DNA of 64,000 nt from Thuidium tamariscinum (lineage: Eukaryota; Streptophyta; Bryopsida; Hypnales; Thuidiaceae), in the NCBI GenBank assembly GCA_947034885.2, contig OX344749.2:37653682-37717681 (forward strand), given 5' to 3'. A model generated the notes under the pieces. The model searched no databases. It had not been told where the DNA came from and saw only the letters and a program-made list of their open reading frames with translations. Below are positions 1-64,000 of the stretch, piece by piece. The stretch's first letter is position 1; each line of letters begins with the position of its first letter. A program made the position numbers and the translations under genes.

Positions 1-917
1 TTCGAAATGCACTGCGGCACATACCAGTAATTATATGTAATTATTCAGAAATTCCTAAGCAGGAGCCACCTCACGTACAGGGGATACATGCTAAATTGCA
101 GTTCGTCACGCAGATAGTTCACCGAAAACAAGGAATGTCAGCAAGCGGCGAGAGATCTAGCTACTGGGTATACATATTCTAAGCTGGATAGCTCACCGAG
201 GGTCCCCAATCGCGCGTCCAGCCGTCCTCAATTTCCAGTTCCACCACTGTGACGTTGGGCGCGTCCTTGAGATATTCGCGCGCCACTTCCGCCGGCTGCA
301 AGCAAGCAAGTGCAATTGTGAACGCTCAAGTAATGATCGAATTGCGATGGAGTTCCCATATGTATATAATAGCAGCTGCCGCTGGTGGTCAGACCAAGTG
401 TAGGACAATCACCAACTTAAGTTCATGAAAAATATTCAGAACTGAATGCGGAGGCGGTAACGTGTTTTTTTCCTCACCTCGCCCGGGTGCGCGAACATGG
501 TGAGCGGCTCGAATTGCGAGATGGCTTTCGCGATGGCGGCGTACTGCGCCTGCGCCGGCTTAGCATTGTCTCTCCACAAATTCCCGTCGTACGGCCATCC
601 CATCCAGCACCCCGCGTGCTTCTCGAATTCCCCTGCACACCGCGGTACCACCGCCATGCAGTCGTTGCCAACCCACGGTCAGCCAGCGACCACGTACACC
701 AAGGCCAGAATTATATATGTTTCTCTCCACAGAATTTGCAGACTAACAACATCCATCAGCATGGGAACTACTACGTCGAGATATTTTAGACATAAGTGCA
801 GATTCGTCAAATGTCAGCAGCTACTGGCACTGAAATTAGGTTTCTCTCCAACGGTTATTACGTACCGGGCATAGTGTACCCCAGCTCCTTGGGAGTTGGC
901 TTCGAAGTCGACGCCAT
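1..917 (-). CDS. Agmatine deiminase, 5' part (4 exons, runs off left edge)
   Basis: Agmatine deiminase hydrolyses agmatine to N-carbamoylputrescine and ammonia in the plant arginine-decarboxylase route to putrescine. Exons on the minus strand are 917-866 (start ATG at 917), 632-478, 295-197 and 11-1 (partial). Every junction has GT/AG ends and keeps frame. The joined product reads through GYTMPGEFEKHAGCWMGWP, then LWRDNAKPAQAQYAAIAKAI, then FEPLTMFAHPGEPAEVAREY and ends in a GWTRDWGPS block. These match the family's N-terminal MPAEW..H..TWIGWP, the RxNAxPAQ.....AKAIS.FEPVT and the WxRDxGP active-site segments in order and spacing. The catalytic Cys and His lie beyond the window. The start is chosen because the ATG lies 17 codons before a perfect donor (CCCG/GTACGT), as in plant homologues. 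The active-site block differs from the usual plant DSWFRDSGP. Family assignment is confident; exon 4 is less certain because only 11 bases remain. Confidence 0.88.
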
Positions 918-2058
918 GGTCGCGAAAACAGCCTTCTATTCAGTACACGCCATTCAACCACGCACCCATTCCACCCCCAATCAGCACGTACTTCATCCCA
1001 AACATTCTACAAAGTGTACCCAACATCACGCACAGAAAATTCAGTCTTGTGTTGACCAACACGATAGCAAAGTTAGCAAGCAGAAGAATTACGAGGATAG
1101 CATCATCCTCTGGCATGGGCACCCACCCGAACTAGCGAAGCTTGAAGAAAACGGACTGCAATTGAAGGCCGTGCGCGCAGCAGAGAAGTCTATCCTGCCA
1201 CAGAATTGGAGCACTGAGGGAAGTACGCCGACGGAGACTGAATCGAGGCAGATAGTGAAGTGCCAAGCTTTGAAATTCGCACAACGAGTATCCCACTTTA
1301 TACTGCCCTTGAATTGCAAAAGGCGGACTCCTTCGCAAAGCCTGGGGCCCCCCGGCCCATCGACAGGCGTCGTTGCAGTTTCGGCATCTTGTAACTTGTC
1401 GCCTTGAAACCCGGACCCAGAATTCTTATTAACCTCCAATCCATGATGATGCTTACGTCGGGAGTCAACAAACGAATCACGAACCTGGAATCTCGAATCA
1501 GCATCTGAATCAGCAAATTGCGCTTGGGCCTCTCGCGAGAGTGACGGCGTGAGACCGAACTCCGGCAATTGGTGTCCTTCCCAGTCTCGTAATTGCAGCT
1601 GAGAAAGTTGATATAATATTCTTCAGTGTGGAGTGACTGGCAATATAATATAACGTCTGACTCGCAAAGAATGAAGTACAGGAGGAGAATGCTAGCTGCC
1701 CCTCCCGCAACCTACGAAGACTTTTAGTCTACTCCGAGGGCATGGCTCGTCTCTTAGTGGAATTCCATTGGAGCTCCAGCCCATCACTCAGCTCCTTGAA
1801 TGCCAGTATGTAATTTATTTGGGTCATGCCTTTGCATTTTCAGTTGAATGTGGAGGCCAACTAAATCACTACAGTGTTTCTCAATGCACTTGTTCACCAA
1901 CTTCAGATGTATGGCCATTAAGTTAGATGGGTTTGCACAGGTGGGCCGTTTTGTGGGTATGGACTGGTGGCCCTCCTGGTTGGATGTTTGAGTACCCAAC
2001 CCAAGTTATTCAATTGGTACACCAGGAATTTAATTATCTTCGCGGGTTTGGCTCCATG
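918..2058. other. Intergenic region upstream of agmatine deiminase; no gene recognised
   Basis: Presumed promoter and upstream flank of the minus-strand agmatine deiminase gene. Base composition is more balanced than in most of the window. Open frames here (for example on the plus strand to about 1407) have no recognisable domain and conflict with the spliced gene on the other strand. No promoter motif was convincing. Confidence 0.4.
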
Positions 2059-2600
2059 GTAAGTATGTGCATCCCTCTTCTCATTAGCTTTTGTAATCCA
2101 GTTCATTTAACTTACCTCCTGGAAAAATGCAGGTCATGCCCCTTCCTCGATGCAGGATTTTTGTCCCAGCCAGTTGTGTAATTTCTTGGGGCGGGATATG
2201 GTTCTCTAGCTCTACACTCTATCTCTGGGTAATAGCCAGCCCTCCACGTAAGCTTCCCATTAATTTCAGCTTCAAAGCCTTTCTTGAAGCGGGATTTTTG
2301 TCCAGTTGGAACTCCTTGGGGCGGGATTTTTGTCCACTCCAGTTGGAAGTAATTTCTTGGGGTGGGATATGGTTCTCTAGCTCTACACTCTACCTCTGGG
2401 TATTCGCCAGCCCTCCATGTACAGTAAGCTTCCCATTAATTTCAGCTTCAAAGTTTTTCTTGAAGCGGGATTTTTGTCCAACTGTAATTTCTTGGGGCGG
2501 GATACTGATAAGGTCGACTGGGCACCAGCCGTGCCTGCATCCCTTATTTTGCACTATCTGGGCCTTTCTTGATGCGGGATATTCGTCCATTCCCAGTTTA
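2059..2600. repeat. Foldback element, left outer arm
   Basis: The sequence starting with AAGTATGTGCATCCCTCTTC reappears in reverse complement ending near 4938. The arm carries repeated copies of a motif of the form CTTGGGGCGGGATWT (near 2187, 2317, 2352, 2489) or TTGAAGCGGGATTTTT (near 2283, 2463). About 130 bp starting at the GGGATATGGTTCTCTAGC motif (2201) is tandemly duplicated starting near 2361, which explains why this arm is longer than its partner. The reading frames across it are by-products of the repeat. Confidence 0.7.
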
Positions 2601-2603
2601 AGG

Positions 2604-2935
2604 TACCCACCACAGCAACTTTTACACCTTGGTGCGGGATATGAACAAGTGCTGTGAACATGCAGCCAAGAAATTGAAGTTGAATTGGCTGCTTCAGTTT
2701 GACATGAATGGGAAACCTACTTTGGCAGCCATGCCACAACTGGAAGCTCTCAAGTGGGGTGACGCAGCAGGTCTTGGGGCAGGATATATCATGATGCTCT
2801 TCCATGGTGTTAACAATCATGCAGCGATACAAACTGATGTGATAAGCTCAAAATCCCGCATCGAGGTTGACTATGATGAGATACAGAAACATTAATTTGG
2901 AGTTCAAAATCCCGCATCAAGAAATGTCCTCAGGT
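2604..2935. repeat. Foldback element, left inner arm
   Basis: About 330 bp, starting at ACCACAGCAACTTTTACACC and ending with ATCCCGCATCAAGAAATG, returns in reverse complement at 3010-3345. A loop of about 75 bp (2936-3009) separates the two. Pairing is near perfect over long stretches, so the single strand would form a long hairpin. Confidence 0.8.
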
Positions 2936-3009
2936 TTACAATATTATGTTGCAAGTAGAAGTGCAAATGCAACACTTCAAAAAAAAACCCTTGGCATCAG
3001 CTAGATTGA

Positions 3010-3345
3010 AGAGGTAACATTTCTTGATGCGGGATTTTGAACTCATCCCCATCACAAATTAATGTTTCTGTATCTCATCATAGTCAACCTCGATGCGGGA
3101 TTTTGAGCTTATCACATCAGTTTGTATCGCTGCATAATTGTTAACACCATGGAACAGCATCATATATATCCTGCCCCAAGACCTGCTGCGTCACCCCACT
3201 TGAGAGCTTCCAGTTGTGGCATGGCTGCCAAAGTAGGTTTCCAATTCATGTCAAATTGAAGCAGCCAATTCAACTTCAATTCTTGGCTGCATGTTCACAG
3301 CACTCATGTTCAAATCCTGCATTGAGGTGTAAAAGTTGCTGTGGT
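3010..3345. repeat. Foldback element, right inner arm
   Basis: Reverse complement of 2604-2935, beginning with CATTTCTTGATGCGGGATTT and ending with GGTGTAAAAGTTGCTGTGGT. A few substitutions separate the arms, for example TGCAGGATTTGAAC in this arm against TGCGGGATATGAAC in the left arm. Confidence 0.8.
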
Positions 3346-3349
3346 GGGG

Positions 3350-4233
3350 TGAATTGGCCTCTCCCTCGGCCACTCCAAGTCATTCCAGGGTGCAACTGCA
3401 GGAAAAAAGCCCCTCCCTATTTTGTGCTAGAATAATTTACTTGGTAGACCCCTCACAACTAATTTGGGGCCTCTGATTGCAAATATGAATTCAGAATTTG
3501 CAAAACATTTCATGCGTGGAAAATAAAAAAATTTCAGCTTTTTCCCAAGTGATCAAAGCCCTGAGTGAGGGGGTCAGTTCACCCCTGCCCTTAACCCCAA
3601 AATGACCTTGGAACTTCTTGAGCTTCTAGGAATTTGCTCTAAATTCAACAAAATGTCAACATTTTAATAAGTTGTATCAATTGTTTTTGAATTGTAACCG
3701 TATAGAATCAAACTAAACATGTTAGAGATCACATTAGAAAAGAAAACACAACAATATCTCTTACAGATTGAAAGATTATAATGTTTGATCATGAGGGTGT
3801 TAAAATTGTGAAAGTGATTTGAAGTCTTTTAATCCTCTTTTCACATGTTAAATCTAAAAATTTGGTCACCAAAAAAATACAAGGTTAAAGATTGTATCAT
3901 TATAACCCCAATAAATTCATGACTTCTCAAAATCTACTCTACATTTTTTTTAAATGAGTTTCTAAGTAGATTTTTTCTCAAAGATCTAGTGTATTTGAGG
4001 CTCATTCCCAAGAGCCCTCAACACTACAAAAGTCAAGATTGCAGTGGGTACCCATGCACAAAATCTTAAATAAAAAAATCACATTTACATATTTTCAAAA
4101 TCAGATTTTTGAAGCTAAAACTAAACTTCAAAAAGATATTTTCAAAAATATAAACTACTAAAAATAATAATTTGATAAGGTTTTATTTAACTTCAGAAAT
4201 TGGCCAAGGACACATTCTGTCCTCGGGGTCACT
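3350..4233. repeat. Insertion interrupting the right side of the foldback
   Basis: About 880 bp separates the inner right arm from the outer right arm, whereas the two are contiguous in the left half. Its first ~160 bp (GGCCTCTCCCTCGGCCAC, later AAATATGAATTC) pairs in reverse complement with 4838-4680. The block is therefore one side of a further, nested inverted repeat. The remainder (3540-4225) is AT-rich with no coding signal. Confidence 0.5.
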
Positions 4234-4938
4234 TTGGGGTTAAACTGGGAATGGCTTCTGCATCAAGAAAGGCTCATTTGGTGCAAAAATAAGAGATGCA
4301 GGCATGGCTGGTGCTCAGGGATACGGCATGGGGGGGACCTTATCAGTATCCCGCCCCAAGAAATTACTTCCAACTGGAGTGGACAAAAATCCCGCCCCAA
4401 GGAGTTCCAACTGGACAAAAATCCCGCTTCAAGAAAGGCTTTGAAGCTGAAATTAATTGGAAGCTTACGTGGAGGGCTGGCTGGCTATTACCCAGAGGTA
4501 GAGTGTCGAGCTAGAGAACCATATCCCGCCCCAAGAAGTTTACAACTGGCTGGGACGAAAATCCTGCCCCAAGAAATTACAACTGGACAGAAATCCCGCA
4601 TCGAGGAAGGGGCAGGGAGAACTGACCCCCTTGCTCGGCCACTTGGGTAAAATGCTTTAAATTTTTATTTTTCACACAAATTTTTTTGCAAATTTCGAAT
4701 TCATATTTGCGATCAGATACCACAGATTAGCGAGGGGGTGAAGAAAGTAGGGGTCATTACAGCCCAAACTAGGGGACTTTTTGTTTGGATTGCACCTCTG
4801 GTAAAACATAGTAAGGCCAAGCGAGGGGGCCAATCCACCCACATCCAAGGAAGAGACATGACCTACATTTTTCCTGGAGGTAAGTTAACTTAACTGGATC
4901 ACAAAAGCAAATGAGAAGAGGGATGCACATACTTAAGG
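4234..4938. repeat. Foldback element, right outer arm
   Basis: 4234-4624 and 4843-4938 are the reverse complement of the left outer arm, including the repeated ATCCCGCCCCAAG motif (reverse of CTTGGGGCGGGAT). The arm is interrupted at about 4628-4842 by the partner of the nested inverted repeat that begins at 3350. The right limit ends at GGGATGCACATACTTAA. Confidence 0.7.
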
Positions 4939-7492
4939 TAAGAGGCTCAAAAAGCAATCATTTAAGCATTGATGTGCCTTTTTCATGTATCTCCTGAGAT
5001 GGAAATATTTTTAGTTTATTTTTCATTCAAAGAAAAATAGATGAGGAATCTAATACAAGTTATTTCATATTTTTTGAAGAATTATTGAATTAGTTATGAA
5101 TTTTTTAACACAATCTGGTATAGGTCCCTATTTGTGATCATAGGCCCTTGGAAACCCATCCATGCATAGTTTGAAAAAAAATTGGGGCTTGCTCTAAAAC
5201 TAGCATTGCAATATGTAAATGCAACAGAAATGGTTTCTAAAAGCGTCCCTTTCTAAATCTAAAATGAATGCTTGAATTAATCATTATTTCAAATTTTTCA
5301 ATACTTGTAAAAATGTAGTTGAATGAGGAATTCTTATTTTGAATTAAATTAGTAAACACCTAGCCACTTAGTTAGAAATGAACCTAGTGTGGCTCTTAAA
5401 TCATCCATTGAAGAAGTAAAAAACAAATCTTATCAAGGTCCATTGTAATCCATAGTTCATTTTTCCACAATTCAAGTGTCCATTTTACAACCCCTACTAG
5501 ACGGTTGAAAATGCCCCCTTAGTTTTAGAGCCCTCTCTTATACCATGGAGCCATATCCACTACGATATTTAAATTCATGGTATAACAATTGAATAACTTG
5601 GGTTAATCAAGCATCCAATGAGGCAATTATCTTATCCCCTAAAGGCCTAAGGCTTTTGGGGGTTCAAAAGCATCATTATTCTTGAAGTGTTATAGGTCTA
5701 AACGTCATCAAGTTATAGAAATTTCAACATACAATCTTGTAGTATATGTATTGTAGATGATGTGAATCAAATTTGGAGTCATTTGGTCCATAGATTGAGA
5801 AATTGTAATGCTCTAGTGTTGAAAAAGGATGTTGAAATTTTCCTATAAAAACATTTGGAGGTCAAATTTGGTTTCTAAACCTAATCAAATGAAGAAATTT
5901 TGAACTTTAAAGTGCTTCAAAACCAACATACAAACACATTGGTGAAAGAAAACATCATTCAATTGACTCATAGTGTCTACAAAATGGCTTTAGAATATCA
6001 AAAAATAGTTGCAAAAAACACACCTAGGGTTGAACCTCCTTCTACTAAAATGCTTCTCAATCACTCATAATTTCTTGGACTGATATGAAATTTTAGCCAC
6101 ATAAACTAGACAAGAATGTGCAACAGTTTTCCAAACTTTTTTTAATTAGAAACAGACACCAGAGAAGAAGAAGAAACAACCCATTGAAGTTCACTATAAT
6201 CCAAAATGTATGATTTCTAAACTTTGAATTGCTCTCAAACATTCAAAACAACTTGGATTGATATGAAATATTGACAACAATAAGTAGACTTCAAGGTGAA
6301 CATGACCCTTAATTTCTTTTTATTGAAAATGAATATTAGATGAAGGAGATACAAGCTCCCAAAGTTGCAGCTATTAAGTGCAATTTGGTAAACTAAATTT
6401 GGTAAACTAAATGGCTTCCAAAAAGTCACTACATTTTGGATTGATTTGAAAATATACCACCCAAAATAGAAGAAAGAGTGTAGATTTCCCAACAAGTTTT
6501 ATTGAATTTGAACATCCAATACAAAAATTACATCACTTTAAATTAAACTTCTAAACTATGAGGATGCTTTTGGTCCATTAGGATTCTTAGGGGTTAAGGG
6601 TTGACTAGTCCATCATCCACAAGGTGAGTTGTGCAAAACCCATCCAAGTTAACTATACATCTCTAAGACATGTAGTTGACCATGATTCACTCATTTACAT
6701 TGGGAAGTCCCCTCCTACTTTAGAAATTCCTTCAAGGTTTATGCAATATATTGTAATGTTAGGGCAAGGTTGGCATATTGTTATTAAATATTTAATTAAA
6801 GTTATTAAAGTAACTTCAACACTTTCAAATTCAATTTAAAAAAATTCATCACTTATTAGAATGATTTCCAAACATTTGGCTCTTAGCTTCAAATGCCGAG
6901 TGTGTGAGTGTGTGAGATAAAGGGTAAGTTTAATTCTTTGTACAAATAGGATGGTGGGAAGTAGAACAAACCATGTGAGATTTGTAAATGGCATAAGAAG
7001 ACTTATGGCCATTTTAGAAGACTGCGAATTTCCAAATGCTATGAACACTATGAGAACATTGGGAATGCTACTACATCAGCAGATTGATGTGGTTGGGAGA
7101 TTGCCACATCAAATAATTTTAATAATTTTTTAATTTTAAAAAAATCATTTATTTTCTTTTTAATACATTATGAAAAATTTGGAATTAAAAAAAAATTCAA
7201 ATTCAAGAATTCAAACCAATAAGGCTAGTCTGCAATAGTGGGAACAATTTCAATGAATGGCCATGAAACAGTTTTGTGAAGGTCCAAAAATTCTCTTATA
7301 TTAGGATTAGTAGAAACTCAACCTCTAATAGTTACATCAAAAACATGAATTGTGTTCATAGTACAACTTTAGACCTCATTTAGACATAGTAAAATAGTTT
7401 TTTTCAAAAAAATTTGAACTAAATAAGTAGGAAAAATCAAGTTAGCTTTCATTTCAACAAAAACGTTTGAGATTTTAGGACTCCATTCAAAA
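4939..7492. other. AT-rich intergenic region
   Basis: No supported gene. Codon-like structure is absent and open frames are short (about 60-86 codons). The only structure seen is a degenerate repeat at about 6030-6560. Confidence 0.5.
6030..6560. repeat. Degenerate tandem repeat, about 180-bp period, 3 copies
   Basis: The marker TGATATGAAA or TGATTTGAAA recurs at 6081, 6259 and 6442. Each copy follows a similar order: a GGACTGATATGAAA-type block, then an A-rich part, then an ACTTTTTTTAATT or TTTTTATTGAA block. Spacing is 178 and 183 bp. Copies are strongly diverged. Confidence 0.45.
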
Positions 7493-7501
7493 GTTATGAG
7501 C
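7493..7501. repeat. 9-bp target-site duplication, left copy
   Basis: GTTATGAGC, repeated exactly at 13930-13938 on the far side of the MITE and nested piggyBac. A 9-bp duplication is typical of Mutator-like (MULE) insertions. Confidence 0.8.
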
Positions 7502-7634
7502 TAGGGGAGGACACTTTCCATTTTTTAATAACCTATGTGTGGCGGAATATAGGGTACATTTAAATAATCTTAGATAAAATTTATAAGAAATTTACATATA
7601 AAATAGGGGACATTAACCCTTAAGCGGGTTCGCG

Positions 7635-9160
7635 TCCATTTTATGGACGATGGACATAGCAGAAGTGTTGTATCTTCAATTTCCGATCAATTTTTCATCC
7701 ATCCATTTTTGTGGACTTCTGTCATGTACTTCAGCACTTGAAACTGAATTCCAAGATAGCAGAAACGGTGTCCATTTTTTTCTATAAAATAAGTAATGGA
7801 GAGGTGTGCTGTGAGACAAGATATTTGGAGTGCCCGCCTCTATTCTCAAGGGCAGTTCAAAGAAATTTTATAGCCTTCCCAAGTGGTTGGGCAAGACCTT
7901 ACTGTACAACTTGCAGACGTCACTCTCAACACTTTATAGTCTTTTTTTTTTAAGGTTGTGTCAGATGAAGTGCAAATCGTGCTAATATTCTACTATTATC
8001 GTTATGAGTAAGTTGGCAACTCTTCGTACAAAATGACACTTGGCTACTTCCTACTTGCAGATGCTCATCAAGGAATTCTATTCAACTTCTTTGCCAATTT
8101 ATGATTCTTTGCATGTACCTCCTACGTAGGTTTCATCTCTGCTGATTGCACAAAGAAGAGAGTACTGAACTAGCAGTATGTACATCCACTAGTACCTACA
8201 GTTCATGAAAACATTTATGATTCCCGTATGGTCATTGATTTTGAACTAGTATGAATTCACCTTGTCACTCACTCCTGCATGCATCCTACGATGTAGTCCT
8301 ACTAATCGTCTCTGTGCTTGAAGCGGCATTGAAAAATCAAGACGTCTGAAGCTTGCATGCCACTCCTCAGTAGCACATAAAAGAGCAGGCGAGACACAAT
8401 ACCGATACATGTCAATCACCACATCCTTGTCTTACTTTCATACATACTCAAGTTTTTCTACTCTCTAGTTCTGTCTTCCATTTAGTCGGTCCTCATTCAA
8501 TTCTCATGATTACGCTTTGCTCTGTTCAGTAAATTTTTAGTTGTGTTCATTTCTTTTAGTCCACCTTTTGAATCTTGTGGTTCGTATGGTCGAACTGCTC
8601 TCCTACGAACTTCGTTTCTTCACGTGTCACAGTTGAAGGCGCATTCTTGATCACGTCGATTCCACTTTCAATTCCCCATAGCCGCTGCACTGATCTTCGA
8701 TTGCTGCCTCGATACACAACAGCACCGTAGTACTTCTTCACAGTGCGAACTACATTCACGTCCTACACATGTGAGTGGAGCATGCATACACTATTTTACT
8801 CTCTATCCTATGTCGTCGCTGTGTGCAGCTGTTCCAATTCCTCACACTGTTGAAATTGCACTTACATCCGTACATGTTTTAGTCTCGACCTTCACTGTCG
8901 TCCTGAGTAGCACCTAGACTTAGTTGTACATGGATCTGTCATTTCGAATGTCTATATGCATGACTTGTGAGGGCGTCAACTCATGACTAACCTCCATCAT
9001 GGCCAGCTTGCCCCAAGACTGTGATCAAGGACGCATTTGGCTTCCTCACATTAGAGATACTCTACATGTCTAGTGCTCATCAATAGGAGCTAGTCAATTG
9101 CAAAGCCGCCAAATTCTATCTTTGTTAGATCGACGACATTTGCTGCGCAAGACAGTGCGC
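7635..9160. other. piggyBac left subterminal and 5' non-coding region
   Basis: About 1.5 kb between the left end and the TATA box. Near the end, short stretches such as GTCCATTTTATGGACGATGG and CATCCATTTTTGTGGACTTC suggest local inverted motifs. No gene is supported; small frames on either strand look random. Confidence 0.45.
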
Positions 9161-9165
9161 AAGGG

Positions 9166-9173
9166 TATAAAGA
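9166..9173 (+). promoter_or_regulatory. Putative TATA box of the piggyBac transposase gene
   Basis: TATAAAGA in a GC-richer setting, about 270 bp upstream of the first long open frame (9435). It has the spacing and strand expected for the transposase promoter. This is a match to consensus only. Confidence 0.45.
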
Positions 9174-9434
9174 GGAAAGACACACCACGAGGTCTCCGTT
9201 TCTTGTTCCGCCACCACTGCGCACGTATTCTAGGGTAGAGAGACAGACTACCTAAAGGTCATCCTGAGGGCTTCAGTCCGGAAGTCAACCACGCTCTAAG
9301 GGTTCTGATGTGGCCTGACGCTGGTGCTACACCTTGCGTCTGCCGTATCTGTGCATAGTCCACTTCATCGACGTCTGTAAGCGGGTGCAGCTGCTGCACT
9401 TTGAGCTAGTCGTTGGAGGCCACTGACCATCAAC

Positions 9435-10199
9435 ATGGACGATTCATCTGCTCATGTCAGTGCTCTTATTCCACACTCTACTGCCAACTTCAGTTCATCT
9501 GCTCCTGCTCAACGTTCTGCACAACAACATCCCGTCGGAGTGTCAATTCAGCTTCCACCTACCTCAAGACAGAGCAACCCCTCACGTCCTCCACACGGCT
9601 TGCAACTTCTGTCTACAAGGCCCACAAGACATACAAGTTGCAGCAACGACTTACCTGCTGGCATATGCCATGTTCACATGGAGACCACGGCTGATGCACA
9701 TGAAGAAGTGTGCCTACGGAATCCGCTTTCTCATATCGGAGCGATCTGCATCTTGCCCTGGCAGGGACAACGATGGTTACTTCAAGTAACGGCATTAGAG
9801 CGAGGCATGACTGCTTCAATTGCACCTCAGCTCGTGCGCTTCCCATCATCATTCCGCCATAGCAATGTCCATACTGTCATACCTCAACATGACAACAACT
9901 GGACTCTAGGTTTAGTGATTCATACCTACTGTCGCACTGGATCCAGGCAGCTTATGCATGTCGTTCTCCTGGATGACGGTGAAGAACTTCATATTGACAG
10001 TGATGGTGTTGAACACGTTATCATAATTCAAGTGCAGAGCGACATCACAAACTCACTCGAAGTGGACATGGGCGACCACGCTCACCTATCCGGAGGCCAT
10101 GCATCATCGATGGCCGATGAAGATGTTTCAATGCCGGCGTTCGGTATTTCTCAGTCGTCAGTCCTGCACCTCTCAGAATCTGATAATGACATTGTGTAG
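9435..10199 (+). CDS. Upstream frame, probable N-terminal part of the piggyBac transposase
   Basis: 254 codons from ATG 9435 to a TAG at 10197-10199. This frame is the same as that of the transposase frame that resumes immediately after the TAG. The C-terminal part is acidic (LHLSESDNDIV before the stop, DNVDESW after it), like the acidic low-complexity N termini of piggyBac transposases. There is no recognisable domain. Either the TAG is a single inactivating substitution in a ~940-codon gene, or this is a separate upstream protein and translation restarts at 10221. An intron removing the TAG was considered; the nearest donor (10144) would break frame. Confidence 0.5.
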   Translation: MDDSSAHVSALIPHSTANFSSSAPAQRSAQQHPVGVSIQLPPTSRQSNPSRPPHGLQLLSTRPTRHTSCSNDLPAGICHVHMETTADAHEEVCLRNPLSHIGAICILPWQGQRWLLQVTALERGMTASIAPQLVRFPSSFRHSNVHTVIPQHDNNWTLGLVIHTYCRTGSRQLMHVVLLDDGEELHIDSDGVEHVIIIQVQSDITNSLEVDMGDHAHLSGGHASSMADEDVSMPAFGISQSSVLHLSESDNDIV

Positions 10200-10205
10200 G
10201 ACAAT

Positions 10206-12269
10206 GTGGACGAGTCGTGGATGTCATGGTATGACTTCGCAGATCACAGTGTTCCACACGAAACGCATCAGCAGACATCAGTTCCACTTCCCAGCGGTGA
10301 CAGTCCTCAAGCGGAGCTGCAGGAATCTTCTCTTCCGATGGCCCCATCGACATCACAATATCCGATCGCATTCAAAAGCAAGCGAGGAGCTTGTGCTGTA
10401 GCACGTCATCGCTCTGTTCAAGACGTTGATGGAAGTAGGCCTAACGTCGAACATATCGAAGCACAGCCCAATGAATCACAGCGTAGTACTCGGAAGCACA
10501 AGGTCTGTCCTAGTCCTACACGACCGCCGCGATCAGAGACTGAACCCCATCCTGATGCACCCTCAGTGGACGGTCGAACCGATGTGGCCGATGAGCGCTT
10601 TCCCGTGAATGCCACCACCGGAACTGTCGATGCAGATCAGCCTCGGCGACGTGGAACCGGTGTCTGCCAATCCGCAGCTGCTGCTCGACTAGCATTTGTA
10701 GAAGAGTTCAGTGCGACGCATTGGAGGATTTGGAGCATGGCCAGGTCCACGTTCATTGAGCAACCTCCACCATTCACGGGACCGACTCCAGGACCTAACT
10801 TTCCGATCAACCGCATGCCCAGTAAGACATCCTTGTTTGGACGATTTTGGAGTGATCTCACGCTGAATCGCATTTGCGCTGATAGTAATCGCTATGCTAG
10901 TGAGGTGCCAACAGGGAGGAACATGGCGATCGGAGGCAGGAAGTGGTGGCCCCTCAACAAAGAAGAGCTGAAGGCATTCTTAGCTGTGAACCTTCTCATG
11001 GGCATAAAACGTCTTCCAAATCATAGAAGCTACTGGAACAAGCGGAATGAGTTCTTGTATTGTCCAAGCATCTCTTCCATAATGTCATGCCGTCGTTATG
11101 AAGATGTCACACGTTGCCTTCACATTGTTGATGACACTGTACCAATGCAGGCAGGTGACGATGCAGAGTTTGACAGATTGAAAAAAATGCGGTGGTTGGT
11201 CACAGAGATGAAGCAGCGCTTCAAGAGCAATTGGCAGTTGCATCAAGAAGTTACTATAGATGAGACAATGGTGCCCTACAAAGGCAAGTACTGCCCTGTT
11301 AGACAGTACATGCCAAGAAAGCCAACAAAATGGGGCGTTAAAGTCTGGTGTCTTGCAGATGCACGTCAGAAGTACATTTTTGATTTTCAAATCTATACAG
11401 GATCCCAATTCAGGGAGTCGTTGAGCGGTGGTCTGAGTAGAGACGCCAAAACTGGCCATGACGTAGTCCTGCAATTGATGGAGGGTCTACATGGCAGGTC
11501 ACATGTGGTGACAACGGATAACTTCTTCACGTCAATAAAATTACTGTTGCAGCTGCGCTCTCTTGGCACGTACGGTGTCAGAACGGTGCGGAACAACCGA
11601 CTAGGCTTGCCGCCTTGCTTCCAAGACATGAAGCGTCTGTCAAAGGAACCTCAGGGGACCTTGCACTGGCGAATGCATGCGGTTGCTGCCATTGCTTGTG
11701 TTGTATTCGTAAATCGGAAGGCTGTGAAGATGTTATCTACATTCTACCCGCCCATTCCTACAGATGATGAACAATGGCCCACAGTTCCACGACGCATCGA
11801 TGGAGAAGTGCAGGACTTGGAGACCTCTCCAATTCATAAAGGGTACTCTGACTTCATGCGAGGGGTCGATGTTGCAGACCACCTACGCGGGAGTTACACA
11901 TGCCAGAGTCGTAGCCACAAGTGGTGGCACAAGATTTTCTTCTATCTTGTGGATACGTCAATTGTGAACTGCTACATTTTGCATAAAGTTGCTTCTGAGC
12001 AGCTTGGCAAGAATGCAATGTCACATATGCAATTTCAATTTCATCTTGCAGATGAGTTGAGCCGACCGTGGAGACAAGAACGAGGTGCTGTTTCACAGTT
12101 TCGGTTGTCGTCGCCAGGAGTGCATGTGCTCGTCCGTTCCGATCGTCAACGTCAGTGTCGATACTGTCGAGGTGTAGTTCGAACGAGCATGATGTGTCCT
12201 CAGTGTGGCGGCATCTTCCTTCATACCGGCGACTGTTTCCAACGAAGTCACTATGCTTTGAGGAGCTGA
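10206..12269 (+). CDS. piggyBac transposase (DDE_Tnp_1_7)
   Basis: Cut-and-paste transposase. The frame is open from just after the TAG at 10197; the first ATG is at 10221, giving 682 residues. Counting from 10206, the three catalytic aspartates lie in TIDETMVPYKGK (D352), VVTTDNFFTS (D438) and MRGVDVADHL (D555), in the order and spacing of the piggyBac D-D-D triad. Between the first two lies QYMPRKPTKWGVKVWCLAD, a family hallmark. The C terminus has a cysteine-rich RING/PHD-like domain (CRYC, then CPQCGG, then a last C and H near residues 654-683), as used for end binding. The coding region shows no internal stop and ends in TGA. It sits centrally between the element's TTAA-flanked ends and is probably catalytically intact. 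Confidence 0.93.
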   Translation: MDESWMSWYDFADHSVPHETHQQTSVPLPSGDSPQAELQESSLPMAPSTSQYPIAFKSKRGACAVARHRSVQDVDGSRPNVEHIEAQPNESQRSTRKHKVCPSPTRPPRSETEPHPDAPSVDGRTDVADERFPVNATTGTVDADQPRRRGTGVCQSAAAARLAFVEEFSATHWRIWSMARSTFIEQPPPFTGPTPGPNFPINRMPSKTSLFGRFWSDLTLNRICADSNRYASEVPTGRNMAIGGRKWWPLNKEELKAFLAVNLLMGIKRLPNHRSYWNKRNEFLYCPSISSIMSCRRYEDVTRCLHIVDDTVPMQAGDDAEFDRLKKMRWLVTEMKQRFKSNWQLHQEVTIDETMVPYKGKYCPVRQYMPRKPTKWGVKVWCLADARQKYIFDFQIYTGSQFRESLSGGLSRDAKTGHDVVLQLMEGLHGRSHVVTTDNFFTSIKLLLQLRSLGTYGVRTVRNNRLGLPPCFQDMKRLSKEPQGTLHWRMHAVAAIACVVFVNRKAVKMLSTFYPPIPTDDEQWPTVPRRIDGEVQDLETSPIHKGYSDFMRGVDVADHLRGSYTCQSRSHKWWHKIFFYLVDTSIVNCYILHKVASEQLGKNAMSHMQFQFHLADELSRPWRQERGAVSQFRLSSPGVHVLVRSDRQRQCRYCRGVVRTSMMCPQCGGIFLHTGDCFQRSHYALRS

Positions 12270-13734
12270 AGATTGCATTCCTGGGTAACATGGGTGCACT
12301 TTCACTGAGGGTATATCGAGTAGCAGTTCTGTAAAAAGTTTGTTGTAATTCTAGATATTTATCATGCAGCTTTTATTGGTAATTTTGCGTATACACCAAA
12401 TATAGTTTCACTTGTTGTTGCGGCACTTACAAGGCGTAGTGTAGGACGCTGGATTTGTTGCTTGGACGACTAAGCAAGCATAGTCTGTTGCTCGAAGTAG
12501 TGACTAAAGTTTTTCATAGTAACGCATGCATGGAATAGCTTCTGTTCTTCAGTATTGTCTCAGAGCCGACGGTGGTTGTTTTCTGCACAGTACAGCAGGA
12601 GGTTGTCACTGTGGAGGGTAGGATGTGCGGTGGTAGAAAGCGGAGATACTGTCCGGGGACAAAGTGTAGACACCGCCGTGCTCATGTCAATGCAGTTCTC
12701 AAACAGTCATCATCGAATGCAGTGAGGACGGGGTCTGGATTCACTTTACAGAAGTGGTGTAGTTTTTTGTATGACATGTAGGACGCTTGGCATTACTAGA
12801 GGTGGCCACAGTCAATATACTTGTGTGCACAGTGTAGGCGGTTTCAGTACTCACGGATGGCAATGATAGGAGTCATGGCCGGTTACAGAGGTGTGCACAT
12901 TGCGTTCACTGTGTAAAGTGTTTTCTTATAATAAAAAGTGCAGTTTCCATTATTTACAATTGCCTTTGGTATTAGGAACTCCGTGTCTGTTCTTCAGTGC
13001 CTTTGGTTATGAGGTGTGCCGTGTATCAAGTGCGGATCACAGTGCATGTAATCTCACATTCCTTTTGGTCGACACGTGAATGTGTCATGAGTCATCACAT
13101 TCCGAGCAGAGGAATATTTTATGGTAAAGAATTGTTTGTCAGCCACCGTCAGTGGGCATCTCCGACGTAAAATCGAGTGAAGCGGACATCATCTAAAGTG
13201 TCGTCTTCCAGACGGGCAAGCAAGTACCACCGAGACGGTCACTAGGGCAGACAGGAGTCACGGGCCTAACAAAGTCGTAATCACTGTTGTTGGTCACTTA
13301 CCTATATGCTCGAGACACAAAATTTCAGCACTCACAGGAATGGGTTCTCATTGCAAGGCCAATAATTCTCTGAACATGTTGCATGCGTGTGCTCTGATTA
13401 CATGTTAGAACAGAAGATGTTGTGGCGAACAGTTTCTATATTTTTCCAAATTTTTGTACATATCGCAAGTGCCCTAAAATTGCATTGAATTGAACTGTGA
13501 AGTTGCTGCCCGACGAAGTCAACGCCTTCGAAATTGCGGTCAAAGCTCATAACCTAAGCATCAAGGAACTCATTCATGCAACTGCTTCGTTCTGTGCAGT
13601 GCTGTGTGCTGTGCTTTTGAAATCATACGGTGAACTTCCTACATGCGTCCTCCAGTGCTGGGGAAAAGGAGGCCGAACATTTCCCTGTTTGAGGCCCTCT
13701 TTCAGCCTTCCAGATGGACCGACCCCATTAAGGG
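12270..13734. other. piggyBac 3' region
   Basis: Non-coding region from the transposase stop to the right terminal repeat. An AATAAA at about 12930 could serve polyadenylation. Short frames have no recognisable features. Confidence 0.4.
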
Positions 13735-13938
13735 TTAAAAAGGCAAAGTGTTTTTAAAATAAAATAGGGATGATAATATGGATGATTTTTCCGCTTTATG
13801 CCGTTTATGGTAAAATAGGGACTCTTTTAATGTTGCCAAGTAATGATTACAAGTAATTGATAGCCCCCCTAAAAATACCCCACCGCCGCACGTGGGTCCC
13901 CCAAATATACAAGAAGTGTCCTCCCCGGGGTTATGAGC

Positions 13939-15752
13939 AAATTTTAGAGAGGGGTTAAAGGGATTTTTTTGACATTTTCAAACATTCTCTTAATTTTGTC
14001 CATAACTTTTTTGTGGAGACTCAAAATTACAAATAAATTTTTGGATATGAAAGTTAGATTGATTCATCATCTTTTTTTAGTAAAATTATTTTGAAAAGAA
14101 TTATTCTATTATGCCAAAACATGGTCTAAAATTCTACATTAAACATAATTCCATCATTTTTACAATGAGTGGTCAAGCTCTCATCTTCAAATTATCTTGT
14201 ATCCATTGAGGGTTCATGAAAGACAATAGATTTCAATATAAAAATAGCCTCTCCATCCTTGATTCTCACTAAATGTTAATATTGAAAATCCTCTACTTTG
14301 ACATCAATTTATTATTGAAGGTAGGTTGTCTTTTGACTTTATTATGGACTTCCTAAGACTAAAAAATACACATTTTTTTTATTTTACAATAACTTGATCA
14401 AATAATTTCTACAAAATTTGAAATTTTTTTTCAATACTCTTAAAAATAATTATTTTTTGCCAATCTTGCCCTAAGGCTACAATAGTACTAAAAATATATT
14501 ATTGCAAAATAAATACAATATTGCAATAGGTCTCTTTCAATCAAGACATTAGATCCTACAATAAAAAATGGGCCATCTAATGTTGTGCGTTGGCTCCAGC
14601 CACGATCCAAGGGCAAGGTTGGTCCACCTTCAATGTAGGTAGTGCTACATGATTTGCAACAAAAGGCCATCACGGACTAACCAAGCAGCCCATTGACAAA
14701 GAAAGAGTCTACAAACCAAAAGGTGAACATTAAATTTTGAATAGACATCTTGCCTTTTGCCTTTTGGTAATGGAATGTGCAAAATAGAGAGAAAATTAAT
14801 GCATTATCTTGCTCCATATCCATGATCATTTCTTCCTATTTTTGCTAGTTTAGTTGCATTTTCTATGGTTTTCTTATGCTGCAATGTCAAGTGTAGTTTT
14901 GATTAGATTTTGTTTTGTTTATGCTACAATGCCTTTTTTGCTTAGGATTTAGGGTATGCACTTGCATTTGTTTTGGTGTTGTTGTGGTTTGATGTAGTGC
15001 TCGTGGTCGTTTCTTTTGTTGTGTCTTCTTTGCACCTTCTATGTAACCAGCTCCTTTACACATAGTTAAGGCCTTCTAGTCTTTGCTTTAAGTCTCTTTT
15101 GTTGGTTGTATTTTGTTTTTGGTGAATTTTTTTTCGGATTAGGATTTGGTGTGCATTGAAAGGATCATATTGTAGGCTTTAAGTTTGCTTCACAATTATC
15201 TACCATTGCCACACCTCTTTCATTGGTATAGGATAGTCATCTTTGCCACAAATGTCTCAAATTTGAGTTCAATCATAGGATTTAGGGTTTAGGGTTTTAA
15301 TTCTCATTCTAGTTTTGTTATGGCGTAGTCGACTTCATTAATTCCAACAATGAGGCTTAGTTGGACAAAGAGGAGTTTGGAAACCAGGAGCCTTAGCTTG
15401 GACTTTAGATGTGACAAGGAGTTCAAGAAGGAGGTAGAGGACAAATTGTCAAAGAAGTTTGTTGAAGCCAAGAATGCTCATATGTTGCAAGACAAGAAGA
15501 TAGAAGCAAGCACTACTCAAGCAAAGAAGGAGACCTCGGGGGCAAGGGGGAGGAGCAATAGCAGTAGAAAATTACGTGCAAACAAATGATAGGGTGCTTA
15601 GAAAACATTTAAGATAAAAATTACAATTTGTTTTTATACTATTGGGTACAAAAAATGCCATGCCATGTCTTATAACTACTATAGGGTATAGAAAATAGGT
15701 TCAATTAGAAAAAAATTATATCTAAGATACCTCCCTTTTTATTCTTTTTTGG
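13939..15752. other. AT-rich region between MITE copies; no supported gene
   Basis: Mostly AT-rich. A lysine-rich frame of about 79 codons (15350-15589) has no recognisable domain. At 15281-15297 there are 2.5 copies of TTTAGGG, too few to call a telomeric block. Confidence 0.4.
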
Positions 15753-15761
15753 GGCCAAAAG

Positions 15762-16644
15762 CTCGGGTAGATCACTTTCCACATTTACAAAACCACATGT
15801 GGCTTAATATAGCATAGAATTTATTGTTTCAAGGTAAAATTTATAAAGGATTTACAAATAAAGTAGGGGATTTTCAAAATGAAAGATGCATTATAAGTAA
15901 AATAGGTAGCTAAAAAATCTCAAGTATTAAAAAAATTTATATATAATTTAAGGACTAGAGATTAGGATCTTGGAAATTGTATTTAGTAGGTTCAATTTTA
16001 TTTAGAGCTCATTTAGGGTCTAGGATTTTGGATTTTAGGATTTAAGTTCTATGGTATGTGAAAGACAATGCCTTTTGTTCTTTTGAATGGTGTGCTCAAA
16101 ATTGATTCTTGTTTAGAACCCATAGGTGACATTTTCTCATTTTTTGAAACATTGCAATCTCTCTAAACCGTGATTCTATTGTTTCCCTTTCATGCATTGT
16201 CAAACTATGTTTTTCATGCATTGCAAAAGTTCTTGTACATTCAGTTTTTAGATTTTCATGTATTACAAGTGATAAAATTGTCATACTAGTTTACTTGATT
16301 GAATTCTATGTACAAAAAAAGGATGTGATAACGGAAAAGAATATTGAGTCAAGTAAACATGCCAACTTTTCATGCAAATTTCTTTAATCTTCTCTCTAAC
16401 TTTCTTACTTTTAACTTTTCTTCAATTCACTTTTTTTCCTTACAAAGAAAATATCCTAGAAAAAAACACTTTCACCTACATAATATATGTAAGTATAGGA
16501 TATTATAATATAGGACATTTTCACAAATTATGTAATTATAGGGGACCATTTATTTGAGTCTTTGAGGAAAATAGCCCCCCAAAAAATACCCCTTGCTGCA
16601 CGGAGGGGGGGGGGTATGAAACATACAAAGAATGATCTACCCAA
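15762..16644. mobile_element. Diverged Mutator-like MITE, 883 bp
   Basis: Flanked by a perfect 9-bp duplication GGCCAAAAG (15753-15761 and 16645-16653). Ends are CTCGGGTAGATCACTTTCC and, in reverse complement, TTGGGTAGATCATTCTTTG. The interior next to each end resembles the 300-bp MITE copies: on the left a GGCTTAATATAGCAT block, GTAAAATTTATAA and AAGTAGGGGATT; on the right ATAGCCCCCCAAAAAATACC. It is therefore an older or different member of the same family. No coding capacity seen. Confidence 0.75.
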
Positions 16645-16653
16645 GGCCAAAAG

Positions 16654-16964
16654 TATTAAATGTTGGTATCTTGTGAGTGGCATAATCAAAGTGTTCAATA
16701 AATTCATAGACTTTACTAATTTTTATAGTAGATGTTACTTGGCTTTAGATGGGTGTCGTTTAATTTTAGAATGTTGGTGGCTTAAGATTCTATATCCTAT
16801 GTTTGTTGTTGTGGTTATTCTATTTAGGCCCACTCTATTTGGTTTAGGATTCACTTGTTGATATCTTCACGAATTGAAGGTTTTGGGGAAGGTTGAGGAT
16901 TTTAGCTTAGGGCTTAGAGGATGATGGCCTTGAATTTAGGGTTTGTGGTGGGCAATAAGGAAAC
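16654..16964. other. Short spacer between MITE and CACTA element
   Basis: No gene or repeat recognised. It ends in the TAC at 16965-16967 that is duplicated at the far end of the CACTA element. Confidence 0.4.
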
Positions 16965-16967
16965 TAC

Positions 16968-17105
16968 CACTAGTAGAAAATGCTGATCCAATTAACAAAA
17001 AAGTGACAGTTTTTTGTTAGCTTGGGTACCTTAACGACCACTTTCACAAACACTGTTAGTTTTTGTTAATTCAATTATATAAACTCACAAAATTTTGTTA
17101 ATTTT
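16968..17105. repeat. CACTA left terminal and subterminal repeats
   Basis: After the CACTA terminus come AATTAACAAAAAAG (about 16989), TTTTTTGTTAGC (about 17011), TTTTTGTTAATTC (about 17067) and TTTTGTTAATTTTGG (about 17092). They form inverted and direct copies of one motif. They are likely binding sites for the element's own TnpA-like protein, by analogy with En/Spm. Confidence 0.7.
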
Positions 17106-19367
17106 GGCATTGAGTACTTTCTGCTGAAGGAGGCAGAATTACATGTTCCATGCATGTCTCACATCAGATCATTGGTTTGAAAAAATTCAGCTTTCTTAAT
17201 TACTATATCTTCATATGTCCTCACTGTAATTGGTTCCCTTGTACACATTCCTGAATCATTCATATTTGAAATGCAGGAGACATGTGGCTCCTCAGCAATA
17301 ATTCATGGTCTCACATCCCCTAATGAGGGAAAATTCCATCACACTTGCAATGCATAGAACAAAATTACTGTAATAGAAGAGAATAATGAAATTACAATTT
17401 CTAAATGAAAAAAGAACTAAGTGCCAACATGTACCACTTCAAACTTCAGAAGGCGTTCCTGTAGCAAATTACATTTCCTCCTACAGCCTATAATAATTAA
17501 GACACCTAAGCATTTGGAAGACTCTCTTCTACCCTTCTCCTCCCTCTAGTGAGCACTGAACCATCTGCAGTTCTTCTAGTACAAACAATTGCCATTGTGT
17601 ATTACATTTGTGACTATGTAACCATTCCCAATTTCCATGATTTCTGCCTTCATTTCACATAAACATAACAACTGCCCTTCACTACAGCATTCACCCATCC
17701 TACCTACATATTCATAAAATCAGTCGCAAATAAGGTACTCCGTTCTTTCAAGTGGATATGATAAAAAATATTCCCTACACCCAGCCCTGCCTTCTCTTCT
17801 CAGGCTTCCCACCGTATCCAGTAGTACCAACAGTAGTTAATTTCTCTTTCATTACCTACAAAAGAGAGCACACAAATGTTTGTTAGCTTCTGAGAATACT
17901 AAGTCATGTATTCAATGACTTGTTTTTAAAATAAGGTCAGCTTCACTTCAATCATCCACATGATATCTCCCTACATGAATTTGAATGTAAGGTAGGTGGC
18001 TCGAATTCAGACCCTGTCTCTGAAAGCGATCTGGTAGATTTTGCCTCTAACATGTACCAGAAGTGTACATTTCAGGAGGGGGTCGCTTTTAGAAACCACT
18101 GTGTTTTCAACTTCAAAAATTCATAACTAATTCCATGAAGGTCCAAAAAATATGAAACGACTTGGGTTGGATGCCAATTCCATCATTCTTCCCAGGAAAA
18201 TTTACTGAAAACTGTTTAAAGTGCTTTAAGGTCTCCCAAATTGCGAATCAGCTCTTAAAGGGACGGTTTCTGAGCCACCTACCTTACTTCCTGTTCTTTT
18301 TCCCACAGGCTACATAACACTGCACTTAATACGAGTGACTACTAACATTCTTCCATATAAATCTCTATGCACAATTCTCTATTACATGTTCTCCTTCACC
18401 TAAACACTTCACACCTGTCAATCAATACATACACAAACAAAGTTAGGGTAATCTGTCTCCTATAGCTTCACTTCAAAGTTTGATTCCTAATAAAAACTAA
18501 GCTACATCCTCCTATGACATTTTTTTAATTTCTTAACAGGAAAATGAGGGAAGTACAATGTCCTCCTTCATAATTGACTTCATTTTCTGTGGTTCACGAG
18601 GTCTCAATACAGTAGTCAAAATTGCCTGGCATCTTTGAAGGTCTACATGTACAATTGGAGTCAATCATTTCCTTCCAAATTCTGAACAGGAATGTTAATG
18701 TGGGAATCTCCCAACTATACTCCACCATTCTGTGCCTTGGATTTCATTAAGTTTTCTTGCAAGACTCATCGGATACTTAATTAAAGTTTCCATGGAAGTC
18801 TCATCGGGGACTTTTATTCTTTCCTAGGACAGTATTTCACATCGACTCAGAACATACACAATACAGAACAAAAAAATTCATGCTATGCTCTCTTCCTGAA
18901 ACTACTTCCCTGATAAAATGAGAATGTTCTTCCTCAATTATGAGTACACCCTAGTGGAAGCTTCACTTCAATGTCCTATCTGTTTCCAATGTCCTGGTTC
19001 TGTCATTGTTCACATGGTATTTTCACTGCATGTTGAAATTAATGCATTTCTTATGGATAACATGAAGAAACACTTTTTGAATACATCACTGCCTTCTTTG
19101 AAAACAACTACAAGAATAAATGAACCTCAAACATTTTTACGCTGCTGTGCTCAATTCATATTGCACTAACAGAATAGTCATTGGGCTTCCTGTTCTATTA
19201 CTTTTACTTCCAAATTCCTGTTCTCTAGACTAATTTCTCTTCTTTGGGGTTTTTTACTTCTAATGTACACAACATCAATTACTTCTATTCGTTCTGTGAG
19301 CTCCCAAACCTCTCACCGGAAAAAAAAAAAAAAATTTTAAAAACAAAACAAACTAACCTGTTCTTCC
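17106..19367. other. CACTA region downstream of TNP2
   Basis: 3' non-coding region of TNP2. No domain-bearing frame was found on either strand. It contains a 300-bp MITE at 17987-18286. Confidence 0.4.
17987..18286. mobile_element. MITE, 300 bp, with 15-bp inverted ends
   Basis: The block starts GTAAGGTAGGTGGCTC and ends in the exact complement GAGCCACCTACCTTAC. With a TA target duplication the element would be AGGTAGG...CCTACCT, which fits a Stowaway or Tc1/mariner-type MITE. The interior is non-coding. Family is uncertain because the duplication is only 2 bp. Confidence 0.65.
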
Positions 19368-22300
19368 TTACTCTTCATCTTCTGAAGATTCACCAATGTC
19401 CCGGTCGAACATAGGACCGTTGTCAGCTGCCACGTCGTTGAAAACTTCATGCATTTGAATGTTTCTTCCTCCCACATTTGGATTCGGATATGCATCTGCT
19501 ACATGAGTTGGCTCACGAAGGCCCTCAAAATCCACATTTCTTCCCATAGCAAACAATTCTGGCTCTTCACCCTCATCCACTTCACCATCAACTCTATGCC
19601 CTCTAACTTCAGTTCGTAGAACCACTTTCCACCCAGGTTCATCTTCATCATCCGAAAAGAATACCTGCTGACAATGAATTGGAAAAGCCAAAGACTCATA
19701 GCCAAAAGGTACAAGGGAGTTGAAATTGGCCATGGTAAAACCCCATTGATCTTTTTTGATTGTTGCATTCCTCCCCCTGTAGTTTGCCTTCACCCATTCA
19801 CAAACTAGAAGCACGACACAATGTCTTCCATAGTTCAATTCCACGATCTCTGAAATTTGCCCTATGTATTCAAGGTCTGCATTCACAACATTCTGATCTT
19901 GCCTTCCCGAACGACACGGTTGTCGAAAAATTGCAGCTACTCCTGAGTCACAAGTGCTATTCGAGTTGCCTTCTGCGCTCTTCACTCGAAAGTGATATCC
20001 ATATGCATACATGCTTCTGAACCTCCGGGCTTGTAGTGAAGGCAATTTAGAGGAGTCCTCCACATCTTCTGGAACTCTTAACCCTCCTTGAATTGCATTT
20101 TCTACTTCCATTTGAAGCCACTCTGAAAATATGGGAAGTTCTTCCATCCCAGGTGGAAATGGTGCCCCTCTTCTACCACTCCTGTGCGAATGTCGCCTTC
20201 GGAATTCTGTTCTGGCATTTGACCTATCCTGCCACATCTGTTGGTACCTCCTGTAATGCAATACACAGTTGTCATTGTACCCTTAATTACTTGAAGTCAA
20301 TCAAAAAATATAATTGTCCCCATCCTCTGCAAATTAGCCTATTCACTTACCTAAATCGACACACTCCAGAATTTGAAACTATATTAGCCCTCAGTTCCAG
20401 AAAATGGGCCTCCTGTGCATTGAAATTTTAAAGACACGCTCTTCCAACAGAAAGGAACAATTCTCTTTCTAGTGATCCATTATTCATGAGTACACGTAAA
20501 TATCACACATTGCACTTCAGTTCTTGAACTAAAGTAAATCCATATTCCACATTGCATGCTGCAGTGCTGCACTTAATAACAACCTAAATAGGCCTACTTC
20601 GTCTTTCAATAAAACTTGGGAAGTCACTTCCCCTTCTTCTGTCCAATTAGCAACCTTGCTATTCACCTTTTACACTCATGAATTACTGAACATCAAGTTA
20701 CATGAACTTCGAACTCGTAATGGCTTGTACTGCACATATTTCTCCATTACCCTATGAATGCTTCATATATATATTTTCCATTTAAAACCGTATCGTGAAA
20801 AATGGAAACTGTCCACATTCTTAGTTTACAGAACTTCTGAGGTGAATTACTGTACAGTGAAACGTGTGCTTCCCTGTTCATTCTTTCATGTCTTATTCGC
20901 CATCATACTACTTCCACTTAAATCACCTATACAACAGCTTCCCTATTCACAATGATGAAGTGCATAACAAAAAACAAAGAAATACTAAACATGAATTACT
21001 ATAAGCAAATGAAGTCAACACATCACTCCTCCACTTGCCCTAGTTACTATTCCCTTCCATCAAGTTCACTAATGGACTACCATTTGTCACTTTGAATCTA
21101 GAAATAAAATCTATCATGTTGTTCCCATATAACTTATTCCTGTTTTTCAAATAAAATGACAGAAACATAGTTTACTGTAAATCATTAAAACTAACTTCAG
21201 CTTCCAGGTTATTTTACACTGTCTTCCCCATATACACATGGCTCTTCCAATTTGAAGGACGATTACAATATTCACCCTTTCAGTACCAGGATTTTTTCAT
21301 AATTAGAAAAACAAAATGGAATCTGGAACATCTCCTATAAACCTTCTTCATTTTTCCCTTCATTAATTACCTCAGCTTTAATTATTCTTTTCAAAATTCA
21401 TTCTCAACCATTTCACCTTTGCATGTACCTGTTACTGTCCCTTACCAGATCATACAACAGTATTTGAATTTTGTGGTTCACTCAGTACTAGTTCCACAGC
21501 TTCTGAAAGCACAATAAATTCACTTACAATAACTGCTAAGGAATTCCACATCAATGACTCTCCTAAAATTACATGTGCAGCTTCATGGAATATGATAATA
21601 TCCAATACTATGAAATTTCACAATTATATTTTTAAAAAATAATGCAATCAAGAAAGTAAGGCAAAACAAACAAACAAAAATTCCCTTATTCTTCTGATGT
21701 TACCTCATAAAATTCAGTACACACCACCTTCAATTAAACTCTAGAAAGAAGCAATGCACTGGAAACAAATACATCACTTATTAATAGAAAAACAATAATG
21801 ACCTAGCCCAAAACTTCTTTGTTAGGCTGATACTTACTCGCGATATGGTTGAATGTGAGTGCCATTGTCCAACACGAACTCATGCATTGCTTGCCTCAAT
21901 TCCTCTGACAATAACCTCAGCTTCCCCTTCCCTTCTAAGATTTCATCAACCATTGTTGGGTCCTCCTTGTCATCCCAGACTCTTCTGGATGTCAGGTTGT
22001 AGTCTGCCATATATTCCGTGATGAACCCCAGGGCTTCCTCTGTTTGATAACCTTGCGCTATACTCCCTTCTGGTTTTGCAAGATTTCTTACATATCCTTT
22101 TAATGTCTTGAAGTACTGTTCATACGGGTACATCCACCTTGTATGAACTGGTCCGTATAAAAAAAGCTCTTCCACTAAGTGGTGTGGCATATGTGACATG
22201 ATGTCAAAAAAAGAAGGAGGCATCTCTTTCTCCAACAGACACATAGTTTCTGCTGAATCTTCAGTCAGCTGCTCCTTCTCATCAACATCCACTGTTTTGG

Positions 22301-25300
22301 CACACAGTTTTCGGAACACTCTGATGATACGAATAATGGCTGCCACCAAAGCTTTGTTTGAAACCTTACAAAAACACAATGGTAGAATTTGTTGTAAGAG
22401 AACATGAAAGTCATGCGACTTTAAACCACTCAGTTTTCCTTTGCTGATTTTCTTGTACAGTGCTGAAACATAATGGGTAGGCATCCTCAATTTCTTCAAC
22501 ACTTCAAGAACCTTCAACTTGTCTTCTGCTGACAGTACGTATGATGCATGCGGCATATGCAATCTATCACGATTTTCACCAATAGGCTGTAGGTGCAAGT
22601 GTGGTCTGATGCCCCGTGCTTGCATATCCGCTCTCACAGCCGCAGTATCTTTCTCACCAAAAGAGGTTCTCAATAAGTTCTCAGATATGTTCTTTTCGCA
22701 GTGCATTACGTCAAGAACATGCCGTACAAGAAGATTCTGGTAGGAAACAACAAAGGACAGCACACATCAGTTAATATTCAGTTACACAGCATGAAATGCA
22801 AATAAAAAAACCATCCATGATCCCCCTCCCCAAAAAATTATAGAAGTCCACAATCAATATACAAAATGCCTTATTGCACTACCAAAGACACAAGCAATGA
22901 TTACCTCCACTATAACTGTAGAACTGCCTTCCTCCATTCGACCAAAGGTTTCAGGATTCATAGACAAACAAAATACTTGACAGTCCCTCTACTACATGCA
23001 GAACCATTACTAAGGAATATATCATGTCATAGTTGGTTAAATTCCCCTTATTTCAGAACAGAGCATCCTCAAACAACCTAGGAACATCTTCCCCATGGTC
23101 CTATGTTATACACTTGGCTTCGCCTCAGTACTACATATTTTTGCACATGCACATCACTAAACTGATGCCTTCTTGATGACACCTAATTTGCATGGCCTAC
23201 TTCTATATGACTTTCTACAATTCATGACACATATGAAGGCTACCAGGCAGTCAACGTAGTCCACTTCACAGCTGCTATAATGCAATGGTAACTTTTTTTC
23301 CCTAAGTTATATGAGTTTAAGAATTATTATTGAGCACCAAGTAAAAAAAAAAATTAACTATGTTGACAAGAATCCTTTAAAACACTTCCCACCATCATCC
23401 AGGATGGATATATGGGAAAGTAAGTCAACTGAGGTCCTCCTAACATGATATGACTTCAATAGCATGTGGCTTCCTTGTTTTAAAAGAAAGAAAGGAAGAT
23501 TGCAGGACATTTGAACCCAACATTGTTACTCGCAATTTTGAGTAACAGCCTTCACATGGTTAATTCCTGGCTCTTGGAATTCACTCATAAAGTGCATTGT
23601 TTTCACATCCAAGCACTGATTTAACTTCTCAAGTGACCATTTTCCCACTTGGCAGTACCTGTATTCTTAACTTTCACGATGTGCTCTACCTAAAAATCAC
23701 ATGAACAATTGTAACCTCGATCGTTTCTTAAAAAAGAAAAAATCATACACCCTCACAATACTTGCAAAGTGCTAAGAACAGTTAAACAATTTTCAATGAA
23801 AGTGGAAGTTCTCACCTTCCAATAAGGAAGTTCAAAAAATATGCTGCAACGCTTCACGCCATGCCACTTCACAGGATCATCGTCAGAGTTCTCTAATCCA
23901 CCATTCCTCAAGAAATCCGATCTTCCTGTGCCCCATTGAAAAATCTCTTTTCCACTTGGTCTCTCTGGTGCTAGCAACCACTCCTGCTCGTTATTGAATG
24001 GTGCTCTTTCTCTGCGGAACCTATGGTCATTTGGCAAATAACGTCTACTACCCATGTATATCATCTTATTAAGCAACGCTGCATGTTCCGCGCAAGTCTC
24101 CGAACCACAGAGAGGGCACCCTTTGTACCCATGCACTTGTTGCCCAGATAGCAGGCCGTAGGCTGGAAAATCATTCACGGTCCACATCAAAATCGCTCGC
24201 AAAGTGAATGCTCTTTCACCTACAGGCTTTGACATATTCATAGCTGGAACCCCTGTCCACAGCTTCAACAAGTCTCGCACTAGGGGACGTAAGAAGACAT
24301 CTATGTTTTCAGCTGTGGGTGCTTTCGGTCCAGGGATCAAGACAGCAAGCGATATAAAAAATTTCTTGGTTAACAACCATGGTGGAAGGTTGTAGATGGT
24401 AATCAATAAAACCCACGTGGAATGCTTCACCACATTGTTTTTGAAGGGAATAATGCCATCTCCAACAAGACCAAGTCGTAAATTTGTTAAAACTTCTGCA
24501 AAATCAGGGTATGTACAATCTATAGCCTTCCATTGCTCACTGTCTGCAACGGACCGCATTTTATTATCCCTAGATTTGTTACTTGCATACCAGGTCATAT
24601 GCTTTGCGATTTCAGGACATTTAAACATCTTCACCAAGTGCTTGATCACATCAAAGTACCTGACAACTCGTTGCGGTACTTTATTCGAACCCTCAAGATA
24701 ACGTGGCGCCCTGCAAATTGGACATTCTTCAAGATCTTCATTTTCCTCTTCATACAATATATGCCCATCAGGACAGCAATGAACTTGTCTGTGGTTGAGT
24801 CCGAACTTCATCAACATGCTTTTTAACTCATATGAAGTGCGGGGAAAACAATTCGATGTGGGAAGCAAGTCTCTAGCTACCCATGTCAGCAGTGCGTCAA
24901 CAAAAGTGTGAGGGACCGAGTACAAGGTGCACAACGAAAATATAACTATGCAGCATTGCAGACGATTGAGGCTACTACCTTCAAATACTTTCTCCGTTGA
25001 CTGCCTTAACATATCCTCCAAATTCTGTTCATTGCACTCTTCATCCTCGTCATCGTCGTTGCCATAACCTCTTCCTACACCGTCGTCATCGACCACGCCA
25101 TTGTGAATCTCGTCAATGCGAATGAACGCATCTCTGGCCATGCTTTCAACATCCACGGTGTCAGCTTCAGGCCAAGTAAAATTCTCCCCTGCATCACCAT
25201 ACTCTGAGTTACGGTATGGCTCCTCTCTATCCGGGCTGCGAGCAGGACCCCGCACATTCCTTCCATCAACAGTCTGCATGCCGTCATTTCAGGTAAGTTA

Positions 25301-25748
25301 AGACTTTACATTCCTAGGCAATTCATTCTTTATACTGTATGAATTCCAAATACAGACAAGAAAACAACGAATTTTCAGTACTTAAGGCGTAATGCACTCA
25401 TTTTGGGAAAATCAGTGTTAAAAGTGAGAATAAACTATTAGAAGTCATTATGCCTCTCGGTTTATAAACACTATATAATGTACAGTACATAATGAAAGAT
25501 TTTCAAAATGTCAACACAGAAGTAAATAATTAGCAACGCGATTTTGGATCTTTGTCGTAGTTACTCACCATTACTGGATATATCAAATAAGGATCTCGTC
25601 CATGAATTCTGTGATGCCTTGCCACAGTGTCAACCTTCTTCACAACACCACCTCTGCAACGATTGCACGCACATGGGTATTCGGGTAAGCCGAGCCTACT
25701 AGCGATTTGTCGTTCAATATGGTAAGCCGTGGATAACCTACAACGCAT
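19368..25748 (-). CDS. CACTA transposase TNP2 (Transposase_21 + DUF4218 + DUF4216)
   Basis: Four exons: 25748-25569, 25273-23816, 22736-21838 and 20250-19368. All have GT/AG borders and consistent phase, giving 1,139 residues and ending in TAA. Exon 1 has a CACNRCRGG then RHHRIHG cluster, like the transposase-associated zinc-binding domain. Exon 2 carries a second Cys/His cluster (CCPDGH...CPICR, about 226-247) and the Transposase_21 core: RLGLVGDGIIPF (about 326), YNLPPWL, LIPGPKAP, then MWTVNDFPAYGLLSG. Exon 3 starts with LLVRHVLDVMHCEKN and includes DUF4218 (about 649-787: PPSFFDIMSHMPHHLVEELF). Exon 4 holds DUF4216 (about 970-1062) and an acidic tail. The ...FFELPYWK / NLLVRHVLDVMH junction matches the family exactly across the intron. 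No in-frame stop. It is the catalytic subunit that cuts the CACTA ends; the first ATG is my choice and upstream exons are possible. Confidence 0.9.
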
Positions 25749-26822
25749 CCTACACAATGAACACAGTCTAATTAAATTTCCATCAATACTGAACTGAATT
25801 ATAGGAAAAAAATATGAGTCACCGAAAGGCTTGTCATGGACTCAAAATTAAAATGCAGACACATGCATTGTTTGAAGTTCAACAATTCACTTTACCTTGA
25901 TAATTAGATTGAAGTACTATAGAGGTAGCCACGTATCCCAGTAATCACACCTGAGGCATGCACTGCATTAGTGACATATGAACATACTTGACAAGGCTAA
26001 AGGACTACTAATTTCTTACGGAACCCAAACAACTAGTGAACCACTTGTTTTATTCTTTCTTCCCTATAATTACTCAATTTCCAAGCAGTCCTTTTTTCCT
26101 TCAGCAAATAACGGTCCATGTGGATCTAGTGTGGTCTATCGCTGACTTCACTCTGATTTACACTGCAATGTACCGATCCAAGTCACAACAGCATCGATGG
26201 AAGACGTATATATTCTCAACTCTGTTCTAAGCACTGTGCCAGGGACTGAAGAGTGAGGACTAATGCAAGTTTTCAGTACACACGAACTTACGCATCGGGA
26301 CTAAAATTACATGAATTTTCACGGATGTTTCTGTTCCCGATCAATTGGATTGAAGTGTTCTGACAATGTTATTTAAAGGAACACCAAAAACAAAGTCATT
26401 CAAGGTTGAGTACTTATTCACAGTCCTAAAAGAGTAGGTCGAAGATTGTAAATAACTTGCGACACATGTGTGTGAATTTGTTTTACGTCATCATTCAGAA
26501 TCTGAGGGATTACTTAGTGTAGGCAGTGCCTCAACTTGAAGAATACGAAAACAACAGTATGTCCACTCAGGTCTTTCCAAACTGCTGTTACGCTTTCTTA
26601 TATATCCACACGAAATCGGGACAGTTCTTTATATTTTAAAAAGCGACTGAGTATTTCAGAGAACCCAATACCTCTAGAATGCACTGTGGACTGCTGTCCA
26701 CCATGTCGACCCAATAAAACAAAGGGTGACGAAACAAAGGACACATGCCTAAAGAATACACAGAGCCACATCCAACATAACGATGTACAATAAGAGGACT
26801 GTAAACTGAGATTACCTTTTCC

Positions 26823-26974
26823 GCAAGAAGTTCAATACGCCTGCACTGTGAGCTCCAACTCTTTTCTGATGTGTTCAATGAAGGAAGTCTGAAAAGAAGA
26901 CAATCAGCAGAGCACTCATCACATGCTAGTATTTCAAATTCATGAGCAACTTCACTGAGGTTCATGGCAACCAT
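26823..26974 (-). CDS. Possible exon of unknown function upstream of TNP2
   Basis: A short frame with a Cys-rich stretch (EILACDECSADCLLFRLP) ends in a good donor (GAAAAG/GTAATC). It could be a 5' exon of TNP2 or part of another element gene. Joining it directly to the TNP2 first exon in phase 0 gives an immediate stop, so the link is not supported. Function is not recognised. Confidence 0.25.
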
Positions 26975-27074
26975 AGTAGCTGATGAAAAAAATGTGCACC
27001 GAAATCAGCGTACACGCCCATGTATTGCATGTAATCCATGTAACTCTTACAGCACAGAAAAGTACTTTCACTAA

Positions 27075-27520
27075 TTAGCTGATGGAGCAGCCTCACTATC
27101 TGCACTGTCTCCTTCAAGTGCAATTCGGGACTGCTTTTCCAACAGTAATGCCTTCTCTAGAATGACGTTTGACTCCGCCAACATGTCTAACAATTGCTTT
27201 CTCATCTACAATTTTCTATCTTCTCTACTGACAGCCTCACGACGACGTCCTATGACTCCAATCATAAGATTGGCTGGTAGTGGACAACTGGAGTGCACTA
27301 ACGCGTACTGAGAATGCGGAATGACATTGCAAATTCCGTGACATCCACCATTTGGCATACACAAGTATGAGCTGCTTTCCACATTGTCACTACTACCGAT
27401 TTTGTTATCATCAGTCTGGCCCAAGGAGTCCATTGAGTCCATAGAATCCTGGATCTTGATTAGCCAAATTTTAGACCGAAGCAAGTGCTTGTCAGAACCA
27501 TGGTGGGAAGCCTTTGCCAT
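27075..27520 (-). CDS. Unknown CACTA-internal protein, interrupted by a TAG
   Basis: From ATG 27520 the frame runs 104 codons, includes CMPNGGCHGICNVIPHSQYA, and stops at TAG 27206. It then continues in the same frame through an amphipathic, coiled-coil-like stretch (RKQLLDMLAESNVILEKALL) to a TAG at 27075. It may be an accessory third protein of the element, or two exons if the inner TAG is part of a splice acceptor. I do not recognise the family. Confidence 0.3.
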
Positions 27521-29690
27521 ACATTCTCAAATAAAACCAAATCTAAAACCGCAGAAAATTATTTAAAAAGCACAATTTCAGAATGGAGAGAACTTGTTCA
27601 TTTAAAGTATAATCCAATTCATCCCCCATAAACTCCCATTATGATGTGTAATTAGTTCCTGATTCCATGTTGCAGTTGGTTTATTTTTTTCCTCCTCACT
27701 GTTTCGAAATTACAGAATATGCACTGCAGGAGCAATGTAGGTATAAGAGGGTATATAACTTACTTATGGTGAAGATGAGATTCACTGTACTGTGATCCCT
27801 CCTAGCTAGCTTTCCGCGTCTCCTATAGTAAGTACAGGCAAGTACCTGCAGTTTCCAAAAGAGATGTGCACACTGTAATATGTTAGAGTATTTTAAGTCG
27901 TAGAGAATGCAAAGCACTGGAATTTCTGTACTAGTTGTGGGCATGAGAAGAAGGTACAAGTGACCAAGCTAAGCACATATGAATGATAACATGAACCCAA
28001 AGTTCAGACGGCTAGAGGAACATAATTTCTGTTAAAGAACAAGATGTGTAAGTCTACGTACTTGAACTTCGTCAGCACTATCTACTCCTCTGCTAGTTTA
28101 TGAAGTTCTGCGTCTCTGTTTTCACATGTCCTGAGGCTGCACTGCACTGTCATGGTTTGAAGAACGTTAAGTCCTCGAAATTACGTGTGGCCAGGTACCC
28201 GTATTTCATTTGGAAGTCCCCGTGGATCTGACTGTTCACTGCCGTTACTATGAACATAGTATCAAATTCAATTCTAAAGTGACATGTAAAGATAGAGTGT
28301 CTCCTGAAGTGAGGAGGTCTACAGGATGGGGCCGGTCAATTTTTCTTGAACATTTTGCGTATACAGTGTATAGAACCAATTCCAGCAAACGAAAAGCTAC
28401 TTCTATGGAAGCCTGCAAGCTATGTACACATAATCGGCAACATTTGCAGACTTCCAGAATTTCTATAGGAGGCTCTGAATGGCAATTGTTTGCACTAACT
28501 GGAACCTCTTATATGAAATGGTCTTGAACTGTCTATGTCCACTTAATTTAAATAAAACGAGGTAATTGAAGACATTAATGATTTGCTTCACAAATCTTCA
28601 TGAGTGATTCGGACAACTTGCTGAAATTATAATTACTGTCGTCCTCTCCACTAGAACTATGGCAAGGAAGGAAGAAAGACGAAGAACTCATCACCTGCAG
28701 TTCCGGAGCTCTCAGTTGTCGCTTGCCCGAGCGAAAGTGCTGATGCGGGTGCGTTGCGGTATCCAACAGTCCAGAGGAACCATATGCGGGAGTAGACACT
28801 TCTCACATTTGCAGGAGCGTGGCCTATAGCTTGAGACAGTGAGAGACAATGCCAATTCCGACGGAGTATGAGGTTTTCCGGTTGCAAATAATCGCAGCCA
28901 ACAACCGTTACTTACAGAATACTCTTCACCACAAGCACTCCGTGTGAGCACTTCTAACTTGAGCCTCCGTTTTGTGTAGCTCACGTCTGTGCCAATGGAT
29001 GTGAGGGTGGTGTAGACTCCGCCGTAGCTGGATGTGTAGATCTTGCTGCGTCTGAACCCGGGGGGTTCCGGGGAAGCACTTGCTGTCCATTCCGCAATTG
29101 CTTCCGACTTATGTGTGTCGTTTCAGCCGCCTTCCATTAAGTTTTGTGCCTGCGCAGTCTCTTCCCTACAGTGCAGCCGCATAAGAGAACCCAATATTAG
29201 TGTAATTAGGAAGTGTTGCTAACTTAGAAGCTCTCACTATACCGCGTTTTCGACGAAGCTGGTTTTGGACCAAAAATAACCCCAAGATTTACAATTGCAG
29301 AGGTTGGTATTCCTAGAAATAGAAGTGACTTCACAAACAACATTTTTCGGTGTAAAGTTAGCGACTTACCAAGCAGTACGTGCCCCGAAAGCTCCGCGAT
29401 TGAAGTGTGGGCTCAACTAGATCGCCGACTCTGAAATTAGCTTCTCAGACGCGGCCACTATTGTCTTGTTCTGCGTGCCTTAACTGATAACCTAATTAAA
29501 GAGAAATGGATGAAAAGTTAAATACACGTATATTAGGTCAAATTGGAAAACCGTGACAGATGCTCGAAAGCGCGGTCGCAGCGCAAAGCATGCTGTAGTC
29601 ATTTTGCTGCGTCCTCTACCTACAGGTAGCGGCAATATGTTTGTACATTGGGTAGTTCTGGTCTGCACTTCTGAAACTACTTTAACGCCA
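27521..29690. other. CACTA region upstream of the minus-strand genes
   Basis: Moderately GC-balanced, with several frames of 74-105 codons on both strands (for example 28712-28984 minus, with a CKCEKCLLPH segment). None can be assigned. 5' exons of the TNP2 unit may lie here, but none can be linked confidently. Confidence 0.3.
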
Positions 29691-29880
29691 GGGTTTTCTC
29701 TGGCAACAACGCGACATCGCGACAACCAGACGTCACACGACGTCTCGTGGTTACCCTCGCGACGTCCAATAGAGTCAAAGTTACCTTTGACTTTTAAAAA
29801 TTTACCACACAGTAAATAACGCCACCTGGATGCCATGTGGCATCCACGTATTACATTTGGGAGGCGCATGCGGGTCTAAA
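29690..29880. promoter_or_regulatory. Minus-side half of a split bidirectional promoter region (GACGTC motifs)
   Basis: Contains CAGACGTCACACGACGTCTC and CTCGCGACGTCC, that is, several ACGT-core GACGTC sites within 70 bp. Similar sites (CGCGACGTCAGACGTCC) occur at about 38330-38350, on the far side of the inserted repeat block and just upstream of the plus-strand gene. Before the insertion the two would have been one divergent promoter. Function is inferred. Confidence 0.4.
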
Positions 29881-29892
29881 AAAGATAGGCGA

Positions 29893-29980
29893 CTACGGGT
29901 AGAGGGCGACCTCTGGTAGAGGCGACCTCGGGTGGGGGCGACCTCGGGTAGGGGCGACCTCGGGTAGGGGCGACCTCTTC
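29893..29980. repeat. 16-bp tandem repeat of GGCGACCTCGGGTAGG
   Basis: Four to five copies, the last ones perfect. The reverse complement CCTACCCGAGGTCGCC is the same motif that fills 37640-38206. Confidence 0.8.
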
Positions 29981-29981
29981 C

Positions 29982-30019
29982 TTTTTTTTTTTTTTTCTTT
30001 TCTTTTTTTTTTTTTTTTA
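29982..30019. repeat. Poly(T) tract
   Basis: About 38 bases of T broken by single C residues. Any long lysine frame on the opposite strand here is an artefact. Confidence 0.8.
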
Positions 30020-30137
30020 GCAAATGGGGAAACCCCATTGCATTAAAAAGAAAGGAGGGTGACCTCTTCTAATGCTATTAAAAAAATTGCACTCATCTAA
30101 GAATACAAAAAATAAAAATTTAGAAACACTTAAAGCC

Positions 30138-30911
30138 TTTTGTCACACCCTAGTTTTTTATTTGTTTTTGGCCATAACTTTTTATTTTTTGCTCCAAATG
30201 ACTTAAAATTGGTAGGGAAGCTACTCATAGCTATTATAAATCTATAATGAATTTTGGAGATTTTTCAAAAATAATTTATTATTTTTAAATAGCCCCAAAA
30301 ATTTCTCACAATACTTGATTTAGGGGTTTTTAGCACCATTTACCTGCAAAAAAAACGAATTTTGACCTAAAATTTAGAAAGGATGGTCTCCTAGTAGACT
30401 TATAGCTACTGTCTAAATGAATTTTTAAAATACTTATTTTAATGTGTTGTAGAAGTCTACAAAGAGAGCTTCATTTTGCATTTTTTCTTAAAATACATAA
30501 AAATACATCATTTGGAAAAACTTTTCGGAGATGAGATTTGACCAAAAAACTCACTAAAATAATGTTTTATACCTTTGGAAAAAAATGCAAAATGAAGCTC
30601 TTTTTGTGGACTTCTACAATACATAAAAATAAGTCTATTTTGAAAATTCATTTAGACAGTAGCTATAAATATACTAAGAGACCATCTTTTCTAAATTTTA
30701 GGTCAAAATTCGTTTTGGGGGGAGGTAAATGGTGCTAAAAACCCCTAAATCAAGTATTGTGAGAAATTTTTGGGGCTATTTTGAAAAATCTCCAAAATTC
30801 ATTATAGATACATAATAGCCATGAGTAGCTTCCCAATAAATTTTGAATCATTTGAAGCTAAAACACAAAATTTATGGCTAAAAAAAAATCGGAATCTAAG
30901 GTGTGACAAAA
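30138..30911. mobile_element. Foldback MITE with long inverted arms
   Basis: Starts TTTTGTCACACC and ends in the exact complement GGTGTGACAAAA. The arms (about 30138-30490 and 30575-30911) pair along most of their length, for example TTGATTTAGGGGTTTTTAGC against GCTAAAAACCCCTAAATCAA. No coding capacity. No clear target duplication seen. Confidence 0.75.
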
Positions 30912-32690
30912 CGCAACAAATAGTACAAGTGTTTCTTGCAATCACCCATTAGAAGATATTAGCATTCAAGTTGGAAAAATAAAATTTTGAATGTTGGACT
31001 ACAATTTCAATGACTTTGACCGTAATTCATGGAAATTTTTTGCACTATAGACTTTGTTTTTTATGTTATATTATAATAAAAAAAATTGATTTAAAAGTCT
31101 AAGAAAAAAAATTCCAAAAAAACAAATTTGTTTTCAATCTCTAACCCCTAAAAGCCCAAAAGGTTAGGACAAAATGCAAATGTGATAAAATACAAGTTCT
31201 ATAACTTTTTTGAAGTTATCATCAAAAAAGATTATATGAAACACAAAAAATAGAAAGTATCTATATAGGTAGAGTTTTAAAGTTGTTTTTAGATTATTTT
31301 CAAATGAATTTTGAAGATAAAACTTCAAAAAATCACCAAAAATACAAATTTCATCTTTAGCACTTGATTTTTTTTGGATTGGTCAAAATTGTGGTTTCTA
31401 TTGATTTGTGAAAAAATGAAAAAGATCTAATAATGAAAGAATCAAAATTTTCTCCAAATATTAAAATTTTCAACACTATGCAATTCTAAACACTTCCTAC
31501 TATTTTTCTTATAATTTTTGTTTGATCACATTGATCTTAGTTTTGAATGTAAATGTTGAAAGACAATCCAATTTTTTTAAATTGAAAAAAAATATAATGC
31601 CCAAAAATTCTACCCAAAGTCAAGCAACAACTAAAAAAAAGCCACATGAGTACTTAGGGGTTTACAAATTGTTAAGTAGAAATAGGTTGAACAAAAAAAT
31701 AAATTATTGATAGCTCTAGGATAGAATTGAATCACATAAATTCTAATTGTGTGATTTTTCTAGGAAGAAAATTTTAACTTGATAAATAGTTTTTTAGAAA
31801 ATTTGTGAAAATTGCATTCAAAATGAAATCTAATACGTTATTTTTCAAGAAGTTTCTATAATTGCTCAAAAAACAAGATTATCTATAATTTTTTAATCAT
31901 TAGTCCAAATAGAATGAATCATAGCTTTATATGTAGACAAGGGGATTCTTGATTCTTTACATGTTATATTTCAATTTCATTTTGTAGACTTTTTCATGCA
32001 GTAATTTAGGAATGAACAAATGAGAGTAAATTTTATAACAAAAATTACAAAATATTTGCACAAGAGAATTCAAATTTGAGATTCTATGCATAGATCTCAA
32101 CACCTTATCACCTTGCATACAAGATATTCAACATATTTTTCTAAATGGCACATCATAAAGAATTTGTTAATTTATTTACATTAGTTTTTGAAATTTAGAG
32201 GCATGCAATGTGGCCTACCCATTTATGGTAATATAGGAATATCATGTCCTATTACAAAATAATGGGTGGGGGAAACTATTTTCAAGAGCTTCATCAACCA
32301 TAGTTTATCTATAAGCAAATTCACCAACTATCCATTTGTCATTTGCTTCTTCGAAGCAATACACCCAACTTCCTCATTAAGCACCTTAATGTTGATGTAT
32401 TTTCAAATACTTCACTATTGTATTTTTCCATATTATTAATTAATTTTCATCAAGTTGGCAAATTTTCCAATAGAAAACAAAATAGATTCCATTGTATATT
32501 TATACTTTGCTTGCATTCTCTCTATACTCTTCTTTAAATGTTATCACTTGTTCACAGAGAATAATTTTAGAGTCATCTACCAACAATTCTTTAATTTTTA
32601 AGAAAAATAGTAAACAAGTTGAAAAATCTCAATCTAATGCCAAAAAAAATCCAAAATAAAAGAGAATGTTACAAAAGGCAAGGCAATGGC
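30912..32690. other. AT-rich interior, nothing recognised
   Basis: Strongly AT-rich with A/T homopolymer runs. No frame above about 65 codons with any protein-like character and no clear repeats. Confidence 0.4.
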
Positions 32691-32699
32691 TCCCACCTC

Positions 32700-33070
32700 C
32701 ACCTCCAACTGCCCCACACCCGCGGTCGCCCACAAGAGGTCGCCCCAAGACCCGAAGTCGCCCCAAAATGGCCCAAAATGGCCCCAAAATGACTTTTTTT
32801 GAGCTTGGTTGAGGGAATGGCTCCCACCTCCACCCGCGGTCGCCCTAGACCCGCGTTCTCCTACCTTCGGTCGCCCCACACCCGCGGTCGCCCACAAGAG
32901 GTCGCCCCAAGACCCGAAGTCGCCCCAAAATGGCCCAAAATGGCCCCAAAATGACTTTTTTTGAGCTTGGTTGAGGGAATGGCTCCCACCTCCACCCGCG
33001 GTCGCCCTAGACCCGCATTCTCCTACCTTCAGTCGCCCCACACCCGCGGTCGCCCACAAGAGATTGCCCT
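32700..33070. repeat. 162-bp tandem repeat (just over two copies) with GGTCGCC motifs
   Basis: CGCGGTCGCCCACAAGAGG recurs at 32721, 32883 and 33045, a period of exactly 162 bp. Each unit holds several GGTCGCC or AGTCGCC motifs and a block of ATGGCCCAAAATGGCCCC. Because 162 is divisible by 3, the minus strand keeps an open frame of about 200 codons across the array; I regard that frame as a repeat artefact. Confidence 0.85.
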
Positions 33071-33439
33071 TGAGAAGTGGTCGCGAAAGAAACATAGAGT
33101 ATGGCATTTTTTTGAAAAATGGAGGGAAAGAAGAGTCTAGCTCATTGTGAGTACTTACACTTGCTTCAATTTCTGAATTGATTAATGTACCTTCTATGTT
33201 TGGTGACCTAAGAAAATGTTTATGTTTGAAATTAGACTTCAATGCCTAAATGGCTAAATGTCTAATCTCATTTGCTAAATATCAAAGCTCTTCTCAAGAT
33301 TTGTTTACTTTCGATTGTCTATAGTAAGGTTTTAATCTTTGTGTATCTAATTTAACCTATGAGTTCTTTCTACTGGATAATTGGAGTGATAAGGTCACAA
33401 CTTTCATTGAGGATTCAGATTTTGCGGAAAGGGAAATTT

Positions 33440-34857
33440 ATTATTGTATGAATGTTTATGTAAATGGAATTGTAATTTTTAATGTATTGATAAATGAAAT
33501 GGGGAACAATCTACATTGATCACTATTTATTATTTTGTATTTTGAAATCCAATACACTATGAGGATGATTCATTGACATTTACATAAACTAAAAGGAGAA
33601 GTTATCATTTAAATCTCTTTCTTCTTATTTTAAAATCTTAAATTGAAGTAGTAAATAATACTTGAGTAGAATGATGCTTCAAGAATGGAAAATTTTAATG
33701 GATATCTTCTTTTACAAATCTCAATCTATTATTTTGTATTCTAGAATTTATTTGATAAATGTTTTTTACCACAACAATTCTTTGACATTTTTGTAAGTCA
33801 AAAAGCAAATGTTTTCATTTAAATATCTTTCCACTAATTTTTAGGATTGAGATGAAGGTGGTGAAATATTAAGATATGAGTATGGTGGTACTTTGGAAAT
33901 AGAGAACTCAAATGGGTAAATTGTTATTGAAATCTCTATCCACTATTTTGAGTTCTAACATCCACTTGATAAATAATTTACCAAAAAGATGAGCCTTCAA
34001 ATTAAAGTTGCATAAATCTAAAACAAGAGTTTCATTTTTTTAATCTCTTCCCTCTAATTTTAAAGACAAAATTAAGGTTGTGTTTAAATAAAACATGAGT
34101 ATCATGATGCTTGAAAAATGAAGAAATTCAAATGGGCTTATGGGCAAATTGTTATTGAAATCTTTATCTACTATTTTGAGTTCTAAAATCTATTTGATAG
34201 AATAATCCACCATGAGGATAAGCCTTCAAAATAAAGTTGTATAAATAAAAAAGAGAAGTTTCACTTATATCTCTTCCCTCTAATTTTTAGGATAAAATCA
34301 AGGTGGTGCCTAAATAAGACATGACAATGATGATGGTTTGAAAATAGGAAAAATTGAAATAGGCAAGTTGTTATTAAAGTCTCCATCCCCTATTTTGAGT
34401 TCTAAAATTTGCTTGATAAATAATTTGCCATTAGGATGAGCCTTCAAATAACATTTGTAGAAATTAAAATTAAAATTTTTTAATTTAAAGTTCTTCATTT
34501 TTATTTTTGATTTATTGTTGAAGGTGGAGATTGATAAATAGTACGCAAATATAATGATGCTTGAAAAATAGAGAATTTTAAATGGAAAAGATTGTTCACA
34601 AATATCCATGCATTATTTTTTATTCTAAAATTCACTTAATAAATATTACATCATTAGAATGACTTTAAGATTTGATTAGATGAAAAAGGAAAGTTTTCAT
34701 CTGAATCTCTTCTTTTTAGTTTTTAAGCTTTTGGTGAAGGTAATGAAGAATACATGAATATGTTGATGCTTGGAAAATAGAAAAATTCAAATGGAGAAGT
34801 TTTTAGTTACACAAAACTCTAATAATTATTTTGTATCCTATAATTCACTTTATAAAT
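33440..34857. repeat. Degenerate tandem array, about 205-230-bp period (left part)
   Basis: The marker TATTTTGWRTTCTAAAATCC recurs in degenerate form near 33525, 33730, 33940, 34168, 34391, 34610 and 34830. Each copy then has a (T)GATAAATAATTTACC block, a GATGAGCCTTCAAAT block and a ...ATGATGCTTGAAAAATAG block. The array resumes after the insertion at 34858-35913. Confidence 0.7.
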
Positions 34858-34873
34858 CTTGGGGGATGCACTC

Positions 34874-35170
34874 TAGGAGAGGACACTTCCCGTTTTTTAA
34901 TAACCTACATGCGGCGGAATATAGGGTACATTTAAATAATCTTAGGTAAAATTTATAAGAAATTTACATATAAAATAGGGGACATTAAAAAGGCAAAGTG
35001 TTTTAAAAATAAAATAGGGATTATAATATGGCTGATTTTTCCGCTTTATGGTAAAATAGGAGCTCTTTTAATGTTGCCAAGTAATGATTACAAGTAATTG
35101 ATAGCCCCCCTAAAAATACCCCACCGCCGCACGTGGATCCTCCAAATATACAAGAAGTGTCCTCCCCGGG
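34874..35170. mobile_element. Mutator-like MITE, 297 bp, uninterrupted copy
   Basis: Ends TAGGAGAGGACACTT and, in complement, CCCGGGGAGGACACTT. Flanking 9-mers are GATGCACTC (34865-34873) and GATGCACTT (35171-35179), 8 of 9 matching. It aligns with the copy split by piggyBac at 7502-13929 and gives the empty-site sequence for that insertion (TTAA at 34984-34987). Confidence 0.85.
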
Positions 35171-35537
35171 GATGCACTTTGTAATATATTAGGACATGAC
35201 GTGCATTCAAGCCCTTATAAGATGGGGGCAATGTAGGTACATTTGGTGAATTAAAATAGACCTATCTTTACCTAAATTTTTAAACTTAGGTAATTTCAAT
35301 AACCCTATCTTTATTTTGAATTTTTCTTGGGTGCTAATTAATTATACACTATGTTCATTATACATAAGAAAGACCTGCATTTTTTTTGCAAATAATTACA
35401 AAGAAAAAAGAATTTGTCATTAAAACTTTGACTAAACATGTGATACATGTAGAGGCTAGAGACTAGATAAGCAATACTTCCATTTTAAACAATTTCATTC
35501 AAACACATTCAAAGTGTGAGTACTCATAAGAGCAAAC

Positions 35538-35604
35538 CATTAGTTGTCACCATTAGTTGTCACCCATTAGTTGTCATCATTAGTTGTCACCCATTAGTTG
35601 TCAC
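35538..35604. repeat. Minisatellite CATTAGTTGTCAC, 5 units
   Basis: Five near-identical units of 12-14 bp in a row. No function inferred. Confidence 0.8.
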
Positions 35605-35913
35605 TCTCATTTACATGTAGAGCTCATGCTCTCATAGTATTTAGCTCATAGGATTCCTTATTTCAAACTTAGTATACTTCATAAAAGTTCAAATTTCTAG
35701 AGATCCTTTTTGGCTACCCTTATTTAGAAAAACAAATTTGATAAAGTTGTGTATTATTTTCTACCCTTCATTATTTATAATGATAATAGCTCATTTTAGT
35801 GATGCTAATTTATTTCTAAAAATTGTTTAAAATTTAGGCTAAGGGAATTAAAAGCACCTTTCATTTTATTGCACGCTATAATTAAATAAACCAGGAGTGC
35901 CCCCCCTCCTGAG

Positions 35914-36380
35914 TTATAAATTTCACACAATTAGAATGACTATGAGATTTATATATAAACAAAAGAGAAGTTCTAAGTTAAAATAATCTCTTCCCTCTAG
36001 TTTTAAAATTTTTGGTGAAGGTGGTAAATTATACATAAATATAATGATGCTTGAAAAATAGAAAAATTGAAGTGATGAAGTTCTTACACAAATATCCATT
36101 CATTATTTTGTATTTTGAAATCGAATTAGTTAATAATACAGTTTTAGAATGATTCTTTGACTTTTACATAAATTACAAGGAGAAGTTTTAATTCAAATCT
36201 ATTTCTTCTAATTTTTAAATTTAGGTGAAGATGCTAACTTGCTAAGAAATATAAGAATATAATGATGCTTGGAGATTAGAAAAAATCAAATGGGGATGAT
36301 TTAAAAAAAATCACAATCCATAATTTTATATTTCAAAATCTTTTTGATAAGTAATACATTAGTAGATTGTAATCTTCTAA
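35914..36380. repeat. Degenerate tandem array, right part
   Basis: Continuation of the ~220-bp array beyond the hAT-like insertion, with the marker near 36101 and 36330. Confidence 0.6.
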
Positions 36381-37440
36381 AGTTTCATTGTCTCTACAAG
36401 GGGGTAAAGTGGATTTTGTACAAGTTCCTATAATGTCAAATTTTTATGGAACTTTTTGAAACATTATTATAAGATAGAGAATCTTATTGGCTTTCTAGAA
36501 ATGTAGTTTTATTTGAATTAGTGCCTAAAAGCAAGAGTCATATCACAATAAGCTTAGATCTAAATTATGTAGGTAAAAACAAATCCACAAAAATTAAATT
36601 TTTTTTCTTATAGATTGTAATTTTGTCTTCTTAGAACTTTGATTCATTTTATTTAGATTGGTGATGCAAAGATTATGAATCATTTTGTTTTGTGGGCAAT
36701 AATAATAAGATTTTGAAATTGTTTGAGATAGGATTCATTTTTTACTTCAATTTTAATTTTAAAAAAAGCAGTTTTGTAGTATTAGCATTGATTAATCAAA
36801 CAATCTCACCATTGGGATTAGAATTTCTATTTCCACATTTCCACCTTAGAGCTATTATTTTTTTTCCTCTATGATGTACCTTCTACTTAATAATTTAAAA
36901 TAAAATGACAACCACATTATTTTTCCTACATTCTCAACTTAATTTTGAATGATATATTAAGTTAAGATCTAAAGTGAAAACTTTTTAAGTTAAGAAAATC
37001 AAATCTCTTAAGCTAAAGTAGACCAACCCATTTCCATTTGTAACTCTATTCCACCAACTAGACTAGCCTATTTCCGTCACTCTAGTTTTGGCCCCATTTC
37101 TACCTCCCCCCCCAAATTCCCTTCATTCTATGACAAAATCAAGGATTTTATGACAAGTTGGAGTAATGTGTCACTATTTAAATAGAAAATATCTAGTTGT
37201 TGATTAGGTGGTTATACAATGTTTATAAGTTGTTTATGATCCTAGCCTAAAGGCGGTTTTGTAATTTAGGATTGTCTACTTCAAAAATTCATAGAAATTA
37301 CGATTTTGATTGAAAAATTATAATTTCATTTGGGTTTGATTCAAGAAACATGTGCACACTTCAAATAAATATGTACCCCTCTTAGAATTGACTCCAATAT
37401 AGCTAGATTGCAAATAGGCATGTCTACCTTAGTTTGTCAT
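36381..37440. other. AT-rich spacer, nothing recognised
   Basis: Low-complexity AT-rich DNA. A short frame at 36692-36874 has no protein-like character. Confidence 0.4.
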
Positions 37441-37464
37441 TGTCCCCTAAAACATTTTTTTTTC

Positions 37465-37965
37465 CACTTTGAATGCAATTATCTTGCAATCTATGTGGTG
37501 AAAATTTTTGAAATTTTTTTCACATATTCTCATACTATAATATTACAAGATCCTACCATTATATATGAAAAAAATTTCATTTCTAATTTTTTTTGTTTTT
37601 TGTACTAAAAATGGCAGTTTTAAGTGTTTTTTTGACAATTGCAACAAAGAGGTCGCCCACCCGAGGTCGCCCCTTGACCAGAGGTCGCCTACCCGAGGTC
37701 GCCCCTAGACAAGAGGTCGCCCACCCGAGGTCGCCAGAGTCCCCCAAAATATAATTTCTACACTTTGAATGCAATTATCTTGCAATCTGTGTGGTGAAAA
37801 TTTTTGAATTTTTTTTCACATATTCTCATACTATAATATTACAAGATCCTACCATTATATATGAAAAAAATTTCATTTCTAATTTTTTTTGTTTTTTGTA
37901 CTAAAAATGGCAGTTTTAAGTGTTTTTTTGACAATTGCAACAAAGAGGTCGCCCACCCGCGGTCG
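37465..37965. repeat. 296-bp direct duplication ending in GGTCGCC clusters
   Basis: GAATGCAATTATCTTGCAAT recurs at 37471 and 37767, and the next ~200 bp is almost identical between copies, including the AAATGGCAGTTTTAAGTG block before the GAGGTCGCCCACCCG cluster. A related, more diverged copy lies at about 51100-51260 in the left arm of the palindrome. Confidence 0.8.
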
Positions 37966-38206
37966 CCCCTTGACAAGAGGTCGCCCCTAGACCAGAGGTC
38001 GCCCACCCGCGGTCGCCTCTTGATAAGAGGTCGCCCCCAAACCAGAGGTCGCCCACCCGAGGTCGCCCCTCGACAAGAGGTCGCCCTCAAAATTGGACAC
38101 GTGGTCGCCCTATTTTGAAGCGCGGTCGCCCTTCCCGAAGTTGCCCTCAAAATTAGACACGTGGTCGCCCTATCTTGAAGCGCAATCGCCCCACCCGAAG
38201 TCGCCT
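37640..38206. repeat. GAGGTCGCC / GCGGTCGCC motif cluster
   Basis: More than 20 copies of RGGTCGCC within 570 bp, all in the same orientation, separated by variable CCACCCG, CCTTGACAA or CCTAGAC spacers. The last part is a 60-bp unit (CTCAAAATTGGACACGTGG...) repeated twice (from about 38087 and 38147). The orientation is opposite to the left-end cluster at 29893-29980. Confidence 0.8.
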
Positions 38207-38370
38207 ACTTAAAGTTCCACGTCACTCTGAACAATCTACCACGTATACCAAATCCATTTACCGTAGGGTAAATTTTTTTTACATTACTCGACGGGCTGCG
38301 ACGGGGTAGCGACATATTGTCACCTGCGACACGCGACGTCAGACGTCCTACATGACACCAAAACCCAAAA
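38207..38370. promoter_or_regulatory. Plus-side half of the split CACTA promoter region
   Basis: GC-richer segment with CGACGGGCTGCGACGGGG and CGCGACGTCAGACGTCC, upstream of the plus-strand gene. It shares the GACGTC motif with 29690-29770. Regulatory role is inferred from position and shared motif. Confidence 0.4.
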
Positions 38371-38538
38371 ATATGTCCGACAAGAAAACCCTGTTTAACG
38401 CATGCGTATATTCCTTCCCTGCAATCGAATTGCTGCCACGCATGTCAGTGTTATGGACGCGTAATAAACGAACACAGGGGTTGTAAAAAAACTGTACTCC
38501 TGCTTCAAGTTTTTTTCCACTTGGACTAATCACTGCAA

Positions 38539-40182
38539 GTGGACTGTCCCGAACAATGCAGGTATGAACAGTTGAATCGGAAGGCACTGGAAGACGGTGA
38601 ATTCTTTTCCAGAACGGGGAGAGTGAGGACTCCTTCACCTGTGCCTTCCAGCGAATCAGGAGGACCTGCATCACAACTCGGGAGAGAAGTGGACGAGGAG
38701 AGCAAGCACACGGTAGAGCAGATTAGTTTTCCTTCTCCCAGTCCTCTGCAAGCGGAAAAAGACGTGTCGCCGTCGAAGGTGGCAGTAGTTCTGTCTAGTG
38801 ACAACAAGGTGGAATACTGTCGATGTTCAGGTAGGCACTCTCAATCTGCAGAGGAGGATCCACAATCATCTAGTTCTGATGATGTAGAAGGAGATTCGGA
38901 CTTTGACTTGGAAGGAACAGATAGTGAGAGCAGCAGTACCACAACTTCATCATAGTACGTCGAAACAAAGGACGACCTCTCTGAAGTCGAGAAGGAGAGG
39001 AAGATTCTGGTGTTGAATTCTTTGAATGAGCCGAGGAGAAGTCTGAGGAGTAGTAAAACTACACCAGCAAATTACAGACGGTGGACTGTACAGCAAGTAC
39101 GTACGTGCTACTCAGTCCGTTTCAGAGTGGTGCATGCCATAGTTGAATTCAGTTTTTGAATATGTTTTCTTGTGTAGAAGCGCACAGAAATGATGCAAGC
39201 TCATGTGAAATGTCTGCATGACGATAATGGCTTCCGTCGCACATGAATTCTCTCCATATAAGCTTTTTCAGTTGTTTTTTTCCATAGGAACTGGTATTAT
39301 GCTAAATTGAGAATGTAAGAAATGAACGCCTTCTCGAGGTGGCCCTCTCAGATTGCCCAGTACAGTCGCGAGGAAAGATTTGTATAGAGGTTTTTGGACA
39401 GGAGGTGAGTCATATATTACTTACGAATAGTATGTGAAGCCCTTGTAGGAGTAGCAAATAAGGTACAGTAATCGTCGAAAATGAGGGTGTCCCCTTCCAG
39501 ATCATTATGCACCTTCAAATTGCACCTATGTAAAAGGAATTCGATTAATCTTTTGGTTTTGTACATGTGACGTAGAACTTGCACAGCAAGGGGACATTGA
39601 ACTTCCTCTGAATAAGATGGTGTGGCATGTGCCACTCTGTTTTTGTAGGGTCACAGTTTAGAAGAGAAAATGGTGACGTCTCTGAAGGATGCAGACCTTC
39701 CACAGCCTTGGTTAAAAAAGGGAACGACAAGCTCAGGAAGTCGAAGGCAGACTAGAGCTACTGCAGGAAGCACTGCGGACGAAGAGCTCAAAGACAAGAA
39801 GTTAGCAGTAGACATGGGAAGTGGAAGCAGTCGACGGAGGAAGGCTGCTGTGAAGAAGACTAACAACTTGAAGGGCAAGAAAAAACGGGAGCAGCTGTCT
39901 TCAGTGGTTGCGGACGTCGTATTTGGCAACGGCAAGAATGTGGTAGCTTCCACTACTGAACTGAGTCGAAAGAGGGAAGAGGACACAATCAGATGCGGGA
40001 GAATAGTGAGAACTGTACAAAACACAGGTAACGAACGACCTGGTCCTACAAGCGCATCAATTCCTACAGACAATGATGTAGTGGACGGGAAGTCGAAAAC
40101 GGTCCTACCCTCCGATTCCCCAAAATCTTTGACGAATACAGGCAAAGACCCGGTGATGACTGGTAATGCCCCTAATCTGTGA
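38539..40182 (+). CDS. N-terminal exons of the CACTA plus-strand (TnpA-like) gene, acidic and basic low-complexity
   Basis: Two coding blocks. 38539-39097 is Ser/Glu/Asp-rich (SSSSDDVEGDSDFDLEGTDS) and, after an in-frame TAG at 38953, continues coding-like to a donor CAGCAA/GTACGT near 39097. 39670-40160 is Lys/Arg-rich (SRRRKAAVKKTNNLKGKKKR), ending at a donor ACTG/GTAATG. The first block has no in-frame ATG, so it probably begins at the acceptor AATGCAG near 38560 with a first exon further left. Short exons may lie between (for example near 39180). No recognised domain. The low-complexity character resembles the variable N-terminal parts of CACTA TnpA-type proteins. Exon joins are only partly resolved. 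Confidence 0.4.
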
Positions 40183-40584
40183 AGTTCATGTTCTTGTTGT
40201 TCAATGGTAATAATGCAAGTCAACAGCAAAAGAAGCAGTGTGTGCGCAATTTTTCTGTGAAGGAATGCAAGCAAGGAAAGGTAGTAGCCGTTGATAATGT
40301 TGTTTTCACAAGTGAGCGTTTAATATTGACTTCATGTCGTAAAAAAGTGAATATGTGGTGGCGTCCACATTCTGAAAAAGAATTCAATACACACAAGTTA
40401 GGATATGGAATATTCTTGTGCAGCCATTCCTTGACCTCGAAGAAGTTGCATGCTTGGAAGGAATATATAGTTTTAAATCCTCAGAAGAAGTCCACTGACA
40501 CTTCGAACTGCTGTAGGGAAAGAAATCCATACGGAGAAGTCCTCACGTGAAGTTCCGCTTGAAAAGGACAGCGTTCCAGATCCT

Positions 40585-43500
40585 GTGATGGTTGAATCAT
40601 TAACAGGAGAAGGAAGTAAAGAGAGAATTGAAGAAGAAGAGGAAATTGCGATGGTTTTGCAAAGCACCATTGGACAGTGCGCGTCTCACAGAACCACCAA
40701 TGATGACATGGAAGTGGGGGCCTGTAGCCCTTGTCCTGATGCTACTGATGTTCTGCAGCAGTCTGGCATGTGTAGTGCATCAGTGGACGAACTATCCAAA
40801 AACAAGGTACGAGTCTTTTTCGAAGTCTATTTCTGTGTTCTAGTTCTCTGTGTTGAAGATAGCACTGCCATGTAAAAACGTTTTGTAATGTCAGTCACTA
40901 GAATACAGTGTTAGCACTGCCTTGAAGTGTACAATTACTAATGTAAATTAGTATTGTGAGAATGTGAAAAGTGAAGTGATATTTAGAAGTTAGCATATGT
41001 GCACTGTGCACTAGGTAAAAGGAATAGGAGAGCTGTTGTTGAATGTATTTTTTTGGACATGCAGAGCATAATATGGTAGCATGATTCATGAAACAAGTCC
41101 AATGCGTGGTCAAAGTACTAGGATGCCTGCATTCTAGCAAAAGTAGGTTTGTATGAAAGAAGTATGTACAAGGTTTATGTGTGTTTGCTGAAATTGATGA
41201 CATTGGCAAGAAAAAGTTATTTGCAGACGGCTTCTTTAGAGGTATAATATGGTACTTGAAATCATTGCTAGAGTCCTGTGCCACTCGAATCGAGTAGTAT
41301 TTCCTTGCAGTAGAAGTTGTTGCATGTCCAGTGAATAGGAATTCTTTGTTTGAAAGAGTGGAACTGAAGTGCACGCAGTACGACTACATGATGTAGAGTT
41401 GTGAGCAGGTGTGTCACCTGTTTTGTGAGATGTTTTGGACGTGTTCTGTTTTCCTTGGTTGAGGCCATTGTGAACAAAGTATTATTTGAAACATTATAAA
41501 AAAATACTTCTTCTGTGTAGACTAATTTGACGGACTAATTTTCATACGCTTTTGCAGCGTCGTAGGAGGGAAGAGGAACATCGCAATTTGTCCCCACAGC
41601 GAGGGGGTGGAAGGAGGGATTCACAATCACGGGACTATTTCTCTAAGAGCCCATCACCTCAACATCGAAGACCAATTGTGCTTGATGAATCTCGTAGCCC
41701 AACACGCAGCCCCAGCAGGAGTCCTTTTTACCGTCAACATGAACGACAGGACAGAAAGCGGAACTACTATAAAGAGGACAAGGGTAAAAATGTGGTTCCT
41801 CACATGGTAGATCACGGTAGGCATCTTCCAATCAGCTCTTCCTTGATTTCACGAACGCAGTCATTCATATTGTGCATTGTGTTGTTGATTTGGAATTCTG
41901 ATAACTGTTCATAATTAGACCCCGAATTTCGGATTTGGAATTCATCGGAGACAATGTAGGCGGTCACGAAGACTGAAGCGTGAAAGCAGAGTGGAAAGGG
42001 AATATGAAAAACTTCTTCAGTCCGGGCAGAAGGTCTCCAAACTTTTTCTGCACAGACTGTAAATGAGAGTAAAGTCTAGGAATCTTCTCTTAGAAGGAGG
42101 GAGGAGTTGTTGATCTTAAGTTTAAAGCATTGGACTTACTGCTTCTGTGGATGAGGAATAAGTCAGACCAAGACAATGTACTTAGAGTTGGTAGATGAAG
42201 CGTTTTGTTTTGGCGTACACCAATCTTTAAAATTCTACTATGCAGCACTAATACGGGAATTACAGTATTTATGGAATAAGTTTGTGATCAGAAGAGCTTG
42301 TACTAGTGATTGAGGAGGTGTTTGTGCGGTATGCATGGAGCGTGAGCCCATGGTGCATCGTACTATAGAATACGCCTGTGGAAGAACGACTTCTTTATAT
42401 TTTGAAATGTTGTTTTGAAAGCAGGTGATCGAAGCTATAGGGAAGAGGATGGAAGGGCGAATCAACATCAGCGTGGCCGTGATTTTCCAATTCGTAGCAA
42501 GTGCTACGAATATCGAAGGTCGACTTCACCGTACCCAAGTCAAAAACATCGTAAGAAAAGCCCGAGTTCTTCGAAATCAAGGTCTCCCAATACAGCATTG
42601 ATGCGTGATTCAGGTGATCGGGGAGTCAGGAGTGAAAGGGCCAGTACAGCATTGGTACGTGACTCAGGTGATCGAGGAGTCAGGAGTGAAAGGGCCAGTA
42701 CGGCATTGGTACGCGACTCAGGTGATCGAGGAGTCAGGAGTGAAAGGGGACTAGAAATTGTTAAGAAAGAAATGACTACGGAGCCTTCTCCGGCAGTAGA
42801 CAGAAGAAGAAGACGATATCAGCAGGCAATTCGAGAGGAGGTGAGGTCCGAACGACAACGTGAAGGAAAGAAGTCTTTCTTCCTGACATTGGATCCGGAA
42901 GGCAAACCGTATGGCCCTGGAAAAAAAGCATGGATTTCGGAAGTGAACAGGCTAGCAAAAGGTCTAGATCCGTCGTGTACTCACGTAAGAAAGCAATCTT
43001 ATGAAGACATGTGCATTTTAAATGACCGTCTGAATGACAATTTCGAGTACGACAGGGAGCTCAATGAAGACCATTTGCGGGCCCTGTTGGGGAAGGCAGT
43101 GACGAGGTGGAGGACGGAACTAATAGCTTTCATCAACGAGGATGGAGAGCAGCCATGCACAATGGATGACAAGATCTGGAAGAGACTGGAGAAAATTGTT
43201 GGCAGTCGACAGAGGGAGAGCAGAGCAGAGCATGGAAGGTATGCGAATTCATGTCGTAGAAGAGTAGGGAGGACGAGCTCGATAGGTGAAGAGGGAGTGC
43301 GACAACGATTACTAGAACGATACGGTAGGTCACCTGACCCTAATGAAGTAGAAGATGAAATGAAACGTGATAAGGGTTTCGGACGACTAAGAGAGGGGAG
43401 AGAACCTAGCCTTCCTAAAGAACGACGTGTCGGGGGTAAAGAATTGGGCGCACGGGAGAAGTCACCGGCCCGTGATGAACCCCGCAGAAGTCGTTCACAT

Positions 43501-43739
43501 GAGTACAGTAGCGAAGAAGGCTACTACGAAAAAACTAAAAGGCTGCAGCTAAGTGCCTTACAAGTATGTAGTGAGAAGGTACTGTTCTTGTGTTATAAGT
43601 TCTGTTTGTGGCTTACGTGATTGAAGTAATTCAGTGACTTACTAGATGTCGTTGGGACGTGCAGGTGGATGATGGAGTAGCTGGAGCGATTCACGAAGAT
43701 AATGATTCCCACGAAGTTGGAAATCGAAGTGCTTTGTAG
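40585..43739 (+). CDS. TnpA-like CACTA protein (Transposase_24-type domain)
   Basis: Exons resolved in frame: to 40806 (Glu-rich, ending LSKNK), 41558-41816, 42425-43563 and 43665-43739, all with GT/AG borders and correct phase. The 41558 exon is RS-rich (SRSPTRSPSRSPFYRQHE). The long exon carries three 18-residue repeats (RDSGDRGVRSERASTAL), then a domain with the layout of plant transposase 24: LDPEGKPYGPGKKAW, a helical part with LLGKAVTRWRTEL, KIWKRLEKIVGSRQRESRAE, then RRVGRTSSIGEEGVRQRL and YGRSPDPNEVEDEMKRDKG. In En/Spm the analogous TnpA binds subterminal repeats and brings the ends together; here the TTTTTTGTTAA motifs are the likely targets. It is divergent from TNP2 on the other strand. 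The frame reaches TAG at 43737 but continues coding-like afterwards. The start is unresolved. Confidence 0.7.
42601..42754. repeat. 54-bp coding tandem repeat, 3 copies
   Basis: Copies start at 42601, 42655 and 42709 and differ by few substitutions. Each encodes an 18-residue unit around DSGDRGVRSERAST. The third is slightly truncated. The frame is preserved, so repeat number could vary without breaking the protein. Confidence 0.85.
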
Positions 43740-44257
43740 GTATCCAGGAGTACCTACATTCCGATGAAGACAATGTCCCGAGAAGAACATATAGCGCGGC
43801 TGGAAGCAGAACTTTTGAGCCTCAGGGGTGATCCAAAGAAGGGAGACTTCCCTGGAAGAGTGTCGTTGCTTCAAAGCAGAGGAGTTAGACGAGAGGATTC
43901 CTACGGCGTGACGGTAAGACAAGTAAATGCACAGAACTTCAAAGTGAAGACGGCAGAAACGATTGTGTGGTTTGTTATCTTATTTCTTAAATTTTGAAGC
44001 AGAAGTTAGGAACGAATTGCAGATCTTGGTTATGTATTCATGTAGGCAGCAATGCAACATGTTTTGGTTGTGTGTCATTGGAGGCGCATCTTCTGCGTGC
44101 AGGTGGAATATGCAGCGGAGTCATCAAAAACGAGGAGGACCGGCCATTCAAAAGAGAATCTCAGGAACTAAGGAATGGATGTCGAGAGGTCACTGTGGTC
44201 GTGGCTAAAGGAAGAAAAGTGTATTGTATATACTGGGAAGACTATATAAGGAAATGA
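43740..44257 (+). CDS. Probable C-terminal exons of the TnpA-like gene
   Basis: Directly after the TAG at 43737 the same frame continues with a coiled-coil-like stretch (MSREEHIARLEAELLSLRGD) to a donor ACG/GTAAGA near 43916. A further acceptor TGCGTGCAG near 44102 leads to about 50 codons ending KVYCIYWEDYIRK and TGA at 44255. Coiled coils are common after the conserved domain in TnpA-type proteins. Either the TAG is a substitution, or alternative splicing includes this part. The phase between the last two exons does not match the longest frame, so the model is incomplete. Confidence 0.35.
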
Positions 44258-47200
44258 AGACGCTTTGAATATTATTAGAACTTGCCCACTATACTGAAGT
44301 TCTGAGCTTGGTTTTTGTGAAATTCACCGTGGTTCGGTGGATGGGCATAGAGTAGTATGTTAAGGAAGCGTGACAAAGCTTACATAAATAATGTACTGTA
44401 TGTTGCTCATGAAGCGCAAAATATGGAGGGATGTGAAGAATAATGTAGTTTCCAATTACGTAGTAGTAAGACCTGTATGCGGTGGTTGTGAACTTGGTTA
44501 AGTAGCTGAGGATGTAGTGCAAGTTCTTTATGTTAAGCGGTGGTAGTGAATTCTCAGTTTCTTTCTTTTTCAGGCTCAGCACTGCATACTGCAATAATGA
44601 ATATGCTTTTGTTCCAAAGTTTTTGAAGCATATACATTTAAGCAGGTATGTGAAGGATGTCTCTGTCTGAACTTTAGAATGTCACGATGCATCGAATTGG
44701 TTTTAACCCTAACTTGTGGGTGTTGTGGACATGGGACTGGTTTTTGTAATTCTTATAATCAGTAAGTGCAGAGTAATTGACGAAGGCAGGATGTGTACAT
44801 AAGTCAATTGTACTCATCGGTGAAGCATGTGAAGCACATGCGTTTCATGCAGGTATGTGTACAGAAGAATAGAAGATGAATCTTACCCCGTCATGTTCGT
44901 GTCTTCGTGACAGGACTGATTTTTTGTATCCCTATGCATTGGGACTGTTGGTAGTGTTTGAGTTTTCATGATGTTACAGAAGGATTGTTCTCTTGAAGTA
45001 TTTGAATCCTATGAATTTTTCCCGTACATGGAGACTTATTTTTAGAAAGAAAAAAGAATGAATAGAGGGATCAATTCGATTGGCATTTTCTGGCTTCTTG
45101 TGAAGAGGGCAGAGGGTTTATAATCGAAGAATGTAGAAGGGAGCGTCTACGTCTTGTATGGTATACTAGCATCCGTGCACTCTGATGAGGGGTTCATACT
45201 ATGGTGTTGTATGTAGACATGAGTGCAGGGAATGTGAACGTCGTACAGAATCGCCAAGATATTGCAGTTGTTACTCTTGAAACAGAAGTATCAGTCTTGC
45301 TGTGGTATATGATCTACTGTGTAGGAAGCAGTAGTTTCTGTGGTCTTGGGGAAGTCTTCATTCTTCTGAAGAAAAGAGAAGGCAGTTTGTATATATCATA
45401 TCGTGCTTGAAGATAGAAAAAAACATCGCAGTGCCTAGTTAATGTTAATTTAATTTTTTTTGTCTCAGGGGAAAAATGAATTCACTTTGTTTGTGCTTTA
45501 TGTTTGTTTGTTTTTTTACATGTCGGGGTAGGAATCGAAGGAAAGAGGATAGGAGGACCTATGTAGCAATGGAATGGAAATGGGATTTTGGATCTGAGAA
45601 AATTACCTTACAAGTTGTCGAACTGTGTATGAAGACGGCAGTCTAGACATCATTAGATGAGAGAGTAAGTTCAGTAGTGTATGAAATTAATTATAGCTTC
45701 AGTTTACAGTACGTGTTAAAAATTCAGGTGGTAGGGAGGTCAGTGCAAACAATTCACAAGGATGGTTCGTGTGTGATAGACGTCTAATTTTCCCTTTTTT
45801 TTGGGACACTTCATGGAATACGCTACTGACGTAACCGAGGAATCCGAATTGCCGAAGGCAGTAGTAGGTTTTCAATGCGTAGGGGTGGGGGGCTGTTGGC
45901 GCTTTGTATTCTGTTCGGAGTTCGGACGACGGTGGTCTAACATGGCAATGAGATTCCTTTATTGTGAAATGTCATGTGTGGTCTTTGAATTTTGTGTTCA
46001 CACTTTCAGTATCGAGGAAGCTGCCGTCAGAGTGTGTCATGTAGTACAAGTAGTTTTAGAAAAGGGTCGTCGGACTCATAGGTTCACAAACAGCTGAAGT
46101 GGATTCTGTGATACCGTGATATGTGCTTATCGAATTCAAGTCAGATGTGGAATGATAAATTGATTTCGAGGCATTTGACGTGGGTGGACCTTTGAAAATG
46201 TGGGCACCTGTAGGTGCGGGGAGAAGCACAAGTGCCAAGATGTGGGAAGGTGTTGCAGAACCTTATGCGTTCAAGAGGAAGGTATGGAATTTGTTTTGAA
46301 TTCAGTTAGTGTTGTTGAATTAGTATTGCTGTCTGAATTTGTGGGTGAGAAAAAGTACACAGAGTCTGAAATGTGAGAGTTGCGTGATTTAGAACTTTAA
46401 TGAAATGCATTTAAGGATGAAATGGAGCCTTAGTCCAAATTAGGTAGTCAACAGTCACGTAAATTATAAGTTGAAGGGAATGAACTGTGTCATAGAAGTT
46501 TGTCAGTGAGGAAATTGTGATATCATCGCTTGTCTTGCTAAAAGCAGTACATAATATAAATGGGGAGGAAAACAGTATGGATAGTAGTGGTAGAGGAAGT
46601 GCATATTTAATTTTGGGGTTCACTGAATCCGAAAAGATATGACAGATAATGAACCTCAAACACCAGAAGGGGAAGACAGAAATGATGAAAATCACCTTCT
46701 ATGACTCAGGATGAGAGCCCTTTCGTGAATGTCTGAAGCACTTTCTGTGGTCAGTGACCGTTATGGAGGCAGAATAGCCTACTTGGTGACATTCATGCTA
46801 TGGCAAAGGCAGACGGAGTGCTAGCTGCGAAGAAATGAGGAGGCAGAGAGGAGGAGTATCCATTCCTTGGGAGGAAAATGTCAGAAATGAAGAATTTATT
46901 TTCCATTTGAACCGGAAGGTACATGAACAAATGCCCTAGAATTCGGTGTTGTGCACATGTACGTTTTGTTTTTCAAAAAGGAATATGCAGCTATTACAAT
47001 TTCAGAGCACATACTTCTCTGTTTAGCGTAGTCAGTAGGCATTAGGCAACGTTCAATATGTACTGAAAGAAAGAAAAGTGAAAGAGGCCTCCAATGCATG
47101 ATACCCCTTATAAACTGCAATGACTTAGTGCATTAGGAAAGTACTGAATCTTCTATGAGAATGTGACATTCTGTCATGAAGAAAGTCTGTTTTGCTGTGC

Positions 47201-47820
47201 ATGTGGTGATTTCCTTTTGATTCTCTATGCAGTAATTGGTCTGGACTGCACATGCACCATGAAGAGGAATGGAGGTGAAGGTGGAGTTTGCTGCAATTAC
47301 CATTGTGTTCGAGCTAAGTAAGACTATATAGGAGTGGACACGTATAGGAAAAGGATGGAAGTCCTTCGTCTTTCTTCACTTCTAGTGAAACCAGGATACA
47401 GTGGAGTCACACGGGACAAGAAGTTTTGACCATATGATGGAGTAGCAGTAGTAAGGGAACTATACATGTAAATGACAACGAGGTTCATGCAGGTTTTCCA
47501 AGGTAGCAATTAAATTTTTAGACATAGTCGGTCCATTTCATTTGAAGCTTACTATGTTCACAGCTCATTGTAGGTCGATGTTTTCATTTGCAACCACTTG
47601 AGCAAAGAGACTGTACATGAGGTTGGCTACATATTTTTCTAAAATAAATAAAAATTTCGACAACATTTGGCAAGTATGACAAGCAGGAAGAACCTAAATC
47701 CAAGCCCTGTAGCAATGGATGTGGACTCCCGTAGTATAACAGTACTATGAAATGGACTTGCAAAAATCTACACTATTGTGCAAAAAAAAGCATGTATGGA
47801 CAATAGAAATTTAACACTTA
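44258..47820. other. CACTA 3' region of the plus-strand unit
   Basis: Non-coding so far as I can tell. Frames such as 45201-45410 and 45801-46097 (plus) lack domains and show no splice-linked continuation. Several pyrimidine-poor stretches contain GGTATGTG-like donors, so untranslated exons are possible. Confidence 0.35.
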
Positions 47821-47932
47821 TTAGCAAAAAATTACTCAAATCAACATGACCAAATCAACAAAAAGAAGTGGTAGTTTTTTGTTATTTTTTTGTTAATTTT
47901 TTGTTAATTCTGTCACTGATTTTCTAGTAGTG
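47821..47932. repeat. CACTA right subterminal repeats and terminus
   Basis: CAACAAAAAGAAGTGG, TTTTTTGTTATTTTTTTG, TTAATTTTTTGTTAATTC, then the terminus ending ATTTTCTAGTAGTG at 47932. They mirror the motifs at the left end. Confidence 0.75.
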
Positions 47933-47935
47933 TAC

Positions 47936-50070
47936 AAATGGAATGGTAGGGAGGCAAGTAGTGGATTACATCAGTCAAGCACTCTCAAAAGATTCTATAT
48001 TTTGGGAGCAAGTTAGGTAGTGTTTGGCTACCATGGGATTCTTCCTTGAATAATACTTTCATCAAGCATAGGACATCGAGGGGGACATAGTTGGGGACAA
48101 GGTTTACATTGTGCAATCACAGCCACAACCTTGAATTGAACAACTTTTTCCTTCTCTCTTTGACTTTTAAAGACAACTTTCATCTTAATTCTACCTGTGC
48201 TAGGACTTTAGATAATTATGCACTCGGGGTGGTAAATCTTGTAATACCTAGCCGACAATTTTGTAAGTTTGTTACCAAAATAGCTACACCGCGATTACTA
48301 GTTTTCCTTGGAGAGTTTCGAAAGGCAATTTAGAAATCACCTTCTCCAACCAATTCATGCACCTTTGAATTGTATCTCTTATTTGGATGTGCAAGTTGTG
48401 ATTTGTACAAAAGGATAATACATTGAAGTTACCAAATATAAGCACTCGATTACCCACCCATAGCAAACAAGCTAACACAACCACATTCTTATTTTTAAGC
48501 TCCTGAATTGGGTGTTTATGCGTTAGTCCATTATGATTTCCAAGAAATGAATCTTTATATAATTTTGTAAGCATTTAAGAGTTAAAAGAACCTTAATTTA
48601 TCCTAAATTAAGTTTGTAGTGATTTTTTTGGCCTCTAATTAGGTTGTTGTAATTATCTAGTCAAGTATTGATTATACTAAAGTTCAATGCATATTCTTAT
48701 AGATCATTTCCTACTCAATCAAGAATGGTAAGACTCAAGTTATTTGGACTTTCCTAGCAAAAGTTATGAGTGGATGAAGTTTGACAGCTAATCGATACTT
48801 CAAACTTCATCCATGGATTTCTACCACTTGGTAAACTAAAACTAGGAATTTTTTTCGCTTAAAAGTATTGATATTTTTTCTTTATCAATTTTACTCTACT
48901 TCTTGTACTTTTATTTTTTCTAACTATTTTTCATCCATTCTAATGCTTAAACTTCATCCAAACCTATCTTACTCGTTTTAAGTCCAAATTTCAAGTTTAA
49001 TATATTTTTAGAAAGCTAAAAAAAATTCCTTTGTTATTATCATTCTGTATCCAAGGGAAAAAAAATCTTATCTTCAACTACTGAATCACACTTCTAATTT
49101 GGGTCTTCTAAAAAAATTGTCCTACTTTGAAATTGTTTAAGTTACAAATGTTTCAAATTTTTACCTCAATGGATGGAGGAACTTGCATGTTGTTGTAAAT
49201 GTGTCCCTAATTTCCTTCATTTTTGATGGTTGAAACTCGTTTGGTATTTTTGCTCACCGCTTACAGATGAAAATTTTCTTACAACTTGTATGTCTAATTC
49301 ATATTTCCTTCCTATTTCTTCTATTGCAATTACATTATTGTATTACAAGTCAACACTTTGAAAAGTACCACGATAATGCTATTAAAATAATTGACCCTTA
49401 CCTCCTACAAGTCAATTATTTTTCTATCTTTAACTAATGGTTGGCAATAAACTTCTAAGATTTTAAGTCTAAATCCTATCTACTTCAAACCTTCTTCAAG
49501 GTTTGTATAAACTCCTTCAACCTTCATTTTATTTTCACAACTTCATTGCTTGAGTTTAGAAACTCACTACATAAGCTAGAAGAGTGAAAGAGTTGGTGAG
49601 TTAGTTGCTAAACCCTCCTTCCTAATTGAGGTCTAATGTTGCTAATTCTCTTCCTAATTCTTCTTCTAAATTCTCTTCAAATCTCTCTTTCTAATTCTTC
49701 TTCAATTCCTCTCTAAGTTTCTTCTCTAACCCTCTTTTTCTTCCACCTAATTTCTTCCTCCTTCTAATTTCTTTCTCCTCCCTTTAAATTTTCTCACTTT
49801 CTCTCCTTCTAATCCTCTTTTCTTCCTCCCTAATTTTCTTCACCTCCTTTTTAATTTTCCTTCCCAACTTTTTTTTTCTCTTCCTCACTCCTTCTTCCTC
49901 CTTCTAATTTTTTTTCCCCCTTAGAAATTTCTAAAAAAAACAAAAAACAAAAGCAAGAATTTAAATGGGGTGGGGTGGGGGATTAACTCCCCCACCCGGC
50001 CTAGAGTCTGCAGGCGGCTCTAAAGCCCCGGCCCCTGCCTCTCTAAACAGGCTGCGGGAAGCCCCTGACA
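47936..50070. other. AT-rich spacer with pyrimidine-rich tract
   Basis: No gene recognised. From about 49620 to 49920 the plus strand is almost pure pyrimidine (runs of TTCTTCTTC, CCTCC, CTAATT). Just before the palindrome there is a G-rich stretch GGGGTGGGGTGGGGG at about 49968. Confidence 0.45.
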
Positions 50071-53000
50071 CCCGGCTAGGGTGTACCAAAAGGGCCAAGC
50101 CCTAGTATACCGTAACATGTGCAGGTGACCTGCGGTCAAGCACGGGTGACCTCTGCTCAAGCGCAGGCCACCTGTAAATCAAAGTTGCTCCTATAGCCGC
50201 TCAATCTGAACAAATTTTTTTGAGGTGCCCGATATTTTCCATTCATCTATAAGATTGCGCCTGCAGCATGCAACCCCAAAACCGGCAGAGGTCCTGTCAA
50301 AAATCACCACTGCAGGGATGGGTGCCAGATCTGTAATGGGTGGTCCTACCTAAACCCCTAAACAACGTTTTTTGAGATTATAGATTTTTTGGGCAGCTCA
50401 CTACGGATGGAGTTTGTTTCTTTTTCCTTCGAAATTTTGATATAATGTGTGTCCAAGGAGTACCTTTAAGGCCCAAAAATTTTCATAACTTTTGACTTTG
50501 TGGATAAAAAGTTATGGCATGATATGTCACTTTGTTTCCTCGGCGGGCAGCCCGGGCAGCTGAAAAAACTTTTTCAAAAAAACTTTTTTTTGAAAAGTTA
50601 AATTTCAAATCGGTTCTTTAGGTTTATACAGACATGTGAAGCTTTGAATCAATCCATTCCGATCAATGAGTCAAAAGTTATGAAGATTTTAAGTTTGGGG
50701 TAGTTTGCGGCCAGTTACAGAATCTGCACAGCACAAAAAAAGTTTGAAATTCTTCATTTAATTCAATTTTTCATATTTTTGAAAAAAAATAAAAACAAAA
50801 GGTGTAGATTGTTTATTTCAACATTTTAACCATTGGGATTGAAAATTTTCAATTCCATGAATAAAATGTTCACAATTTAGTATTTTAGCTCATTTTTTAC
50901 TTCTTTCTACTTACTTATTTTTTCCTATATGTTGTACAATTCCAAATGGTTTGAAATTTTTTGAGAATGTAGCCAACTTACATTGAAGTAAGAATTCAAA
51001 GAATAACAACCATTTGGAATTTCTTTTCACACAAATGTGACCTTGTGAAGTACAGCTACCTGGATTTTCGTAGGGATAAAAAAACAGTTTTTGTCAATTC
51101 AAATGCTTATATCTTGCAATCTACATGGTGGAAATTTCTGAAATTTTTTCCACATGTTTACAAACCACCTTACTACAAGATCCTATGGTTTCATGAGTCA
51201 AAAATGTGTTTTAAAAAAAAATTGCTCTTGTATTAGAAATGGCAGTTTTAGAGCAGTTTTTTTTGGTGAAAACGTTGTTAGGGGTTTAGGGGTTAAGAAT
51301 TTAAGGGTTAAGAATAGGGCCTTTGCCCCGCCTTTGCTTCGTCGCCAGCCTTTGCACCCACTTCTATTGGAGTTATCGCCACTACATTCCTTTTTCGTGC
51401 TTAACCTGCTTTGCTTTCAATCGAGGTGTCCCACTCTCTCCTCCACGTTACGTCTTTACTGATTGCGGATCGCCAGCAAACATCGTTGGTGAATGATGTT
51501 TTTGCCATGACTGCTCCTTAATTTCTAGGGTTCGCCAGTCATTGTAGTTGTAAGGAAGCACTCTTTTTGCCAGGGTCTTTTAGATTGTACATTTGTGAAT
51601 TTATGCTCCACCTCCTGCAATTTCAATGTTGCTCATCAAGTGTAGCCCTTAGTGGTTTAAGTTGGTAGAAATGGCGTCTTTGTGCCTTCATGGACATAAT
51701 ATTTTGGGCATGCATCTTAAATTGTTGTTATTCCCTTTTCTTTCTGTCATGGTTGAAGTGTTCATCAGCTGGGTTTGGAAACTACACCACCGTTGTTTGT
51801 CTTTCTGTTTGGCATTTGCTTTTCCATATGCACACCCTGAAATTTGCTTCGTATACTAACAATTGTGTTTCATGGAGTCTGGGGAACAAGGATTTTGGTC
51901 AAGATGCACACTCAAATCAATTTGCACTTCTGTGCAGATCAAACTATGGAAGAATTTTGGATGCGCTTACAAGTGTAAGACGTGCAATGCTGTGGATAGT
52001 GTGGACGTTGCGTAGCTATTGAGGATAGAAGCCTACAACTTTCAAACCACGATGGAGAGGAGCTTGGCATTGAAGATGGTGGCTTAGGGCTTGGAAGCGA
52101 CGGAAAGGAGCTTGTTGTTGGCTCAGAAGGTGATACTTTATCATGTTCGTGATGTTTTTGAAATTGGAGCAAGTTTAAGCATTAGGGTACGATCATTGAA
52201 TCCTTATATTATGAGCCTTCATTGGAAGCCAACGCATTGCTTACACTTTGAATCATTTCACTATCACTATTTTGAACATTTTGCATTTTAAGTTTTCTCT
52301 TGTAGATATGGAAAGAAGTCAAAGAACATTCCCAGTTAACTTGATAGCAATGTTTTTCAAGTTTCAACTAGCTGCTGTTGAATTTTGTCAGAAAGTGGGA
52401 GTTCCTTGCGGGCTCTTCCGTTTCCATTCGCCAAGGTCGAAATCGAGTTCGTGTATCAGTCCCTGTAGCCATACTAAGCCTTCGTGGGTGTTGTTAAGGT
52501 TGATCGATTGTTTTTATTGTTGAATCATTATGTGCCAGGTCCGTGCGTGAAGTTGTTAAGGAGGAGCGAGCTTGCGCCATCAAAATTTGAAATTACAGGT
52601 GCGCAACGTTAAAATTCGAGTTCTTTGAGTCCCTTTTTTTGTGTTTGTTATGATTCTTTAATTCGTTTTTTAGGTTAAAGATAATGGTTGTTTAATGTTT
52701 TAAGTGTGAGCAATGGTTTCAAATAAAGACTTTGGTTTGAATTTAATAATTGAAACACGGTTGGATGTTGAGCCCTTGGTTGTTGGATAAAGATGGAGTG
52801 CTTATATTTATGAGCCTTCATTGGAAGCCAACGCATTGCTTACACTTTGAATCATTTCACTATCACTATCTTGAACAAAAGAAAACATATTATAATTTCT
52901 TATAACTTCCTACACTTGCTTTTTTTAAAACTAAATTTAGGAGGTTTTGAGAATGATACTTTTCACCTTATGCAATTTCTTGTAGTGTTTTTCTAAAGTT

Positions 53001-53619
53001 AATTTTTAATGTAAATGTTTGAAATTGCAGCGAAATGGATCCAACAGTGGACCCTCACATTTTAATACTACCGAAGAGTTGTAAAAAGCAAAAAGTGCAA
53101 CAATGGTATTGCACAATTTGCGTTGCCACACTTGTGGATGTCAAAGAACATGGACATGGGAAAGCCCATAGGCGTTTAGCAAAAATTCAAAATGTTTTGC
53201 AAGAACTGCAGCGTTCTAACATTGGTAGGAAAATTTTTACAGCTCTCTGCCTTAGTTCTAGTAGTTTTTGTATTTTAACAGTTGCTGAAAATGGTATACA
53301 TAATTATTTATAAGGAGTATTAGAAAAAAGACTGTACTGAAAATACAATTTTTGTTCAAATTATATCTACATTGTGAAAGTCTTCACTGTAATTCTATAT
53401 ATTTAGTTAGGAATGGGAAATTTAAAAAAAATTGAAGGCATTATTAAAAAAAAATTTCGTGCATTGTTTTTCTTTTCTACAAATTGGCAAGATAAAAGGA
53501 AGAAGGGATTTTATTGTTCAACTTGTGAAAAAACCCTACCGGTTCAAAGACGTGACTTACTCAACCATGCTGCAAAGCATAAGATTTACATTGAAGAATT
53601 GCCTATTCAAGTGACATCA
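50071..53619. repeat. Large palindrome, left arm (3.5 kb)
   Basis: Inverted copy of 55714-57723, about 97% identical where they pair (about 4 mismatches in a sampled 115 bp). The shared outer end reads TAGGGTGTACCAAAAGGGCC. This arm is longer because of two extra blocks: about 50354-51285, and about 600 bp between direct repeats near 52203-52274 and 52807-52875. It contains an inverted copy of the 5' exons of the dioxygenase gene. Confidence 0.9.
50354..51285. mobile_element. Extra 930-bp block in the left arm, with short inverted ends
   Basis: Absent from the right arm, where the flanks are fused (CCTACCTTAAGAATTTAAGG). Its ends are inverted: AAACCCCTAAACAACGTTTT on the left and AAACCCCTAACAACGTTTT as reverse complement on the right. 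The right ~150 bp resembles the repeat at 37471-37640 and 37767-37940. This suggests a non-autonomous mobile element that inserted after the palindrome formed; the exact target duplication is unclear. Confidence 0.6.
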
Positions 53620-53652
53620 GCATTGAAAGTGACGATAAAATGTGATAAATAA
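53031..53652 (+). pseudogene. Inverted partial copy of the dioxygenase gene (zinc-finger exons only)
   Basis: Exons 53031-53224 (ATG 53035) and 53411 onward match the minus-strand gene's first two coding exons with the same splice sites. The first zinc finger (WYCTICVATLVDV..HGHGKAH) is intact. The second (FYCSTCEKTLPVQRRDLLNH) is intact here thanks to a run of six A at about 53528-53533. Homology stops at 53619, where the palindrome centre begins; the frame then runs into TAA at 53650. Without the catalytic domain this copy could at most encode a short two-finger protein. Confidence 0.7.
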
Positions 53653-55713
53653 GAAAATAAAATTAAGAATGAAAAAATACAATGCCTTATAAATCTAATT
53701 GTACAATGAACTAATACATGCTTGATACATGCAATTATTTTTCACCCAATGATCAGCCCTAGTTGTTCTTAGACGATCTAATTTGATGCTACTCTTCATT
53801 CGTTCTGCATCATAATTCACTTCATTAAACCACCGAAGTAGTGACGCTTGTAAATGTAGCACTACACCAAGTTGTCCAGGTTGTCCAGTCGTTCTTGTAC
53901 AATGGCGAATTTCGCTTCCTTTAATGAGCATAACATCTCCTATTTGCGGCTTGAAAAAGCAACCTAACTCAGGTAAATAAAACCGCACGCCACTTCCATT
54001 CTCCAATGTACCTTTCAAAAATCCAAGCAAATCAATTCATAAAATTTATTTATATTTATGTGAGGTACATGCTAATAATGGAAATGAATTGTACAAACAC
54101 AAGAGTTTGGAACTTACCACTGCTACCAAGCCACAAGAAAAAACTATATGAAAAGTCATTGTCATCACAATGAGTGTTGACATTATAGTTTTTAGTCACT
54201 GAGAGATAGGAAAAAGGTGAGCCCCCAATGGAATTGTTGACGTTGGATTGCACGCCTTCTAATTCTCGGGCATTTTCCAAATGCATGAAAATTGAAGGAA
54301 AAAATCTTTGCAAACCCGTCACCATCATTCTTGCTAATCGCTCGGACCGGATGTAACAGTCTAAATTCCCATGTTTGTGCCTGTATACAATATAATACAA
54401 TTCAAATATATTTGAATAGTACAAAATTAAATTATTTACATCTTTGATTAATATGCATATAAAAAACCCTCTTCTAAAAAGAATTTTCCCTATTGAACCA
54501 GTATTCCCCTTCAAAGACAATCTGCATTTTTTTATAGGTTTCAACACTCTCAATGTATACCATGATTTTCTTAAAACTCAATACTCTTAGTAGCGTATAT
54601 AAAAAGTTCTAAAATTTGCAAGATTATAAAAACACTGGTAATGGAGAATAAGAGTTATGAGTCAAAAAGTAAAAAATAATGGAGACAAGAGTGCATTGAA
54701 AATGAAAATTCTCTAATTCTTGTCTTTAATTTAACCTCCTTAGACACGATTTTGCTCTACATAAAAAATCTTGATTCGTATTATCCTCATAAGTGGTCTG
54801 AAAGTGACAAAATATCTTGTTTATTAAACAATATTAGCAAATTCTTGCAACATTAATTGATACAACTAATTTGTGTATACAATATTATTAACAGGAAAAA
54901 AAATTTCCATCCTACACATTTCTTGCTTGACTTATGTTATAGTTGGATTCAGTACATTTTAATTCCATACTGGAGATGTTTAAAATTGAGCTCTTGTTTT
55001 TGCAGTATATCGATTTCTACTTAGCATTTTTTTGCAATTACAACATAACAATTCTAATTTTTTTTCCAAAATCTTCCTACACAATTTTCCCAATTCAAGA
55101 TTTAAACCTTTAAATTCTTCAGGGCAAAAAATTTTAGGTCAAAAGGTTTAAGTCTAAAATTCTAATACCACTGTGTTTCTTAAAAATAGTGTTTCCACTT
55201 TCAAAATAAATATTTTGCAATTTGTGTAGTTTGAACTGCTTAAATACATTCTATACATTTTCACTCTTCTTAGATGTAACATCTAACATTCAAGTGTGCA
55301 AATATAAAATTAATCTAAAAATTTAACTTTTTGCAATGCAAATGACTATTTCAACTCTTGTTTAGATGAAAAAAATTCCTCTTTGCTGGATTTAAAACTT
55401 ACCAAGCTAGTTTGCCGTACTTGAAGTGGTTACCAAAAGTAACCATTTGAGTTCCTCCTTTTTTTGCCCCTTGTTTTGTAGTGGCCGCAGTCTTCTCCAA
55501 CCATTGTGCTTCTTTAGTCATGAATTTCACTTCTTCCAATGTAAAAATTCCGTTTACAAGACGAACCAACTCTGCAAAGGGATCGTTCAAAGAAACGGGA
55601 GCATAAATTTGTTGAAGCTCATCATTTTCCGGAACATAGTGTTTCCAAAAATCTTGAGTTCGTACCAACTTTGAAACTTCATGCATCACACAACGAGCTG
55701 AGCCTACATACGT
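53620..55713. other. Palindrome centre (spacer), holding the dioxygenase catalytic exons
   Basis: About 2.1 kb present once. It carries the 3' exons of the minus-strand gene and AT-rich introns (notably 54381-55402). No other gene seen. Confidence 0.7.
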
Positions 55714-56297
55714 TGATGTCGCTTGAATAGGCAATTCTTCAATGTAAATCTTATGCTTTGCAGCATGGTTGAGTAAGTCACGTCTTTGAACCGGTAGGGT
55801 TTTTCACAAGTTGAACAATAAAATCCCTTCTTCCTTTTATCTTGCCAATTTGTAGAAAAGAAAAACAATGCACGAAATTTTTTTTTAATAATGCCTTCAA
55901 TTTTTTTTAAATTTCCCATTCCTAACTAAATATATAGAATTACAGTGAAGACTTTCACAATGTAGATATAATTTGAACAAAAATTGTATTTTCAGTACAG
56001 TCTTTTTTCTAATACTCCTTATAAATAATTATGTATACCATTTTCAGCAACTGTTAAAATACAAAAACTACTAGAACTAAGGCAGAGAGCTGTAAAAATT
56101 TTCCTACCAATGTTAGAACGCTGCAGTTCTTGCAAAACATTTTGGATTTTTGCTAAATGCCTATGGGCTTTCCCACGTCCATGTTCTTTGACATCCACAA
56201 GTGTGGCAACGCAAATTGTGCAATACCATTGTTGCACTTTTTGCTTTTTACAACTCTTCGGTAGTATTAAAATGTGAGGGTCCACTGTTGGATCCAT
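53695..56297 (-). CDS. Zinc-finger TET/JBP-like 2-oxoglutarate/Fe(II) dioxygenase, with a likely 1-nt frameshift
   Basis: Exons: 56301-56108 (ATG 56297), 55921-55403, 54380-54118 and 54011-53695 (TAG stop); all borders are GT/AG and in phase. N terminus: U1-like finger (CTIC...H-x5-H), then a second (CSTC...H-x3-H). Catalytic part: AWHKHGNLDCYIRSERLARM, then the metal-binding HxD in NVNTHCDDNDFSYSFFLWLG, then RFYLPELGCFFKPQIGDVML, then the distal histidine in GSEIRHCTRTTG. This order (HxD, a Gly-rich turn, LP.LG, GDV, H) matches the double-stranded beta-helix of the TET/JBP family, which oxidises methyl groups of pyrimidine bases in DNA. Exon 2 has five A at about 55800-55805 where the left-arm copy has six; this shifts the frame inside the second finger. 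The gene is therefore probably inactive as sequenced, or the base was lost in sequencing. Family call is from motifs only. Confidence 0.65.
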
Positions 56298-57723
56298 TTC
56301 GCTGCAATTTCAAACATTTACATTAAAAATTAACTTTAGAAAAACACTACAAGAAATTGCATAAGGTGAAAAGTATCATTCTCAAAACCTCCTAAATTTA
56401 GTTTTAAAAAAAGCAAGTGTAGGAAGTTATAAGAAATTATAATATGTTTTCTTTTGTTCAAGATAGTGATAGTGAAATGATTCAAAGTGTAAGCAATGCG
56501 TTGGCTTCCAATGAAGGCTCATAAATATAAGGATTCAATGATCATACCCTAGTGCTTAAACTTGCTCCAATTTCAAAAACATCACGAACATGATAAAGTA
56601 TCACCTTCTGAGCCAACAACAAGCTCCTTTCCGTCGCTTCCAAGCCCTAAGCCACCATCTTCAACGCCAAGCTCCTCTCCATCGTGGTTTGAAAGTTGTA
56701 GGCTTCTATCCTCAATAGCTACGCAACGTCCACACTATCCACAGCATTGCACGTCTTACACTTGTAAGCGCATCCAAAATTCTTCCATAGTTTGATCTGC
56801 ACAGAAGTGCAAATTGATTTGAGTGTGCATCTTGACCAAAATCCTTGTTCCCCAGACTCCATGAAACACAATTGTTAGTATACGAAGCAAATTTCAGGGT
56901 GTGCATATGGAAAAGCAAATGCCAAACAGAAAGACAAACAACGGTGGTGTAGTTTCCAAACCCAGCTGATGAACACTTCAACCATGACAGAAAGAAAAGG
57001 GAATAACAACAATTTAAGATGCATGCCCAAAATATTATGTCCATGAAGGCACAAAGACGCCATTTCTACCAACTTAAACCACTAAGGGCTACACTTGATG
57101 AGCAACATTGAAATTGCAGGAGGTGGAGCACAAATTCACAAATGTACAATCTAAAAGACCCTGGCAAAAAGAGTGCTTCCTTACAACTACAATGACTGGC
57201 GAACCCTAGAAATTAAGGAGCAGTCATGGCAAAAACATCATTCACCAACGATGTTTGCTGGCGATCCACAATCAGTAAAGACGTAACGTGGAGGAGAGAG
57301 TGGGACACCTCGATTGAAATCAAAGCAGGTTAAGCACAAAAAAGGAATGTAGTGGCGATAACTCCGATAGAAGTGGGTGCAAAGGTTGGCGACGAAGCAA
57401 AGGCGGGGCAAAGGCCCTATTCTTAACCCTTAAATTCTTAAGGTAGGACCACCCATTACAGATCTGGCACCCATCCCTGCAGTGGTGATTTTTGACAGGG
57501 CCTCTGCCGGTTTTGGGTCGCATGCTGCAGGCGCAGTCTTATAGATGAATGAAAAAATATCGGGCACCTCAAAAAAATTTGTTCAGATTGAGCGGCTATG
57601 GGAGCAACTTTGATTTGCAGGTGGCCTGCGCTTGAGTAGAGGTCACCCGTGCTCGACCGCAGGTCACCTGCACATGTTACGATATACTATGGCCTGGCCC
57701 TTTTGGTACACCCTACCCGGCTG
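55714..57723. repeat. Large palindrome, right arm (2.0 kb)
   Basis: Reverse complement of the left arm without its two extra blocks. It ends at TTTTGGTACACCCTACCCGG. Frames that appear on both strands of both arms (such as 56562-56795) mirror those in the left arm and are not independent genes. Confidence 0.9.
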
Positions 57724-58112
57724 AGGTCCGGTTGTCAAGCCCGGACCCCATAGGAGAGAACCCCCGGCTAGTTGGGGGGAGATCCCGACTTGAGCCCTTG
57801 CTGCAGGCGGACTACCTACCTGTCGACGGACTACCTGCTTGAGCTGGTTTTTATTTTAAATTTTAAATTTTTTTAAATTTTAAATTTTTTTAAATTTTTG
57901 ATTATTTTATTCTATTGTCTTGTTAATTAGCAATTCTTCTACCCACTAAACCAACTCATCTTTATATAACACAAAGTTTTTTTTTAAAACAAAACAAAAC
58001 AAAATACAACAAAACAAAATCTTCCAATCCACAATAATCTTCTATTTTCAACACCCAAAGAAACTAATACTTTCTACAATCGATAGAGATTCACGAGAAT
58101 TCCCCTTAGTTC

Positions 58113-58290
58113 AAAGCTTCGCCGTAGGAGGGAGAAATACAAAATTCTAAACAACTTCAAACAATAGGAAGTCAAAGCTTCGTCATGGTTTCTAAACAAC
58201 CTAAACTTCACAAATTCAAAGCTTCGCTGTGATTTGAACGAAAGAGACAGTAATCTCTAAATTAACTCATCGAAATTAAAGCTTCGCCGT
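58113..58290. repeat. Four dispersed AAAGCTTCG motifs
   Basis: AAAGCTTCGCCGT-like words start at 58113, 58174, 58219 and 58278 (spacing 61, 45 and 59). Sequence between copies is only weakly similar (AACTTCAAA, TTTCAAA). Possibly a degenerate tandem repeat. Confidence 0.5.
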
Positions 58291-61200
58291 TTCAAATGGG
58301 ACAAGGAAAATACTTAATAAAAAAAAACTCGTTGTTAGCGTACAACTATAGATGTTAGTACAACACAACACAAATATTAAAAACAAGTGAGAAACTTCAA
58401 ATATACCAAAGTTTAGTTGCTACAAGCTCTCCTAAGTAGCATCGCCATTCATAAAGGGAGGGGCTCTAGAATTAGTACAAGATACACTTTAAAACTCAAG
58501 AAAACTTTATCAATACTCTTTAACACATGTAAAGGAAGTTAGCAAACTTTGGAGGGACCCCAATGTCCTTCAAAGTTTAACAACACACACTAAGAGGGAG
58601 CTTGAAATGCTCCAAAACGCACGCGCTTGCAACTTTGGCTCAAACTTAACTAAAAAGTCAAAATTATTGGACCAATATGTATTGTGCCAAAATTTTGGCT
58701 ACAAAATGGTTTAAGGGGTGAGTTGAGAAAGAAATAGGTGCCCATTTATACTCTTTATAAGGGCACCCACCTCCTTTCAATTTCGTGTGGTAAACTTATC
58801 ATTTAGGATTCTCATCCTAATCCAATCATTTTTAATTTTCTACACTAAACCTGGGACTATACGTGTCATGTGACTGCGGGTACTGGATTTGTGAGTGGCG
58901 AGAGATTTGGCGATTTGGTTCCGTGCTTTAGATGTGCATGAGTTTTGTATGCGGTGTTGAATTCTCAGTTTTTTTCATAATTCTTGAAAAGGGCATCGCC
59001 CAGGAGACTTATTTCGCATTTGATCAATATTTGGACCAGCTCATGCAATTATCTTCACTACAATAGCGCTACTGTAAAGAAGTACAGTAGTGATACTCTT
59101 GAATTTGGCACCGTCTGGATTATGTTCTTCACAGTATGATCAAAAGCATTGGTCATACTTAAACCGAGTGTCCTTGCTCTACTTTAACGGGTTACCAAAT
59201 TGTAATGATCGGACTTTCCATCTCAAACGACCAAGGCTCATAATTCCAAAACACATGCTCTGATGTTTCAATCCAAGAAATGGGCCATTGAAACTTCCTT
59301 CCTTCAATGGGCATTATGAATAATAGAGAGACTAGTGGAATCCTCACCATTCGTGATGGGATTGGGGGAGATAATAGCTCCTTTTACAAAGAGCAGACAA
59401 ATTACCAAGGCATCTTACTTTGAAAACTTGCCAAGCATTGCCTATGTGTATATAACATTAGTCTAAATTATTAACCGTTGAAAAAAGGATAATGCTTCTT
59501 TAGATGCGTGGGAGGGAATTCAATTATAATATGGAGAGAACCATTGGCTCACTTGAAAGTTACTACATTAGTGTTGTTATTTGTAACTTTTGGAGTTTGA
59601 CTCCAAATCACAAACGGATTGTGCCATTGGCTTTAGAAGGCCATTTTTTCTATAGGGTACCCTCCACCCCCAATTCATCTACTAACAACTCAACAAAATC
59701 CAATGCTAGATTAACGACCAAATAGGGTAAAAATCCAACTTTGGGAGGTTGACTTTTCTATGAAAAATAACTAGCCTAGGGTCTCTAGTAGGTTTGAGGG
59801 AGTAAGAAAACACCTAACTTGGGCCCCATTTTGATGTCGTATACACCCGTAACGCTAGTCAACTTTTTCGTAATATTTTAAAATTCTCAATTCGGAGATG
59901 AACTCTTTAATTTGGATACTTACCGCTATCAAAATGTCTTGAAACTTGTTGGAGATCTTTATTAACATAAAAAAAAATCCTAATTTTAAGTAGGATTTTA
60001 CCGCAATCTAGATAATTTTTATGAATTTTCCGTTGAAATTTGAAACGATTGACCATTTGGAAAGGCATCTTCTGAGTATCAGAAACTTTTGAAACTTTTT
60101 GTGGGACCTCCCATGAGATTCCACAAAAAATGTGTAAGACCACATCTGGACTCTACACAATTGTCGAAGGAGAAATAAATCATGTTCCATTATTTAATTC
60201 CCGGGCTCCAGGGAACCTTCCACAAAAGAGGAATCTTGACAAAGTGACTTTGCCATTGATCTCCTAGCATAGTTTTAATCCAAGAACACCGTCCTTCAAC
60301 CATAGATTCCCTTCATAGAGTCACCATAACAAAATCCATCTTGTAAGTTAAAAATTGGGGTTTCTACTAAATGTAGAAAATAGTTGCAAACATAAAATCT
60401 ATCCAAAGAACTAGACTCTAAGAATTGTTTATATTCTTAGGACCTAATTTTAGACAATAATTGTCACATGCAAGGTAGATGAGGCTATTTTGGGACTTCA
60501 AACAAAAGATGGGTATTATTGAGGTTTTAACCTATTTACAGTTGGGACTCAGACCTAAATGAATAAAAACACTAGAAATATGATCAAATACTATATTGGC
60601 ACGTCACATACCTATTTTGATTTTACACTCTTCTGGAGGTTTTTTGCACTATTTTATACACTATATTTTACAAAACAAAACAAAACAAACAAACTGTAAG
60701 TTCAAAATGATGAATTTGGGGCACACACTAAACCTTCACTCTACACCTTCATGCTCTTAAGCCATATGTAATTGTACAAGTTGAAAGCAATAAGCTTCAG
60801 AAAACAAGAAATTTCTACATCCTATACTACTTTCAATTATACAAGGTTGAAGCTAAAAAACAAGAAATCTACACCTTTGATTAGTACAATAATCATCTTT
60901 TTATTCACTATCAACTTTAGAGTAGTCCAAGCAATAAGAATGAACATGAAAAAGTTGCTTGTATGGATAGTGTGTGACAAGATGAAAAGAAAATTGAGAT
61001 AGGAAGGTTTCAAGTTACAATATATCATATTGAGATAACAAGGTTTTGGCTATTGTTGCCAGAATCTTCCCAAATTATCACGTACTTGATAACCACTACA
61101 CGAAACTACCCTCCAACTTTGAAATGTCTTTGAGGTGGATTGCACCCATATTAATTTGGTGGTAGTAATAAATTCTTTAAGTTTTTCTATCTCATCCCTA

Positions 61201-62099
61201 GTTGCATATGATATTGGTTCAAATTTTAAGCTTGTTGTTGTAACATGTACCATGTAAAGAGGCCTATTAGTATGAAAGATTGGAGATCAAGAAAAAAAAG
61301 CTAGTAGCATGGTTAAGAAAATATAGGGAGAGGAGGACATAAATTGGAAACTACTACAAATCAATTGTACAGGAAGATTGAATTGAACATTGTTCATTTA
61401 AGAGATACTTAATTACTATGACTTTTTTGTTTTCCCTTTTGAAAACAAGGAAATAAGTCACTCTATTCTTATAGACAAATAAGATGGTTCTGTGACAAAT
61501 GCTCAATTCGCCATACCCTTAGCTAAAATAGGAGTTTTGATTCATGCTTGAAAACTAAAGCCAATTATACTACAATGCAGGAAGTTGAATTTTTTGGATT
61601 CATCTGTAAGTAGCTAATCAATAATGTGAAGAAGAATTGCATGCAATATTTGATGTTGGTAATAGGTAGAAACAAGCCATGACTCCTCAAAGCCAAATTA
61701 GTCCATTTGCGTCTAATGCTCGACATCACACAATATGTCAAGGATTAGGTTTGGATTTAAAGGACAAACACACAGTTCAAATGGAACTAATCTACATTCT
61801 AACATATCATTAAATGCAAGAAATCTTTGGAAACACCATCGTTGCGATTGATGGAGTCGCAAGTTCAAGACCACAAAGGTTATGAAAGAAAAGACTTACA
61901 GTGTGTTTATCATTTTTGGACCTTCATGGATGTGTTATATGTTTTTGAAAAGGAGTGGTCACTAGAAGCAAACATCTCCTTTGAAATGTATACTATTGAG
62001 ACATTAAAGAAAGTGAAAAATGTATATATGTGTCATGATAGCTTTTAGAGCGTGGTTGTTTCAAAAGCCTATTACCTTGGTCTCTTATAGTAAGAAGTA

Positions 62100-62310
62100 G
62101 TGTATAGGGAAGAAAATGTAGAAAAAAAATTGAGTGTGAGAAAAAAAAAGTGAGTGTGAAGGAAAAAATTATGAATGTCAAAAAAACAAAATGTGAGTGT
62201 AAGGGAAAACAATATTAGTGTAAAAAAAAAGAAAAGTCAATGTAAAAAAAAAGATGTGCATATAAGGGAAAAAATGTGAGTGTTGAAAAAAAACATAGTA
62301 GAAAAAAATT
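62100..62310. repeat. Degenerate short tandem repeat of GTGAGTGT plus A-run
   Basis: About eight units of roughly 26-28 bp, each GTGAGTGTRA(G)GGA followed by a run of A. On the opposite strand this creates a spurious hydrophobic frame. Confidence 0.65.
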
Positions 62311-62417
62311 GAAGTAAAATAGTATATGATATATTTATGACTATTGAAGATTATAAATAATGTAAACCTCATTTTTAATGAATCAAATTTGAAAATAACA
62401 TAATGATAGGGTGTGCA

Positions 62418-62435
62418 AATAATAATAATAATAAT
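62418..62435. repeat. AAT microsatellite
   Basis: Six uninterrupted AAT units. Confidence 0.85.
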
Positions 62436-64000
62436 ATCCCCCCGTTTATTATCTGGTGTTTGTACATATATCCTTATTTTTATAAGGAGTGCACCCTTTC
62501 AGCCCTCCTTGCCCCTCCCCCCCTTTCTAAGAAGGAGACAAAGTAAGCTTCAATTATGAGAAAAAGACATTTCTACACCTTTGCAAACTCTTTGATGCTA
62601 ATGGCAAAGCATTTTATGTCTACAAAGACCCAGACATGATTCATTGGCTAGGCAAAGACACCTTTATCAAGGTTCTTTAATTAAGTGTAATAAGACTAAT
62701 AAAAGACGTGCATTAATGCCTCTTGATATCTATATGTATTCACATTTTGCTAATTACCTCCTACATTCCACCCTCTATTCTATGCATTACATAATAAATT
62801 TAGCCCTCATTTCTAATTTGCGCTACATTCTAAGCCTATATCATTTTTGTATATGTCACCAACTACTAGGCTAGAAATGCAAATTCATTAGAGAATATCT
62901 TTGTCCATATATAGTATCATGAACCTCAATATCATCTTCTTTACTAGTTGAGATGCTCCTCCTCCGTCATTTTTTACATTATCCTCTCTTGTTTAGGATT
63001 CTTGTTTGCATGGTAGCCAACATTTGTCATGTGATCTATTAGCATGCTCAATTTAACCTTTGTAGGCATTGCAACACTTATAGAGTCTATAATGTACCCT
63101 CCTCCATTAATTGCCCTACCGAGTAATATATATCTTGAATCAAAATTAGGTGCATTGTTGTTGTTATTATCCTAATTTGATCCATTGCTGCTTAAAGCTG
63201 AGTTGTATAGAATTGGGGATTTGAAGAATCTTTGCTTATATAAATGCACTATAATACATTGTTGAAAAAAGTTTGCTACTTGTATATGAAGCTAAAGTAC
63301 AAGAGGCTTACTATAGAGGCACTCGTCCTTAGCAAGTCCAAAGATCTAGAGAAAACAACAAAAGAGCATGTACAATACATCTACATCCACTGCTTGAAGA
63401 TGCAAAAAGATAAGAATAATTAAGTTGTCTTGGCATTGAATGACTAGTGAGTGTGGGGCATACAAGGGCAAGAAGTTTTTGAAGGTGCACACAAAGGTGG
63501 CATGAAGGAGCTTGTACATATTGGGTCGTTGCAAGAAACACTTACCGGTTTTGTCTCAAAATGACTCAAAATCAGTGAGTCTTGTGAGTCCTATGACCCT
63601 TTGAAATAAATTTTTTTTAAATTGAAAAAAATATGGGTAATTTGAAGAGCAATGAGAATATCATGTCTCTTGAAATTCAGACCTAAGAAATTTTTTCTCT
63701 AAATGTTATAGACAATGGAAAATACAATGAAAATAGCTCTTTTTTCACTAATTTGGTAAAAATAGTAAAAAAATTCAAAAAATGAAAGTGAAAAATTCAT
63801 TTTTTCTCCAAGTAAAGGTCTTTCTTTTTCAACAAATTTCATCTTTGGAAAAATTAAATTCTATTCTCTACACTTGCGCAAAGTCAGCCACTTTGACGAC
63901 ATGTGGAGGTTGAAGAGTATAGTATTTTCAAAAAATCTCTTCGTGGTCTTGTGTGACTTTAGATTAGGTCCTTGTATGACAATTTTCAGCTCAAAATTTG

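Follow-up and report, generated by a model that had tools for sequence, protein, structure and literature searches.

A Palindromic IS3EU/GingerRoot-like Transposon in Thuidium tamariscinum with a Probable CMD1-like TET/JBP Cargo Gene

The window, a 64,000-nucleotide stretch of Thuidium tamariscinum DNA, contains a mobile element that is itself a large palindrome. We estimate a probability of about 0.6 that it is a non-autonomous, palindromic member of the IS3EU/GingerRoot superfamily in a green-plant host, that its cargo is a CMD1-like TET/JBP gene, and that it would have been mobilised in trans while its enzyme acted against silencing.

Structure and Mobility of the Element

The element is 7,639 bp long and has the ends TAGGGTGTACC...GGTACACCCTA. 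Its 20-bp terminal inverted repeat (TIR) ends are exact in a pattern search, and a 6-bp target duplication, CCCGGC, flanks it (Table 1). The 7.6-kb palindrome described in an earlier note on this DNA is real: its arms, 50069-53619 and 55714-57723, are 94-99% complementary block by block, and the target duplication lies outside the element proper. The arms of the element differ by 1.25% plus indels. The left arm owes its greater length to a nested 938-bp insert and to a retained block of about 0.6 kb. This block, bracketed in the left arm by direct repeats (52195-52278 and 52793-52877), is found in three of the four arms of two copies and is missing from the right arm of the window element. A portion of the nested insert is 70-73% like an internal portion of two related elements, A and B.

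A genome search with 50069-50354 gave eight matches, four of them near full length (two per element). The four short matches (L015-L018) were rejected as element copies and are part of an unrelated repeat of about 1 kb. The second copy, on contig C2, has the same ends, the same palindrome breakpoints and its own 6-bp duplication, GGAGGG. The element is therefore mobile and not a fold-back artefact, which upholds the earlier view that the very long inverted ends and the TET/JBP-type gene belong to a mobile element. At 38 sites the four arms divide two against two; 36 of these join the two arms of the same element, 2 join corresponding arms and 0 join them crosswise. Arms are closer within copies than between copies and have therefore been homogenised.

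Table 1. Features of the element and its predicted gene, in window positions
Feature	Position	Strand	Basis or remark
Left target-site duplication CCCGGC	50071..50076	.	identical to 57716-57721
Whole element, 7,639 bp	50077..57715	.	TIR ends; C2 copy with same ends
Outer left arm / terminal inverted repeat	50077..50354	+	94.4% to 57438-57723, 287 columns
Nested insert in left arm, 938 bp	50355..51292	.	missing from other three arms of two copies
Inner left arm	51293..53619	+	98.9-99.0% complementary to right-arm blocks
Left-arm copy of exon 1, first finger	53035..53224	+
Left-arm copy of exon 2 start, second finger, open	53492..53652	+
Unique centre, 2,094 bp	53620..55713	.	arm comparison
Exon 4: LPELG, GDV, distal His, stop at end	53695..54011	-
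Exon 3: HxD motif	54118..54380	-	GT..AG and frame
Exon 2: second finger and N-terminal enzyme region; reading frame interrupted in finger 2	55403..55840	-
Right arm	55714..57715	-	arm comparison
Exon 1: from ATG, first finger	56108..56297	-	GT..AG and frame
Outer right arm / terminal inverted repeat	57438..57715	-	arm comparison, genome search
Right target-site duplication CCCGGC	57716..57721	.	identical to 50071-50076

Layout and Decay of the TET-like Gene

The TET-like gene lies on the minus strand and has four predicted exons, placed by GT..AG and reading frame. Two earlier observations are confirmed: the spliced gene runs from an arm into the unique centre with HxD (as HCD), LPELG, GDV and distal H motifs, and the two-finger half recurs, inverted, in the opposite arm. 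The left-arm copy of exon 2 reaches a stop just beyond the arm boundary, and its finger-only product is predicted to be 116 aa if splicing follows the right-arm copy. A detail absent from the earlier note is a one-base difference in homopolymer length, which shifts the frame within finger 2 of the copy that continues into the catalytic exons. The shift is absent from the other three arms, and the TET-like gene is otherwise open. The two motifs had been called U1-like zinc fingers. Their Cys/His pattern is present, but profile matches are weak and below cut-off (DUF6487, E=0.0011; CoiA_N, 0.0019; zf-DBF, 0.015; zf-C2H2_4, 0.016). A search of the finger region against the PDB gave a weak match to ZMAT2 (E=0.061).

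Between the window and C2 copies, exons differ at 34 of 976 sites and introns at 26 of 1128. The exons have diverged at least as much as the introns, and hence no selection on the enzyme can be seen after the two copies separated. The gene is broken in both copies, and given this pattern of divergence the two are relics. An action on host methylation at the present day, which the earlier note had entertained, is therefore unsupported.

Identity of the Enzyme

By alignment and profile comparison, the predicted enzyme is TET/JBP-like, with algal CMD1 as its nearest solved relative, and is not a canonical TET. The Pfam Tet_JBP profile (PF12851), named in the earlier note as a check, matched the spliced protein at E=5e-5, but the score of 23 bits lies under the gathering score of 34.9. 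None of four scrambled controls (one reversed, three shuffled) had a Tet_JBP match at E<=0.5, and six of eight family rows matched at E<=0.01 (best 2.8e-6). When the single protein was searched against the PDB with phmmer, CMD1 was the sole match at E<=10 (E=2.5e-4). With the family profile CMD1 was the best of three matches (E=3.7e-10), followed by NgTET1 (0.026 and 0.036); TET2 was not matched at E<=10 in this search. HxD and distal H are in register in the NgTET1 alignment, and the TET/JBP order of iron ligands, HxD...H, is kept. The enzyme shares this order with NgTET1 and human TET2 (alignment to NgTET1 only), and differs from them in lacking the 2-oxoglutarate arginine and in the weaker profile match.

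Comparison with Chlamydomonas CMD1 (PMC7854593; PDB 7cy4-7cy8) extends to the active site. The iron ligands H345, D347 and H397 and the residue D350 are conserved. Ten residues are named as vitamin-C contacts in PMC7854593; eight are covered by the alignment and seven of these are identical (S335, T337, V342, W358, F371, T399 and S414). The position of I356 is Phe, and the alignment does not reach R244 and H249. Among the paralogs, the W358 position is Trp in 7/8 rows, the S335 position Ser in 5/8 and the V342 position Val in 3/7 readable rows. Unlike CMD1, the predicted enzyme is transposon-borne, has two N-terminal finger-like motifs, and in the alignment lacks two 5mC contacts, with Leu for the base-stacking F416 and Trp for the base-reading R418. 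The F416 position is Phe in four of six covered family rows. Arg289 of NgTET1, the 2-oxoglutarate arginine, is replaced by Gln; seven covered family rows have Gln (5) or Met (2) and never Arg. According to PMC7854593, CMD1's own R410 aligns with the TET arginine and points away from the site, so loss of the arginine alone is no proof of ascorbate use. With the arginine absent and most of the vitamin-C pocket retained, a CMD1-like reaction would be the likeliest.

Superfamily Assignment and Relatives

TAGGG..CCCTA termini (TA..TA) are present at both ends of all five elements examined. An exact 6-bp target duplication accompanies four of the five: the window element, the C2 copy, element A (CTGTTG) and element D (CCCAGG); at B, 5/6 bases match. 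Over the first 28 bp of the TIR, both ends of A (23/28) and D (25/28) resemble the left end of the window element, as do those of B (20 and 23 of 28). Element D, which has the same ends as the window element, encodes an rva_4 (PF24764) transposase (E=1e-33) and also carries a HECT-like gene. The kin of the window element is therefore most probably IS3EU/GingerRoot and not KDZ, which the earlier note had mentioned for TET/JBP genes of fungi and some protists. Fungal KDZ elements with TET genes are similar in holding a TET/JBP gene inside a DNA transposon. TET/JBP and KDZ in fungi were reportedly the subject of a 2014 report. Membership in KDZ was rejected on the 6-bp duplications, the Zisupton duplication being 8 bp (PMC12730594).

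Very long inverted arms flanking a short centre are typical of foldback elements; in contrast to these, the window element has assigned ends, a superfamily, and coding cargo that runs from an arm into the centre. The hAT elements have TAGGG ends, as in Ac, and an 8-bp duplication. A hAT assignment was also rejected: an 8-bp reading of the duplication is exact in the window copy and mismatched at C2, and 6 bp is exact in four of five elements.

In the window element, a genome-wide six-frame search gave no rva_4 match at E<=1e-4, and a scan of 16 of the 37 ORFs listed for 49000-59000 revealed neither a transposase nor an alpha-kinase. The element presumably moves in trans. Across the genome, 22 rva_4 matches merge into 16 loci, eight of which have a TIR-like site within 15 kb, where 0.06 would be expected (46 sites, <=3 mismatches); the figure is for the TIR pattern only. 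A reversed control pattern matches the genome as often (47 against 46), so many of the three-mismatch sites are chance. The rva_4 transposase domain itself had no match at E<=1 among solved structures.

TET-carrying IS3EU elements of fungi are alike in 6-bp duplications, TA..TA ends and TET/JBP cargo, with the TET gene between those for transposase and alpha-kinase (Kojima 2025, PMC12730594). The same text gives TAYGG..CCRTA as the ends of rust IS3EU families, whereas the third base is G in the window element, which moreover is palindromic, has a green-plant host, and lacks an rva_4 match or an alpha-kinase (16 ORFs). IS3EU/GingerRoot, including GingerRoot of Selaginella lepidophylla (PMC10045372), shares the 6-bp duplications, the TA..TA ends and an integrase-like transposase, here encoded by relative D. 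The HECT-like gene of D sets it apart, and neither a TET cargo nor a palindrome is mentioned in the portion of PMC10045372 at hand. Among the open-access matches listed, no title or abstract describes a plant transposon with TET/JBP cargo, and none of these matches reports a TET-carrying IS3EU that is plant, palindromic and CMD1-like.

Proposed Mechanism and Significance

The rva_4 transposase of relatives would act on the shared ends and mobilise the element in trans. The two N-terminal fingers may guide the enzyme to its target, where it would flip out 5-methylcytosine in or close to the element and modify it; this modification could lift silencing. The likely reaction would use ascorbate as co-substrate and yield 5-glyceryl-methylcytosine or a comparable mark. 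The palindrome may preserve two like promoter/finger ends, facing inward, which arm-to-arm conversion would keep alike. In its full form, the proposal is that of a land-plant transposon family whose anti-silencing strategy combines a finger-directed, vitamin-C-dependent CMD1-type cytosine hypermodification enzyme with a self-homogenising palindrome that keeps two like control ends. We regard this full form as speculative and unlikely. Such a strategy may be undescribed, as far as the literature matches listed extend.

TET-carrying DNA transposons are known from fungi (PMC12730594), and the present element points to plant transposons as possible further carriers of enzymes that rewrite host DNA marks. 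A green-plant example that combines IS3EU/GingerRoot ends with a CMD1-nearest enzyme would widen the idea of transposon-borne rewriting of cytosine marks. It would also hint at 5gmC-like bases in plants beyond green algae, which the large TET-like family of the host makes directly testable. Palindromes of sex chromosomes have arms that are kept alike through conversion, and a palindrome borne by a mobile element offers a compact, clean system in which to study this.

Alternative Explanations

The enzyme could be an ordinary 2-oxoglutarate TET that makes 5hmC/5fC/5caC, its likeness to CMD1 reflecting common ancestry only. The Tet_JBP match, the alignment of HxD and distal H with NgTET1, and the precedent of fungal TET transposons (PMC12730594) agree with this, yet the arginine for the 2-oxoglutarate C5-carboxylate is replaced in every covered row and Trp stands at the W358 position in nearly all, which makes an ordinary TET somewhat unlikely. 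On balance it is equally doubtful that the gene is a passenger picked up from a host gene family, borne by a foldback carrier without use for the enzyme. Only two of the 46 TET-like places listed in the genome, the window and C2 copies, adjoin element ends, and both copies are broken with no visible purifying selection between them. However, the selection test has little power because it rests on two broken copies, the gene lies with its introns and both fingers between the element ends, and TET genes are cargo of IS3EU elements in several fungal species (PMC12730594).

The palindrome may instead act through RNA, inward transcription of the arms producing hairpin or double-stranded RNA and thereby silencing the family, as Mu killer of maize does. 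Both arms have the same inward-facing finger exons in sequence about 99% alike; selection would not promote an element that silences its own kind, yet this one is present at two loci, and the explanation is quite improbable. Least probable by far is an assembly fold-back or one-off inverted segmental duplication. Mirrored stretches of 100% identity do occur elsewhere in the assembly (2/4 tested, 3 locus pairs) and may be artefacts, as possibly is a 99.95% TET palindrome on contig C8. The arms of the window element, in contrast, have diverged, and a second locus has the same breakpoints, with target duplications at both loci. On these grounds one-off duplication, which the earlier note had named as refuting the element reading, and assembly artefact were rejected.

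Other TET-like Loci

No rva_4 locus lies within 50 kb of any of the 46 listed TET-like places. A single scan of viral contigs yielded no relative. In PHROGs the matches were a family without a name (E=6.2e-6) and a second, weak one (0.14). The multi-copy TET-like genes of loci L048-L051 have common blocks and differing ends.

The palindrome is a transposon with a second genomic copy

The window locus is a real, mobile, palindromic element in a relic state, with a TET-like cargo and kinship to the IS3EU/GingerRoot transposons; we infer the function of the cargo. It is a variant of TET-carrying transposons, a kind already described (PMC12730594). The earlier note had proposed a mobile element with very long inverted ends and called for further copies. 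A search of the genome (363 Mb in 19 contigs; the window lies at C1:37653682-37717681) with the end sequence TAGGGTGTACCAAAAGGGCC gave the bounds of the element, and a second copy on contig C2 has the same ends and its own target duplication. The palindrome breakpoints are common to both copies (53619/55714 in the window, 46267984/46275928 on C2), which, together with the separate target duplications, makes it very unlikely that the arms are a one-off segmental duplication. A 286-bp query from the terminal inverted repeat (TIR) region had eight genomic matches, four in these two elements and four short ones in an unrelated repeat. The genome also has 10 matches to chlorophyll a/b-binding proteins at E<=1e-40. 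For one of them, among 60 of 63 PDB rows listed, the best single-domain entries are 8htu and 7xqp (455 bits; Physcomitrium photosystem I), followed by further chains from 440 downwards and by 6kac (Chlamydomonas) at 398; two chains of a long multi-LHC entry, 9vfj, scored higher. This points to a land plant as host, probably a bryophyte.

Coordinates of the features (plain numbers refer to the window)
Feature	Location	Strand	Remarks
Window element	50077-57715		CCCGGC on left and right (target duplication)
Inverted arms	~50069-53619 and 55714-57723	inverted	
TET-like gene exons	56297-56108, 55840-55403, 54380-54118, 54011-53695	-	
Second copy	C2:46265303-46282077		GGAGGG duplication
Hairpin in C2 copy	C2:46266085-46266183		
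Element A	C3:13503958-13511885		CTGTTG on both sides
Element B	C3:2087454-2094332		flanking duplication, 5/6 bases matching
Element D	C3:44689683-44702797		CCCAGG duplication
Another palindrome	C8:12550831-12555924		
piggyBac-type transposase	10200-12266	+	DDE_Tnp_1_7, E=1.2e-73
CACTA-type element genes	19371-25288	-	Transposase_21, E=1.5e-64; DUF4218, E=2.9e-31; DUF4216, E=6.9e-8

Aligned pieces of the two copies are 92-99% identical (longest 4,316 columns, 95.5%). The C2 copy is enlarged by a 5.8-kb retrotransposon within the catalytic exon, which appears Ty3/gypsy-like by its open frames, a 3.6-kb insert, and a near-perfect hairpin of ~100 nt in one arm. Of the four arms, only the window left arm has a 938-bp insert. 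The window right arm has lost or never had a block of ~0.6 kb that its partner and the two C2 arms contain.

With later inserts excluded, arms differ at 25/2000 and 39/2580 positions within elements, compared to 2.98-3.49% between elements (59/1979, 66/1978, 89/2577 and 90/2576). Among 38 two-against-two sites, 36 unite the arms of the same element, two unite left with left and none is crosswise; the alignment retaining inserts gave 36, three and one. Since the breakpoints are shared, the palindrome predates the split of the copies. Arm-to-arm conversion is the simplest reading of arm likeness within elements, more probable than two separate origins of the palindrome at a single breakpoint.

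The cargo gene and its enzyme

The TET/JBP-like gene of the earlier note is indeed aboard. Searched against PDB sequences at E<=10, the single protein matched only CMD1, the ascorbate-dependent Chlamydomonas enzyme (E=2.5e-4). A profile of eight family rows, one of them from the window, matched CMD1 (3.7e-10) and NgTET1, a 2-oxoglutarate TET (0.026 and 0.036), and nothing else at E<=10. The CMD1 alignment was numbered from H345, whereupon residue letters agree with the numbers in PMC7854593. S335, T337, V342, H345, D347, D350, W358, F371, H397, T399 and S414 are identical in the window protein, whereas I356, R410, F416 and R418 are changed to F, H, L and W. NgTET1 Arg289 aligns with Gln, and none of the seven family rows covering this position has Arg. 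According to the same paper, CMD1 Trp358 occupies the space of the TET Arg and helps explain the inability to use 2-oxoglutarate. As the Trp358 place is kept and the Arg is missing, ascorbate use by the window enzyme is a fair hypothesis from sequence. An unnamed phage protein family, phrog_24024, also matches residues 122-265 of a 326-aa piece of the catalytic protein (E=6.2e-6).

The window gene is broken in finger 2 by a one-base difference within a run of A. The break is found in neither the window left arm nor the C2 arms; being limited to one of four arms, it might instead come from a sequencing error. Besides the retrotransposon, the gene on C2 carries stops and a 4-base deletion. From the frame break onward the two genes differ at 34/976 exon and 26/1128 intron sites, so no constraint is visible. 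In several paralogs, tblastn matches are interrupted near the two window-intron positions, which suggests common intron positions; others, such as C11:14043601, match without interruption.

Superfamily relationships

IS3EU elements have TA..TA ends and usually 6-bp duplications, and GingerRoot duplications are 6 bp (PMC10045372). Three of the further TIR pairs from the TIR-pattern search were retrieved (A, B and D). Element D encodes an rva_4 integrase-core domain (PF24764, E=1e-33). Genome-wide, 22 rva_4 matches at E<=1e-4 merged to 16 loci, eight of which have a TIR-like site within 15 kb (expected 0.06, with 46 such sites). Many 3-mismatch sites are chance, because a reversed control pattern matched as often (24+23 vs 23+23). 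By mismatch class, 0/5, 4/8, 2/9 and 3/24 sites lie near a transposase; four of the five exact sites belong to the two palindromes.

A second gene is common to A and D (43% over 170 residues, E=4e-47; 28% over 230, E=1e-27), and A and B match there at the DNA level. At its end, the second protein of D has a domain like the HECT domain of ubiquitin ligases (E=9.6e-15); the match in A (0.0065) is below the cut-off. Element D may be a transposon with an E3 ligase.

The wider TET-like family

The catalytic protein had 109 genomic matches at E<=1, and 46 distinct places remained at E<=8.1e-4 after merging exon matches of one place and excluding weaker ones, with mirrored pairs, perhaps artefacts, counted twice. 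TIR-like sites lie within 15 kb of 2/46 places, the two palindromes, and an rva_4 locus lies within 50 kb of none of the 46. The gene is thus cargo of the palindrome family, and other members of the superfamily do not regularly carry it here.

The family is large and includes dispersed copies 95-98% alike within shared blocks. Uninterrupted frames with a finger-like N-terminus occur at C11:14043601, C11:17395224, C2:47053822 and C5:20124232, and likewise, by protein, at C3:3479375. TET-like segments occupy both arms of the C8 palindrome (2,106 bp, 99.95% identical), which could be genuine or a fold-back made in assembly. Inverted pairs of TET-like loci near 19.89-19.94 Mb on C7 and near 6.71-6.74 Mb on C5 lie in mirrored stretches that are 100% identical over the 2,001 bases compared and are possible assembly artefacts; of four mirrored stretches tested, two were identical in this way and two were not.
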